Origin: Coriobacteriia bacterium
Lineage (GTDB): Bacteria > Actinomycetota > Coriobacteriia > WRKU01 > JAENWW01
Direction of reading: 5' to 3'
Length of the DNA stretch: 49,428 bases
Assembly: GCA_016649875.1 (NCBI GenBank)
Contig: JAENWW010000011.1
Location: 1 to 49,428, forward strand
The notes beneath the pieces were generated by a model that ran no database searches, was not told the origin of the DNA, and was given only the letters and a program-made list of their open reading frames with translations. Position numbers and translations under genes: made by a program. Positions 1 through 49,428 of this stretch are shown here, in pieces (the first letter of the stretch is position 1; the number at the start of each line of letters is the position of its first letter).

Positions 1-60
1 CACCGCAACTGCAACAGGTTCAACCACCGCAACTGCAACAGGTTCAATCACCGCAACTGC
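1..60. repeat. 24-bp tandem repeat in the rpsB 3' end
   Basis: Two nearly identical 24-bp units (1-24 and 25-48, differing in the last base) and the first half of a third (49-60). Being a multiple of three, each unit adds eight residues, (I/V)EPVAVAV, to the S2 tail without disturbing the frame. The array may continue beyond the left edge. Confidence 0.9.
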
Positions 61-777
61 GGCCTCTTGGGCCTGGGCTTCCGCCTCGGCGTTAACTCCA
101 CCGTTACCCTCGATGATTGCAGAAGAGATGACGTTTGCCATCAACGCGACCGCACGAATCGCATCATCGTTTGCGGGGATGGGGAAATCCACTTCGTCAG
201 GGTCGGCGTTGGTATCGATCATTCCGATAATCGGAATCTTGAGTCGGCGAGCTTCGGCGATTGCAATTGCCTCACGCTTTGTGTCGACGACGAATATGGC
301 GGCGGGAAGTGCCTTCATATTACGAATGCCTTCGAGGTTCGCCTGAAGCTTTGCAAGCTCTTTACCCTTGAGGATCTGCTCTTTCTTGGGCAAAGTCGCC
401 ATAACGCCGCTTTCAATCATCCCCTCGATTTGCTCCATGTATGCCACTCGGCTTCGAACGGTCTCGAAGTTGGTGAGCATGCCGCCGAGCCAACGGTGGG
501 TCACATAAGGCATACCGGCCGCGGTTGCTGCGTTGAACAAAGGCTCTTGAGCCTGTTTCTTCGTACCTACGAACAAGATGGCTCCGCCACGCTTGCCGGT
601 GGACAATGCATACTTATAAGCCTTTTCAAGCTCTGTCATTGTTTTTTGGAGGTTGAGAATGTAGATGCCGCTACGTTCAGCGAAGATATAGGGCTTCATC
701 TTAGGATTCCAACGACGGGTCTGATGCCCGAAATGTACGCCTGCCTCGAGCAAGCCACGCATAGTTACTACTGCCAT
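1..777 (-). CDS. rpsB: Ribosomal protein uS2, partial (C-terminus cut by window edge)
   Basis: Small-subunit protein that binds 16S rRNA late in 30S assembly. The protein reads MAVVTMRGLLEAGVHFGHQ and continues through S2 landmarks such as GTKKQAQ, HRWLGGMLTNF and IPANDDAIRAV. The usual ~230-residue body is complete. It is followed by an Ala/Glu-rich tail running into an 8-residue repeat (I/V)EPVAVAV, which is still open at base 1, so the stop codon lies outside the window. The start ATG at 777 has an AAAGGAAGG ribosome-binding site. It has its own promoter and a leader of about 110 nt. tsf is expected next, to the left, but is not visible. Confidence 0.96.
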   Translation of the reverse strand, partial: MAVVTMRGLLEAGVHFGHQTRRWNPKMKPYIFAERSGIYILNLQKTMTELEKAYKYALSTGKRGGAILFVGTKKQAQEPLFNAATAAGMPYVTHRWLGGMLTNFETVRSRVAYMEQIEGMIESGVMATLPKKEQILKGKELAKLQANLEGIRNMKALPAAIFVVDTKREAIAIAEARRLKIPIIGMIDTNADPDEVDFPIPANDDAIRAVALMANVISSAIIEGNGGVNAEAEAQAQEAAVAVIEPVAVAVVEPVAVAV

Positions 778-893
778 TGCAGTACCTTCCTTTCGGTTGT
801 CTCTTCCGCGTGCTTCAACCTCATGACGCTACCGTTTTATCTCGGCACCAAGCGTATGAGTCCACAACGCGTGCTAATTTTTCGAACCCGATT

Positions 894-922
894 ATTTTAC
901 GGGGTAATGTGCATAAACGCAA
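894..922 (-). promoter_or_regulatory. Promoter for rpsB
   Basis: On the minus strand a -35 box TTGCGT (917-922) and a -10 box TAAAAT (894-899) are separated by 17 bp. Transcription would start near 887, giving a ~110-nt leader before rpsB. The rest of the 778-1054 gap holds no convincing gene. Confidence 0.6.
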
Positions 923-1054
923 GTTGCATAAGGACTCTGATTTTTACAAACATACGTCGTTAATTGTCAGACTTAACGCAAAACTGGGGGGTGCGGACAA
1001 AATCCTGGATCTGATTTGAAACAGGAGGATATCTATGCACTCACAAGAGCAAAT

Positions 1055-2110
1055 TTATAACTTTTTAACTTTTGCTTTTCTTTTTCCAAGCCAAAACATG
1101 AAACCACCCAAAATAACAACCCCAAGAATAACTATAAAATAGAGTGTTCCGGTTTGTGTTTTAGCAATTGACTGATTTGCTTGTTCAGCATATTTTTCAA
1201 CTGCCGTATTGTTGATATTAAAACTCTCTTCCACAATTCTTTCTTCTCCCGCTACGTTGGCAGTAATAGAAAGAGTGTATTTTCCGGGCTCCAGTGCAGG
1301 GTTATCCCAGTGCATAGGAAAATTTATTTGTGTTTTGGGTGCCATGATTATGGGCTCAAACTTGCCTGCAAAGAGTTCTTGCCCGTCTTTGTTGGTTACT
1401 TTATATACTCCAGATATCTGCCTTTGAATCATTTGAGCATCGTTACGCATCTCAATAAAGACGTTTGGCCCGACGGGATTAAAACCTGCTTTCCCAAAAG
1501 TAAACGCGGGTGCTGGCATATCAGGTAAATCGAGTTGGATGGCTACTGCAAAAACCGTCTTTGTTATCACTTTAAATTTTGCTTCATCCTTTTTAGTTTC
1601 TTCTTTAACATCTTCGTTAACATCTTCGCTTGCAGGTGCTTTTTCACTAATCAGTACCCCTCCAAGTATGCTTCCACTTTGCATATCTGGTACTGTAACC
1701 TCAACAGGAATGTTGACAGTCTCATTGGGTTTTATAATAACTTCATTATCTGTCAAAATATAATTGGATAAAACAAAAAACTTATCTAATAAAATTGTCT
1801 CCGGAGAGTCTATCTCTGCAGCATAAAATATTCCACCCTCAGGACGAGTATAAGCATTAGCTGGTGCACAAGTTACCACAATGTTTTCTTTTTTATTATT
1901 TGTAATTTGCATGTAGATGGTCTGCTTATCACCTGAGTTTACTAACAGATTAAAATACCCGGTCACTCCCGCCTTTTGGTTCTCGGGTAATATGGGTTTC
2001 ACAGACATAGGCTGCTCCGCAGCGCCAGCGCTTGCCACACAGGGGAACACAGCAGCACATAATATTATAAACAGCACAAACATAAAAGTAAAAAATCTTA
2101 TGTACTTCAT
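1055..2110 (-). CDS. DUF916/DUF3324 (WxLIP-type) membrane-anchored surface protein
   Basis: 351 residues: an N-terminal signal segment (about 5-28), two Ig-like extracellular domains (about 35-160, matching DUF916, and 180-305, matching DUF3324), then one C-terminal membrane helix (about 325-345) and a basic tail KRKAKVKKL. In Firmicutes such proteins, called WxL-interacting proteins, are encoded beside WxL surface proteins and help hold them at the cell wall. Here the gene lies directly downstream of a WxL-like gene, both behind a c-di-GMP riboswitch. Start ATG 2110 follows an AGAGAGGAA site. The DNA is clearly more AT-rich than the flanking rpsB and xerC, which suggests acquisition. Family assignment is from the sequence pattern; the partner role is inferred from context. 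Confidence 0.8.
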   Translation of the reverse strand: MKYIRFFTFMFVLFIILCAAVFPCVASAGAAEQPMSVKPILPENQKAGVTGYFNLLVNSGDKQTIYMQITNNKKENIVVTCAPANAYTRPEGGIFYAAEIDSPETILLDKFFVLSNYILTDNEVIIKPNETVNIPVEVTVPDMQSGSILGGVLISEKAPASEDVNEDVKEETKKDEAKFKVITKTVFAVAIQLDLPDMPAPAFTFGKAGFNPVGPNVFIEMRNDAQMIQRQISGVYKVTNKDGQELFAGKFEPIIMAPKTQINFPMHWDNPALEPGKYTLSITANVAGEERIVEESFNINNTAVEKYAEQANQSIAKTQTGTLYFIVILGVVILGGFMFWLGKRKAKVKKL

Positions 2111-2170
2111 ACTTCATTCCTCTCTGGCTGTATAGTTACATTCTTCACTAAATAAACATTTTAAACATTT

Positions 2171-2219
2171 AAAAACCATGTCATATGTCTAAGACAATAA
2201 GACATACGACATGGTTTTT
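2171..2219 (-). terminator. Long near-perfect inverted repeat between the WxL and DUF916 genes
   Basis: Arms 2171-2190 and 2200-2219 (20 bp, one G-U pair) enclose a 9-nt loop. The arms begin with A5 and end in T5, so the hairpin could act as an intrinsic terminator on either strand. It would lower the expression of the DUF916 gene relative to the WxL gene. Its length is unusual for a plain terminator, and it may be a mobile repeat. Confidence 0.6.
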
Positions 2220-2309
2220 AAGTTAGATTGAACAACTGCCAACACGGGGACGCTCGAAACCGTCCCCGTGTTTGTAATAAGACATGGTTTTAGCTTAAGT
2301 TAGATTAAG
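2208..2309. repeat. Direct repeat flanking a 12-bp perfect GC hairpin
   Basis: A ~25-bp sequence beginning GACATGG (2208-2232) recurs with a small insertion at 2281-2309. Between the copies sits a perfect 12-bp hairpin (2241-2252 and 2261-2272, loop of 8) whose arm reads AACACGGGGACG. The second copy of the direct repeat overlaps the stop codon of the WxL-like gene. The layout resembles a REP-like palindrome inserted into a duplicated 3' UTR. Confidence 0.65.
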
Positions 2310-2949
2310 CGACTGGTCCCGAAGTAAGTGTTTGAGTAACAGTTGAAGTGTATGTGCCTGCATAGGTAGTTGCTGGTTCAAGAGTTACTGTCATGGGTAG
2401 CATGCTTACAGTATATGTTCCCATCCCCGCATCTATGGGCGCACTTAAAATATTAATACCAGTGGCAGTATCAATCTTGCCCTGCGCTACAGTCATGTTA
2501 GTAACATCTGTAGAGCCTGCACCTGTCGGGGCGACAGCGATGCTTACTGTATCTAATTGTAAAGAGCCTTGAGGCAATGTACCAAGTGAACTAAGTACTG
2601 CAGCGAATTCAGGTGCTTCTACTGTACCGGTACCTACTATTGAAGCTATACCGCCAGTTAATAAAATTGAATGTGCAGCATCCAACGTAAATGCTGATGC
2701 CTGCAAAGAAACCTTCCAGCCATCACCTAACCCTGTAGGATCAGTAAGTTCAGTGTCAGCTACAACCGCTGTTGTAGTTTGTTCGATACCAGTCAAGGTT
2801 ACAGGCGTAAAGTTAGCAATTCCTAACTCTGTAATTGCCAAGGTTCCGCCTGTAATTACTGCATCAGGAGCAGGTGCCGCCGCAAATGCTGCTGATGGCA
2901 TCATCACCAACATTGCTAAAGCTACCGCCATTGTAATGAGTTTTTTCAT
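2305..2949 (-). CDS. WxL-domain-like secreted surface protein
   Basis: 214 residues with a clear Sec signal peptide (about 1-24, ending PSAAFA-AAP). The rest resembles one WxL domain: a GW motif (DGWKVSLQAS) in the first third and a C-terminal end AGTYTSTVTQTLTSGPVA like the usual TLTWTLxxAP ending. Classical WxL domains bind peptidoglycan through two Trp-x-Leu motifs. Here the first is W-K-V and in the second the Trp is replaced (Q-T-L), so this is a divergent member. Start: an upstream GTG at 2964 is in frame, but the GGAGG site lies between it and ATG 2949, so 2949 is the start. The gene is preceded by a c-di-GMP-I riboswitch and followed by a DUF916 gene. Confidence 0.72.
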   Translation of the reverse strand: MKKLITMAVALAMLVMMPSAAFAAAPAPDAVITGGTLAITELGIANFTPVTLTGIEQTTTAVVADTELTDPTGLGDGWKVSLQASAFTLDAAHSILLTGGIASIVGTGTVEAPEFAAVLSSLGTLPQGSLQLDTVSIAVAPTGAGSTDVTNMTVAQGKIDTATGINILSAPIDAGMGTYTVSMLPMTVTLEPATTYAGTYTSTVTQTLTSGPVA

Positions 2950-3034
2950 CTTTCTTTCCTCCACTTTCTTATTTATTACCTTTTTATGTAATAAAGATGA
3001 GATTCACGTATTTTTGCAACAAAAATAACCTACA

Positions 3035-3125
3035 TTCGGGAACCGGCTGTCATGCACTACTGTGCGAAGACCCTTGGCTTTGCGTCCCCAGCTTTCGCTA
3101 GGTTTGCCTTTGTCACTATACGGCT
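3035..3125 (-). promoter_or_regulatory. c-di-GMP-I (GEMM-I) riboswitch
   Basis: Read on the minus strand, the class signature occurs in order: GTGACAAAGGCAAACC, a GAAA-capped hairpin (CTAGCGAAAGCTGG), GACGCAAAGCC, GGGTCT, a second hairpin (GCACAGTAGTGC), then ATGACAGCCGGTT. By alignment to the Vc2 aptamer the G20-equivalent base is G, favouring c-di-GMP over cGAMP. It lies ~85 nt before the WxL-like start. No strong U-tract terminator follows, but an AT-rich hairpin (TTATTAC/GTAATAA) sits just upstream of the ribosome-binding site, so control may be translational. Confidence 0.88.
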
Positions 3126-3132
3126 TATAAAT

Positions 3133-3161
3133 AATGTAGCACAATTATATTGTTTTTTCAA
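3133..3161 (-). promoter_or_regulatory. Promoter for the riboswitch-WxL-DUF916 unit
   Basis: Minus strand: -35 TTGAAA (3156-3161), 17-bp spacer, -10 TACATT (3133-3138). The start would be near 3126, immediately 5' of the riboswitch aptamer. Confidence 0.6.
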
Positions 3162-3220
3162 ATAGTTTATGATTGGTTTATTGTGTGGTATTCGTACATT
3201 ATTCGACCTCCTGAGAATCC

Positions 3221-4108
3221 CTAACCTCTCGGGTGGGTTCGCTTGAAGACCTCTTGAAGTCGTTTGTTGGAAACATGCGTATAGATCTGCGTCGTAGAGA
3301 GATTCGCATGACCGAGCAACTCCTGCACCGTACGAAGATCGGCGCCCTCGTTGAGAAGATCGGTTGCAAAGGTGTGCCGGAGTGTATGCGGTGTGACATG
3401 GGCGCGAATACCCGCCTCAGTCGATCGCTTTTTGACTATCCGCCTCACGGCGTCGCCCGTCAGTTTATTGCCGCGGGCTGATAAAAATAAATATTCACTC
3501 GGAGTCTTTGAAAAACAGGGACGGCCCACGTTGAGCCATTGTGTCATTTTACCGATTGCAAAAGGATGAATGGGCACCACTCGTTGCTTGTCACCTTTTC
3601 CCGTCACCGTGGCATATCCGGCGCGAAAATCGACATCGTTGATTTTTAAATCGCAAAGTTCGGCCACACGCATACCGGAAGCATAAAGTAATTCCAAAAT
3701 CGAACTATCGCGAATATCCTTCGGCTCGATACGCTCCACCGAGTCGAGAAGGGCGGTGATGTCTTCGGCACCCAGAGCTTTCGGCAAATGCTTCGGAAGT
3801 TTGGGACTGCTCAATAAGACGGCCGGATTCTGAGAAATGATTCCTTCTTCCACCAGAAACGAAAAAAACGACCGAAGGCACGCCATTCTCCTTGCGATGG
3901 TAGTGCGTGCATATGAAGCTGAATCGAGTTCTGACAGATAGAGACGCAGCGTACGGTGCGACAGATGGACCGGATCGATATCATTGATTTGCGCCCATCG
4001 GATATATGAATTGAGATCGGAACCATAAGAACTCACCGTGTGAGAAGACAGGCCTCTCACATCACCCACATTTCGTAAAAATCTATCTATCAGCTCATCG
4101 TAATTCAC
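3221..4108 (-). CDS. xerC: Tyrosine recombinase XerC/XerD family
   Basis: 295 residues, the normal length for Xer recombinases, which resolve chromosome dimers at dif. The N-terminal SAM-like domain covers about 1-95. Catalytic residues are visible: Arg in LLYASGMRVAEL, Lys in TGKGDKQRVVP, His-x-x-Arg in HTLRHTFATDL, His in ELLGHANLSTTQ and the nucleophile Tyr in TQIYTHV. The GTG start overlaps the trmFO stop by 4 nt (GTGA), so the two are translationally coupled. In Firmicutes the XerC homologue (codV) also follows trmFO, so the xerC name rests on context; XerD is not excluded. Confidence 0.9.
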   Translation of the reverse strand: MNYDELIDRFLRNVGDVRGLSSHTVSSYGSDLNSYIRWAQINDIDPVHLSHRTLRLYLSELDSASYARTTIARRMACLRSFFSFLVEEGIISQNPAVLLSSPKLPKHLPKALGAEDITALLDSVERIEPKDIRDSSILELLYASGMRVAELCDLKINDVDFRAGYATVTGKGDKQRVVPIHPFAIGKMTQWLNVGRPCFSKTPSEYLFLSARGNKLTGDAVRRIVKKRSTEAGIRAHVTPHTLRHTFATDLLNEGADLRTVQELLGHANLSTTQIYTHVSNKRLQEVFKRTHPRG

Positions 4109-5538
4109 TGCACGCGGTCTTTTCTTTTTCGAATTTCGTCGGGAACCGATTCAATCTCTTCTTTTAACGCATTATACCGAGAAGTAAGCGAAGCGAAATC
4201 GAATGTTTCGCCGAGTGTGCTCAAATACTTGTAGAGTTCCTCCATGGAGCGCAGAGCGTATTTTTTATACCGTGCGCGCTTTCCTTTTTCTTTTTCTACA
4301 AGTGGCTGCATTATCCCGAAGTTCACATGCATGGGCTGATAATCGATGGTGTCACTCGAATGCGCATACTCCATGAGCGAACCGAGAACGGTGACGCTCG
4401 GAAGCACCACGCTTTTCTTCCCTTGTATCCTCCGAATAACATTGAGCGCGCAGAGCTGCCCCGAAGCAATCGCCTCGGTGTACCCTTCGGTTCCCGCAAT
4501 CTGCCCTGCGAGAAATATGTTTTTCTCAGCTTTGAGAGAAAGGTCGATATTTTGCACTCGGGGAGCGTCAACGAAGGTGTTGCGGTGCATGACACCATAA
4601 CGCTCGAAACGGGCATCCCCCATGCCCGGAAGCAATGAGAATACTCTCTTTTGCTCCGGCCACGTAAGGTTCGTCTGAAACCCGACGAGGTTATATGCTT
4701 GTTTCGCTACGGTTTCGCACCTTAGCTGTACCAAAGCAAACGGCCATCTTCCTGTACGCGGGTCATCGATTCCCACAGGTTTGAGCGCACCGTAGCGTAG
4801 GGCATCGTATCCCTTGCGGGCGATTTCCTCCACAGGTTGACATGCGTTGAAAAAATCGCTTTGCTCGAACACTTTATCGTGAACACGTCGGGCAGAAATG
4901 AGTTCGTGGTAAAACACATCGTACTCATCTCTGTCCAACGCAATGTTGAGATAATCATCACCGGCACCTTTTCCGTAACGCGATGCCGCAAAAACCCGAC
5001 TTCCATCAAGCGATTCAGCAGAAACGATGGGAGCCGCGGCATCATAAAAGAACAGACTTGCGCCCGTATAGGAACCGAGGCTTTTCGCAAGCGCCTCTGA
5101 GACAAGGGGGCCGGCAGCGACTATCACCGGAGTTTGTTCGGCGGCTTTTTGCAAATCCGTAAACTCTTCTCGAATAAAATCGATTCGGTCTTCCCGATTG
5201 AGCAGTTCGGTGATTTCTTCGGAAAATCTCTCACGATCGATTGCGAGAGCACTCCCCGCAGGAACGCGAAATCGGTAGGCCACTTCGAGAAGTCGACTGC
5301 CCATCAGTGCGAGCTCGCGCTTGAGAAGCCCGGCGGCCGTCGTGGGATCATCACTCTTAAAAGAATTCGAGCAGACGAGTTCAGCGGCACCGTCACCATG
5401 GTGCGCCGGCGAAGACATGCTCGGACGCATTTCGAAAAGTGCGACGCTGAGACCCGATGCGGCACACTGCAAGGCTGCTTCGCTCCCGCTCAGCCCCGCA
5501 CCGACGACAACCACATCGTAGAGAGAATAATCTCGCAC
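4105..5538 (-). CDS. trmFO: Methylenetetrahydrofolate-tRNA (uracil-5)-methyltransferase TrmFO
   Basis: 477 residues, slightly longer than the usual ~440. The enzyme uses FAD and methylene-THF to form m5U54 in the T-loop of tRNAs. A dinucleotide-binding motif VVVGAGLSGSEAAL opens the protein; AELVCSNSFKSD and the C-terminal FLAGQIAGTEGYTEA are GidA/TrmFO signatures. The extra length is a charged C-terminal tail. Start codon GTG. It lies 18 nt after dprA, whereas topA normally stands between these two genes in Firmicutes. Confidence 0.94.
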   Translation of the reverse strand: MRDYSLYDVVVVGAGLSGSEAALQCAASGLSVALFEMRPSMSSPAHHGDGAAELVCSNSFKSDDPTTAAGLLKRELALMGSRLLEVAYRFRVPAGSALAIDRERFSEEITELLNREDRIDFIREEFTDLQKAAEQTPVIVAAGPLVSEALAKSLGSYTGASLFFYDAAAPIVSAESLDGSRVFAASRYGKGAGDDYLNIALDRDEYDVFYHELISARRVHDKVFEQSDFFNACQPVEEIARKGYDALRYGALKPVGIDDPRTGRWPFALVQLRCETVAKQAYNLVGFQTNLTWPEQKRVFSLLPGMGDARFERYGVMHRNTFVDAPRVQNIDLSLKAEKNIFLAGQIAGTEGYTEAIASGQLCALNVIRRIQGKKSVVLPSVTVLGSLMEYAHSSDTIDYQPMHVNFGIMQPLVEKEKGKRARYKKYALRSMEELYKYLSTLGETFDFASLTSRYNALKEEIESVPDEIRKRKDRVQ

Positions 5539-5556
5539 AGTACCCCTTCATCACTT

Positions 5557-6465
5557 TTAACCTTTGATACCGTCAATAGTCAGTATAGCGAACCGACCGC
5601 CCGCAAATCGAGTAGCCACTCCCCGATTTTCCAGCTCATGAATGGCAATGACTGCTTGCTGAACCGGAATACAACATACATGGGCGACCTCTTCGGGAGT
5701 GAGAGCCTCGGCACGGAGAGCTTCTATCAGTTTTGATTCGGCACCGATGCGCTCCTGACTCTTTCGGTTGCTCGGATTCGGCAAATCGGCAAGCGAACAA
5801 GCTACGAGAAAATCTTCACGGTTTGCGATAACCGTAGCCCCTTCAGCGATGAGACGGTTGGGACCGGCACAGGTATAACAAAATATCGAGCCCGGAACGG
5901 CGGCTACCGGAGTGCCGAGTTCGGCTGCGGCGTTGATCGTGGAAAATGTACCGCTCGGAATGCGAGCCTCGACCACAACCACCAAATCAACCAGCGCCGC
6001 CAATAAACGGTTTCTTTCAACGAAACGATATTTCATGGGAGGCGTTCCCCACTCATATTCCGAAACGACAGCCCCCGAGTCGGCAATTTCCCGCATGAGC
6101 TTTGATGCATTGCTCGGATATATAACATCCGCCCCACACCCGAGCACCGCCACGGTTTTTCCTCCGACGGCCAAGGACGCACGGTGCGCAGCTTGATCAC
6201 AGCCCCTGGCACACCCCGAAAAAGTCGTGAAACCCATCTCACTCGCCCATGTGGCGACGAGTGTCGCCGCTTTCAACCCGTAGGGGGTCGCTTTTCGTGC
6301 ACCGATTATCGCAACACCGTGATCGAGACAGGAGATGTCTCCGACCGCATAAAGTTTTTCCCATTTCCCCTCGTACTGTCTCAACCGAACAGGATAAAGA
6401 GGCGAGCTTTTTTCGAGTTCATGTCGTTTGTCGGAGGAACGGTTACCCTGTATGTCGTTATACAT
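5557..6465 (-). CDS. dprA: DNA-processing protein DprA (Smf)
   Basis: 302 residues. DprA loads RecA on incoming single-stranded DNA during natural transformation. The Rossmann-like core is clear: VAIIGARKATPYG, FSGCARGCDQAAHRASL, KTVAVLGCGADVIYP, and the NRLLAALVDLVVVVEA stretch. A C-terminal winged-helix domain (about 235-300) matches the DprA family. The first 8 nt overlap the end of yifB/comM. Together with the neighbouring comM-like gene it suggests some capacity for transformation or DNA uptake processing, though no uptake genes are in the window. Confidence 0.93.
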   Translation of the reverse strand: MYNDIQGNRSSDKRHELEKSSPLYPVRLRQYEGKWEKLYAVGDISCLDHGVAIIGARKATPYGLKAATLVATWASEMGFTTFSGCARGCDQAAHRASLAVGGKTVAVLGCGADVIYPSNASKLMREIADSGAVVSEYEWGTPPMKYRFVERNRLLAALVDLVVVVEARIPSGTFSTINAAAELGTPVAAVPGSIFCYTCAGPNRLIAEGATVIANREDFLVACSLADLPNPSNRKSQERIGAESKLIEALRAEALTPEEVAHVCCIPVQQAVIAIHELENRGVATRFAGGRFAILTIDGIKG

Positions 6466-7969
6466 GAATGTTGTTCCAATCGCTTCTAAACTCCAAAGCT
6501 TCGAATATGCACGGTTCGTCTATGCGATAGCTTCCTTTGAGATCTGCAATGGTACGGGCGACTCTGAGCGTCTTGAGAAGAGCCCGGGAGGATAAACTCT
6601 CTTTGAGTGCTCCGCGAAGAAGGATGTCTTTCGCATCTTGATTAAGCATTCTGTCGTTGACGAGTTGCGTTTTTGCAACTCTCGAACCGTAATCGAGGTT
6701 CGCATCTTTGCGAAATCGAACGGCTCGTGCGATGTCGCGATAGATATCTTTTGAAAATATTCTCGCATTGTCATCCTGTAAAAGACGATCCGAACTGACG
6801 CGTCGTACCCAGCAGACCATATCGAAGCGATCCATCAGAGGTCCTCCGACGCGATTTTGGTAGGTGGTTATATTGCTCTCACTGCACTTGCAACGATCTC
6901 CCGGCTCACCGAAGTAACCGCACGGACAAGGGTTCGATGCCGCGACGAGTAAGAAATTCGAGGGAAATTCCACCGTTCCTTGCGCGCGGACTATCGATAC
7001 TCTCCCATCCTGAATCGGAGTACGCAGAGATTGCAGCGCCGAAGGGGCGAATTGTGTCAACTCGTCGAGGAAGAGTACTCCGTTATGAGCCAGTGAGACC
7101 TCTCCGGGAGACGCCGGATGACCTCCCCCGATGAGACCTGTGAGACTCGCGCTATGATGCGGCGCCCGAAAAGGAACTTGGCCGAACTGATAACCTTGTT
7201 GGCGCGTCGAGACCGAATATACCAATGCGGTTTCCAGAGCTTCTTGCGAGGTGAGAGGCGGCATAATGGAGGGAATACGCGATGCAAGCATGGTCTTTCC
7301 CGTCCCGGGTGGACCTATCAGCAAAAGATTGTGACGACCGGCTGCCGCAATTTCCAGTGCACGTATGACGAGTTCTTGCCCGACGATATCTGAAAAATCA
7401 AGATACCTACAGGCCGGATTGATTTTCGCTTCTTTCCTCTTATCCGGAACGATTGCCTTAAATTGCGCCGTCGTCTCCGATTTCATGAGTTCACCGAGTG
7501 ATTTGACCTCCCGGTATCTCGCTTTGGCCAACGAGCAAGACTCACCGGCTTCATTTCCGACGAACGTCTTTCCATTATCGTGAGCGTAAATCGCATACGC
7601 GACGTGGCCCGACACGCCACGGACTCTACCGGTAAGCGATAGTTCTCCGATGAAAACCGCATCTTCGTTCACGCGCGCTGACAGCTGATTGCTTGCCAAG
7701 GCGATACCGACGGCTATAGCCAAGTCGAATCCGGTACCGTGCTTCTTCAAGGGAGCCGGAGCCAGGTTGACTGTGACGCGCTTCTGAGGAATGCCCAAAC
7801 CGCAAGATTTAAGCGCCGAGAACACTCGCTCCCTTGCTTCCTGAACGGCCGTATCGGCAAGACCCACAATCTTCAGTGAGGGCAAACCGTCGGTGACATG
7901 AACCTCTACCTGAACTCTTTGTGCTTGGATACCGTTGAGCGTAGCCGTTTCGACCACTGCATAGGGCAT
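6458..7969 (-). CDS. yifB: YifB/ComM family Mg-chelatase-like AAA+ ATPase
   Basis: 503 residues, the usual length. The N-terminal ChlI-type (Lon protease-like) domain spans about 1-170. The AAA+ core follows with Walker A GPPGTGKTM, Walker B GVLFLDE and a Mg-chelatase C-terminal domain with the conserved CPCGYFG. ComM in proteobacteria is a hexameric helicase that aids branch migration during transformation; elsewhere the role is less clear. The ATG start is 3 bp after the yraN stop. Confidence 0.93.
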   Translation of the reverse strand: MPYAVVETATLNGIQAQRVQVEVHVTDGLPSLKIVGLADTAVQEARERVFSALKSCGLGIPQKRVTVNLAPAPLKKHGTGFDLAIAVGIALASNQLSARVNEDAVFIGELSLTGRVRGVSGHVAYAIYAHDNGKTFVGNEAGESCSLAKARYREVKSLGELMKSETTAQFKAIVPDKRKEAKINPACRYLDFSDIVGQELVIRALEIAAAGRHNLLLIGPPGTGKTMLASRIPSIMPPLTSQEALETALVYSVSTRQQGYQFGQVPFRAPHHSASLTGLIGGGHPASPGEVSLAHNGVLFLDELTQFAPSALQSLRTPIQDGRVSIVRAQGTVEFPSNFLLVAASNPCPCGYFGEPGDRCKCSESNITTYQNRVGGPLMDRFDMVCWVRRVSSDRLLQDDNARIFSKDIYRDIARAVRFRKDANLDYGSRVAKTQLVNDRMLNQDAKDILLRGALKESLSSRALLKTLRVARTIADLKGSYRIDEPCIFEALEFRSDWNNIHV

Positions 7970-7971
7970 CG

Positions 7972-8361
7972 TTAAACCTCGATGGCATCAAACGCATTGC
8001 GTATGTAGCGCAGCAGCGCCTGACTTCGGGAAAACGCATAGATGGCGATGACATCGAACCGTATCGATTCGAATCGATGTCGGGTGCGTGATGAGTAGAC
8101 ACGGGCGATTTTCGTGTACCGCTTCTGTTTAGCTGCAGTCACCGCCTCCTCGGGAATGCCGGCAGCAGTCGACCTGCGTGTCTTCACTTCGCAAAAGACC
8201 AGGGTAGTTCCATCGAGCGCGATGATATCGGCTTCGCCGTAACTGCATTTCCAGTTCTTATCGAGGATCTCGAGTCCTCTGTTTTCGAGAAAAGCCGCCG
8301 CCGCCTTCTCCCCTTTTTCACCGAGTTCTTTTCGACTTTCAAAATCTCCATTATCAGACAT
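7972..8361 (-). CDS. YraN/UPF0102 family endonuclease-like protein
   Basis: 129 residues. Restriction-endonuclease-like fold signature: G-E-x-A-A-x-x-x-L near the start, then WKCSYGEADIIALDG and LVFCEVKTRR, giving the E-x14-18-D-I-x(9-12)-E-V-K pattern of the family. Function in the cell is not settled. Start: a GTG at 8376 opens the frame, but GGAGGTG, the ribosome-binding site, lies just inside it, so ATG 8361 is chosen. It sits in the standard rnhB-yraN-yifB-dprA order. Confidence 0.9.
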   Translation of the reverse strand: MSDNGDFESRKELGEKGEKAAAAFLENRGLEILDKNWKCSYGEADIIALDGTTLVFCEVKTRRSTAAGIPEEAVTAAKQKRYTKIARVYSSRTRHRFESIRFDVIAIYAFSRSQALLRYIRNAFDAIEV

Positions 8362-8430
8362 AAAAAACACCTCCACGACGATGATGCCATGAAGGGTTTC
8401 GCTCAGCCTAAGTCTCTTGTTAGACCGTTC

Positions 8431-9066
8431 TTAAAACAAAGTTGGTTCGATGAAGTTTTTGCAGAACGTCACGCGATGAAGGGGGCTGAGACCGTATTTT
8501 TTTATAGCGGCGATATGCGATGCGGAAGCATATCCTTTGTTGGAAGAAAATCCATACTCGGGATAGTGCTCGTCGAAGGCGACCATCATCGCGTCTCGCG
8601 TCGTTTTTGCAAGTACGGAAGCTGCAGCGATGCAGGCGATTTTCGCGTCCCCTTTTATGATGTTGATTTCATTGAAACCGAGCCCGAGAGGATTGCCGTC
8701 GAGCAGCACAGCGTCGGGAGTGATCGAGAGTCCCCTGACAGCCTCGATCATGGCCCTTTTCAATGCGGCCGACATACCGAATCTATCGATCTCAGACGGC
8801 TCCACATGAGCTATGGCGTATATCGCACCGGTCTCTTTGATTTCACGTGCGACGAGTTCCCTTCTTTTGGGAGTGAGTTTTTTACTGTCGTTGAGGTATT
8901 CGATGAGAGGCTCATCTTTGAGAATGCATGCGCCGACGCTGAGCGGCCCGGCAACCGAGCCCCGTCCGACCTCATCAAGACCGGCTATCGCAATCGCTCC
9001 TTGAGCGTGTAAACCGACTTCATAGTAATAAAGACTCGTCAATCTTTCGATTTCAGCTGATTTCAT
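8431..9066 (-). CDS. rnhB: Ribonuclease HII
   Basis: 211 residues. It removes single ribonucleotides and RNA-DNA hybrids from the chromosome. The signature IAGLDEVGRGSVAGPL carries the catalytic Asp-Glu pair; the third and fourth acidic residues lie in AVLLDGNPLG and KGDAKIACIAAAS. Longer readings of the frame add an unlikely N-terminus; ATG 9066 follows a GAGG site by 7 nt and gives the usual family start. It is separated from rplS by two hairpins. Confidence 0.93.
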   Translation of the reverse strand: MKSAEIERLTSLYYYEVGLHAQGAIAIAGLDEVGRGSVAGPLSVGACILKDEPLIEYLNDSKKLTPKRRELVAREIKETGAIYAIAHVEPSEIDRFGMSAALKRAMIEAVRGLSITPDAVLLDGNPLGLGFNEINIIKGDAKIACIAAASVLAKTTRDAMMVAFDEHYPEYGFSSNKGYASASHIAAIKKYGLSPLHRVTFCKNFIEPTLF

Positions 9067-9092
9067 GGGAATCCTCGCACAGTGAAATAAAT

Positions 9093-9125
9093 AAAAACGA
9101 GCGCGAGAATAATCCCACGCTCGCT
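9093..9125 (-). terminator. Intrinsic terminator after rplS
   Basis: On the minus strand GCGAGCGTGGGA and TCTCGCGCTCG form a GC-rich stem followed by TTTTTATTTATTT. A shorter hairpin with a T4 tail (about 9136-9153) comes just before it. These end the rplS transcript before rnhB. Confidence 0.75.
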
Positions 9126-9153
9126 TCAATAGCTTGCAGAAAAGCCGAGTGGC

Positions 9154-9498
9154 TTAGTAACCCTGCTCCTTGAGACGTGCAGCCTTGCCGACTTTATCGC
9201 GGAGGAAATAAAGCTTTGCGCGACGCACTTTACCGCGATTGACGATTTCGATCTTCTCGATCTTAGGTGAGTTCACGGGATAAGTACGCTCGACACCGGT
9301 TCCGAAACTGATTTTACGAACGGTGAAAGTTTCACGGTTCATCGCACCGTGGCGACGAATGACGCGACCCTCGAATACCTGAATACGCTCACGACTACCT
9401 TCGATAATGCGGTAGTGCACTTTAACGTTATCGCCTACTCGAAAATCCGGCAAATCTTCACGAATTTGCTGTTGCTCAATGGCGGAGATGATATCCAT
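9154..9498 (-). CDS. rplS: Ribosomal protein bL19
   Basis: 114 residues, the usual size. L19 sits at the 30S-50S interface. Recognised by [44 protein letters not shown] and the C-terminal [22 protein letters not shown] 9498 follows AAGGA; the frame extends upstream to 9522, but family length favours 9498. It has its own promoter and normally belongs to the trmD operon; here the leu operon separates it from lepB. Confidence 0.96.
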
Positions 9499-9560
9499 CA
9501 GTAAATTTCCTTTTCTTCTCACAAAAATTTCTAAATTGCACCCTTAAGGCGCGAATAGTT

Positions 9561-9589
9561 AGTATACCGTGTTCGAAATACGAATACAA
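9561..9589 (-). promoter_or_regulatory. Promoter for rplS
   Basis: Minus strand: -35 TTGTAT (9584-9589), 17-bp spacer, -10 TATACT (9561-9566). It lies between the direct repeat at 9610 and rplS, so rplS keeps expression independent of the leu insertion. Confidence 0.65.
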
Positions 9590-9609
9590 GTACGGATTTG
9601 ACGGTGGCA

Positions 9610-9622
9610 GAACTACTTCAAG
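9610..9622. repeat. 13-bp direct repeat, rplS-side copy
   Basis: GAACTACTTCAAG is identical to 14554-14566, where it spans the last codons and stop of lepB. The pair brackets the leu operon. Confidence 0.6.
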
Positions 9623-9641
9623 ACCGTTAGTTAAATATTGT

Positions 9642-10715
9642 TTAAGTGATTTCTTTTAAAATTAAATCGCCGGTTTCTTTTGTCCCAATTGGTTTATTGC
9701 CGGGACTCATAATATCTGGTGTTCTGTAACCTTTTGCAAGAATAGCCTTCACGGCCTTCTCGACGGATTCGGCTTCTTTCGTAAGCCTAAAGGTATATTT
9801 TAACATCATGGCTGCTGAAAGAATGGTAGCCATTGGATTAGCTTTGTTCTGACCTGCAATGTCAGGGGCAGAACCATGGATCGGCTCATACATCCCAAAG
9901 TTGCCCTGAGCAAGACTTGCAGAAGGAAGCATTCCTATTGATCCGGTGATCATACTGGCTTCATCTGAAAGGATATCTCCAAAAATATTGCTGGTTACAA
10001 TAACGTCGAATTGCTTAGGATTTCTGACCATCTGCATCGCGGCATTGTCAATATACATATTTTCTAAAGTGACTTCAGGATAATCTTTAGCCACCTCGCT
10101 GACAACTCTTCGCCAAAGCCTTGAGCTTTCAAGGACATTGGCTTTATCTACACTGCATAGTTTTTTACTTCTCTTCATTGATATGTCAAACGCTGCAACT
10201 GCAATCCTTCTGACTTCTTCTTCCGCATATTGTTCCACATCATAGGCAGCAAGACCCATTTCAGTTTGTTTAAAGCCTTTTTCACCAAAATATATGCCAC
10301 CCGTCAATTCTCTTACGACCACAAGATCAAGCCCGCCTTCAATGAGTTCCTTCTTTAAAGGGCAAGCGTCCTCCAACTCCTCAAAAAGTATTGCGGGTCT
10401 GATATTTGCAAATAATCCAAGCTCCTTGCGGAGACCAAGCAGGGCTCTTTCTGGCCGTTTATCGCCAGGAAGAACATCCCATTTCCAACCGCCGACAGCG
10501 CCAAATAGAACGGCATCACTTGATTTGCAGACAGTGATAGTTTCATCTGGTAAACATTCTCCCGTTGCATCTATTGCAGCACCACCGGCAAGAACCGTTG
10601 TATATTCAAAATGATGGTTGTAAATCTGGCCAATTTTATCCAATATTCTAACGGCCTGGGCCACGACTTCCGGGCCGATACCATCCCCAGGTACAAGTGC
10701 TAATTTAATATTCAC
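9642..10715 (-). CDS. leuB: 3-isopropylmalate dehydrogenase
   Basis: 357 residues, standard length. Oxidises and decarboxylates 3-isopropylmalate to 2-oxoisocaproate with NAD, the third step of leucine synthesis. Signatures: GDGIGPEVV near the start, the substrate-binding RELTGGIYFG, KANVLESSRLWR and the metal-binding NIFGDILSDEASMITGS. The GTG start follows CAAGGAG. Last gene of leuA-leuC-leuD-leuB. The coding DNA is AT-rich compared with rplS and lepB on either side. Confidence 0.96.
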   Translation of the reverse strand: MNIKLALVPGDGIGPEVVAQAVRILDKIGQIYNHHFEYTTVLAGGAAIDATGECLPDETITVCKSSDAVLFGAVGGWKWDVLPGDKRPERALLGLRKELGLFANIRPAILFEELEDACPLKKELIEGGLDLVVVRELTGGIYFGEKGFKQTEMGLAAYDVEQYAEEEVRRIAVAAFDISMKRSKKLCSVDKANVLESSRLWRRVVSEVAKDYPEVTLENMYIDNAAMQMVRNPKQFDVIVTSNIFGDILSDEASMITGSIGMLPSASLAQGNFGMYEPIHGSAPDIAGQNKANPMATILSAAMMLKYTFRLTKEAESVEKAVKAILAKGYRTPDIMSPGNKPIGTKETGDLILKEIT

Positions 10716-10735
10716 TCTAGTTTCTCCTTGATTGT

Positions 10736-11215
10736 TTATTTTAGTGAACGAAGCAGCCCGCCTTTACCCATAATGTCTTTAATAAAATCAGGAAAGGGTA
10801 AAGCCTGATAACTCTCGTTTTTTGTAATGTTTTTTATTGCACCACTATCAAAGTTGATTGAAACCTCATCTCCCGTTTTAATTTTTTCACTGGCCTCGGC
10901 ACATTCTAATATTGGAAGACCGATGTTTATTGAATTTCGATAAAATATGCGGGCAAAGGTTTTAGCTATGACGCAGTCTATCCCGGCTTCTTTAATGGCA
11001 ATTGGCGCATGTTCCCTTGAGGAACCGCAGCCAAAGTTAAAACCAGCTACCATGATATCCCCTTGTCTCACCTTTTTAATAAAATCTGCATCTATGTCTT
11101 CCATACAGTGAGCAGCCAGCTCTTTGTGATTGGAGGTGTTTAAATATCTTGCAGGAATAATAACGTCAGTATCTACATTATCTCCGTATTTATGTACAAA
11201 ACCTTTTACTTCCAT
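10736..11215 (-). CDS. leuD: 3-isopropylmalate dehydratase, small subunit
   Basis: 159 residues, the short LeuD type found in archaea and Clostridia. With LeuC it interconverts 2- and 3-isopropylmalate. Signatures: [13 protein letters not shown], the swivel-domain motif [17 protein letters not shown] and [14 protein letters not shown] 11215 overlaps the leuC stop by 1 nt (TAATG) and is preceded by GAGGAGG; longer readings of the frame lie within leuC. Confidence 0.95.
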
Positions 11216-12477
11216 TACATTACCTCCTCTGGTCCGCTGATTTTTCCTGTGAGAGCAGAGGCGGCCGCAACAGCCGGGCTTGCCAGGTAAACTTCTGATT
11301 TTATATGACCCATTCTTCCTACGAAATTTCTGTTTGTTGTAGCAACGCAGCGCTCTCCTGCGGCAAGTATCCCCATATGCCCGCCTAAACAAGGACCACA
11401 GGTTGGAGTTGAAACAACACAACCGGCATCAATAAAGATTTCAAGGTAGCCAAGCTTTATACATTCCTTATATATATATTGTGTTGCAGGAATGATGATT
11501 GCTCTGACATCCCGATGAACAGATTTCCCCTTCAGAATTGCGGCAGCAATGGCCATATCTGAAAGTCTTCCGTTTGTACAGGAGCCTATAACAACCTGCT
11601 GAATAGGAATATCTCCCACCTGATCTATGGTTCTGGTGTTGTCAGGCAGATGCGGAAAAGAGACAGTAGGCATTATTTCGCTCAAATTTATATCAATGGT
11701 CCTGTTGTAAACAGCATCTTCATCTGGAGCGTATATCTTGTAAGGTCGGTGCACTCTATCATCAAGGTAGGCTTTTGTAATTTCATCTACCATAAATATT
11801 CCATTTTTTGCACCAGCTTCAATAGCCATATTTGCCATACATAACCGATCGTCGATTGACAGGTTGATGAGACCTTCTCCCATAAATTCCATAGATTGAT
11901 AAAGTGCGCCATCAACGCCGGTTATTCCAATAATATGCAGGATGACATCCTTGCCGCTTACATTTTTGGAAAGCTTACCGGTAATGTTGAATTTAATGGC
12001 CTCAGGAACTCTAAACCAGGCTTCCCCAGTCGCCATTCCTGCAGCCATATCGGTGCTTCCGACACCTGTAGAAAAAGCACCGAGTGCTCCATATGTACAA
12101 GTATGGGAGTCGGCTCCTATAATGCAGTCACCGGCAGCCACAATTCCTTTTTCAGGGAGAAGGGCATGCTCAATTCCCATAGTGCCAACATCATAGAAGT
12201 TATCTAAATTAAAATGTCTTGCAAAGGTACGGCATTGCACACACTGTTCTGCTGCCTTAATGTCCTTGTTCGGTGTGAAATGGTCCATTACCATAGAAAT
12301 TTTACTTTTATCAAAAATCTCGCTGAATCCAGCCTTTTCAAATTCATTTATTGCAACAGGAGAGGTAATATCATTACCAAGCACCATATCTAACTTGGCG
12401 CGTATCAGCTGGCCGGCGACCACCTGCTCAAGTCCGGCATGTGCAGCCAGTATCTTCTGCGTCATTGTCATCCCCAT
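11215..12477 (-). CDS. leuC: 3-isopropylmalate dehydratase, large subunit
   Basis: 420 residues, the short LeuC type that pairs with a short LeuD. An aconitase-family 4Fe-4S enzyme: the cluster cysteines appear in IGSCTNGR and in [13 protein letters not shown]; catalytic residues lie in [24 protein letters not shown] 12477 is favoured by AAGGAG nine bases upstream over the two further ATGs that follow within five codons. The type matches clostridial and archaeal genes rather than the fused or long bacterial form, in line with acquisition from a Firmicute-like donor. Confidence 0.95.
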
Positions 12478-12490
12478 AGTTCAAATCTCC

Positions 12491-14200
12491 TTATTTTTCT
12501 ATAAATGGTGCGACTTTATTCATTCTGTTTATTGCACAAACAAGTGCATTTACCGAAGCATATATAATATCCGTGTGTGTTCCAACTCCCCAGTATATTC
12601 GACCGTTTTTGTCTGCTATGGCGACATAGGCAACCGCCATAGAATCGGCTTCTTTTTCCAGAGCATGCTCGGTATAGGTAACGAAAGTGTATTCCCTGTT
12701 GTAAGGGCCTTTCATCAATGCCTTTCTGGTTGCATCAAGTCTGCCATTACCATGCCCTTCAAGCTCAAATATGTCCCCGTTAATATTTGCAACGACTGTC
12801 GTATTAAAGCTTACATCCTTGCTGCTTATACTGGCTGGGTCCTTTTGGAATGTGATATCTGTAATGTCAATTGGCGTGAAGCAGTTGACATATTCCTGAT
12901 TGAAAAGGTCAAATACTTCGCCAGGTGCCAGCTCTTTGTGCGTTTTATCAGAAAAGTCTTTAATAAAGTAGCCGACTTCTTCTTTCATAGCCTTTGGAAT
13001 ATCATAGCCGTAATTATTTTCAAGGATGTAGGCGATTCCTCCCTTGCCTGACTGACTGTTAATTCTAATGACATCAGCTTCGTATACCCGACCGACATCG
13101 TGAGGATCGATTGGAAGGTATGGGACGCTCCAGGTACTCAAGCCCTTGTCTTCATGCCACTTCATTCCTTTGGCAATTGCATCCTGATGAGAACCTGAAA
13201 AAGCTGCAAAAACCAGACTACCGCCGTAAGGCTGACGTGGATGAACTACAAGATTTGTAAATCTTTCATATGTTTCCACTATGGAAGGCATATCAGAAAA
13301 ATCCAGACCGGTCGCAACACCATGGCAGAACATATTCATGGCAACCGTTATAAGGTCTACATTTCCTGTACGTTCTCCATTGCCAAAAAGGGTTCCTTCC
13401 ACTCGGTCAGCCCCGGCAAGAAGGCCAAGCTCCGCATCTGCTACCGCTGTTCCTCGATCATTGTGGGGATGCAGGGAAACGATGATATTTTCCCTGTCAT
13501 GCAGATTGTCGCTCATATACTCAATTTGAGTTGCATACACGTGAGGCATGGACATAGCTACAGTTGCAGGGAGATTAATAATCACTTTTTTATCTGCAGT
13601 AGGTTTCCAGATATCTATGACCTCATTACAAATACTTAATGCAAATTCCATTTCTGTCCCGGTAAAACTTTCCGGCGAGTATTCAAATCTGAAGCTGGTT
13701 TCAGGCATAAGGGCTGCATATTTGTTGAATAAGGTTGCACCTTCCTTGGCAATTTCTGAAATTTCATCTTTGCTCATTTTAAAAACCTGTTCTCTTTGCG
13801 CAAGAGAAGTCGAATTATACAAATGGACAATAGCCTTTTTTATACCGCGTAAGGACTCAAATGTTTTTTCTATTATATGCTCTCTGGATTGGGTCAATAC
13901 CTGAATTGTCACATCCTCTGGAATCAGGTCTTTTTCAATCAAAGTTCGAATCAACGCGTATTCAGTTTCTGAGGCGGCAGGAAATCCGACTTCGATTTCC
14001 TTGAAGCCCAGGCTTACAAGAAACTGAAAAAACTCCACTTTTTCTTCTAAGCTCATAGGAACGATCAGCGCCTGGTTTCCATCTCTCAGATCAACGCTGC
14101 ACCAGATAGGTGTTTTTTCAACGCGGTCTCTTGTGACCCATTTTGTTGTTGGGTTGGGAGGCATAAAATAGCCCACCTTGTATTTGCTGTGATTTTTCAT
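12491..14200 (-). CDS. leuA: 2-isopropylmalate synthase (LeuA2 type)
   Basis: 569 residues, the longer class that includes yeast Leu4 and corynebacterial LeuA rather than the ~510-residue LeuA1. It condenses 2-oxoisovalerate with acetyl-CoA, the committed step. The TIM barrel shows VDLRDGNQAL, GFKEIEVGFPAAS, the metal site SLHPHNDRGTAVA and NGERTGNVDLITVAMN. The last ~130 residues form the leucine-sensing regulatory domain. It is first in the operon, behind a T-box leader, so it is likely controlled both by charged tRNA-Leu levels and by leucine feedback. Confidence 0.95.
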   Translation of the reverse strand: MKNHSKYKVGYFMPPNPTTKWVTRDRVEKTPIWCSVDLRDGNQALIVPMSLEEKVEFFQFLVSLGFKEIEVGFPAASETEYALIRTLIEKDLIPEDVTIQVLTQSREHIIEKTFESLRGIKKAIVHLYNSTSLAQREQVFKMSKDEISEIAKEGATLFNKYAALMPETSFRFEYSPESFTGTEMEFALSICNEVIDIWKPTADKKVIINLPATVAMSMPHVYATQIEYMSDNLHDRENIIVSLHPHNDRGTAVADAELGLLAGADRVEGTLFGNGERTGNVDLITVAMNMFCHGVATGLDFSDMPSIVETYERFTNLVVHPRQPYGGSLVFAAFSGSHQDAIAKGMKWHEDKGLSTWSVPYLPIDPHDVGRVYEADVIRINSQSGKGGIAYILENNYGYDIPKAMKEEVGYFIKDFSDKTHKELAPGEVFDLFNQEYVNCFTPIDITDITFQKDPASISSKDVSFNTTVVANINGDIFELEGHGNGRLDATRKALMKGPYNREYTFVTYTEHALEKEADSMAVAYVAIADKNGRIYWGVGTHTDIIYASVNALVCAINRMNKVAPFIEK

Positions 14201-14214
14201 GGTTTTGCCCTTTC

Positions 14215-14449
14215 CTCTAAAAAAAATAAGCCGCCGTCAATTGCGCTGTTTGCACAAGAGACGAAGGCTTAAAAATAGCTTCCGCGGTACCACTCTTATT
14301 GGTATTAAAAAATACCCACTTATTTATTTTAATTTGCTCCAGGGTGAGATGTCTATAAGTTGTATGTAATCTTTCACCAGACGATTACTCTCTGCAATAC
14401 AACAATATAGCTTATTCCTATCATAGCAATTCACATTTTAATAATGTGT
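14215..14449 (-). promoter_or_regulatory. T-box leader (leucine) upstream of leuA
   Basis: Minus strand: the T-box core AAGAGTGGTACCGCGGAAGC lies at 14278-14297, preceded by an extended stem I containing AGAGAGTAATCG and GGTGAAAG, and followed by a terminator. T-boxes bind uncharged tRNA to switch on the downstream genes. The gene content implies tRNA-Leu; a CTC triplet in CATCTCACC is a plausible specifier but I did not fold stem I. Confidence 0.9.
14221..14270 (-). terminator. T-box regulated terminator
   Basis: Minus strand: AAGCCTTCGTC pairs with GACGGCGGCTT (14228-14238 with 14260-14270) and is followed by ATTTTTTTT. The T-box core lies just 5' and can form the competing antiterminator. 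Confidence 0.8.
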
Positions 14450-14455
14450 CCTACC

Positions 14456-14484
14456 AAAATAGTAGACAAAATAGCAGTTGTCAA
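14456..14484 (-). promoter_or_regulatory. Promoter of the leu operon
   Basis: Minus strand: a consensus -35 TTGACA (14479-14484), a 17-bp spacer and -10 TATTTT (14456-14461). The start would fall near 14449, at the 5' end of the T-box. Confidence 0.7.
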
Positions 14485-14553
14485 TAGAAATTGTAAAAAT
14501 GTTAGGTCAAACGCATCAATTCGGGGTGCGGACGTTTACCTTGTCAAATTACC

Positions 14554-14566
14554 GAACTACTTCAAG
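14554..14566. repeat. 13-bp direct repeat, lepB-side copy
   Basis: GAACTACTTCAAG, identical to 9610-9622. This copy contains the lepB stop codon and final codons, so it is the likely original site; the far copy is non-coding. Confidence 0.6.
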
Positions 14567-15147
14567 GTACCGAAACGGTTGAGCGGCCAATACGTCCAAA
14601 ACGCACGCCCGTGCACCGTGCTGATTTTGACCGGGCCGAACGTCCTGCTATCCCCGCTATTTGTTCTGTTGTCTCCCATTACCCAGATATATCCTTTCGG
14701 AATGGTTATGGGCAGAGAGATCACTTGAAGATAGCTCGGTTTTCCGTAAGTGTAGGGCTCGTCGAGTTTCTTACCGTCGACATAGACCGCTCCTTCTTTC
14801 AAATCGACGGTCTGCCCACCGACTGCGATCACACGCTTGATGAGTGTCGGAAACTCACCCGTGGGATCATCGAACACGACGATGTCTTTGTACTTCGGCG
14901 TGCCGAAACCGCGAAACACGAGCTTGTCGGCCAAAACGCGATCTTTGAGCTGAATGGTGGGCAACATCGAACCGGACGGTACCAAATAAGGTTGGATGAG
15001 ATACGCTTTTATTCCTTGCGCAATCGCCACGGCCAAAATGACCATGATGACAGTCTCCACAACCCAACGAATGGTGGAGGGCTCTGCACTATCGAGTTGC
15101 TTTCTGTCCGAACGATTCTTTATTGGAACTGATTCTTTATCTCTCAT
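14557..15147 (-). CDS. lepB: Signal peptidase I
   Basis: 196 residues. A membrane-bound Ser/Lys protease that removes Sec signal peptides. One N-terminal membrane helix (about 27-48), then the nucleophile Ser in VPSGSMLPTI, the general-base Lys in LIKRVIAVGGQTVDL and the conserved GDNRTNSGDSRTFGPV. The start ATG lies 3 bp after trmD, in the second unit of a 14-bp tandem duplication across the junction. Such a peptidase would process the WxL and DUF916 proteins, among others. Confidence 0.95.
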   Translation of the reverse strand: MRDKESVPIKNRSDRKQLDSAEPSTIRWVVETVIMVILAVAIAQGIKAYLIQPYLVPSGSMLPTIQLKDRVLADKLVFRGFGTPKYKDIVVFDDPTGEFPTLIKRVIAVGGQTVDLKEGAVYVDGKKLDEPYTYGKPSYLQVISLPITIPKGYIWVMGDNRTNSGDSRTFGPVKISTVHGRAFWTYWPLNRFGTLK

Positions 15148-15150
15148 CGT

Positions 15151-15843
15151 TTATCTCTCATCGTTTTCCTTCAATAAATCGGGGCGACGTTTCCGCGTTC
15201 GCTTCATAGCTTGTTCATGCCTCCACACATCTACCGCGCCGTGGTTTCCGGAAAGAAGAATTTCCGGTACGGGCATATCGCGATACAGCGCCGGACGCGT
15301 ATACTGCGGATATTCCAACAGCCCGGAACTAAACGATTCATCGACCGCGCTCATTTCATCGCCGAGCACACCGGGGAGAAGACGCGTCACCGCATCGGTT
15401 ACCATCATAGCGGGTAACTCTCCGCCCGTCAGTACATAATCCCCGATGGAAAGCTCGATATCGGCAAGTGCGTCGACGGGACGTTGGTCAAACCCCTCAT
15501 AACGTCCGCAAACCATAAGCAAGCGTTCTTGACAGGCCAATTCCTCCGCCATATCTTGCGTGAACGTGCGCCCCGTCGGCGTGAAAAAAATCACGGTCGG
15601 TTTGCGCTCGTCAAGCGCAGCCACAGCCTCAACACCTTCAAAAAGAGGAGCCGGTTTCATAACCATTCCCTGCCCGCCGCCGTAAGGGGAATCATCGACG
15701 GTGCGATGAAAGTCATGCGTCCACGTGCGAAGATCGTGCGCGAAAAATTCCAGAGCACCCTTCTGCCGAGCGATTCCGAGCATAGAGGCACTCATAGGTG
15801 CTGAAAACATGTCAGGAAATATGGTCAGTACATCGACTCTCAC
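15151..15843 (-). CDS. trmD: tRNA (guanine37-N1)-methyltransferase
   Basis: 230 residues. A SPOUT-fold enzyme that forms m1G37 from SAM, preventing frameshifting. Trefoil-knot motifs: [28 protein letters not shown] and [15 protein letters not shown]. The GTG start overlaps the rimM stop (GTGA). Confidence 0.96.
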
Positions 15844-16400
15844 AACGGATCACTTTCAATCGTGCCTTTTTGCACGTGCACATACATTATTTTATGTTCA
15901 TAGTCGACATCGAGTAAAACTTCATCGATTATCGGCAAAATCAGTTCACCGTACAATCCTTTGACGACGATGCAATCGTTTGCTTTCGTCACAAGGTATT
16001 CGCTCACCACGCCGAGATCGCCGTAATTATCCGAGGACACCTTGAATTCGACTACACTGTCGGGATCGAAATCGTTACGTAATGCATCGACGACATCGCC
16101 GGGCAGATCTTCCACCGCGCATATGAGCGATTTATTGGACAGATTGCTCGCCTCACCAATCGAATCGACATTCGACAATTTTACGAGATACCCACCCCCG
16201 AACTCATCAATCGATGAGAACACGCCCTCGGAGACCTTACGCGTCGGTGGAGCCACCCATACCCGCTTACCCACCAATACGGGCAAAGAGGCTCCCGTTG
16301 CAAACGCAACAAGAACCTCTCCGTTCAAGCCATGACTCTTGCGTATGGTGCCTACCGTTACAAAACGTTTGGTAGTAACGTCTTGGTTATCCTTCAACAT
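15840..16400 (-). CDS. rimM: Ribosome maturation factor RimM
   Basis: 186 residues. Assists assembly of the 30S head around S19. N-terminal RimM domain opens with [18 protein letters not shown]-like residues; a C-terminal PRC-barrel domain carries NDCIVVKG and [13 protein letters not shown]. The ATG start overlaps the end of khpA by 14 nt in another frame. The overlaps down to trmD indicate one translationally coupled unit. Confidence 0.93.
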
Positions 16401-16638
16401 CGACTTCTACGATTGTCGAAGTATTACCGGCCGCTGCACGGGCGAGCGTACGTATCGATTTGATGGTGCGCCCGTTTCGACCTATGACCTTACCGACGTC
16501 TTCTTGTGCAGCACGGATGGCGATTGAAAGTTTATCGCCATCGATTTGCGAATTGATTTCAACCTGCTTTGGATCATCGACCAGCGACGTTACGAGATAT
16601 TCTACGAGCTCAGTAATGTTAGACGTTTCTGAAGCCAT
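16387..16638 (-). CDS. khpA: KH-domain RNA-binding protein KhpA
   Basis: 83 residues, a single KH domain. The GxxG loop is GRNG in VGKVIGRNGRTIKSIRTLAR. KhpA, usually with KhpB/Jag, binds small RNAs and transcripts and influences cell size in Gram-positives. It occupies its standard slot between rpsP and rimM. Confidence 0.92.
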   Translation of the reverse strand: MASETSNITELVEYLVTSLVDDPKQVEINSQIDGDKLSIAIRAAQEDVGKVIGRNGRTIKSIRTLARAAAGNTSTIVEVDVEG

Positions 16639-16650
16639 AGTGAAACCCCG

Positions 16651-17112
16651 CTACTCTGCTGCTTCGTCGGTTGATTCCTCTGTCGCAGCCACTTCTTCAG
16701 CAGAAGCCTTTTTAGCTTCTTCTGCTGCTTGAGCAGCCTCTGCAGCCGCCTTGGCGGCTGCCTCTGCTTCAGCCTTTGCCGCAGCCTTTGCCTCGACCTT
16801 TGCCTTCTTCTCGGCTTCAGCCTTGGCTACCACCTTCTTTGAAGGCTTTGCCTCCTGTAAAGGAGCTTGCTTCTCACCACGTGCCGATGCGACGATCTTG
16901 CCGGCAGCTTCTGTGAGCTGGGCACCCTTTGAAATCCACTCATCAACGCGCTCTAAGTTAATCTCAATGGTTGAGGGGTCGGTGCGCGGATTATAGCGAC
17001 CGACAATCTCGATAAAACGACCGTCACGAGCCATACGGCCGTCTTGGACAACTACACGATAAAACGGTGCCTTCTTGGCTCCGTGGCGCGAAAGACGAAT
17101 CTTAACTGCCAA
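16651..17112 (-). CDS. rpsP: Ribosomal protein bS16 with long Ala/Lys/Glu tail
   Basis: 153 residues against the usual 80-100. The S16 body (about 1-85) shows VKIRLSRHGAKKAPFYRVVV, RDGRFIEIVGRYNP and WISKGAQLTEA. The rest is a low-complexity, helix-prone tail of Ala, Lys and Glu, acidic at the end. The start codon is TTG at 17112, seven bases after a strong GGAGGTG; no ATG fits the conserved N-terminus. Longer S16 tails occur in actinobacteria. Confidence 0.95.
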   Translation of the reverse strand: MAVKIRLSRHGAKKAPFYRVVVQDGRMARDGRFIEIVGRYNPRTDPSTIEINLERVDEWISKGAQLTEAAGKIVASARGEKQAPLQEAKPSKKVVAKAEAEKKAKVEAKAAAKAEAEAAAKAAAEAAQAAEEAKKASAEEVAATEESTDEAAE

Positions 17113-17133
17113 CGAATTTCACCTCCGATAAAA

Positions 17134-17154
17134 GCAACCGCATCTGGCGGTTGC
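17134..17154 (-). terminator. Leader hairpin before rpsP (possible attenuator)
   Basis: Perfect 8-bp stem GCAACCGC/GCGGTTGC with a 5-nt loop, followed on the minus strand by TTTTATC. It lies downstream of the rpsP promoter and only ~10 nt ahead of the ribosome-binding site, so it may attenuate the rpsP transcript as well as end ffh read-through. Confidence 0.55.
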
Positions 17155-17180
17155 GTAACCACATAAACATACGAACGAAT

Positions 17181-17210
17181 ATGATACGACAAAACACATG
17201 CACTAATCAA
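17181..17210 (-). promoter_or_regulatory. Promoter for the rpsP operon
   Basis: Minus strand: -35 TTGATT (17205-17210), 18-bp spacer, -10 TATCAT (17181-17186), placed between ffh and the leader hairpin of rpsP. Confidence 0.5.
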
Positions 17211-17218
17211 CCATAAAG

Positions 17219-18565
17219 TTAAAAAAGTCCTTTGGGAAACATGCCGTTACGGCCTTTTCTTTTGCCCTTTCCTTTCGAATTCTGCATCTGTTTCATCATT
17301 TTTTGCGTCTCGGAAAACTGTTTGATGAGACGGTTGACATCGGTGACCGTCACACCGGAGCCGGCAGCGATGCGCGCGCGCCGCTGCCCATTGATTATTT
17401 TCGGATTGCTCCGCTCCTTTTTCGTCATCGAATACACGATGGCCTCGGTGCGATCCAGTGCCTTGTCGTCGACCTTTCCTTCCAGATCTTTAAGTTGCGA
17501 ACCACCGGGAAGCATATTGACGACGGCACCGATTCCTCCGAGTTTTCTCATTTGCCTGATCGAGGTGAGGAAATCGTCGAAGGTGAATTTTCCTTTTTCA
17601 AGGCGCTTGGCGTCATCTTCGGAAAAATCCTCATCGAGGGCGGTTTCGCTCGCTTTCTCGATGAGGCTGACCACATCGCCCATACCGAGAATGCGTTTCG
17701 CCATGCGATCGGGATGAAACTCCTCGAAGGAGTCCGGCTTCTCACCCATCGAGGCGAACTTGATCGGCTTTCCGGTGACTTCTCTGATGGAAAGTGCGGC
17801 GCCGCCACGAGCATCACCGTCGAGTTTCGACATGATGACGCCGTCGAAATCGAGACGACGGGCGAACCCTTCGGCCACATTGACCGCATCTTGACCGGTC
17901 ATGGAATCCACGACCATCAAAATTTGATCGGGTTTCACCGCGTTTCGGATATTTTGTGCTTCTTGCATCATGGGTTCATCGACATGGAGGCGACCGGCGG
18001 TATCGACTATGGCGAAATCAAGCATATTGTCGAGAGCATAGCGGACGCCGTCACGTGCTATTTTCACCGGGTCGTCGCCTTCCCCGCGAAAGACGGGTAT
18101 ATCGAGTTCGCGCCCGAGCGCCTCGAGCTGGTCGATTGCGGCGGGACGATACACGTCGCACGCAATCATCAAAGGATGCTTTCCTTTCTTGCGCATCATA
18201 TAGGCGAGCTTGGACGTGGCGGTTGTTTTGCCGGAACCCTGCAAACCCACCATCATTACGACGTTCGGAACACGATTGGACAGGACGAGTTTACTTTGAG
18301 TATCGCCGAGAAGCGCGGTAAGCTCGCTCAAGACGATTTTAACCACCATTTGCCCGGGAGTCAGAGAACGCATGACATCGGCACCGACGGCCCGCTCGCG
18401 GACACGGCCGACGAACTCTTTGACGACTTTGTAGTTCACATCGGCTTCCAATAACGCCAACCTGATTTGACGCATCGCGGCATCGACATCGGTTTCGTTG
18501 AGCGTACCTTTGGAATTGAGGCCGGAAAAAATCGACTGTAAACGATCGGAAAGATTATCAAACAT
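17219..18565 (-). CDS. ffh: Signal recognition particle protein Ffh (SRP54)
   Basis: 448 residues, standard. GTPase that with 4.5S RNA delivers membrane proteins to FtsY. N domain to ~90; G domain with G1 GLQGSGKTTATSKLA, DVYRPAAIDQL, DTAGRLHVDE and SKLDGDARGG; M domain from ~300, ending in a basic, Met- and Gly-rich tail. The ATG overlaps the ftsY stop by 8 nt. Confidence 0.96.
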   Translation of the reverse strand: MFDNLSDRLQSIFSGLNSKGTLNETDVDAAMRQIRLALLEADVNYKVVKEFVGRVRERAVGADVMRSLTPGQMVVKIVLSELTALLGDTQSKLVLSNRVPNVVMMVGLQGSGKTTATSKLAYMMRKKGKHPLMIACDVYRPAAIDQLEALGRELDIPVFRGEGDDPVKIARDGVRYALDNMLDFAIVDTAGRLHVDEPMMQEAQNIRNAVKPDQILMVVDSMTGQDAVNVAEGFARRLDFDGVIMSKLDGDARGGAALSIREVTGKPIKFASMGEKPDSFEEFHPDRMAKRILGMGDVVSLIEKASETALDEDFSEDDAKRLEKGKFTFDDFLTSIRQMRKLGGIGAVVNMLPGGSQLKDLEGKVDDKALDRTEAIVYSMTKKERSNPKIINGQRRARIAAGSGVTVTDVNRLIKQFSETQKMMKQMQNSKGKGKRKGRNGMFPKGLF

Positions 18566-19469
18566 CGATGCCCACCAAAGCTTTCGCGAATTCGTGCGGG
18601 TCGAAGGGACGCAAATCGTCGATACCTTCGCCCACGCCTATACGTACTATCGGCACTTTCAGCTCACGCGAAATCGCCACGGCGATTCCCCCTTTCGCCG
18701 TGCCGTCGAGTTTCGTGAGAATAAGCGCATCGATTGCGAGGTGCTTATTGAATTCACGAGCTTGGACGAGCCCGTTTTGTCCCGTCGTGGCGTCCATGAC
18801 GAGCACGGTGAACGTCGGAGCTTTGCTGCGGTCGCGCGCGACACGTTGCACCTTCTCGAGTTCGTGCATGAGATCGAGCGAGGTATGGAGGCGGCCGGCT
18901 GTGTCGATCAGGGCGATATCGGCTCCGACCTCTTCGGCACGGGCCACGGTATCGAAAGCGACACTTGCCGGGTCGGCACCGCGATCTTTGCGCACGACCT
19001 CGACATTCGCCCTTTCGGCCCAAACATCGAGTTGCTCGGATGCTGCTGCGCGAAACGTATCGGCACTGCCGAGAACGATTTTCTTATTCTGCGCCACCGC
19101 TTGCTTCGCCAGTTTTCCCACCGATGTCGTTTTACCGGTCCCGTTGATACCGACCATGAGTATGGTGACCGGTTCGAACTGAAAGGGATCTCCCGCCGTT
19201 TCGAATTCCTCGGCGATCATATCCTGCAAGCGTGCGATGATTTTATCGGACGAAGGAATCGATTGGGCATTGGCCTCGAGGCGCAAACGCTCGACGATAT
19301 CGGTCGCCGCCTCGACGCCGAGATCGGCTGCTATGAGCGTCTCTTCGAGCTCCTCCCAAAAAGAATCATCGACATCGGCGCCTCGACCGACGAGTTGGTT
19401 GAGAGATCCCGCAAGTTTTTGTCTACTCTTGCTCAAGCCTTCATTGAGGCGATCAAACCATGAGCTCAT
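18558..19469 (-). CDS. ftsY: SRP receptor GTPase FtsY (short form)
   Basis: 303 residues: only the N and G domains, without the acidic A domain of E. coli FtsY, as in most Gram-positives. Motifs: GINGTGKTTSVGKLA, ADTFRAAASEQL, DTAGRLHTSLDLMHEL and TKLDGTAKGG. It is 8 bp after smc and overlaps ffh, giving the order smc-ftsY-ffh in one transcription unit. Confidence 0.95.
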   Translation of the reverse strand: MSSWFDRLNEGLSKSRQKLAGSLNQLVGRGADVDDSFWEELEETLIAADLGVEAATDIVERLRLEANAQSIPSSDKIIARLQDMIAEEFETAGDPFQFEPVTILMVGINGTGKTTSVGKLAKQAVAQNKKIVLGSADTFRAAASEQLDVWAERANVEVVRKDRGADPASVAFDTVARAEEVGADIALIDTAGRLHTSLDLMHELEKVQRVARDRSKAPTFTVLVMDATTGQNGLVQAREFNKHLAIDALILTKLDGTAKGGIAVAISRELKVPIVRIGVGEGIDDLRPFDPHEFAKALVGIDV

Positions 19470-19477
19470 AAGCTGCC

Positions 19478-22400
19478 TTAACTTTCCGATTCGACGAGTT
19501 CCAGAGCATTTTCGAGTTTTTGACTCAAAAGCTTGGACACGCCATCCGCTTGCATGGATACGCCATAGAGCAAATCGGCCATTTCCATGGTACGTCGTTG
19601 GTGAGTGACGATTAGGAATTGCGTGCTTTGACGCATTTTATCGACGAAGTTTACAAAACGTTGCAGGTTCGAGTCATCGAGCGCCGCTTCGACCTCATCG
19701 AGGATGAAGAACGGGCACGGGCGAACCTGATTGACGGCGAAAAGGAGCGCAAGCGCAGCAAGCGACTGCTCACCGCCGGAAAGAAGTGACATCTTCTTGA
19801 GTTTCTTACCGCGCGGCAGCGCGATGAATTCGACACCGGTATTGTCCGGGTCATCAGGATCGCTCAGAAGCAACTGAGCACTTCCACCGGGAAACAAAAT
19901 GGCGAAAAATGCCTGGAAGTGCTTGTCCACTTGCTCGAAGGTATCGAGAAACAGTGTTTTGATTTTGCGGTCGATTGCGCCGACCACCTTGTTGAGCGCT
20001 GTACGCGCACTCTTCAGGTCTTCGATTTGCGAGCGCATGAAATCTCTGCGGGCGGAAAGCGCCTCGTACTCGTCTTTTGCGACCGAGTTGATAGCTCCGA
20101 GGTTCGAAACTTTTTTACGCAAAGACAAAGCGTGGTCTTCAACCGCAAGGCGATTTTCAACCAGAGGAAGGGCCAACGCCTTTTCTATCGGCATGCCGAG
20201 TTCTTCGACGATATGCCGAACGGCGGCATTCACTTGCACCTCGAGTTGCCCCTTGGCCACGCGCACGTGCATGATGCCTTCGGTCTTTTCGTTGACAATC
20301 GCCTGGGCTGTCTTAACGGCATCTTGCGCCGAAGTGATTGTGGAACGCAATGATTCCGAATCGGATTGTTCGAGTTTCGCGCGGTCGCGCAACATCAACG
20401 ACCAACGGTCGGCCTGTTCATGCATATCCTTATAAAGATCGTGGAGCGGCTGTATGCGAGAACGGAGCATTTCGAGCGCTTGCTCGGTCTGATTTGAACT
20501 TTCAATGGTTTCTTTAAGACCCGATATTTCAGCGACGAGTTGATTGAGCTCCCGTTTCATATGTACTTCACGCTCTGAAACGGTCGCCATATCGACTTGG
20601 CATTTGCTCAGTCGCTCATTGACCGCGGTCTCGTCACGAAGTTTTAGGCTTCGATCGTATTCGGCGCCGGCGGCGCGTTCCTGAAGTTCCTCAAGCACGG
20701 TTTCTTGCTCTTGCGCTTCCGCCTTCAACGCTTCCAACGCCGGAATTTGTTCATCGGCTTTTTCAACGACCTCTTCGAGGCGCGTTGAAATTTGCGCCTC
20801 TTCTTGCGTTATGCGCGCGAGGCTTTCCTCGAGTCGTCCGATTTCTGCGAGTAGGGAATTATATTCCCCGGTTATCTGTGCCGCTTTCTGATTGAGACCG
20901 AATGCATCTTGCTGCGCCAGCATCAATGCTTCCTCGGCTACGGCGACATCGCCTTCCGCCTCCGCAACTGAAATCTCCAACCCGCCCAAAGTGTCGCTCA
21001 AAGAATTGAGGCGACGTTTACGCGCAAGCACACCCTCGTTATCGGCGATTTGCGTACCGAGAGTGACTTTGCCGGAAGGCCATACGACGGCACCTTCCTT
21101 TGTGACGAATCTGATTTCGGGATTATGTTTGATCGAGGAAATGGCCGTCTGCAACGAATCGACGACGTACACGTCACCGAATAGCACCTCGACTCCGGCT
21201 CGATGCGATTCATCGAATGTCACGAAATCCAAGAGCCGCTTTCCGACTTTCGATGCTTTCGGCGAGATCGGCGGCGCATCGAGAGGGATAATCGAAATCT
21301 CTCCGGCTTCGGCGTTTTTGACCTCATGGGCGACGGCCATGGCGCCTTGTGCATCCTTTACAAAAACTCCGAAAAGATCGGCGCCCAAAAGTTTTTCGAC
21401 GAGTTGCTCATACTCGGCATCCGCCGAGATGAAATCAGCGACGGGACCGACGAAGCCGTCGAGTTCTGCGGCGCGCGAGACGACGCGCGCGAGCGCGGGG
21501 CTTGCCGTCGCAAAAGCCCTGTCGACCTCTTCGAGCCCTTTGATTTCGGCGCGTGCGTCAAAGAACCTGTCGCGAGCCGCTTGTAAATCATTACGGCGCG
21601 AATCGAGCACTCTCACACGTTTATCGACATCGCTGTCGGCCATAGCGATTTCACGCTTTGCTTTCGCAATCCCTTTTTCAAGCGATGCAAGTTTTGTGCG
21701 CCTTTGGGAAAGCGTCTCTTGGGAGGAACCGATTTGCTCGCCCAGTTCATCTTTTCTGTTCTTCAACAAATCGGTTTGTATCGAAAGAGATGACAGAGCG
21801 CTTTCCCTTTTAGCGATGGCGTTTCGTCTCTCATCGGCTCGCGCTCGTTGCGAACGCAAAGAAGAGGCGATTTTCGATACTTCTTCATCGAACAAAGCAC
21901 GTTCTTTTCGCGTCGACTCGCTTTCCCTGCGAATCTCACCGAGCTGCGTATAAAGCTCTTTTAATGAAGCGTCCGTCTCGGCGCGCGAAGCTGCGACGAC
22001 ATCACGTTCTTTACAAGCACCGCCGATTCGCGATTGTGCACCGTGAAGTTGCATGCGCAATTCCGAAAGACGGTTGATGAGGTTCTTTCCTTTTTCCTCC
22101 AAGAGTAAAAGCCCGGCATCGAAGCGCTCGAGAATGGTATTGACCCGACGGCGCTGTTCGGAGATATCCCCGACGAACAGCCCCTTATCCTCCAGCAGAT
22201 GTTGATACTTTTCGAGCTCTCTCTCTCGTTCCTCGAGCTGATAACGCACGAGGTCGAGTTCGACCTCCGCCTCACGTTCCTTTTTGAGAACGTCATTCCA
22301 GTCGGTCTGAAGTCGACGCAGGTCATCAACGGCACACGACACATCGATCTCTCTTAATTCGGATATGAGCTCCGCGTGCGTTTTCGCCTTTGCCGCCTGC

Positions 22401-23020
22401 CGTTCGAGCGGACGCAACTGGCGTTCGATTTCATTGGCGATGTCAGCCGCACGCTCGAGATGTGCGTCGAGTCCCGATAACTTCCGAAGTGCGCGTTCTT
22501 TGCGCTTCTTATGCTTGAGGACACCCGCCGCTTCTTCGATGAGAGAACGACGGTCCTCAGGACGCGCATTGAGCACTTCGGTCAGACGTCCTTGGCTGAT
22601 AATCGAATGCGCATCACGACCGAGACCAGTGTCATGCAACATATCGAGTATGTCCATCAAACGAGACGGACTTTGATTGATGAGGTATTCGCTTTCACCG
22701 GAACGATACATGCGGCGTGTGATAGTCACTTCGGAAAACTCCAGAGGAAGCGTTCCGTCCGTATTATCCAACACCAAGTCGACCTCGGCCACGCCCAATG
22801 CCTGCCGGGCGGAGGAGCCGGCGAAAATGATGTCTTCCATAGCTTGCCCGCGAAGCGTTTTCGCACTCTGCTCGCCGAGCACCCATAAAACCGCATCTGA
22901 AATATTCGATTTGCCGGAACCGTTGGGACCGACGACACAGGTAACCCCGGGTTCGACGGAAAAAACGCTCTTGTCGGCAAAAGACTTAAAGCCTTTGAGC
23001 GTGAGTGACTTTAAATACAC
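19478..23020 (-). CDS. smc: Chromosome segregation ATPase SMC
   Basis: 1180 residues, full length. Condensin subunit that organises the nucleoid. N-terminal Walker A GPNGSGKSNISDAV (about 32-45), long coiled coil, hinge at roughly 505-660 (GFVGPVADFI region), second coiled coil, then the signature LSGGEQSLAALALLFAV and Walker B FFILDEVEAALDD. Start GTG follows AAAGGAAC. ScpA and ScpB are not in the window. Confidence 0.97.
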   Translation of the reverse strand: MYLKSLTLKGFKSFADKSVFSVEPGVTCVVGPNGSGKSNISDAVLWVLGEQSAKTLRGQAMEDIIFAGSSARQALGVAEVDLVLDNTDGTLPLEFSEVTITRRMYRSGESEYLINQSPSRLMDILDMLHDTGLGRDAHSIISQGRLTEVLNARPEDRRSLIEEAAGVLKHKKRKERALRKLSGLDAHLERAADIANEIERQLRPLERQAAKAKTHAELISELREIDVSCAVDDLRRLQTDWNDVLKKEREAEVELDLVRYQLEERERELEKYQHLLEDKGLFVGDISEQRRRVNTILERFDAGLLLLEEKGKNLINRLSELRMQLHGAQSRIGGACKERDVVAASRAETDASLKELYTQLGEIRRESESTRKERALFDEEVSKIASSLRSQRARADERRNAIAKRESALSSLSIQTDLLKNRKDELGEQIGSSQETLSQRRTKLASLEKGIAKAKREIAMADSDVDKRVRVLDSRRNDLQAARDRFFDARAEIKGLEEVDRAFATASPALARVVSRAAELDGFVGPVADFISADAEYEQLVEKLLGADLFGVFVKDAQGAMAVAHEVKNAEAGEISIIPLDAPPISPKASKVGKRLLDFVTFDESHRAGVEVLFGDVYVVDSLQTAISSIKHNPEIRFVTKEGAVVWPSGKVTLGTQIADNEGVLARKRRLNSLSDTLGGLEISVAEAEGDVAVAEEALMLAQQDAFGLNQKAAQITGEYNSLLAEIGRLEESLARITQEEAQISTRLEEVVEKADEQIPALEALKAEAQEQETVLEELQERAAGAEYDRSLKLRDETAVNERLSKCQVDMATVSEREVHMKRELNQLVAEISGLKETIESSNQTEQALEMLRSRIQPLHDLYKDMHEQADRWSLMLRDRAKLEQSDSESLRSTITSAQDAVKTAQAIVNEKTEGIMHVRVAKGQLEVQVNAAVRHIVEELGMPIEKALALPLVENRLAVEDHALSLRKKVSNLGAINSVAKDEYEALSARRDFMRSQIEDLKSARTALNKVVGAIDRKIKTLFLDTFEQVDKHFQAFFAILFPGGSAQLLLSDPDDPDNTGVEFIALPRGKKLKKMSLLSGGEQSLAALALLFAVNQVRPCPFFILDEVEAALDDSNLQRFVNFVDKMRQSTQFLIVTHQRRTMEMADLLYGVSMQADGVSKLLSQKLENALELVESES

Positions 23021-23149
23021 GCCGTTCCTTTCGAAAACTGACTGAAAAATTTAAGTTTTGCGCAGGCTTCAGTCTAGCATGAAACGTACGCTATTTCTTC
23101 CGACGTGCCAACCGTTTACGATGCAAAAAAGTCGGCGCATCTTCCCCGC

Positions 23150-23866
23150 CTATTCGCTCCGGAAAGCGTCGTCGAGTGCAGCTTGTGCCGCCGCTTTTTC
23201 GGCCACTTTTTTGGAAGCGCCCGCGCCTTGTGCGACGACGATATTATTGACTGAGACTTCAGCTACGAAACTCGGGCTATGCGAAGGACCTTCGACGGAT
23301 ACGATATCGTAAGATACCGAGCCGCCGCATGCCTGAACTTTCTCTTGTAAAAGAGATTTCGGACTACTCTTATCCGCAGCAATCTCGGGATTGATACAGT
23401 CGCCCAGGCAACCGAGTACCCAAGCGGTTGCAACTGCCATTCCTCCATCGAGGAAGAGAGCGGCTGTAATCGCTTCGAAAACATCTTCCAAAGCGGAGTG
23501 CATTCCCCGCGATCCCGCGCTCAACTCACTCGTTCCGAAAATGACGCACTCCTGCAGACCTTTTTCGACGGCAGCTTCCGACAAAAAATTTCCATTGACG
23601 ACGGCAATGCGCATCTTAGTCAAGATTCCCTCATCGATATCGGGAAAACGGCGATACCCCTCGAGACCGACGGCGAAACCGACGATCGAATCTCCGAGAA
23701 ATTCAAGCCGTTCATAGCTGAGATGTGAATCACCTTCGACTGCAGAAGGGTGAGTGATCGCTTGAAGCGCAAGCGACTTATCTTTAAACACATGCGAAGT
23801 AATCGCTTCGACGCGCGAAACACGATACTCCACGTCCTTTTTGTCCTTTAACGCATCATAGGTCAT
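23150..23866 (-). CDS. rnc: Ribonuclease III
   Basis: 238 residues. Cleaves double-stranded RNA in rRNA processing. Catalytic signature ERLEFLGDSIVGFAV, second acidic site ALEDVFEAITAALFLDGG, and a C-terminal dsRNA-binding domain (about 165-235) ending KKVAEKAAAQAALDDAF. It precedes smc, as in many Gram-positives. The usual upstream acpP is separated from it by a terminator. Confidence 0.95.
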   Translation of the reverse strand: MTYDALKDKKDVEYRVSRVEAITSHVFKDKSLALQAITHPSAVEGDSHLSYERLEFLGDSIVGFAVGLEGYRRFPDIDEGILTKMRIAVVNGNFLSEAAVEKGLQECVIFGTSELSAGSRGMHSALEDVFEAITAALFLDGGMAVATAWVLGCLGDCINPEIAADKSSPKSLLQEKVQACGGSVSYDIVSVEGPSHSPSFVAEVSVNNIVVAQGAGASKKVAEKAAAQAALDDAFRSE

Positions 23867-23894
23867 ATCAGTCCCATCCCTCTGCGAGGTTTTA

Positions 23895-23928
23895 TAAAAT
23901 AAGCCCCCGAAAATCTCGAGGGCTTATT
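23895..23928 (-). terminator. Terminator after acpP
   Basis: Stem AATAAGCCC/GGGCTTATT (23899-23907 with 23920-23928), followed on the minus strand by TTATA. It divides acpP from rnc. Confidence 0.7.
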
Positions 23929-23946
23929 CATAAACTTAAGCACTGT

Positions 23947-24186
23947 TTATTTCGCCGTCATGAAAAAGTCCGCTACATCTCCGACTGTCTTAATCGATTC
24001 GATTTTGTCATCGGGAATCGAAGAGCCGAATGATTCTTCGAAAGCCATAACGAGCTCGACAACGTCTAAAGAATCTGCTCCGAGATCTTCGGCGAATGAA
24101 GCTGACTCCACAACGGAGCTTTCATCGCAGTCCAAAACATCGACAACGGTCTCACGTATCTTTTCAATTACTTGGGTACGTTCCAT
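23947..24186 (-). CDS. acpP: Acyl carrier protein
   Basis: 79 residues, acidic. The phosphopantetheine attachment Ser lies in [16 protein letters not shown]. It carries acyl chains for lipid synthesis and can donate to PlsX or accept from it. The ATG follows GGAGG. It comes directly after the fabD-like gene, with neither fabG nor fabF between or beyond, unlike the usual plsX-fabD-fabG-acpP-fabF order. Confidence 0.95.
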
Positions 24187-24219
24187 TATTCCTCCAATCG
24201 TCGTATCTATTTTAACCGA

Positions 24220-25164
24220 TTATTGTCGCGCTTCAATGGCGCCGATGCGTTCTTTTAAACTATCCACACCATTTTCGTCGGCATATTGGGTCACGGGGAT
24301 TGCAGTCAGGTCGGTGTGGACGAGGTACCCGGAAAGTATACTCCCCGCCCCGCACTCGATTGCGATATCGATTCCGAATTCGTCACGCGATGCCAGTACG
24401 GCTTCTCGAAAACGCAACGGCGAAGTGATTCCGCTCAAAAATACCTCTTTAATTTCTCGGGCATCCGTGTGCGGGCGCGCATCGTAACACGACATGAACG
24501 GAATCGTCGCCTCACGAAACTCGGCTTTTTCAAGGATCTTACGCATCTCGTCTTGAGCCGCCACCATCATGGGCGAATTGAGAGCACCGGGCAAAGGAAG
24601 CGTTACCGCACGTCGTGCACCGGCATCGATCAAATCGGTCTCAAGCACATTCAAGCTCGAAGAAACGCCGGAAATCCCAACTTGGTTTTGGGAGTTATCG
24701 GCCGAAATCCAGACATTGGGCGTATCCTCTATCACCGCTTCGACGGCAGCCCTCTCCAGCCCGAGCACGGTCATCGACGCTCCATCGCTGTTCTTCGTAG
24801 CCTCTATGGTCGCCTTCGCATAGAGCGAAGAGAGCGTCACACCAGCGCCGATCGAAATGACTCCCGAAGAAACAAGCGCGGCGACTTCGCCGATACCATA
24901 GCCCAATGTCGCCTCATGCACGATTTCATTCTCTTCGAGATAGCGACCCCATACGGCATCTATGAGCATAATCATCGGATACGATGCCCGAATGTCGACA
25001 AGCGCACTTTCCGGACCGTCGGAAACGATACGTTCGAGTTGCAAACCGGAATGCGCGGAGGCGGCATCCATAAGACGGACTACATCCACTTCTTCGGGCA
25101 AGCGCTGGAACATTCCGACTTGCTGAGAACCGAATCCGGGAAATACAAATAATTTATTCACCAC
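24220..25164 (-). CDS. FabD-like malonyl-CoA:ACP transacylase homologue, catalytic residues lost
   Basis: 314 residues, the usual FabD length and in the FabD slot between plsX and acpP. The fold is recognisable: FPGFGSQ for FPGQGSQ, AALVSSGVIS, GASMTVLGL, NQVGISG, SPLRF and IECGAGSILSGYL. The active site is not. GHSLGE has become GYGIGE, so the nucleophile Ser is Gly90; the catalytic His motif (HSPLM or similar) is LNSPMM, with Asn196; the Arg of the LVRLRG region is replaced by Tyr; the Gln before the SPVRW motif is Gly. All four residues known to be needed in E. coli FabD are changed, while the frame is open and the flanks are conserved. It is probably a pseudoenzyme, perhaps binding ACP or PlsX. 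GTG start, possibly the next GTG at 25161. Confidence 0.85.
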   Translation of the reverse strand: MVNKLFVFPGFGSQQVGMFQRLPEEVDVVRLMDAASAHSGLQLERIVSDGPESALVDIRASYPMIMLIDAVWGRYLEENEIVHEATLGYGIGEVAALVSSGVISIGAGVTLSSLYAKATIEATKNSDGASMTVLGLERAAVEAVIEDTPNVWISADNSQNQVGISGVSSSLNVLETDLIDAGARRAVTLPLPGALNSPMMVAAQDEMRKILEKAEFREATIPFMSCYDARPHTDAREIKEVFLSGITSPLRFREAVLASRDEFGIDIAIECGAGSILSGYLVHTDLTAIPVTQYADENGVDSLKERIGAIEARQ

Positions 25165-25172
25165 TACCTCGC

Positions 25173-26186
25173 TTATCCGACATCTTGATTGAGGAGATTT
25201 ATGATATTTTTCGTGAGAATATCGGTGAGATCGTTTCTAACGGCTCGCGCGGTAACGAGAATCCCACTTTCGATCGCCTGCGCCGAAGAGGGGCCATGGC
25301 CTATGGCGCACACGCCTTTCACACCGAGAAGCGGCGCTCCGCCGAACTGATCGGGGTCCATGTCGTCTTTCAGTGACTTTATGGATCCTGCGAGGGGGGC
25401 CGCTAAAATTTTCTTACCGGTACTCGACGTCAAAGCATTTTTGACACGTCCGAGAAGAATCTTCGTCGAGCCTTCGAGAAGCTTTAAAGAAACGTTGCCC
25501 GTAAAGCCATCGGTGACGATAACGTCGAATTCACCCGACAAAAGATCTTGCCCTTCGGCATTTCCCACAAAGCCCGGCAACGATGTGCGCATCAACGCAT
25601 TGGCTTCCTGCGCAAGCACGGAGCCTTTCGTGTCTTCTTCGCCGATGTTGAGCAAGGCGACCTTAGGATCCTTCAAACCGAAGACCGCTTGGGCATACGC
25701 CTTTCCCATGAATCCGAACTGAAGAAGATTCTCAGGTTTGCAATCGGCGTTTGCTCCGATGTCCAGCAATATCGTCGGTTTGCTCGCGCCGGGAAGCACC
25801 GTAGCCAATGCGGGACGACTCACTCCCCGTATACGGCCTATGATGAGTGTCGCCGCCGCCATGCTCGCCCCCGTCGATCCGGCGGAAAAAAGGCCTTGGC
25901 ATATCCCCTCTTTCACAAGACGGGAACCGACGACGATGCTGGAATCTCTTTTGGAACGGACCGCACTGGCGGGGTGTTCACCCATACCGATTATTTCACT
26001 TGCGGGCACAGCCACGACTCTGCCGGGGAAACGCGCTGCAAACGGATTGACAATGTCAGCAGGCCCGACGAGATGGACAATGATATTCGAGTCACTCGAA
26101 AGAGCTTTCTCGACACCCTCGAGAACGACTTTCGGTGCAAAATCGCCGCCAACAGCGTCGACAGCGATGGATACAGGTCGGCTCAA
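25173..26186 (-). CDS. plsX: Phosphate acyltransferase PlsX
   Basis: 337 residues. Makes acyl-phosphate from acyl-ACP (reversibly) for PlsY in phospholipid synthesis. Signatures: IAVDAVGGDFAP, the GMGEHPASAVRSKRDSS segment, GSTGASMAAA, LDIGANADCKPENL and DGFTGNVSLKLLEG. The frame opens with a TTG at 26216, but GGGAGG stands five bases before a second TTG at 26186, which gives the expected N-terminus. With FakA/FakB nearby it can convert acyl-phosphate from exogenous fatty acids to acyl-ACP. Confidence 0.93.
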   Translation of the reverse strand: MSRPVSIAVDAVGGDFAPKVVLEGVEKALSSDSNIIVHLVGPADIVNPFAARFPGRVVAVPASEIIGMGEHPASAVRSKRDSSIVVGSRLVKEGICQGLFSAGSTGASMAAATLIIGRIRGVSRPALATVLPGASKPTILLDIGANADCKPENLLQFGFMGKAYAQAVFGLKDPKVALLNIGEEDTKGSVLAQEANALMRTSLPGFVGNAEGQDLLSGEFDVIVTDGFTGNVSLKLLEGSTKILLGRVKNALTSSTGKKILAAPLAGSIKSLKDDMDPDQFGGAPLLGVKGVCAIGHGPSSAQAIESGILVTARAVRNDLTDILTKNIINLLNQDVG

Positions 26187-26221
26187 AATTGCCTCCCAAC
26201 TGATTTGTGTGAACAAATAAG

Positions 26222-26250
26222 AAAATACCCATCATTCATGTGGGTATTTT
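26222..26250. terminator. Hairpin between rpmF and plsX
   Basis: AAAATACCCA (26222-26231) and TGGGTATTTT (26241-26250), 9-nt loop, followed by CTTATTT on the minus strand. It is a likely terminator or attenuator after rpmF. Confidence 0.65.
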
Positions 26251-26259
26251 CATAACTGA

Positions 26260-26436
26260 CTAATCGACTTCGACGATTTCCTTGCCATCATAATATCCGC
26301 ATGACGGGCAGATGTGATGAGCCATTCTGAGCTCATGGCACTGAGGACACGATGATGCATTGATTGCCGTGAGCTTGTGGCTTGAGCGACGTGCATTCGT
26401 ACGTGCACGACCGGTCTTTCTCTTAGGTACAGCCAT
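26260..26436 (-). CDS. rpmF: Ribosomal protein bL32
   Basis: 58 residues: MAVPKRKTGRARTNARRSSH, then a zinc ribbon with CPQC and CPSC pairs, so the zinc-binding form. ATG 26436 follows AAAGAGGAA. It stands between DUF177 and plsX, the usual order in bacteria. A short terminator-like hairpin follows. Confidence 0.95.
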   Translation of the reverse strand: MAVPKRKTGRARTNARRSSHKLTAINASSCPQCHELRMAHHICPSCGYYDGKEIVEVD

Positions 26437-26512
26437 AGTAGTTTATTCCTCTTTCTTAAGGTTGCGCGCTGTAAATATTTTGACAGCGTTTATACATAAA
26501 ACACGAATTGTT

Positions 26513-26520
26513 AGTATATC
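26513..26520 (-). promoter_or_regulatory. Extended -10 promoter before rpmF
   Basis: Minus strand TGATATACT: a -10 TATACT (26513-26518) with the extended TG element. No clear -35. A hairpin in the leader (CGCTGT/ACAGCG, about 26467-26489) follows. It would allow rpmF-plsX-fabD-acpP transcription separate from DUF177. Confidence 0.4.
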
Positions 26521-26537
26521 ACAAAAAAATTACGAAA

Positions 26538-27083
26538 TTATTCGCTGTCTTCTTCGTCGGCATGTCCGTCCTCGCCGATAAGACCGATGAGACCGGCAAG
26601 AGGGTGCGTCGGATCGATCTCATGAGAACACGTGCATGTCTCTACGTTCAAGTTCACTCCGCACTTGGGGCAAAGTCCCAAGCAATCCCTGTCGTGTAGA
26701 GGCGCGAACGGGGTTTCCATGCGAAGGTCTTCATAGAGTTCATCCAACAACGAGATATTGCCTTCGTCATCGATGAACGGCAACGGGTCACCGGCATCAT
26801 CGACGGTGGGATCGAGATAAAACAGCGTTTGCACCTCGGAGTTGATCCTCAGCGGAAATTCTTCGAGACACCTCACACAGGGGGCCGAGACATCCAAAGT
26901 AACGACTCCGAGGGCGAGAACGCCGTCTCCGGTGTACGTGAGATCGAGGTCATAGTAAGCCGGACCCAAAGGTTTGAACTCAAGGTCTTCGACGACGAAC
27001 TCCGCGATATCAAAGCTGTCGTTTAGGTGCAACACCGCATCGTGATCGTCGAGTACGAGGCGTATATTGGTTTGGCTGAACAT
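26538..27083 (-). CDS. DUF177 (YceD-like) protein
   Basis: 181 residues. The conserved core VTLDVSAPCVRCLEEFP places it in the YceD/DUF177 family, found next to rpmF in most bacteria and linked to 23S rRNA and ribosome maturation in some. A C-terminal Cys cluster (LCPKCGVNLN, ETCTC) with the earlier CVRC could bind a metal. The tail is acidic. ATG start, 7 bp after the coiled-coil gene. Confidence 0.88.
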   Translation of the reverse strand: MFSQTNIRLVLDDHDAVLHLNDSFDIAEFVVEDLEFKPLGPAYYDLDLTYTGDGVLALGVVTLDVSAPCVRCLEEFPLRINSEVQTLFYLDPTVDDAGDPLPFIDDEGNISLLDELYEDLRMETPFAPLHDRDCLGLCPKCGVNLNVETCTCSHEIDPTHPLAGLIGLIGEDGHADEEDSE

Positions 27084-27090
27084 GATTATG

Positions 27091-27549
27091 CTATCTCTGA
27101 GCGGTCTTGCCTTGGAGACGATCTCGTCCGCGTTGAACCGCAGTGAGGAGTTTGCCGAGATTCACTTCGAGGTTTGCCATCATTTCATCGGCATAATCCT
27201 CTGCTCCGAGACGAACCTCACGCTCGTTGGCACGTGCATCTTCGAGAATCTCAGCTGCCTTGCCCTCGGCTTGACGCACGATCTCGGTGTCGCCGACGAG
27301 CATGCGCGCACGCTCTTGAGCCTCTTCGAGAACGCGGTTCGCCTCGCGCTCCGCCTCTTCGACCATTTCTTGACGTTGCTTCAAAATCCAGCGAGCCTGC
27401 TTGAGCTCCTCGGGATAGCGATCACGAATTTCATCGACGATTCCATATATAGCCTCAGGATTAACAATCTTATTACTGCTCAAAGGCATATTCTTCGAGC
27501 CTTCGACGAGCTCATCGATTCTATCGATAAGCTCCATAATGTCATCCAT
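27091..27549 (-). CDS. SepIVA/DivIVA-like coiled-coil protein
   Basis: 152 residues, almost wholly charged helix: a predicted coiled coil from ~45 to 140 rich in Glu, Arg and Ala (VEEAEREANRVLEEAQERAR), with no signal or membrane segment. Automated pipelines often call such proteins ATP synthase F0 subunit B-like; the missing membrane helix and absent atp genes argue against that. In mycobacteria the SepIVA division protein is encoded next to DUF177 and rnc, the same neighbourhood as here, so a role in septum or cell-wall growth is a fair inference. ATG follows AAGGTGG. Confidence 0.75.
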   Translation of the reverse strand: MDDIMELIDRIDELVEGSKNMPLSSNKIVNPEAIYGIVDEIRDRYPEELKQARWILKQRQEMVEEAEREANRVLEEAQERARMLVGDTEIVRQAEGKAAEILEDARANEREVRLGAEDYADEMMANLEVNLGKLLTAVQRGRDRLQGKTAQR

Positions 27550-27592
27550 TTTGCCACCTTTCCAAGTGTTACTGCTTATTGAGCATCCGTAG

Positions 27593-28075
27593 CTAGAGTT
27601 TATCTCTGAGCAGTACGTCTACACCTTCCGGAACGAGCCCTTTCGTAGAGCCGCCATGTTTTGCAATTTCTTTGACCGCCGATGAACTCAAATACATATT
27701 CTCGGGTATGGCCATGATAAACATCGTTTCGATTTCGGAGTCCAATTGCCAGTTGAGCGCAGCCATTTGGAACTCATGTTCGAAATCTGTGACGGCGCGC
27801 AAACCCTTTACGATGACATCTGCTGAAGTATCGCATGCGAAATCAATAAGTAAATTATTAAACGACTTCACCTCTATATTAGACAAATGTTTGGTAGCCG
27901 TCAAAATCATATCGACCCGCTCTTCGACCGAAAAGAGTGTTCCCCGTCCGTTTTTCTCTTCGGATGAAGCAACTCCGACGACTATTTCATCAAAAAGTGC
28001 CGAAGCACGTTCAATGACGTCGAGATGTCCGTTCGTTATCGGATCGAATGTCCCCGGAATAACCGCACGCTTCAC
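27593..28075 (-). CDS. coaD: Phosphopantetheine adenylyltransferase
   Basis: 160 residues. Fourth step of CoA synthesis. Nucleotidyltransferase signature PGTFDPITNGHLDVIERA, the substrate loop KSFNNLLIDFA, KGLRAVTDFEHEFQMA and the ISSS-like YLSSSAVKEIAKHGG. The GTG start shares one base with the rsmD stop (TAGTG). Confidence 0.96.
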   Translation of the reverse strand: MKRAVIPGTFDPITNGHLDVIERASALFDEIVVGVASSEEKNGRGTLFSVEERVDMILTATKHLSNIEVKSFNNLLIDFACDTSADVIVKGLRAVTDFEHEFQMAALNWQLDSEIETMFIMAIPENMYLSSSAVKEIAKHGGSTKGLVPEGVDVLLRDKL

Positions 28076-28644
28076 TACTCATTCCCCTTAAAGTCAGCAT
28101 AAGATATAACAGTACTACCATACTTCTTTTGTGCACTGATTACAAAACCAACCGGCAAGTCGAACTTCGCTGCAGCCGAATGTTCATACACGATCGTGGC
28201 GTTCGCGTTGATTGCGCCCCGATTCGCCAAGTCGCAAAGATAGCTGAAGATCGCCTCCGGCACAACTTTATAAGGAGGATCGAGAAAAATAATGTCAAAG
28301 GGTCCATATACCGCTATCGCCGTCGTTGACTTGAACGCATCGACGACGAGAAGATTCGAGTTCTGTCCGAATGAAAGCGTGTCGATATTTTTCTTGACGA
28401 TTTGTGCAGTTTTCGCATGCTCTTCGACGAATACCGCCCGCTTCGCACCTCTCGAAAGCGCCTCGAGCCCGAGAGCACCGCTTCCCGCGAACGAGTCGAG
28501 TACCGATATATCCGAAAAGTCACCGAAGTCGCTGACAAGACGCGAAAATATCGCCTCCCTGACACGATCGGTCGTCGGACGCGTGGTATCTCCTTTCGGC
28601 GCGACGATGGGACGCCCCTTATGTTTGCCTGCGATAATCCTCAT
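28075..28644 (-). CDS. rsmD: 16S rRNA (guanine966-N2)-methyltransferase RsmD
   Basis: 189 residues. SAM-dependent methyltransferase: MRIIAGKHKGRPI at the start, SVLDSFAGSGALGLEALSRG (SAM-binding) and the catalytic DIIFLDPPYKV. ATG 28644 overlaps the recG stop (ATGA), and matches the conserved N-terminus better than a start five codons earlier. coaD next door is its usual partner. Confidence 0.94.
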   Translation of the reverse strand: MRIIAGKHKGRPIVAPKGDTTRPTTDRVREAIFSRLVSDFGDFSDISVLDSFAGSGALGLEALSRGAKRAVFVEEHAKTAQIVKKNIDTLSFGQNSNLLVVDAFKSTTAIAVYGPFDIIFLDPPYKVVPEAIFSYLCDLANRGAINANATIVYEHSAAAKFDLPVGFVISAQKKYGSTVISYADFKGNE

Positions 28645-30743
28645 CCGGCGCTCACCCATTCTTTTGAAACCTCTTCGAGAAGCCGGACACGCTCGCGCAG
28701 GAGCCTGAACTCCGGCCCGCTCAGTTCCGGATCATCGTTCACGATGTCAAATGCCTCCCGGCGCGTCAACATCACCAAATCTGCGTCCTCGATCAGATCC
28801 GCAATGCGAAAATTCACAAGTCCGTGTTGTTTGACTCCGAGCAATTCTCCCGGACCTCGCTGAGCCAAATCGAATTCTGCGAGTTTGAACCCGTCGTTTG
28901 TCGAAAGAAGCATGGCGAAACGATCTTTCGCCTCGTTGGAAAAAGAATCCGAAACGAGCCACACCGTTCCCGGAATTTCCCCACGACCGACTCGCCCTCT
29001 CAGTTGATGGAGTTGAGCGATTCCATAACGCTCGGCGTCAAGAATGATCATGACGGTGGCGTTGTGCACATCGATGCCGACTTCGACGACCGTCGTCGAA
29101 ACCAACACATCGATTTCACCGTCCGCAAAACGTCTCATCGTTTCGATTTTCTCATTCGCGGGCATCTTCCCGGTAAGCACATCGACGCGTAAATCAGGGT
29201 ATTCGATATTTTTGAGACGTTCGACTTCACGCATGGCGGCTTTGGCGTTCGAAGAATCAGACTCATCGACAAGCGCACAAATCACGTAGGCCTGCCTGCC
29301 CTCCTCGACGGCTCTGCGCACGTCGTCATGAGCTTTATATGACTGATGATGCTTGATGAGTTTCGTCGTCACCCCGGCGCCCTCGATCGGGCGCTTACGA
29401 ATATATGATGTGGCCAAATCTCCGTAAGCGGTTGCGCTGAGCGTACGCGGAATCGGAGTCGCGCTCATGATGAGAACGTCCGGCGAAACCCCTTTATTAC
29501 GTAAAAGTTTACGTTGGTTGACGCCGAAACGATGCTGTTCATCGATTATGACGAGCGAAAGATTTGCAAAAACGACGGACGGCTCGATGAGCGCATGCGT
29601 GCCGAAAAGGATGTTCACCTTCCCTGCAGCCGAATCGGCGAGAATCTCTTGCCGAGCTTTTTTTGAGGTCGAACCGGTCAAAAGATCCCACGATATACCA
29701 AGGACATCGAGAAGAGGACCGAGTTTTATGCTGTATTGGCGCGCGAGAACCTCCGTCGGCGCCATCATCGAAGCCTGGTTGCCCGAATCGACGGCTGCGC
29801 ACAGTGCGTAGAGCGCAACCAAAGTTTTTCCGGTTCCAACATCGCCGAGTAACATACGATTCATCGGATGCGATGACTTCATATCTCTGAATATATCTTC
29901 GATGGCCGCCACTTGCTCATCGGTCGGCACGAGTTTACATACCTCCGGAAGCTTCTTGACGAGTCGCCCATCGCATCGTTGGGCGGTGCCTTGTGCAGAC
30001 ACCGTTTCCGTATACCGTTTGCGTGCGCACATGAGTTCGAATAGCAGCAATTCATCGTAGACGAGTCTTTGACGGGCTCGGCGTGCGTTTTCCTCATCGG
30101 TCGGGAAATGTACCTCACGAAGCGCCCGACCGAGTGAAAACAATCGATTCTTTATTCGCAACCGATACGGAAGCGAATCGAGAACGTCACCGTAATCGTC
30201 GAGGGCTTCGGCGATGATTCTCCGCATCCAGCCCGGAGAGATTCCTTCGGTGACACGATGTATCGGAAGAAGTTTGTTGCACGTGGCATTTTCCTGGTCG
30301 AGCTTCTCGACGAAGGGTTGTGTCATTTGCTTCAGTCCGTAATTGAGACGAATCTGTCCGGCAAAAACAACCCGTTCACCTTGCACAAAGGAGCGAGCGA
30401 CCCAGGGTTGGTTGAACCACACGCCGACGAGAACGCCCGAGCCGTCGATGAGGGAAACTTCGGTGACTTTGAGATGGGGACGAGGGCTTTTAACCGACAC
30501 CTCATGGACCGTTCCGACGTATGCGCCCTCTCCCAAGGGTGCTTGACCGATGGAGTGCTCGACACGTAAATCGAGATAGCGAAAAGGAATGTGCGTCAAT
30601 AAATCACCGATGGTTTTTATATTGATTTTCGAGAATAACTCGGCGCGCACAGCATCGACATAGCGCGCCTGCTCGACCGAATCGCTCAGCGCGACGAAGC
30701 GCGTGGCTTTCGAAGAATGTATGCCGGAAGTGTCCACAACCAC
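28641..30743 (-). CDS. recG: ATP-dependent DNA helicase RecG
   Basis: 700 residues, standard. Remodels stalled forks and branched DNA. N-terminal wedge/OB domain (about 50-200), helicase motif I LLGDVGTGKTLVALYA, motif II IIDEQHRFGVNQR, motif III SATPIPRTL, and motif VI QLRGRVGRG. The frame is open to 30815, inside fakB; no ATG is available after the fakB stop, so GTG 30743, following TAGGCGG, is the best start. Confidence 0.93.
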   Translation of the reverse strand: MVVDTSGIHSSKATRFVALSDSVEQARYVDAVRAELFSKINIKTIGDLLTHIPFRYLDLRVEHSIGQAPLGEGAYVGTVHEVSVKSPRPHLKVTEVSLIDGSGVLVGVWFNQPWVARSFVQGERVVFAGQIRLNYGLKQMTQPFVEKLDQENATCNKLLPIHRVTEGISPGWMRRIIAEALDDYGDVLDSLPYRLRIKNRLFSLGRALREVHFPTDEENARRARQRLVYDELLLFELMCARKRYTETVSAQGTAQRCDGRLVKKLPEVCKLVPTDEQVAAIEDIFRDMKSSHPMNRMLLGDVGTGKTLVALYALCAAVDSGNQASMMAPTEVLARQYSIKLGPLLDVLGISWDLLTGSTSKKARQEILADSAAGKVNILFGTHALIEPSVVFANLSLVIIDEQHRFGVNQRKLLRNKGVSPDVLIMSATPIPRTLSATAYGDLATSYIRKRPIEGAGVTTKLIKHHQSYKAHDDVRRAVEEGRQAYVICALVDESDSSNAKAAMREVERLKNIEYPDLRVDVLTGKMPANEKIETMRRFADGEIDVLVSTTVVEVGIDVHNATVMIILDAERYGIAQLHQLRGRVGRGEIPGTVWLVSDSFSNEAKDRFAMLLSTNDGFKLAEFDLAQRGPGELLGVKQHGLVNFRIADLIEDADLVMLTRREAFDIVNDDPELSGPEFRLLRERVRLLEEVSKEWVSAG

Positions 30744-30753
30744 TTTTGACCGC

Positions 30754-31635
30754 CTACGCTTCGGGAGAAGACCATTTTTGAGGATAAAACGCCACGCCGC
30801 ACGCTTGGGGAACATACGTTCCGATCACCGGACCGTTGCTTCCGGTGTGGACTTCTCGCCCGTCGACTCCAGCTTCATTGAGCGCTTCGCGCAAAATCTC
30901 AATATCGTTCCGATCGGTTGTATAAATGAGCGTGTAGTCGAGCGGACCCAACCTTTTCGAACAGGATGAGACATACTTCGCGAGTTCGGCCACGGCTTTC
31001 TTCCGCCCACGGCACCGTTTGAAGGGCGTAATCACCCCTTGCTCGTCGAGTGTGAGAATGGGCTTGATATCGAGCAACGATGCCGCCAAACCGGCAGCCA
31101 AACCGGCACGACCGCCTTTCACGAGATTGTCCATGGTGTCGATTATGAACAAGAGACTCGTTTTCGCAGAGATGACTCTGACTTTTTCCGCGATTTCTTC
31201 CGAATCCATTCCTTCATCACGCAACGCGCATGCCGCACGGACTATCAGACCGAGCCCTTGTGTGACACTTTTCGTGTCAATGCAATATACGGGTATCGAT
31301 AGGCCTTTCGCCATGAGTCTCGAAGCCTCGTATGAGCCTGAAAGTGCCGAAGAAAGCGAAAGAGACACGATTCCATCGCAACCCTGCGCCACGAGGTTCT
31401 CATACGCTTTGCGATACTGCGCGGGAGAAGGTTGCGATGTTTTGGGAAGTTCATCGGAGCGTGCGAGTCGTTCGTAAAACTGCGGAGTAGTCATCTCAAT
31501 CGCATCAAGAAAGGTTTCGTCACCGAAACTGACGCGGAGTGCGACCAGTTCAACATTTAAATTCCCAAGCTCTTCCACCGTCAAATCGCAGGTACTATCC
31601 ACCATGATTCCGACTTTAGACATAACTTTAGACAT
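30754..31635 (-). CDS. DegV family fatty-acid-binding protein (FakB-type)
   Basis: 293 residues. DegV fold: KVGIMVDSTCDLTVEEL, KTSQPSPAQYRKAYE, SLSSALSGSYEASRLM and a C-terminal GPVIGTYVPQACGVAF. In FakB the Ser of the first SxxxSG motif contacts the fatty acid and a His in GPVIGTH helps bind it; here that His position is Tyr. FakB presents a fatty acid to FakA for phosphorylation. It is adjacent to fakA, unlike S. aureus where they are unlinked. ATG 31635 has AAGGA ten bases upstream; a 12-bp tandem duplication (ATGTCTAAAGTT) creates a second ATG at 31623. Confidence 0.88.
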   Translation of the reverse strand: MSKVMSKVGIMVDSTCDLTVEELGNLNVELVALRVSFGDETFLDAIEMTTPQFYERLARSDELPKTSQPSPAQYRKAYENLVAQGCDGIVSLSLSSALSGSYEASRLMAKGLSIPVYCIDTKSVTQGLGLIVRAACALRDEGMDSEEIAEKVRVISAKTSLLFIIDTMDNLVKGGRAGLAAGLAASLLDIKPILTLDEQGVITPFKRCRGRKKAVAELAKYVSSCSKRLGPLDYTLIYTTDRNDIEILREALNEAGVDGREVHTGSNGPVIGTYVPQACGVAFYPQKWSSPEA

Positions 31636-31661
31636 AAAGGGAATGTCCTTCCAGCGTGTCG

Positions 31662-33281
31662 TTATTCAACGGAAATGAGAACGGGATACAAAGGCTGCTC
31701 ACCACGGTGGGTTTCAACATCTATCCAGTCATACTGTTCTTTGAGATTTTTTGCTATCGCATCGCCTGCTTCGTCGGTAAATCCTTCACCGAGAAGAAGC
31801 GTGAGCGTTTCGGAATCTTCATCAACCAAGATTTTCGCTAAATCGAAGACGACTTGTTCGACCGAATCACCGACCGTTTCGATATCTTTCGAACCGACTA
31901 TGCCGATTATCTGCCCGGCCTTTATATCACCGACATTGCTCTTTGCATCTTTGACCGCCGTCGTGACCTCGGCGGTTCGCACGTCGATGATGGCCTCGCT
32001 CATCTCTTCGACGAGCTCATCGAAGTCCATGCTTTGGTCGAACATGAACAACGCCGCGAATGCCTCCGGAACCGAACGCGTCGGTATAACGGCTGCCGGA
32101 ATATCCAATACCGATACGGCGGCGTTGGCCGCCATGATGATATTTGAGTTATTCGGAAGGAAAATCACCTTATCGACGTTGAGTGTAGAGGCTGCCTCCA
32201 CGAGGTCTTGCGTCGACGGGTTCATCGTCTGTCCGCCGGAAACGACCACATCGACTCCGAGCGATTTCAAAATTTCGATGAGGCCGGCCCCCGATGCGAC
32301 GCTGACGACTCCGATCGCTTTGTGCGGAGCATTTTCTTTCGATGGGGTACCTTGCGTTGCGGGACGCTCGGCCGCCTGACGACGCATATTGTGGATATGG
32401 ACCTCTGAAATCTCGCCCAAACCGAGTGCATAGCTCAAAATTTCGGAAGGATCATCGGTGTGAACGTGAACTTTATACGGTCCGGAATCACCGACGACGA
32501 GTTCGCTTCCTCCGCGCGCGGCTATGTAGTCGTGCACACGTTCCCTGTCGATCCCCTCTCCGAAAAGGAGAAATTCCGTACAGTAAAGATATTCATCGTC
32601 GTCCCAATCATCCACGGGAGTGACGGTCATGACTTGCATATCTCCGAGCACGGGAGCTTCGGCCTGCTGGCGACCGAGTAACGCCGAGACGAAACCGTTG
32701 AACCATATTGACAGTCCGAAACCACCGGCATCGACGACCCCGGCCTCTTTGAGTACCGGGAGCAATTCGGGAGTACGGCGCACGGAAGCGTACGACTCGG
32801 CCACGACTGAATCGAGGGCCTCCTCGAATGTGACCTCGGCATCGGCCGCAGCACGAGCTGCAACCGACATATCCCGGATAACCGTCAGAATCGTTCCCTC
32901 CACAGGTTTGCGGACCGCTTGGAAGGCAACCGTCGTGGCCGTTTCGAGAGAAATCGCGAGGCACAAAGTCGGCGACAGGTCGCTCGATTCGAGGAAGCCT
33001 TCACAAGCCCCACGGATTATTTGAGAGGTGATAACGCCCGAGTTACCGCGAGCGCCCATAAGCGAACCGTGCGTTGCTGCTTTGCACACATCTTCGAGCG
33101 GTGCATCAGCCGGCAACTTGGCTACATCGTTTGCGACTGCGTCGAGCGTGAGTGACATGTTCGTTCCCGTATCGCCGTCGGGAACGGGAAACACGTTCAA
33201 CCTATTCACTTCATCGACACGATTTTTAAGTGCAAGCGCAGCCGAAGCGACCAGGTTGCGTACAGAAGAATATTGAATCAT
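31662..33281 (-). CDS. fakA: Fatty acid kinase subunit FakA (DAK2/YloV type)
   Basis: 539 residues. The N-terminal DhaL/DAK2 domain has the nucleotide site NRLNVFPVPDGDTGTNM and GARGNSGVITSQI; the middle domain has the conserved YLYCTEF and HVHTDDP; the C-terminal domain (about 320-539) is DegV-like. FakA phosphorylates fatty acids bound to FakB, and the acyl-phosphate enters lipids through PlsX/PlsY. The preceding gene is asp23, the same order as in Firmicutes. ATG follows AGGTT. Confidence 0.92.
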   Translation of the reverse strand: MIQYSSVRNLVASAALALKNRVDEVNRLNVFPVPDGDTGTNMSLTLDAVANDVAKLPADAPLEDVCKAATHGSLMGARGNSGVITSQIIRGACEGFLESSDLSPTLCLAISLETATTVAFQAVRKPVEGTILTVIRDMSVAARAAADAEVTFEEALDSVVAESYASVRRTPELLPVLKEAGVVDAGGFGLSIWFNGFVSALLGRQQAEAPVLGDMQVMTVTPVDDWDDDEYLYCTEFLLFGEGIDRERVHDYIAARGGSELVVGDSGPYKVHVHTDDPSEILSYALGLGEISEVHIHNMRRQAAERPATQGTPSKENAPHKAIGVVSVASGAGLIEILKSLGVDVVVSGGQTMNPSTQDLVEAASTLNVDKVIFLPNNSNIIMAANAAVSVLDIPAAVIPTRSVPEAFAALFMFDQSMDFDELVEEMSEAIIDVRTAEVTTAVKDAKSNVGDIKAGQIIGIVGSKDIETVGDSVEQVVFDLAKILVDEDSETLTLLLGEGFTDEAGDAIAKNLKEQYDWIDVETHRGEQPLYPVLISVE

Positions 33282-33293
33282 TTTTAACCTACC

Positions 33294-33653
33294 CTATCGA
33301 ACCTTTACTTCAAGGACGTGGATATCCACGCGTCCTACTGTGATGCCGGCAAACTCTGTGAGAGTATAACGAACCCTGTCGGCAAGATTGCGAGAAACTT
33401 GACTGAGATTTGTCCCATACTCGATGATTACATAAAGGTCGACTTCGATTGCACCCGATTGGGCGTTCGGATCTTCGACGAGCGAAATATGAACTCCTTT
33501 GCGAAGCTTGTTGCGAGGAAGCAATTGCACGACTTCATCGACAAGCGTCGGACTGGCCATCCCCACCACGCCGTAACTTTCAAGCGCGGCGTATCCCGCC
33601 AAGTCCATAAGCACCTCATCGGAAATGCTGATAGAGCCTAGCTTTTCTGTCAT
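33294..33653 (-). CDS. Asp23/Gls24 family envelope stress protein
   Basis: 119 residues, single Asp23 domain: ISISDEVLMDLAGYAALESYGVVGMAS, GVHISL, VDLYVIIEYGTNLSQVS and a C-terminal VGRVDIHVLEVKVR. Members of this family sit at the membrane or cell wall and support envelope homeostasis; YloU, encoded before YloV/FakA in Bacillus, is the closest contextual match. Confidence 0.93.
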   Translation of the reverse strand: MTEKLGSISISDEVLMDLAGYAALESYGVVGMASPTLVDEVVQLLPRNKLRKGVHISLVEDPNAQSGAIEVDLYVIIEYGTNLSQVSRNLADRVRYTLTEFAGITVGRVDIHVLEVKVR

Positions 33654-33667
33654 TTTTTGCTCCGTTC

Positions 33668-33874
33668 CTAATCGTCTTGATTAAGTACACGGCTGATGTC
33701 AGCCAATAATTTTTCACCGTCGATTTCATGAGCGGCACACGCATCGCGAATGGTTTCGAACTCGGCGCCCACGCAGCACGCACAGCCCAGCCCATACCGC
33801 TCCAAAACATCGACTATCGAAGGATTCAGGTGCACCAAATCGGAGAGACGTGTGTCTAAAGTCACCGATGCCAT
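33668..33874 (-). CDS. DUF1858 domain protein (redox-disulfide type)
   Basis: 68 residues. VTLDTRLSDLVHLNPSIVDVL followed by GLGCACCVGAEFETI is the DUF1858 pattern, whose paired Cys are proposed to be redox-active in hybrid-cluster-associated proteins. Two ATGs open the frame: 33895 has no ribosome-binding site and would be only ~7 nt from the transcription start, while 33874 follows TTGGAG. I choose 33874. First gene of the minus-strand unit running toward fakA and recG. Confidence 0.82.
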   Translation of the reverse strand: MASVTLDTRLSDLVHLNPSIVDVLERYGLGCACCVGAEFETIRDACAAHEIDGEKLLADISRVLNQDD

Positions 33875-33908
33875 GGCACTCCAATCATTGTTCATGGTAC
33901 TAGCGGAC

Positions 33909-33938
33909 TATTATAGCCGATACAGTCGAGGGCATACA
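33909..33938 (-). promoter_or_regulatory. Promoter of the DUF1858-asp23-fakA unit
   Basis: Minus strand: -35 TTGTAT (33933-33938), 18-bp spacer, perfect -10 TATAAT (33909-33914). Confidence 0.7.
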
Positions 33939-33949
33939 AATCAAACGAG

Positions 33950-33979
33950 ATTGTACTCGAAGAATATTTGTGCTAGCAT
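33950..33979 (+). promoter_or_regulatory. Promoter for rpmB
   Basis: -35 TTGTAC (33950-33955), 18-bp spacer, -10 TAGCAT (33974-33979). It points away from the neighbouring minus-strand promoter; the two -35 boxes are 11 bp apart. Confidence 0.55.
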
Positions 33980-34042
33980 AGCAAGTCCGAGTGAAATAAG
34001 CAGGATAACCTGTTTTAAGCAAATGAACCAAGGAGTTTTAAC

Positions 34043-34231
34043 ATGTCACAAGTATGCGCTGTTTGCGGCAAGCACCCTTCAGCAGGTCGCAACGTAAGTC
34101 ACTCTCACCGCGTCACCAACCGTGTATTTCGTCCGAATATCCAAAAGATTAACGCCGTCGTAAACGGTAGCGTTAAGAAGATTAATGTTTGCACGAAATG
34201 CATGAAAGCCGGCAAAGTAACACGCCCCTAG
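34043..34231 (+). CDS. rpmB: Ribosomal protein bL28, zinc-binding form
   Basis: 62 residues: MSQVCAVCGKHPSAGRNVSH, HRVTNRVFRPNIQKI and a C-terminal CTKCMKAGK. The CxxC plus CxxC pairs mark the zinc-binding paralogue. AAGGAG seven bases before the ATG. It stands alone on the plus strand amid minus-strand genes and ends at a strong terminator. Confidence 0.97.
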   Translation: MSQVCAVCGKHPSAGRNVSHSHRVTNRVFRPNIQKINAVVNGSVKKINVCTKCMKAGKVTRP

Positions 34232-34253
34232 TTTTCATCTCACGCAACAAATT

Positions 34254-34284
34254 AAAAATCGCCTCGAAAGGGCGATTTTTTATT
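34254..34284. terminator. Terminator shared by rpmB and thiN
   Basis: AAAAATCGCC (34254-34263) and GGCGATTTTT (34271-34280) with loop TCGAAA and a plus-strand T-rich tail. The A-tract on the other side lets it also terminate the converging thiN transcript. Confidence 0.85.
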
Positions 34285-34936
34285 TGTTTGCCACCACACA
34301 AATCGTTCCAAGTTCGAGCATGACGCGCGCATCGAATGCTTGTGGAGCAAACTCGTTGGATAACCCGACGGACACCATCACAGACAGAACCCTCTTATGC
34401 AACGGCCATCGGGCGCCGTCGATGGAAACCGTAGCCTCCCCTACAAGAGCAAAGACGCTGAAGCTCTGATAGCGTGCCTTCGAAAGGACGTGTTTTTTCG
34501 GTAGCCGTCCCAGCTTGTTCAGCACCCACGCATCGATCTCTTCTCCGAAAAACGAACCGTCCATGCAATGGTGCGCGGTGTCGCCGAACACTCCCAACTG
34601 CTGATCGAGTCTTCCTCCGAGCATTCCGATGCAATCGAAACTCGAGACGCCTTGCGACTTCAGCCAATCGAGCGTCGCTGAAAAATCAGAATAATCTTTA
34701 TCGGTGGGAAGTTCGATTCTTTGCGCTTGGCTTTGTTCGATGAAGGTGATCCCTTGCGGAGAAATCGAATCGCTGTCGCCGACATAAAAGTCCGGTATCA
34801 CTCCGGATTGTGCACATAAGTCGGCTCCACCGTCGACGGCGACGACGTTGACATAGCCCTCTTCGGCTATCATGCCGGCCACGCGGCCGACATGATAGCT
34901 TTCGAAGATAGGTCCTATGAGCAAAGCTTGCTTCAC
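34280..34936 (-). CDS. thiN: Thiamine pyrophosphokinase
   Basis: 218 residues. Converts thiamine and ATP to thiamine pyrophosphate. Family motifs VVAVDGGADLC, PDFYVGDSDS and LPTDKDYSDFSATLDW carry the Asp residues for Mg-ATP; the C-terminal domain binds thiamine. GTG start, one base after the thiT stop, so the two are one unit: import followed by activation. Confidence 0.92.
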   Translation of the reverse strand: MKQALLIGPIFESYHVGRVAGMIAEEGYVNVVAVDGGADLCAQSGVIPDFYVGDSDSISPQGITFIEQSQAQRIELPTDKDYSDFSATLDWLKSQGVSSFDCIGMLGGRLDQQLGVFGDTAHHCMDGSFFGEEIDAWVLNKLGRLPKKHVLSKARYQSFSVFALVGEATVSIDGARWPLHKRVLSVMVSVGLSNEFAPQAFDARVMLELGTICVVANK

Positions 34937-34937
34937 T

Positions 34938-35510
34938 TTATGATTGCTTCTCCCACATGGAGCGTGCCAATACCGGAACGATAAGTACCGTTACGATAGC
35001 ACATCCTATAAAGGATGGGACGAGATAGGTCAGCTGATACCCGGCAGAGTAGAGGAAGACATTTTGTCCCTTCGGCGCATTCTGCGCGAAGAAAATCACG
35101 CCGGATAAAAAGTGGGCCAAGAAACGTCCGACGGCGCCGATGAGGATTCCACCTATCGTGTAAACGAGCAAAGAAGTCGTTTTGCTCTTCATGAAGGCAT
35201 GCTCGGCCGGCTTTTTGAACAACCCGGCCAGTCCGACGAGACCAAAAGCGATCGGGTAGTCGAGGAACACCTGGAACACGTTGAATATGTAGGGTGCTAT
35301 CAAAAAATCGATTCCTCCGCACAGAGCACCGGCGAGCATTCCGACCAAGGGCCCTCTGAAAAGCGCCAAGATGAGTATCGGTGTCATCGCAAGCGAAATC
35401 GAACCGCCCGCCGCGTTTATCGGCAGACGAACGTTGAGGTAGTCGAGCACCGCGAAAAGCGCTACCGACAATCCAATTTCAGCTATAGTACGGATACGTT
35501 CATTTCTCAT
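34938..35510 (-). CDS. thiT: Thiamine transporter ThiT (ECF S-component)
   Basis: 190 residues with about six hydrophobic segments. ThiT hallmarks: GGSISLAMTPILILALFRGP in the first third and YQLTYLVPSFIGCAIV near the end. It captures thiamine with high affinity and works with the shared EcfA/EcfT module, which is not in this window. The GGTGGAG site lies five bases before the ATG. A TPP riboswitch lies upstream. Confidence 0.93.
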   Translation of the reverse strand: MRNERIRTIAEIGLSVALFAVLDYLNVRLPINAAGGSISLAMTPILILALFRGPLVGMLAGALCGGIDFLIAPYIFNVFQVFLDYPIAFGLVGLAGLFKKPAEHAFMKSKTTSLLVYTIGGILIGAVGRFLAHFLSGVIFFAQNAPKGQNVFLYSAGYQLTYLVPSFIGCAIVTVLIVPVLARSMWEKQS

Positions 35511-35566
35511 AACTCCACCTTTTCCTGTAACGTGACGGGCCGTGTGGATGAGAGATATGTGAGATA

Positions 35567-35663
35567 TACTCGTCCAACGTGCATGTGCTGCATTACCAGC
35601 ACCGTCATTTCGGTCGTGACCTCAAGGCCACCTCTCAGCCGCGTCGCACGCAGCTCCCGAGTC
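35567..35663 (-). promoter_or_regulatory. TPP (THI-box) riboswitch
   Basis: Minus strand: GCGGCTGAGAGG (pyrimidine-sensor arm with CUGAGA), then ATGACGGTGCTGGTAATGCAG (pyrophosphate arm, like CTGGATAATGCCAG), closed by P1 ACTCG/CGAGT (35658-35662 with 35568-35572). It lies just before thiT-thiN. No U-tract terminator follows, so the switch probably acts on the ribosome-binding site. A weak -10 TAAATT precedes it. Confidence 0.87.
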
Positions 35664-35744
35664 GAATAATTTACGAGTTCAACGATAACACACAATGATT
35701 TCGAGAAGCATATCTTCTTATGATATTTCAGGCTACCGGCTCGT

Positions 35745-36866
35745 TTAAGGGGTCAGAAAGCCCCCGACGCCCAGATAGACGCTACGGGCGATAATGTCTT
35801 TGAATTGCGAGTCATCCATCAAGGCGGCGTCGGTCGCGTTTGCAAGCGAACCGAATGAAACCTGAAACGCCTGCTTCCGGCTCACCGAGCCTGAAGCCAT
35901 CTTGCTTGAGGAAAGCCGCACATTTTGCGCATAGGACTTCAACTCACCGTACACCTGCGATCCGACGGAGCCGGAAGCGACGACCTGAGTCGAATTCTGG
36001 CTCGGATCATAGACTACCAATCCGCTCGAGCCTGCATCGCGAACCGCAAGTTGAATCATGACGTCGCTTCGCTCATATGCTTTTTGAAGCAACGAGGCCG
36101 AGCTTTTTTTCTCCGCCGCCGAGCGCGTCACGATCACGTCTGCTCCCGCCGCTTTGAAGAGCGATGAAAGTCTCCGTGCGACATCGAATGTGATGTCGGA
36201 CGTTTCGTTCGAAGAGTAGAGAGGAACGATTGAAATCGTTTTCCATTTGAGATCGAAATCCTTCAAAACGATATCTTGGCTGCCGCCCGAAACGCGAATC
36301 GTCACCGCGTCTCCGGTGAAAACGGTTCCGCCAATCACCGGAGAAACAGAGAGGACCGTTCCCGCCTCTTGGTATGAGGGCTCACTCACCAAAACCGGAA
36401 CGAGACCGAGTTGCGTGAGTGCTCTCGTCGCATAAAGTTCATTTTCACCGACGACGTTCGGGACCTGCAGTTGCTCGGTGCCTCCCGATACCACGAGAGA
36501 AACCAAACCACTGCCTTTGGGACGCTTTGATTTTTTCGGGCTTTGATCGATGACCGTACCGCGTTTCACGGCCGAAAAGCGCCTCTCGACTATTTTTGCG
36601 TGAAGTCCTGCCTGTTCGATACGCGTCGCCGCCAAGTCGCTATCGATTCCGATGACGTTGGGAACGGTCACCAGCGCGCTTCGGTAATATAATCCGTACC
36701 CTCCGAAGGACAATAAAATAACAAGGGCGAACGCAATCGCGAAGCCCTTGTTGATTTTTATACTCGAAGTCTGACGAGGCTCTTTCTCTCGATCAAGCTC
36801 CGGTAATAAAACTATTTCTCGAAGTGTACGCTCTTGTTCCATGAGTCTCGCTAGCTGATCGTCCAC
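35745..36866 (-). CDS. Membrane PASTA-domain protein with degenerate amidase-like domain
   Basis: 373 residues: short cytoplasmic N-terminus, one membrane helix (about 40-61), two PASTA repeats (64-128, VPNVIGIDSDLAATRIEQAG; 132-195, VPNVVGENELYATRALTQLG), then residues 209-373 that align in pattern with Amidase_3 (FDVARRLSSLFKAAGADVIVTR; ...DDSQFKDIIARSVYLGVGGFL). PASTA domains bind peptidoglycan or lipid II. The zinc and catalytic residues of the amidase seem absent: the GHGG site reads VPLYSS, the SIHAN site reads IQLAVR, the VEVGF site reads VSFGS. It would thus bind but not cut. GTG start overlapping glpX by 16 nt; ATG 36842 is an equally good start. Confidence 0.78.
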   Translation of the reverse strand: MDDQLARLMEQERTLREIVLLPELDREKEPRQTSSIKINKGFAIAFALVILLSFGGYGLYYRSALVTVPNVIGIDSDLAATRIEQAGLHAKIVERRFSAVKRGTVIDQSPKKSKRPKGSGLVSLVVSGGTEQLQVPNVVGENELYATRALTQLGLVPVLVSEPSYQEAGTVLSVSPVIGGTVFTGDAVTIRVSGGSQDIVLKDFDLKWKTISIVPLYSSNETSDITFDVARRLSSLFKAAGADVIVTRSAAEKKSSASLLQKAYERSDVMIQLAVRDAGSSGLVVYDPSQNSTQVVASGSVGSQVYGELKSYAQNVRLSSSKMASGSVSRKQAFQVSFGSLANATDAALMDDSQFKDIIARSVYLGVGGFLTP

Positions 36867-37801
36867 ATTCCGTCTGCGGCACTGCGATGTATGGTCTCGA
36901 CGAAACGAATCGTCTTCGTGCTTCCGTCGAATACGACCGAATGAACGCGCCCGCCGTGAACACCCTTCACAAGCTCACCGTCGGTGACGCCTGCAGCGAT
37001 GAAGACCGCATCATCGGTGCGAACCAAATCATCGAGCGTGAGCACACCGTCGATGTCGACTCCGGAAGTTTTCGTGGCGCGCTTGATTTCCTCTTCATTT
37101 CTGAAGTTGAATCGTCCCTGGAATCCCCCGCCGACGCACTTCATGGCGGTGGCGGCCAAAACACCTTCGGGAGCTCCGCCGGCACCCATGTAAAGGTCTA
37201 TGCCGGAGTGCTCGATCGAAGTCGCGACGACACCGAATACATCACCGTCGGTGATGAGGCGAACGCGTGCACCGGCCGCATGCACCTCGTTGATGAGATC
37301 GACGTGGCGATCGCGCTCGAGAATGCAGACGACGAGCTCATCGACCGGCTTTCCGAGAGCGGCGGCGACATTGTTGACGTTTTCGGTGTGCGAAGCATCG
37401 ATATCGATCGCGTCTTTGGCTTTCGGACCGGCGGCGATTTTCCACATATAGGTATCGGGAGCATAGAGCAGTGAGCCACGAGGCGCAAAAGCGATGGTGA
37501 CCAGTGCATTCGGCTGAGCGTAGGCGCAGAGATTGGTCCCCTCGAGAGGATCGACGGCGATATCGATCTCCTCGCCACCGCGACCCACCTCTTCGCCGAT
37601 ATAGAGCATGGGAGCCTCATCGCGCTCGCCCTCGCCGATGACGATTCGACCGGAAAAATCAATTGTGTCGAATTGCTTGCGCATTGCCTCTACCGCGGCG
37701 GCATCGGCAAGGTCTTTCTTGCCTCTACCGATCCACTCCGCAGCAGCAAACGCCGCGGATTCGGCAACTGATAGAATCTCATTGATACGCTTGCTATCCA
37801 T
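36851..37801 (-). CDS. glpX: Fructose-1,6-bisphosphatase class II
   Basis: 316 residues. Gluconeogenic hydrolysis of fructose-1,6-bisphosphate. GlpX signatures: GEGERDEAPMLYIGE, the metal-binding DIAVDPLEGTN, GDVFGVVATS, YMGAGGAPEGVLAATA and the C-terminal GVTDGELVKGV. The ATG has AAAGGTAGG upstream. It follows rsmB after ~67 bp. Confidence 0.94.
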   Translation of the reverse strand: MDSKRINEILSVAESAAFAAAEWIGRGKKDLADAAAVEAMRKQFDTIDFSGRIVIGEGERDEAPMLYIGEEVGRGGEEIDIAVDPLEGTNLCAYAQPNALVTIAFAPRGSLLYAPDTYMWKIAAGPKAKDAIDIDASHTENVNNVAAALGKPVDELVVCILERDRHVDLINEVHAAGARVRLITDGDVFGVVATSIEHSGIDLYMGAGGAPEGVLAATAMKCVGGGFQGRFNFRNEEEIKRATKTSGVDIDGVLTLDDLVRTDDAVFIAAGVTDGELVKGVHGGRVHSVVFDGSTKTIRFVETIHRSAADGMWTIS

Positions 37802-37868
37802 TGATACCTACCTTTCAAAGTCATTTTCTCATACAATTTTTACGTTAAGACGACAACTGTCGCCTCGG

Positions 37869-39260
37869 CTATCCTCGTTTAATACGCGCAATGAAGTGCC
37901 CGTCGGGTCCGTCATCAAGCGGAATGGACTGGAAAAATCCTTCCTCAGTGATAAAGCTTTCCCAACTTTCAGGTAGTTCCGAAGCTCGAATCTGCTCGAT
38001 TTCGAACGAACTTCCCTGAGGACTTTCCAAAAACTTTTGCACGACTTCTGCGTTTTCTTCTTTAGCCATTGTACAGGTTGCAAAGATAATTTTCCCCTTC
38101 GGTTTAACCAAATGCGAGGCCGCCATAAGTAACTCCATAGAAATTTCGGCAAGAGCGGCAATATCGGACTCGGACAGGCGCCACCGTTTATCGACATGGC
38201 GCCGTAGCGTCCCGATCCCTGAGCACGGTGCATCGATTAAAACGGTGTCGGCCACGTTCGATCCGCCGACCGCCTCGATGAGTGCATCGGCATCGCGCGC
38301 ATCCACCGTTTGCACGCTCACTTCAGACAAGCCGTATCGAAGAGCCTGTTCGAGCGTGATCATCGACTTGTACTCGAAAGAATCGATACCTATCACACGA
38401 GCCGCCGCGGAACCGCTCAAACGCGCTTCACTTGCAAGCAGAAGGGTCTTGGTCCCTCTCCCCGATCCGATTTCGACGATTGTTTCTTCCGCACGCGCGT
38501 CGCACAGTTTCACGACGAGTTGGGCCGCCGCATCGATGGTGAAGAGTCGACGGGTGCCGACGAGTTCGCCTGCAACGGCTATCGCGGGATTTGAGACCTT
38601 GAGCGCACGCGGAAGGAGGGGGTCGAGGAGGGAAACCACGACGCCCTCTTTTTCAAGCGCGGTAATCGCGGTATCCACTTCTCCGTACCACGAGGGCACC
38701 GCCAGGTAGAAAGGAGGCGCCTGGTTGAAGGCGGCCAAAACAGTTTCGGTTCGAGACATTCCGAACTGATCGACGAATCGCTTCGTGAGCCACAGCGGAA
38801 ACCCGTACGCACGCGCAAGCGCTTCGACATCGGTTGCAGGATCGCCGAAAGGAAAATCGGAGCTCAGCTTGATAGCTGAGCGCAAAATGGCGTTTGCAAG
38901 GCCGGAAGAATGCGGGTGCACGGATTTAACGAGTTCGACACCTTGGTCGACCGCCGCATAATCACGCTTCTCTTCGATGAAAATTTCATACAGAGCGATT
39001 TTGAGGGCATCGCGCACTTTAGGTTTGATGTGGTTCGGTTTCTCGCACAATCGACTCAAAATCTCATCGAGAGTACCGTCGTAACTGATGACGCCGTAAG
39101 AAAGACGTGTCGCATAGGCGGCATCCCGTGCGTCGAGCTTGGCGTATTTGAGCTGTTGGGAAAGCGTCTCATGGGCGAATGAATCGCCGGCATGCACTTT
39201 ACGCACCACTTCATAGGCGACTTTTCTCCCCGGACTGAGCTTGTCGGGTTTTACTGCCAT
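37869..39260 (-). CDS. rsmB: 16S rRNA (cytosine967-C5)-methyltransferase RsmB
   Basis: 463 residues. N-terminal NusB-like RNA-binding domain (about 5-140), then a SAM methyltransferase: VEIGSGRGTKTLLLAS, the catalytic-pocket DAPCSGIGTLRRHVDKRW and FATCTMAKEENAEVV, which carries the nucleophile Cys. The ATG overlaps the end of fmt by 10 nt. It stands in the classic priA-def-fmt-rsmB operon. Confidence 0.95.
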   Translation of the reverse strand: MAVKPDKLSPGRKVAYEVVRKVHAGDSFAHETLSQQLKYAKLDARDAAYATRLSYGVISYDGTLDEILSRLCEKPNHIKPKVRDALKIALYEIFIEEKRDYAAVDQGVELVKSVHPHSSGLANAILRSAIKLSSDFPFGDPATDVEALARAYGFPLWLTKRFVDQFGMSRTETVLAAFNQAPPFYLAVPSWYGEVDTAITALEKEGVVVSLLDPLLPRALKVSNPAIAVAGELVGTRRLFTIDAAAQLVVKLCDARAEETIVEIGSGRGTKTLLLASEARLSGSAAARVIGIDSFEYKSMITLEQALRYGLSEVSVQTVDARDADALIEAVGGSNVADTVLIDAPCSGIGTLRRHVDKRWRLSESDIAALAEISMELLMAASHLVKPKGKIIFATCTMAKEENAEVVQKFLESPQGSSFEIEQIRASELPESWESFITEEGFFQSIPLDDGPDGHFIARIKRG

Positions 39261-40204
39261 GTCGCACCCGTTTTCAAACGAGCTCCGCGTGCGTATTCAT
39301 CCGCACTCATGGCTTTCTTTCCATCGGCTTTGATTTCGATGAGTTCCACTACTCCGTTCGAACAGCCGAGATAGACCGCATGCTTGACGACGGCTATCCG
39401 ACCCTCTTCAATAGATTCGGGCATATCAAAAATGTTTTCTCCGCGGTGAGCAACGACGGACGCGTGCAAAACCACCGTGCCCACTCCTGCAAGCATCAGG
39501 CGCGCGGGAGCTGACGAGGAACTCGCTCGTACTCTACGCACGAATTCCTCGGCATCGAGTTTCGGACTGAGCGCAACGTCGGACTTGCTTATCTTGTGCG
39601 CATAGGTGGCAAGCGATTCATCTTGCTTTTTCCATACGAGCGCACCTGATTGAAATAAATCCAACACCTCATCCATGAGATTGGCGGCGATTTCTCCGAG
39701 CTCCCGTGTCAATTGAGCGGTGGATTTATGGCCGATTTCCGTCGAGACGTTCATGGCATAGTCTCCGGTGTCCAGACCCTCCTCCATACGCATCAGCGAT
39801 ACGCCGGTCTCCTCGTCTCCCGCCAAAATAGCCCGCTGAACGGGGGCCGCGCCACGCCATGTCGGAAGCAAGGAGGCATGGAGGTTCACGCAACCGAGCC
39901 GCGGTATATCCAAAATGCGGCGAGGCAGAATCATACCGTAAGCTGCAACGACGATGAGATCGGGCGCAAAAGCCAAAATTTGTGAAACTATTCCGTCGTC
40001 TTTGAGCGTCGAGGGAGTGAACACGGAAATGCCGAGCTTTTCAGCCGCCACCTTAACCGGCGAGGGGAAAAGTTCATTGCCCCTTTTGGACCGTGCATCC
40101 GCACGCGTGTACACCGCAACGATATCGGCTCTTTGCGCCAAAATCTGTAAAGTCGGCACGGCGTATTGAGGAGTTCCCATGTATATGATGCGCAGTTTTG
40201 ACAT
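39251..40204 (-). CDS. fmt: Methionyl-tRNA formyltransferase
   Basis: 317 residues. Formylates initiator Met-tRNA. MGTPQYAVPTLQ, the folate and catalytic region LPRRILDIPRLGCVNLHASLLPTWRG-like (split as NLHASLLP, RGAAPVQRAI) and MEEGLDTGDY. The C-terminal OB domain begins at ~205. It lies 3 bp after def. Confidence 0.96.
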   Translation of the reverse strand: MSKLRIIYMGTPQYAVPTLQILAQRADIVAVYTRADARSKRGNELFPSPVKVAAEKLGISVFTPSTLKDDGIVSQILAFAPDLIVVAAYGMILPRRILDIPRLGCVNLHASLLPTWRGAAPVQRAILAGDEETGVSLMRMEEGLDTGDYAMNVSTEIGHKSTAQLTRELGEIAANLMDEVLDLFQSGALVWKKQDESLATYAHKISKSDVALSPKLDAEEFVRRVRASSSSAPARLMLAGVGTVVLHASVVAHRGENIFDMPESIEEGRIAVVKHAVYLGCSNGVVELIEIKADGKKAMSADEYARGARLKTGATWQ

Positions 40205-40207
40205 CGA

Positions 40208-40738
40208 TCAGCTCATATAATGTTCGCGCATAACTTGTCTGCGAACCTTCGGCGTTGCGCGGTCGATGATCAAAATCCCCTTCAAATGGTCCATTTCATG
40301 CTGAATGACGCGTGCGGTGAACTCGTCGGCATCGATATGAACGGGATTGCCGTGCGCATCGAGCCCTTCGACGACGACGCTTTCGGGTCGTGAAACGGGG
40401 AAATAGATGTCGGGAAAGGACAGACAGCCCTCATCGAGTTCGATTATCGTTTCCGACGCCGACAGAATCACCGGATTGCACAATACTTTCGGAGAATTCT
40501 GCTCCTGTGTATCGTCATATACGAAAAAATTCTTCGCCACGCCGACTTGGATGGCAGCCAACCCGACACCCTCCTCCTTATACATGGTGGAGATCATGTC
40601 ATCGATGAGTTTTTTGAAGTCCGGCTCGTTTATCGGATCGACATCATTACTCACGGTTTTCAAAAGCGGATTCGGATACGGAATGACTTTCAATTCACGT
40701 GCCTTTCGGAAGGGATGATTTTTCTTGTATCTTTTCAT
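40208..40738 (-). CDS. def: Peptide deformylase
   Basis: 176 residues. Removes the formyl group from nascent proteins. All three motifs are intact: EGVGLAAIQVG, ELDEGCLSFPD (metal Cys) and VIQHEMDHLKGIL (two His and catalytic Glu). The first ~14 residues are a basic extension; the conserved part starts near VIPYPNPLLK. Confidence 0.95.
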   Translation of the reverse strand: MKRYKKNHPFRKARELKVIPYPNPLLKTVSNDVDPINEPDFKKLIDDMISTMYKEEGVGLAAIQVGVAKNFFVYDDTQEQNSPKVLCNPVILSASETIIELDEGCLSFPDIYFPVSRPESVVVEGLDAHGNPVHIDADEFTARVIQHEMDHLKGILIIDRATPKVRRQVMREHYMS

Positions 40739-40766
40739 AAATCAAGTATACCAACTAATCGTGTGG

Positions 40767-42905
40767 CTACATGAGCGACAAGGGGTCGACATCGACGGCG
40801 ACGCCGACATGATGCGAGCTCGGTACACTCTTAAGCTTTTCAAGAACGATATCACCGAGCGCGACACCGCGCTTCGCCTTGATCAGCAGATGATAGCGAA
40901 ACTTGTTGTTGATCCGTGAAAGCGCACACGGAGCAGGCCCGAGCAAAGTGATATCGGTCTCGTCTGCAAATGCTTTTCCCAACGACTCGGCGTACTCTTT
41001 TGCATCGGTTTCTTTCACAGCGGAAAGAATCACGTTGGCAAGCCGGACATAGGGAGGATACCTCAGCTCGCGCCTGACTTCGGACTCCGGCTCATAAAAG
41101 AGAGAACGGTCGTGCTTTTGCGCCGCGACAATCGCTGGATGGTCGGCCCAATAGGTCTGGATGATGACTCGACCGGTCTCCTCCCCTCGACCCGCACGTC
41201 CCGCGACCTGCTCGAGCAATTGATACGTGCGCTCTCCCGCCTGATAGTCGGGAAGATTGAGCGTGACATCGGCAGTGACGACGCCGACGAGCGTCACCTC
41301 GGGAAAATCGAGTCCTTTTGCAATCATTTGCGTTCCGAGCAAAACTCCATACTCGAGATCGGCGAACTGAGCGAGAAGTTTTTGATGGGCGTTTTTGGTC
41401 GTCGTCGTGTCGGCATCCATTCTCACGACGGGCATAGCGGGAAACAACGCCTTTAATTCCGACTCGAGGCGCTGCGTTCCCGCACCGAACTGGCGCAAGT
41501 ACGGGCTTCCGCACTCGGGACACACGCCCGGCAACGGCTCGATGAGATTGCACTGATGACAGCGAAGATGGTTGTTGTGTTCATGGTAGGTCAAAGAGGT
41601 CGAGCAGTTTTTGCAGTGAGGAACATACCCACACTCCCTACAGAGAAGAAACGATGCCGATCCCCTTCTGTTGAGGAGCAAAATCGCCTTCTGTTTCTTT
41701 GCTTCGACCGTTTCAAGAGCGGCGGCGAGTTCACGGGAAAACATCGAATGATTGCCTTCCTCGAACTCTTTCGTCAAATCGACCACGGTGACTTCCGGCA
41801 ACGCACGATGATTCGCGCGCTCATCCAAAACGACCTGTTTCCACCGGTTTTCGGCGCACAAGTTCAATGCCTCGAATGAGGGCGTCGCACTTCCCAAGAC
41901 GAGAGGAATGTGTCGCAACCGCGCCATGAAAACAGCGACATCGCGCGCGTGATAGCGGGGGGAACTCGACTGCTTGTACGAACTGTCATGCTCTTCATCG
42001 ATGATGATGAGCCCGGTGTGCGCCAACGGGGCGAAAAGTGCGGAGCGGGCGCCCACGACCACACGGGCATCGCCGGATTGGATGCGATCCCACTGATCTT
42101 GTTTTTCGCTGTCGGAAAGTTTCGAATGAACCACCGCGACCAAATCGCCGAAGCGCGCCTTGAAACGACCGACGGTCTGAGGGGTGAGGGAAATCTCGGG
42201 AACGAGCGCAATCGCCCCTTGACCGCTCTCCAACGTCTTCTCGATCGCCTGAAGATATACCTCCGTTTTGCCTGAGCCGGTAATACCGTCGAGCACGACG
42301 ACGCCAGCGCCGGCAGCGGTTGCCTCGGCAATGGCGTCAAGGGCTGTGATTTGGCCGGCAGTCAATTTTTCCGGTCGCACATATTCCATCGATGCCGGTG
42401 TGATGTCGCCGCGATACACCCGCTTGATTTCGCACTCCACGTAACCGTGCGCCTCGAGAAGTTGCATGGTTTTGTGATCGGCGCCGGCGACGGCCCCCCG
42501 GAGCTCTTTATACGTGCGCGGAAAATCCTTCAGTTGGGAGAGGATCGCGATCTGCTTTTTCGCCTGGGGCCGCGGCACAAACTCCCGGCCCTTCTCGGTA
42601 AGCGAATAGGTATATTCGAACCGGTGTCCCGAGGCCGAGTTCATCGCCTCGAACGTCCCGTCGACGGTTTCTCTGACGACGAACTTGCCCGAAGACGGCG
42701 TGAACAGACGTATCGCCACCGCGAGAGGGGAACCGTACTCACGAGCGATCCAGCGTGCGGTCTCGACGGCATTCTCATCGAAATACGGACCGTCGACAGG
42801 AGCTATTATCGGATTGATCTCAAAGGTTGCGTTTTGTAATGATTCATCGTTGCCGTCGATGATTTCGACCACGTAGCCGACGACGACCTGCGCTGCAAAA
42901 CGCAC
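40767..42905 (-). CDS. priA: Primosomal replication protein N' (PriA helicase), 5' end unclear
   Basis: 712 residues from the GTG at 42905. Restarts stalled forks. Walker A DGITGSGKTEVYLQ, motif II IIDEEHDSSYKQ, zinc site CRECGYVPHCKNC plus CHQC and CPEC, and motif VI EQVAGRAGRGEE. The predicted start is internal: upstream codons in the same frame from 42906 to ~43018 encode the conserved PriA N-terminus (VRAVDKPFTYSVDE, FSVGYAVL) with no ATG, GTG or TTG before a stop at 43038. An ATG at 43036 would reach this frame if one base were added in the T5 run at 43020-43024. The true gene therefore probably spans 40767-43036. Confidence 0.9.
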   Translation of the reverse strand: MRFAAQVVVGYVVEIIDGNDESLQNATFEINPIIAPVDGPYFDENAVETARWIAREYGSPLAVAIRLFTPSSGKFVVRETVDGTFEAMNSASGHRFEYTYSLTEKGREFVPRPQAKKQIAILSQLKDFPRTYKELRGAVAGADHKTMQLLEAHGYVECEIKRVYRGDITPASMEYVRPEKLTAGQITALDAIAEATAAGAGVVVLDGITGSGKTEVYLQAIEKTLESGQGAIALVPEISLTPQTVGRFKARFGDLVAVVHSKLSDSEKQDQWDRIQSGDARVVVGARSALFAPLAHTGLIIIDEEHDSSYKQSSSPRYHARDVAVFMARLRHIPLVLGSATPSFEALNLCAENRWKQVVLDERANHRALPEVTVVDLTKEFEEGNHSMFSRELAAALETVEAKKQKAILLLNRRGSASFLLCRECGYVPHCKNCSTSLTYHEHNNHLRCHQCNLIEPLPGVCPECGSPYLRQFGAGTQRLESELKALFPAMPVVRMDADTTTTKNAHQKLLAQFADLEYGVLLGTQMIAKGLDFPEVTLVGVVTADVTLNLPDYQAGERTYQLLEQVAGRAGRGEETGRVIIQTYWADHPAIVAAQKHDRSLFYEPESEVRRELRYPPYVRLANVILSAVKETDAKEYAESLGKAFADETDITLLGPAPCALSRINNKFRYHLLIKAKRGVALGDIVLEKLKSVPSSHHVGVAVDVDPLSLM

Positions 42906-43071
42906 CAGGACAGCATACCCGACGGAAAAATCATTCGGGAAATTTCGAGCGGTCTCATCGACCGAATAAGTGAACGGCTTATCGACCGCTCGGACTTTTA
43001 AATCTATGATGACTCTGATAAAAATAATCGGCTCATTTCAACTCGAATAACGGATGCTTGCCCATTCAAGT

Positions 43072-43105
43072 ATAACGAAGACCCCCGACAGTTCGGAGGT
43101 CTTCG
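43072..43105 (-). terminator. Terminator after metK
   Basis: Minus strand CGAAGACCTCCGA pairs with TCGGGGGTCTTCG (43093-43105 with 43076-43088), followed by TTAT. It separates metK from priA. Confidence 0.7.
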
Positions 43106-43140
43106 CAAGAATTACCGATATCGAAGCGTAAAAGTGCAGC

Positions 43141-44376
43141 TTAAGCGGCACCTTCGCAAGCAGCCTTGAGCTCGGCGACACGACTTGTCTTCTCCCACGT
43201 AAAGCCTTCCAAATCACGCCCGAAGTGACCGTAAGCCGCCGTCTTAGAGAAAATCGGCTTTCGCAAATCGAGGTCGCGGATAATCGCGCCCGGGCGCAAG
43301 TCGAACACCTTCTCGATTGCAGCTTCGATGGATGCGACCGCCACTTTTTCGGTTCCAAAGGTATCGAGCATGATCGAGAACGGTTTAGCGACCCCGATCG
43401 CATAGGCGAGCTGAATTTCACAACGGTCCGCCAAACCGGCGGCAACGACGTTTTTGGCGACCCAGCGAGCGGCATAGGCGGCCGAGCGATCGACTTTGGT
43501 GCAGTCTTTTCCGCTGAATGCACCGCCGCCGTGACGACCCATTCCACCGTAGGTATCGACGATGATCTTCCGCCCCGTCAAACCGGTGTCGCCCATCGGC
43601 CCGCCGACGACGAAACGACCCGTCGGGTTGACATAGATTTCGGCGTCTTTATAGGCAAGTCCCTCGGCATCGAAAACCGGCTTGATGATGTGCTCGATGA
43701 CATCGGGAGCCATCTGGTTATCTATATCGACGCCCTCGGCATGCTGTGAGGAAATCAAGATTTTCTCCACTCCCACAGGCTTTCCGTGATCGTAGCGTAC
43801 GGAGACTTGCGTTTTGCCGTCGGGCCGCAGATACGGAAGCGTTCCCGACTTGCGTACGGCGGTGAGGCGCTCCGCGAGACGATGCGCCAGATAAATCGGC
43901 ATCGGCATGAAATGCGGAGTCTCGTTGCAGGCGTAACCGAACATCATGCCTTGGTCGCCGGCGCCCACACTCTCGATCGGGTCGTAATCCGCGCCGTGCT
44001 GCGTCTCGAAGCTCTCGTCGACTCCCTGCGCGATATCGGGACTTTGCGCATGAATCACATTCACGACGCCACAGGTGTTGCCGTCGAAACCGAACTCCGA
44101 ACTGTTGTAACCGATTTTCGCGATGGTCTCGCGGACGATGCGATCGACATCGACATAGGCGTGGGTGCGGACCTCGCCACCGACAACCACCAGGCCGGTC
44201 GTCACGAAGGTTTCACAGGCGCAGCGAACGCTGTCCACGTCGCCCTCGCCTTTCGCTTGGAGCTTTGCCTCCTCCGTCAAAATGGCATCGAGCACGGCAT
44301 CTGAAATCTGATCGCACATCTTATCGGGGTGTCCTTCGGTGACCGACTCCGATGTGAACAAATAGTTATCCGACAT
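43141..44376 (-). CDS. metK: S-adenosylmethionine synthetase
   Basis: 411 residues. Makes SAM from Met and [23 protein letters not shown] at the start, [12 protein letters not shown], and the phosphate loop [22 protein letters not shown] follows AAAGGAAG. It is controlled by the SAM-I riboswitch and terminator just upstream, so high SAM should shut it off. The SAM feeds the methyltransferases in this window (TrmD, RsmB, RsmD). Confidence 0.97.
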
Positions 44377-44401
44377 ATCGACTTCCTTTCGCTTTCGCCT
44401 A

Positions 44402-44432
44402 AAAAAATACCCTCATCAAAAGAGATAAGGGT
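44402..44432 (-). terminator. SAM-I regulated terminator
   Basis: Minus strand ACCCTTATC/GATGAGGGT (44424-44432 with 44409-44417) then ATTTTTTT. GATGAGGG also occurs at the 3' side of the riboswitch P1 stem, so the two helices can compete. Confidence 0.88.
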
Positions 44433-44448
44433 CAGTTACGAAAAATCC

Positions 44449-44577
44449 CTCATCTGCCAGACCGATCGTCTGCCGAGAAGGGGCACCGTTGCGCCGCTGA
44501 GCGCTGGTTGCCGGGGTGTCAATGGGCTCGGTCCCTCGACCCTAAGCAATGCCTAATCGACATCGCCTCTTGATGAT
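44449..44577 (-). promoter_or_regulatory. SAM-I (S-box) riboswitch
   Basis: Minus strand: ATCAAGAGGCG, then the core GAGGGACCGAGCCC-ATTGACACCCCGGCAACC (split here), AACGGTGCC and the closing GGCAGATGAG. P1 pairs 44572-44577 with 44449-44454. It lies between the psiE promoter and metK and fills most of the 44377-44710 gap. Confidence 0.93.
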
Positions 44578-44599
44578 AGAAATACTGTAACACAGGGTT

Positions 44600-44627
44600 T
44601 TGACGTAATGATGGGCTTAAATGATAT
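44600..44627 (+). promoter_or_regulatory. Promoter for psiE-gltX
   Basis: -35 TTGACG (44600-44605), 16-bp spacer, -10 TGATAT (44622-44627). Confidence 0.5.
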
Positions 44628-44710
44628 TGTTGTTACTTTTGCTGAGAGTGCCCCTTATAATGGAAACGTGTGAACGATCGTTGTACGCCCACATGACAAA
44701 GGAATCGAGC

Positions 44711-45169
44711 ATGATCGAAAGAATCTACGACAAGATTGTCTACCTCATAGAGGTGGCCGTTGCCGGCATACTCGTCATCTTGGCGGGTCTGTCCCTTTGG
44801 GCGCTCTTGGCGACCATCTACCACATTATAAGCGGAGGCGTGCTTTTTGAACGCACCGTATTCGTGAGCACCGTATCCATCGTTCTCGATGTGTTCATTT
44901 TGGTCGAGCTGTTCCGCATCGCCTTGGCCTATATGAAGCATGCAAATGTCGTGCCAACGGTGCTTGAAGCAGCACTTGTCGCCATCGCTCGAAAGTTCGT
45001 CATGTTCGAGCCAGCCGCCAATATCTCGGCTCTCTACTATGCACTCGGGCTCAGCGCCCTCATTTTATCCGTTGCCGTTTCGTGGTATCTGATGATGCGC
45101 ACCGCCGCCCTTGCAAGCAAAGAAGATATCAACGATTTTATATTTCCGGACTCCGAGGAGAACAAATAA
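44711..45169 (+). CDS. PsiE-like membrane protein (phosphate-starvation-inducible family)
   Basis: 152 residues with four predicted membrane helices: about 9-32, 43-66, 90-108 (weaker) and 116-138. VSTVSIVLDVFILVELFRIAL and LEAALVAIARKFVMFE match the PsiE family. Function is unknown. AAAGGA stands eight bases before ATG 44711; longer readings of the frame lack a site. It abuts gltX with no gap (TAA then ATG). No Pho-type box was recognised upstream. Confidence 0.8.
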   Translation: MIERIYDKIVYLIEVAVAGILVILAGLSLWALLATIYHIISGGVLFERTVFVSTVSIVLDVFILVELFRIALAYMKHANVVPTVLEAALVAIARKFVMFEPAANISALYYALGLSALILSVAVSWYLMMRTAALASKEDINDFIFPDSEENK

Positions 45170-46630
45170 ATGTCAGAAAATGTTCGTGTTCGTTTCGCCC
45201 CGTCACCCACAGGTGCACTCCATGTCGGAGGGGCTCGTACCGCAATCTATAACTGGGCGTTCGCCCGCTCGGTGGGAGGCACGTTCATCCTTCGCATAGA
45301 CGACACCGACCCGGAGCGCTCCACGCAAGAAAACACCGAACAAATTCTGCGCGCACTTGACTGGCTCGGCATCGACTGGGATGAGGGCCCGCAAGTCGGT
45401 GGAGATTTCGGTCCCTACTTTCAGACACAGCGCTCCGAAAAATACAAAGTCGCGCTTGAGAAAATGATTGCGAACGGTTCGGCGTATCCGTGCTTCTGTT
45501 CGCAGGAAACGCTCGCCGAAAAACGCGAAGCCTCCCGCAAGCAGGGTGGGTTTTCAGGCTACGACCGCACCTGTCGTTCGATGCCGTCCGACGAGGCTGC
45601 CGCTCGTATCGCCGCTGGTGAAAACCACGTATGGCGCCTCAAAGTACCCGATGATCACGGTCCGGTCGTCGTCGATGACATCATCAGAGGAAACACCGAC
45701 TTCCCCATCACCGCGCTCGACGACTTCGTGTTGGCACGCAACGACGGCACACCGACGTACAACTTCGCCACGGTCTGCGACGACGGCGATATGGGAATCA
45801 CGCACATCATCCGCGGTGACGATCACCTGGCCAACGCTCCCCGACAAATTTTGGTGTTCGAGGCGCTCGGCTACAACGTGCCTCGGTTCGCCCACCTCTC
45901 CATGATTTGGGGTGAAGACGGCAAGAAACTCTCGAAGCGCCACGGTGCTACCAGTGTAGAGGCCTATGCCGAGCTCGGCTATCTGCCCGAGTCGCTCTTG
46001 AACTACCTGGCGCTTTTGGGGTGGTCGCTCGACGGTGAAACCACCATCATCTCGACGGAAACGCTTAAAAAAGAATTCTCACTCGAACGCATCTCCAAAA
46101 ATCCCGCAATCTTCGACATGAAGAAACTCGAATGGATGAACGGCGTCTACATTCGCGACATGGAGCCTTCCGAGTTCTCCAAGCGCATGGTCGCCCTTCT
46201 CGTCGAGGCCGGTCTGACCACCGAGGCTGATTATGAAAGCCGTTCGGCATGGTATCACGAGTTGGCACCGCTCGTCTCCGAGCGCATCAAGCTCATGACC
46301 GAGGTCGTTCCCATGGTGAGCTTCCTGTTTGCGGACACGGTTAAAATCGATGAGAAGTCACGCACGAAGGTGCTTGAAAAAGACGGCTCACTCGAGTCGC
46401 TTACCGCGGCACTGGCGATTCTTCAAAAAGCGGAGTGGAGTGTCGAGGCACTCGACGAGGACATGCACGGGCTCCCCGATGAGCTCGGCTTTAAGGCTCG
46501 GGTGATTTTCCAGGCCATTCGCGTCGCGGTCACGGGCACCATGGTTTCTCCCCCGCTCTTCGAGTCGATTTATCTTCTCGGGCGCGAGCGCACAGTGGCA
46601 CGGATAAAAGCTGCACTGGAATTGCTTTAG
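45170..46630 (+). CDS. gltX: Glutamyl-tRNA synthetase
   Basis: 486 residues, class I. HIGH-type motif in RFAPSPTGALHVGGARTA, KMSKS-type GKKLSKRHGATSVEAY, and an anticodon-binding C-terminal domain. GAGGAG nine bases upstream. The tRNA-Glu and tRNA-Gln genes stand just downstream. GatCAB is not in the window, so whether it also charges tRNA-Gln cannot be told. Confidence 0.96.
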   Translation: MSENVRVRFAPSPTGALHVGGARTAIYNWAFARSVGGTFILRIDDTDPERSTQENTEQILRALDWLGIDWDEGPQVGGDFGPYFQTQRSEKYKVALEKMIANGSAYPCFCSQETLAEKREASRKQGGFSGYDRTCRSMPSDEAAARIAAGENHVWRLKVPDDHGPVVVDDIIRGNTDFPITALDDFVLARNDGTPTYNFATVCDDGDMGITHIIRGDDHLANAPRQILVFEALGYNVPRFAHLSMIWGEDGKKLSKRHGATSVEAYAELGYLPESLLNYLALLGWSLDGETTIISTETLKKEFSLERISKNPAIFDMKKLEWMNGVYIRDMEPSEFSKRMVALLVEAGLTTEADYESRSAWYHELAPLVSERIKLMTEVVPMVSFLFADTVKIDEKSRTKVLEKDGSLESLTAALAILQKAEWSVEALDEDMHGLPDELGFKARVIFQAIRVAVTGTMVSPPLFESIYLLGRERTVARIKAALELL

Positions 46631-46691
46631 AACTCGGTTCGCTGTTGCGAAATTCGAGGTGTTCTTGTCGGATCGATCTCTGCTGTTTCGC

Positions 46692-46720
46692 TTGACACTG
46701 CAAGGCTAAATCCGTAATAT
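46692..46720 (+). promoter_or_regulatory. Promoter for the tRNA pair
   Basis: Consensus -35 TTGACA (46692-46697), 17-bp spacer, -10 TAATAT (46715-46720), 45 bp ahead of tRNA-Gln. Confidence 0.85.
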
Positions 46721-46764
46721 ATATCTTCGCGCCTAATATGCGTTGAGCACTTCAAATGGCTTCT

Positions 46765-46838
46765 TGGGGTGTCGTCTAATGGTAGGACAGCGGCTTCTGG
46801 TGCCGTATGTGGGGGTTCGACTCCTCTCACCCCAGCCA
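46765..46838 (+). tRNA. tRNA-Gln (CTG anticodon)
   Basis: 74 nt with encoded CCA. Acceptor TGGGGTG/CACCCCA, anticodon loop TTCTGGT flanked by GCGGC and GCCGT, T-arm with GGTTCGACTCC. Confidence 0.95.
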
Positions 46839-46864
46839 ATGTATTCGACACGATTCCAAAACTT

Positions 46865-46941
46865 GCCCCGTTCGTCTAGCGGTCTTGGACACCGCCCTCT
46901 CAAGGCGGAGATCACGGGTTCGAATCCCGTACGGGGTACCA
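46865..46941 (+). tRNA. tRNA-Glu (CTC anticodon)
   Basis: 77 nt with encoded CCA. Acceptor GCCCCGT/ACGGGGT (G-U first pair), anticodon stem CCGCC/GGCGG around CTCTCAA, T-arm CGGGTTCGAATCCCG. Confidence 0.95.
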
Positions 46942-46952
46942 ACAAACATGCA

Positions 46953-46990
46953 GGTCGGAGCTTTAATCAGCTCCGACCTTTTTCTTTTTG
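46953..46990 (+). terminator. Terminator of the tRNA operon
   Basis: GGTCGGAGC (46953-46961) and GCTCCGACC (46970-46978), then TTTTTCTTTTT. Confidence 0.9.
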
Positions 46991-47125
46991 CCCATTGTAT
47001 CGGTCGCCTCGCGATCTCTCTCCGGAAACGCCTAGACTAGGCTATACCAAACGAGGTATTCTTAGCTGAGATTAACAAGTTAAATGGCATGGTGCTCGTT
47101 CAAAAATTAGAATTCAGGTATTTAC

Positions 47126-47467
47126 ATGAAACAAGCGGATACGATAACGGTTGCTGAGTTATCCAAAATGGCCCAAAAAATGTACGGAAATCTAGTAAAG
47201 GGTGTTGTAGACATTCAAAAACAGGCGTTAGTAGTAGATGTAGAGATGCATGCTGATGCAGAGCAGTATTTGCTGGAAATCGGCTCTGTACAAAATGATT
47301 TGTGGGGTATAAATCTATATCCTGAAAAATTTGGCACTGACGAGTTTATAGAATTTGATTCGATGATTAATATACGTCCGAGACAGCAAAATATGTCTCG
47401 CGGCGTCGAGGATGAGAATGTTCGCAACCAGATAATTGCTTTGGTATCAGAGAAAGTCAAACGATGA
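47126..47467 (+). CDS. DUF5674 family protein
   Basis: 113 residues. VDVEMHADAEQYLLEIGS, LWGINLYPE and EFIEFDSMINIRPRQ followed by SRGVEDENVR are the recurring core of DUF5674. Function unknown. A weak AGG site precedes the ATG. The stop overlaps the next start (ATGA), so the two are translationally coupled. The AT-rich base composition differs from gltX, and the position just after tRNA genes fits acquired DNA. Confidence 0.75.
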   Translation: MKQADTITVAELSKMAQKMYGNLVKGVVDIQKQALVVDVEMHADAEQYLLEIGSVQNDLWGINLYPEKFGTDEFIEFDSMINIRPRQQNMSRGVEDENVRNQIIALVSEKVKR

Positions 47468-47796
47468 CCGACTTATACGCCGTTGATGAAAAACGCTGGG
47501 GACAGATGACCATTTTTGAACAAATGGGCAATATCTCCAGTGAAGTTGGGCGTTCTTTCAGCGCCAAACGACGCGGTGACGATGCTGATTGTTCTCGGGC
47601 CGTCGAGCGTGCGATAGACCTGTTTGATTCCACGATATCGTTGCTAATAAAAAGTAAGTCGCCAAAATCTAAAGAAGTGTTACGCGCAAAAGAATCATTT
47701 TTGGCGGCTATTTTTAGTAAAGAGCTTCAACCAGATGACCAGAATCTAGAGCGTTACTTTATGCAATATGCAATCGCCGCTCGTTTAAATAAATAG
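47464..47796 (+). CDS. Hypothetical protein, partner of the DUF5674 gene
   Basis: 110 residues, soluble, probably all-helical: RWGQMTIFEQMGNISSEVGRS, then ERAIDLFDSTISLL and a C-terminal LERYFMQYAIAARL. I know of similar small proteins next to DUF5674 genes in scattered bacteria, but no function is established. ATG overlaps the DUF5674 stop by 4 nt. The paired, overlapping small genes recall toxin-antitoxin or similar modules; that is only an analogy. Confidence 0.7.
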   Translation: MTDLYAVDEKRWGQMTIFEQMGNISSEVGRSFSAKRRGDDADCSRAVERAIDLFDSTISLLIKSKSPKSKEVLRAKESFLAAIFSKELQPDDQNLERYFMQYAIAARLNK

Positions 47797-47855
47797 CAGT
47801 AAATTTGTCATCGGCCTCAACATCTTGGGGAACTTAGTGGCTGGAAGCGAACCTA

Positions 47856-48104
47856 TTGGCACCCAGAAAACAGCGTCACACTGCGTTAAAGGCTGAAGTT
47901 ACGCAACAGGATAATGTATTGGTGCATCGTCGCTTTACCTTAGAGGAAAAACGGAACCTCGACGGACAATGGACCCTGTTTCTCGAACGCAAAAGCATGG
48001 AGGTCAGCGGCGGCGCAAGGTTTGTACGCATCAACCTCAAAGACTTCAAGAACGCCCGCTCAGGAGCCTCATATGCCAGTAAGTACAATCGGCAAGACCT
48101 TTAA
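47856..48104 (+). CDS. Hypothetical small protein, start uncertain
   Basis: 82 residues from a TTG at 47856; other starts (TTG or GTG near 47918, ATG 47995) are possible. The best-conserved-looking part is GQWTLFLERKSMEVSGGARF-type residues followed by INLKDF. Not recognised. It overlaps a second ORF that begins at 48073 and is cut by the insertion element. It may be a remnant of a mobile or plasmid-borne operon. Confidence 0.4.
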   Translation: MAPRKQRHTALKAEVTQQDNVLVHRRFTLEEKRNLDGQWTLFLERKSMEVSGGARFVRINLKDFKNARSGASYASKYNRQDL

Positions 48105-48171
48105 GACAGCGACCAACGCCAAAAGAACCATAAACGCTATCTGTGCTCGCTTGACATCCTCCCCGCCGTGA
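48073..48171 (+). pseudogene. ORF truncated by the tnpB element
   Basis: ATG 48073 has CAGGAG six bases upstream and overlaps the previous ORF. It reads MPVSTIGKTFKTATNAKRT and on for about 26 native residues, then enters the right end of the IS near 48150 and stops at 48171. Not recognised; the missing remainder would lie beyond the element. Confidence 0.45.
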
Positions 48172-48194
48172 ACAGACGGGGATTCCTACGGCGT
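48150..48194 (-). ncRNA. Right end with putative omega-RNA scaffold
   Basis: Minus strand after the tnpB stop: a hairpin CCCCGTC-TGTTCAC-GGCGGGG followed by AGGATGTCAAG, the usual ending of such elements. In this family the 3' part of tnpB and the right end give a guide RNA (omega-RNA), with the guide taken from the flank, here leftward of about 48150. Inferred from family knowledge; the RNA ends are not seen. Confidence 0.55.
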
Positions 48195-49400
48195 TCAGGC
48201 GTATGCTTGAATCGCTTCGGCGGGTTCCTGATTCATCGAGAAGTCTAACAGCACTATCTCTCCACAGGCTAACACGGCATATCCTGCCGCTAAGATGTTA
48301 CATGCTGAATTTACGTCTGCATTGGCTTCATGGCCGCAAGCGGTGCATTTGAATCCGGCTTGGCTTGTCCGGTTTTCAGCTGCTGTATGGCCGCAAACAA
48401 TGCATTTCCGGCTGGTGTTCCGGGGCGGGACTGCAATTACTTCCCCGCCTAACCAAGCTTCCTTGTACTCAAGTTGCCGCCTGAATTCAAACCAGCCTTG
48501 ATCGAGAATCGAGCGATTGAGCCCAGATTTGGCCCTGACGTTTCTTCCCGGTTTTTCAATGGTGCCCTTCGCGGATTGAGACATGTTCTTGATCTTCAAG
48601 TCTTCAATACATACAATCGCGTGGTTTTGGCTGATTGTGGTAGTGGTCTTATGAAGATAATCTTTCCGCTCGTTGGCAATCCGGGTATGAAGCTTATTGA
48701 TTTTTGATTTTACCTTCTTCCTATTACAGCTGTATTTCTGTTTATGTGACAGAGACCGCTGATACCGCGCGAGTCGCTGTTGGTGTTTTTTGAAGCTGTT
48801 GACCGGTTCAAAGATGGTGCCGTCCGATAGCGTGGCAAACTTTGCAATGCCTACGTCGATGCCGATGATCGAGGTTGAGAGGTGTACCGGCTGTTCAACC
48901 TCTCGCTCAGTCTGGACACTGATATACCAGTGTCCGCCTGATAGACTGACGGTGACGTTTTTGGTGGTGCCTTCCACGACTCGACTGTTACGGTAGTGAA
49001 TCCAGCCGATTTTAGGCAGGAAGATACGACTGTTGGGTTGATCTAGTTTGAAACCTTGCGGAAAACGGAAGGAGTCATGCCGTCCACGCTTTTTGAATTG
49101 AGGGAAATCAGCACGTTTCTGAAAGAAGTTGGTATAAGCTCTCTCAAGGTCTTTTAAGCATTGCTGCAATGACTGTGAGGGCGTTTCTTTGAGGAAACCG
49201 GCTTCACCTGTTTTCCATGCAACAAGGGTCTTACACAAATCTGAATAGTCTAGTTTCTTCTCGCCCTGCTCCCGGCGATCCTGTTGAAGTGCAAGGCTTT
49301 TATTCCAGACAAAGCGACAACTCCCGGCAAATTGGCGCAATTGGCGCTCTTGAGTGCCGTTGGTCTTTATCTGATATTTATAGGCTTGCAAACGTTTCAT
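48195..49400 (-). CDS. tnpB: RNA-guided endonuclease TnpB
   Basis: 401 residues, full length. N-terminal OrfB helix-turn-helix part, then the RuvC-like core with catalytic Asp182 (GIDVGIAKFATLSDG), Glu266 (VCIEDLKI) and Asp362 (ADVNSACNIL). The zinc ribbon is intact (Cys333, 336, 352, 355). All catalytic residues are present, so it is probably active. Such proteins cut DNA next to a short motif under omega-RNA guidance and help retain the element. A TATAAT box lies just upstream of the ATG. Confidence 0.93.
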   Translation of the reverse strand: MKRLQAYKYQIKTNGTQERQLRQFAGSCRFVWNKSLALQQDRREQGEKKLDYSDLCKTLVAWKTGEAGFLKETPSQSLQQCLKDLERAYTNFFQKRADFPQFKKRGRHDSFRFPQGFKLDQPNSRIFLPKIGWIHYRNSRVVEGTTKNVTVSLSGGHWYISVQTEREVEQPVHLSTSIIGIDVGIAKFATLSDGTIFEPVNSFKKHQQRLARYQRSLSHKQKYSCNRKKVKSKINKLHTRIANERKDYLHKTTTTISQNHAIVCIEDLKIKNMSQSAKGTIEKPGRNVRAKSGLNRSILDQGWFEFRRQLEYKEAWLGGEVIAVPPRNTSRKCIVCGHTAAENRTSQAGFKCTACGHEANADVNSACNILAAGYAVLACGEIVLLDFSMNQEPAEAIQAYA

Positions 49401-49428
49401 AGTTTGTATTATACTCTGGTCTCTGAGG

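Follow-up and report, generated by a model that had tools for sequence, protein, structure and literature searches.

A predicted FabD-fold pseudoenzyme beside plsX and acpP in a Coriobacteriia genome

Gene content of the locus and catalytic residues

The window, a stretch of 49,428 nucleotides from a Coriobacteriia bacterium, derives from a genome of 1.41 Mb that is 98% complete (G000). FabD belongs to the core enzymes that bacteria use to make fatty acids, and its usual position is occupied here by a gene that we call fabD*. The local gene order is plsX-fabD*-acpP-rnc, then smc and ftsY, with the following features:

24220..25161, minus strand: fabD*, predicted FabD-fold pseudoenzyme (GTG start at 25161 preferred, 25164 also possible)
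24886..24903, minus strand: former nucleophile elbow GHSLGE, now GYGIGE (Ser92 to Gly90; read from the sequence, plus or minus a few bases)
25173..26216, minus strand: plsX, phosphate acyltransferase (TIGR00182, 321.7 bits, above cut-off)
23947..24186, minus strand: acpP, acyl carrier protein (PF00550, 54.6 bits; DSL motif present)
23150..23866, minus strand: rnc, RNase III (smc and ftsY come next; synteny)

The fabD* reading frame is intact over 24220-25164 (minus), as the first-pass annotation had reported. Translation probably begins at the GTG at 25161 rather than 25164, because the former aligns with the ATG of the homologue in G001 (MNKL) and is better spaced from a GAGG. plsX is located 8 bp upstream (counted from the GTG at 25164) and acpP 33 bp downstream. 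Elsewhere in the window (30754-33281, minus), a gene for a DegV-family protein (FakB-like) adjoins one for a FakA-like fatty acid kinase; given this pair, the organism may also use exogenous fatty acids via PlsX.

The fabD* protein matches PF00698 (Acyl_transf_1) at 82.2 bits (threshold 32.7). Against TIGR00128 it scores 161.5 bits, under the equivalog cut-off of 260.9, as do its homologues in the same slot of three relatives (185, 152 and 159 bits). The single operon FabD scanned is above the cut-off (277 bits), and the two residue-intact second copies scanned (see below) are slightly under it (244.7 and 243 bits). In the alignment to E. coli FabD, Gln11 (of GQGSQ) is replaced by Phe, Ser92 by Gly90, Arg117 by Tyr115, His201 by Asn196 and Gln250 by Gly. 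The original claim that all four known catalytic residues are lost thus stands for Ser92, His201 and Arg117, and the loss of Gln11 had been overlooked. Gln250 is not diagnostic. E. coli FabD uses this residue through its main-chain carbonyl, and we give the position little weight, dropping it as a catalytic marker, because it is His in the intact FabD of this same genome and in several FabDs of family f6; the fabD* of G003 and G004 keep Gln.

The positions of Q11, S92, R117 and H201 are occupied by Y, G, L and Y in G001, and by Y, D, L and N in both G003 and G004. The same positions are therefore lost in all relatives carrying the gene, with partly different replacements, which excludes a sequencing error at 24890-24910. 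The Ser92-His201 dyad is absent from all four proteins (Gly or Asp at 92, Asn or Tyr at 201), as are the malonate-related Arg117 (Tyr or Leu) and Gln11 (Phe or Tyr), and no GHSxGE motif occurs elsewhere in the whole fabD* sequence. In a PksD acyl hydrolase related to FabD, S99A and H201N abolish activity (PMC11775670). Since the known reaction requires the Ser-His dyad, it is very unlikely, judging by residue content, that fabD* is a malonyltransferase.

The losses extend beyond the active-site residues. Among 41 FabDs with the four catalytic residues intact (drawn from the class, with the E. coli protein added), 30 alignment columns are invariant; 17 are kept by all four fabD*, 3 are mixed and 10 are changed in all four (Q11, T59, Q63, S92, L93, R117, M121, N160, H201 and V255). 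Several of these ten line the FabD pocket, and positions 11 and 63, both Gln in FabD, are aromatic in every fabD*. Also lost from all four is the basic pair K286/R287, which is basic in at least 90% of the residue-intact FabDs and which, given this conservation, we take to contact AcpP. Thus, ordinary ACP docking by fabD* is not assured.

The AlphaFold2 model of fabD* has a mean pLDDT of 96.7 and a pTM of 0.94, and Foldseek aligns it to E. coli FabD (1mla) with a TM score of 0.87, to bacterial FabDs with 0.84-0.89 and to human MCAT (8csp_8) with 0.80. The input alignment was rich in FabDs, which biases the model toward this fold. The confident prediction supports a folded, full-length protein, in agreement with the initial reading that FabD length and fold are kept. 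On residue content and predicted structure, fabD* is a pseudoenzyme with a conserved fold from which the catalytic residues have been lost.

A second FabD and the descent of fabD*

The genome encodes a second FabD (G000:C3:50605-51444), which had been proposed as something to search for and in which Q11, S92, R117 and H201 are intact. It sits in a fabK-fabD-fabG cluster, adjoined by FabF and a FabZ-like protein. Second FabDs with the same four residues intact were also identified in G001 and G003. Contamination as the source of the G000 copy was rejected, as codon usage in the surrounding 20 kb agrees with that of the window (r 0.94), although this is not proof. The gene and its cluster are consistent with a working FAS II, again not proof of one. 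FabH was not found in the whole genomes of G000 and G001, which do have FAS II genes; assembly gaps are possible.

The gene order is plsX-fabH-fabK-fabD-fabG-acpP in many of the families that make up the class and plsX-(acpP)-rnc in others. In a tree of 46 sequences, the four fabD* form one clade (99/97) within the group of operon FabDs (100/99), and the second FabDs from G000, G001 and G003 fall apart from both. Profile scores agree with the tree, operon FabDs reaching 220-280 bits and most others no more than about 160, and in a plsX tree the order lies close to the operon families (87/97). The fabD* branches are long (0.64 plus 1.36 or 1.8, compared with about 0.5 for operon FabDs), a caveat on the placement. 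From gene order and phylogeny, we regard fabD* as a vertical remnant of the ancestral plsX-fabH-fabK-fabD-fabG-acpP operon, and the intact FabD on C3 as belonging to another lineage.

The second FabDs (L001, L003, L013) do not group together: that of G000 places with f6 and those of G001 and G003 with f4/f7, despite G000 and G001 being of one family. The pattern points to independent origins for the replacing copies, with horizontal transfer as a candidate explanation, and makes repeated replacement of FabD within the family possible.

Retention of fabD* and its distribution relative to FAS II

fabD* occupies the plsX/acpP-rnc slot in four genomes of one order and two families (G000, G001, G003 and G004), and all comparisons draw on these four sequences. 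Identity to the G000 protein is 53% for G001 (same family) and about 35% and 36% for G003 and G004 (the other family). The last two are 72% identical overall, and theirs is the sole pair with a measurable dN/dS, G000/G001 being saturated at synonymous sites. The value, which the first-pass annotation had proposed to check, is about 0.20 (dN 0.227, dS 1.15), higher than for plsX (0.13), rnc and smc in the same comparison. Thus, judged from one pair, fabD* is retained under purifying selection. This is not one gene decaying in a single genome: the slot homologues in the three relatives lack the same residues and have intact frames. A profile search of 400 sampled genomes of the class and 397 of the phylum gave no match outside the order that comes close to the fabD* scores (494-543 bits; the best other match scores 280 bits, residues having been inspected for a minority of such matches). 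Among the sampled genomes, the carriers of fabD* are a few related gut-type Actinomycetota.

FabF, FabK and FabZ proper were found, within the order, only in G000, G001 and G003, all of which carry fabD*. The remaining hits are one FabF match of atypical kind, in G010, and weak FabK-like ones, in G000 (C7) and G005. Lacking both fabD* and FAS II genes proper are G005, G006, G007, G008, G010, G011, G012 and G013; G002 and G009 are uninformative, as neither has a match to plsX. No FabD-family match was found in genomes without fabD* except for one in G010 (G010:C15:2428-3354, L054), which has none of the FAS II cluster genes. This match was rejected as a fabD*, as it is a PKS-like acyltransferase in a 1669-aa ORF that may be a real PKS or contamination.

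fabD* is thus present in 4 of 12 genomes with plsX, including 3 of 3 with FAS II (p about 0.02, calculated by hand and ignoring kinship), and parsimony on one gene tree (plsX) requires at least three losses. The exception is G004 (87% complete), which keeps fabD* and in which the second FabD, FabF, FabK, FabH and FabZ were not found. In G003 the second FabD and these FAS II genes are clustered within about 5.5 kb, so a contig may be missing from G004. Because of this genome, the link between fabD* and FAS II is suggestive, not established, and the joint absences could stem from overall genome reduction or from gaps in MAGs that are 59-94% complete.

Several relatives have plsX and acpP side by side without fabD*. 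PlsX/ACP function as such is therefore independent of it. A non-catalytic role under selection, as first proposed, is in keeping with the residue content, the conserved fold and the second intact FabD. Its suggested form, binding of ACP or PlsX, gains no specific support: loss of K286/R287 would weaken a mechanism of ACP docking, and fabD* tracks FAS II, with one exception, rather than plsX and acpP.

Possible roles and known systems

Our preferred reading, to which we give about even chances, is that fabD* is a vertically inherited FabD that became non-catalytic and has been maintained in a role linked to FAS II, its catalysis having been replaced by the second FabD. From the ancestral operon, fabH, fabK and fabG would have moved out, and malonyl-ACP formation would have passed to a FabD from a different lineage, encoded elsewhere within a fabK-fabD-fabG-fabF-fabZ cluster, as its intact residues and cluster context suggest. 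The old FabD would have lost its catalytic residues, kept its scaffold and persisted as a non-catalytic protein. Selection on a dead copy makes it probable that the protein has gained a new, non-enzymatic function in the synthesis or use of fatty acids. Since fabD* is missing where no FAS II genes were found, a docking or regulatory subunit, active when FAS II operates and placed where FAS II, ACP and PlsX meet, seems most likely. We infer this order of events and the FAS II-linked function from residue loss, synteny, phylogeny, predicted fold and selection in one pair.

Alternatively, fabD* may have become redundant once the second FabD arrived and now be functionless, under relaxed constraint and heading for loss. 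The long branches, the several losses within the order and a dN/dS exceeding that of plsX, rnc and smc fit slow decay. An unconstrained gene would hardly retain open frames in four genomes of two families at 34-72% identity, and the dN/dS of 0.20, the 17 scaffold columns kept throughout and the high-confidence predicted fold also count against decay, which we consider unlikely. The pocket may instead have been remodelled for another acyl ligand (an aromatic residue at both 11 and 63, and either Asp or Gly at 92), giving a new enzyme or ligand binder. The type of change at 11 and 63 is consistent in all four proteins, and G003 and G004 share the same residue at 9 of the 10 replaced positions (not significant given 72% overall identity). 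The replacements at 92 (G/D), 117 (Y/L) and 201 (N/Y) vary between or within families, unlike those of a shared new active site, and leave this a slim prospect.

A role outside lipid metabolism, for example in rRNA or ribosome assembly, appears more doubtful still. Human mitochondrial MCAT, a FabD relative, acts as an assembly factor for the small subunit of the mitochondrial ribosome and contacts rRNA (PMC9892005). The fabD* model matches its structure (8csp_8, TM 0.80), and rpmF and rnc are neighbours of the locus. Linkage of rpmF to plsX and of plsX to rnc, however, also occurs in other families without fabD*, the net charge of fabD* (-9 to -19) is similar to that of residue-intact FabDs, and its absence from lineages lacking FAS II would require a separate reason.

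No FabD pseudoenzyme was found described in the open-access full-text literature, as the first-pass annotation had stated for this operon position, although this is not proof of absence. With FabD/MCAT itself (malonyl-CoA:ACP transacylase; TIGR00128, PF00698), fabD* shares length, predicted fold, operon position and scaffold motifs, and differs in being without Gln11, Ser92, Arg117, His201, six more invariant residues and K286/R287. PksD-type acyl hydrolases of trans-AT PKS have an AT fold that lost the malonate-binding Arg and kept the Ser-His dyad (PMC11775670). Loss of the Arg is common to both, whereas fabD* also lacks the dyad and so falls outside the trans-AT acyl hydrolases, defined by a Ser-His dyad with the Arg replaced. 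Human MCAT, which is also a fatty-acid enzyme, provides a precedent for a second purpose of the FabD fold beyond acyl transfer. In type II PKS, the chain length factor (KS-beta) is an inactive paralog that sits beside an active enzyme and has a proven heterodimer partner. It differs in fold, and the analogy lies in an inactive FAS/PKS paralog kept beside an active one. By extension, a complex of FAS II and PlsX might depend on fabD* as an essential subunit without catalytic function, its pocket plugged by aromatics, although we think this improbable. A conserved dead FabD beside plsX and acpP, together with an intact FabD of another lineage, constitutes a natural experiment on the non-catalytic functions of FabD.
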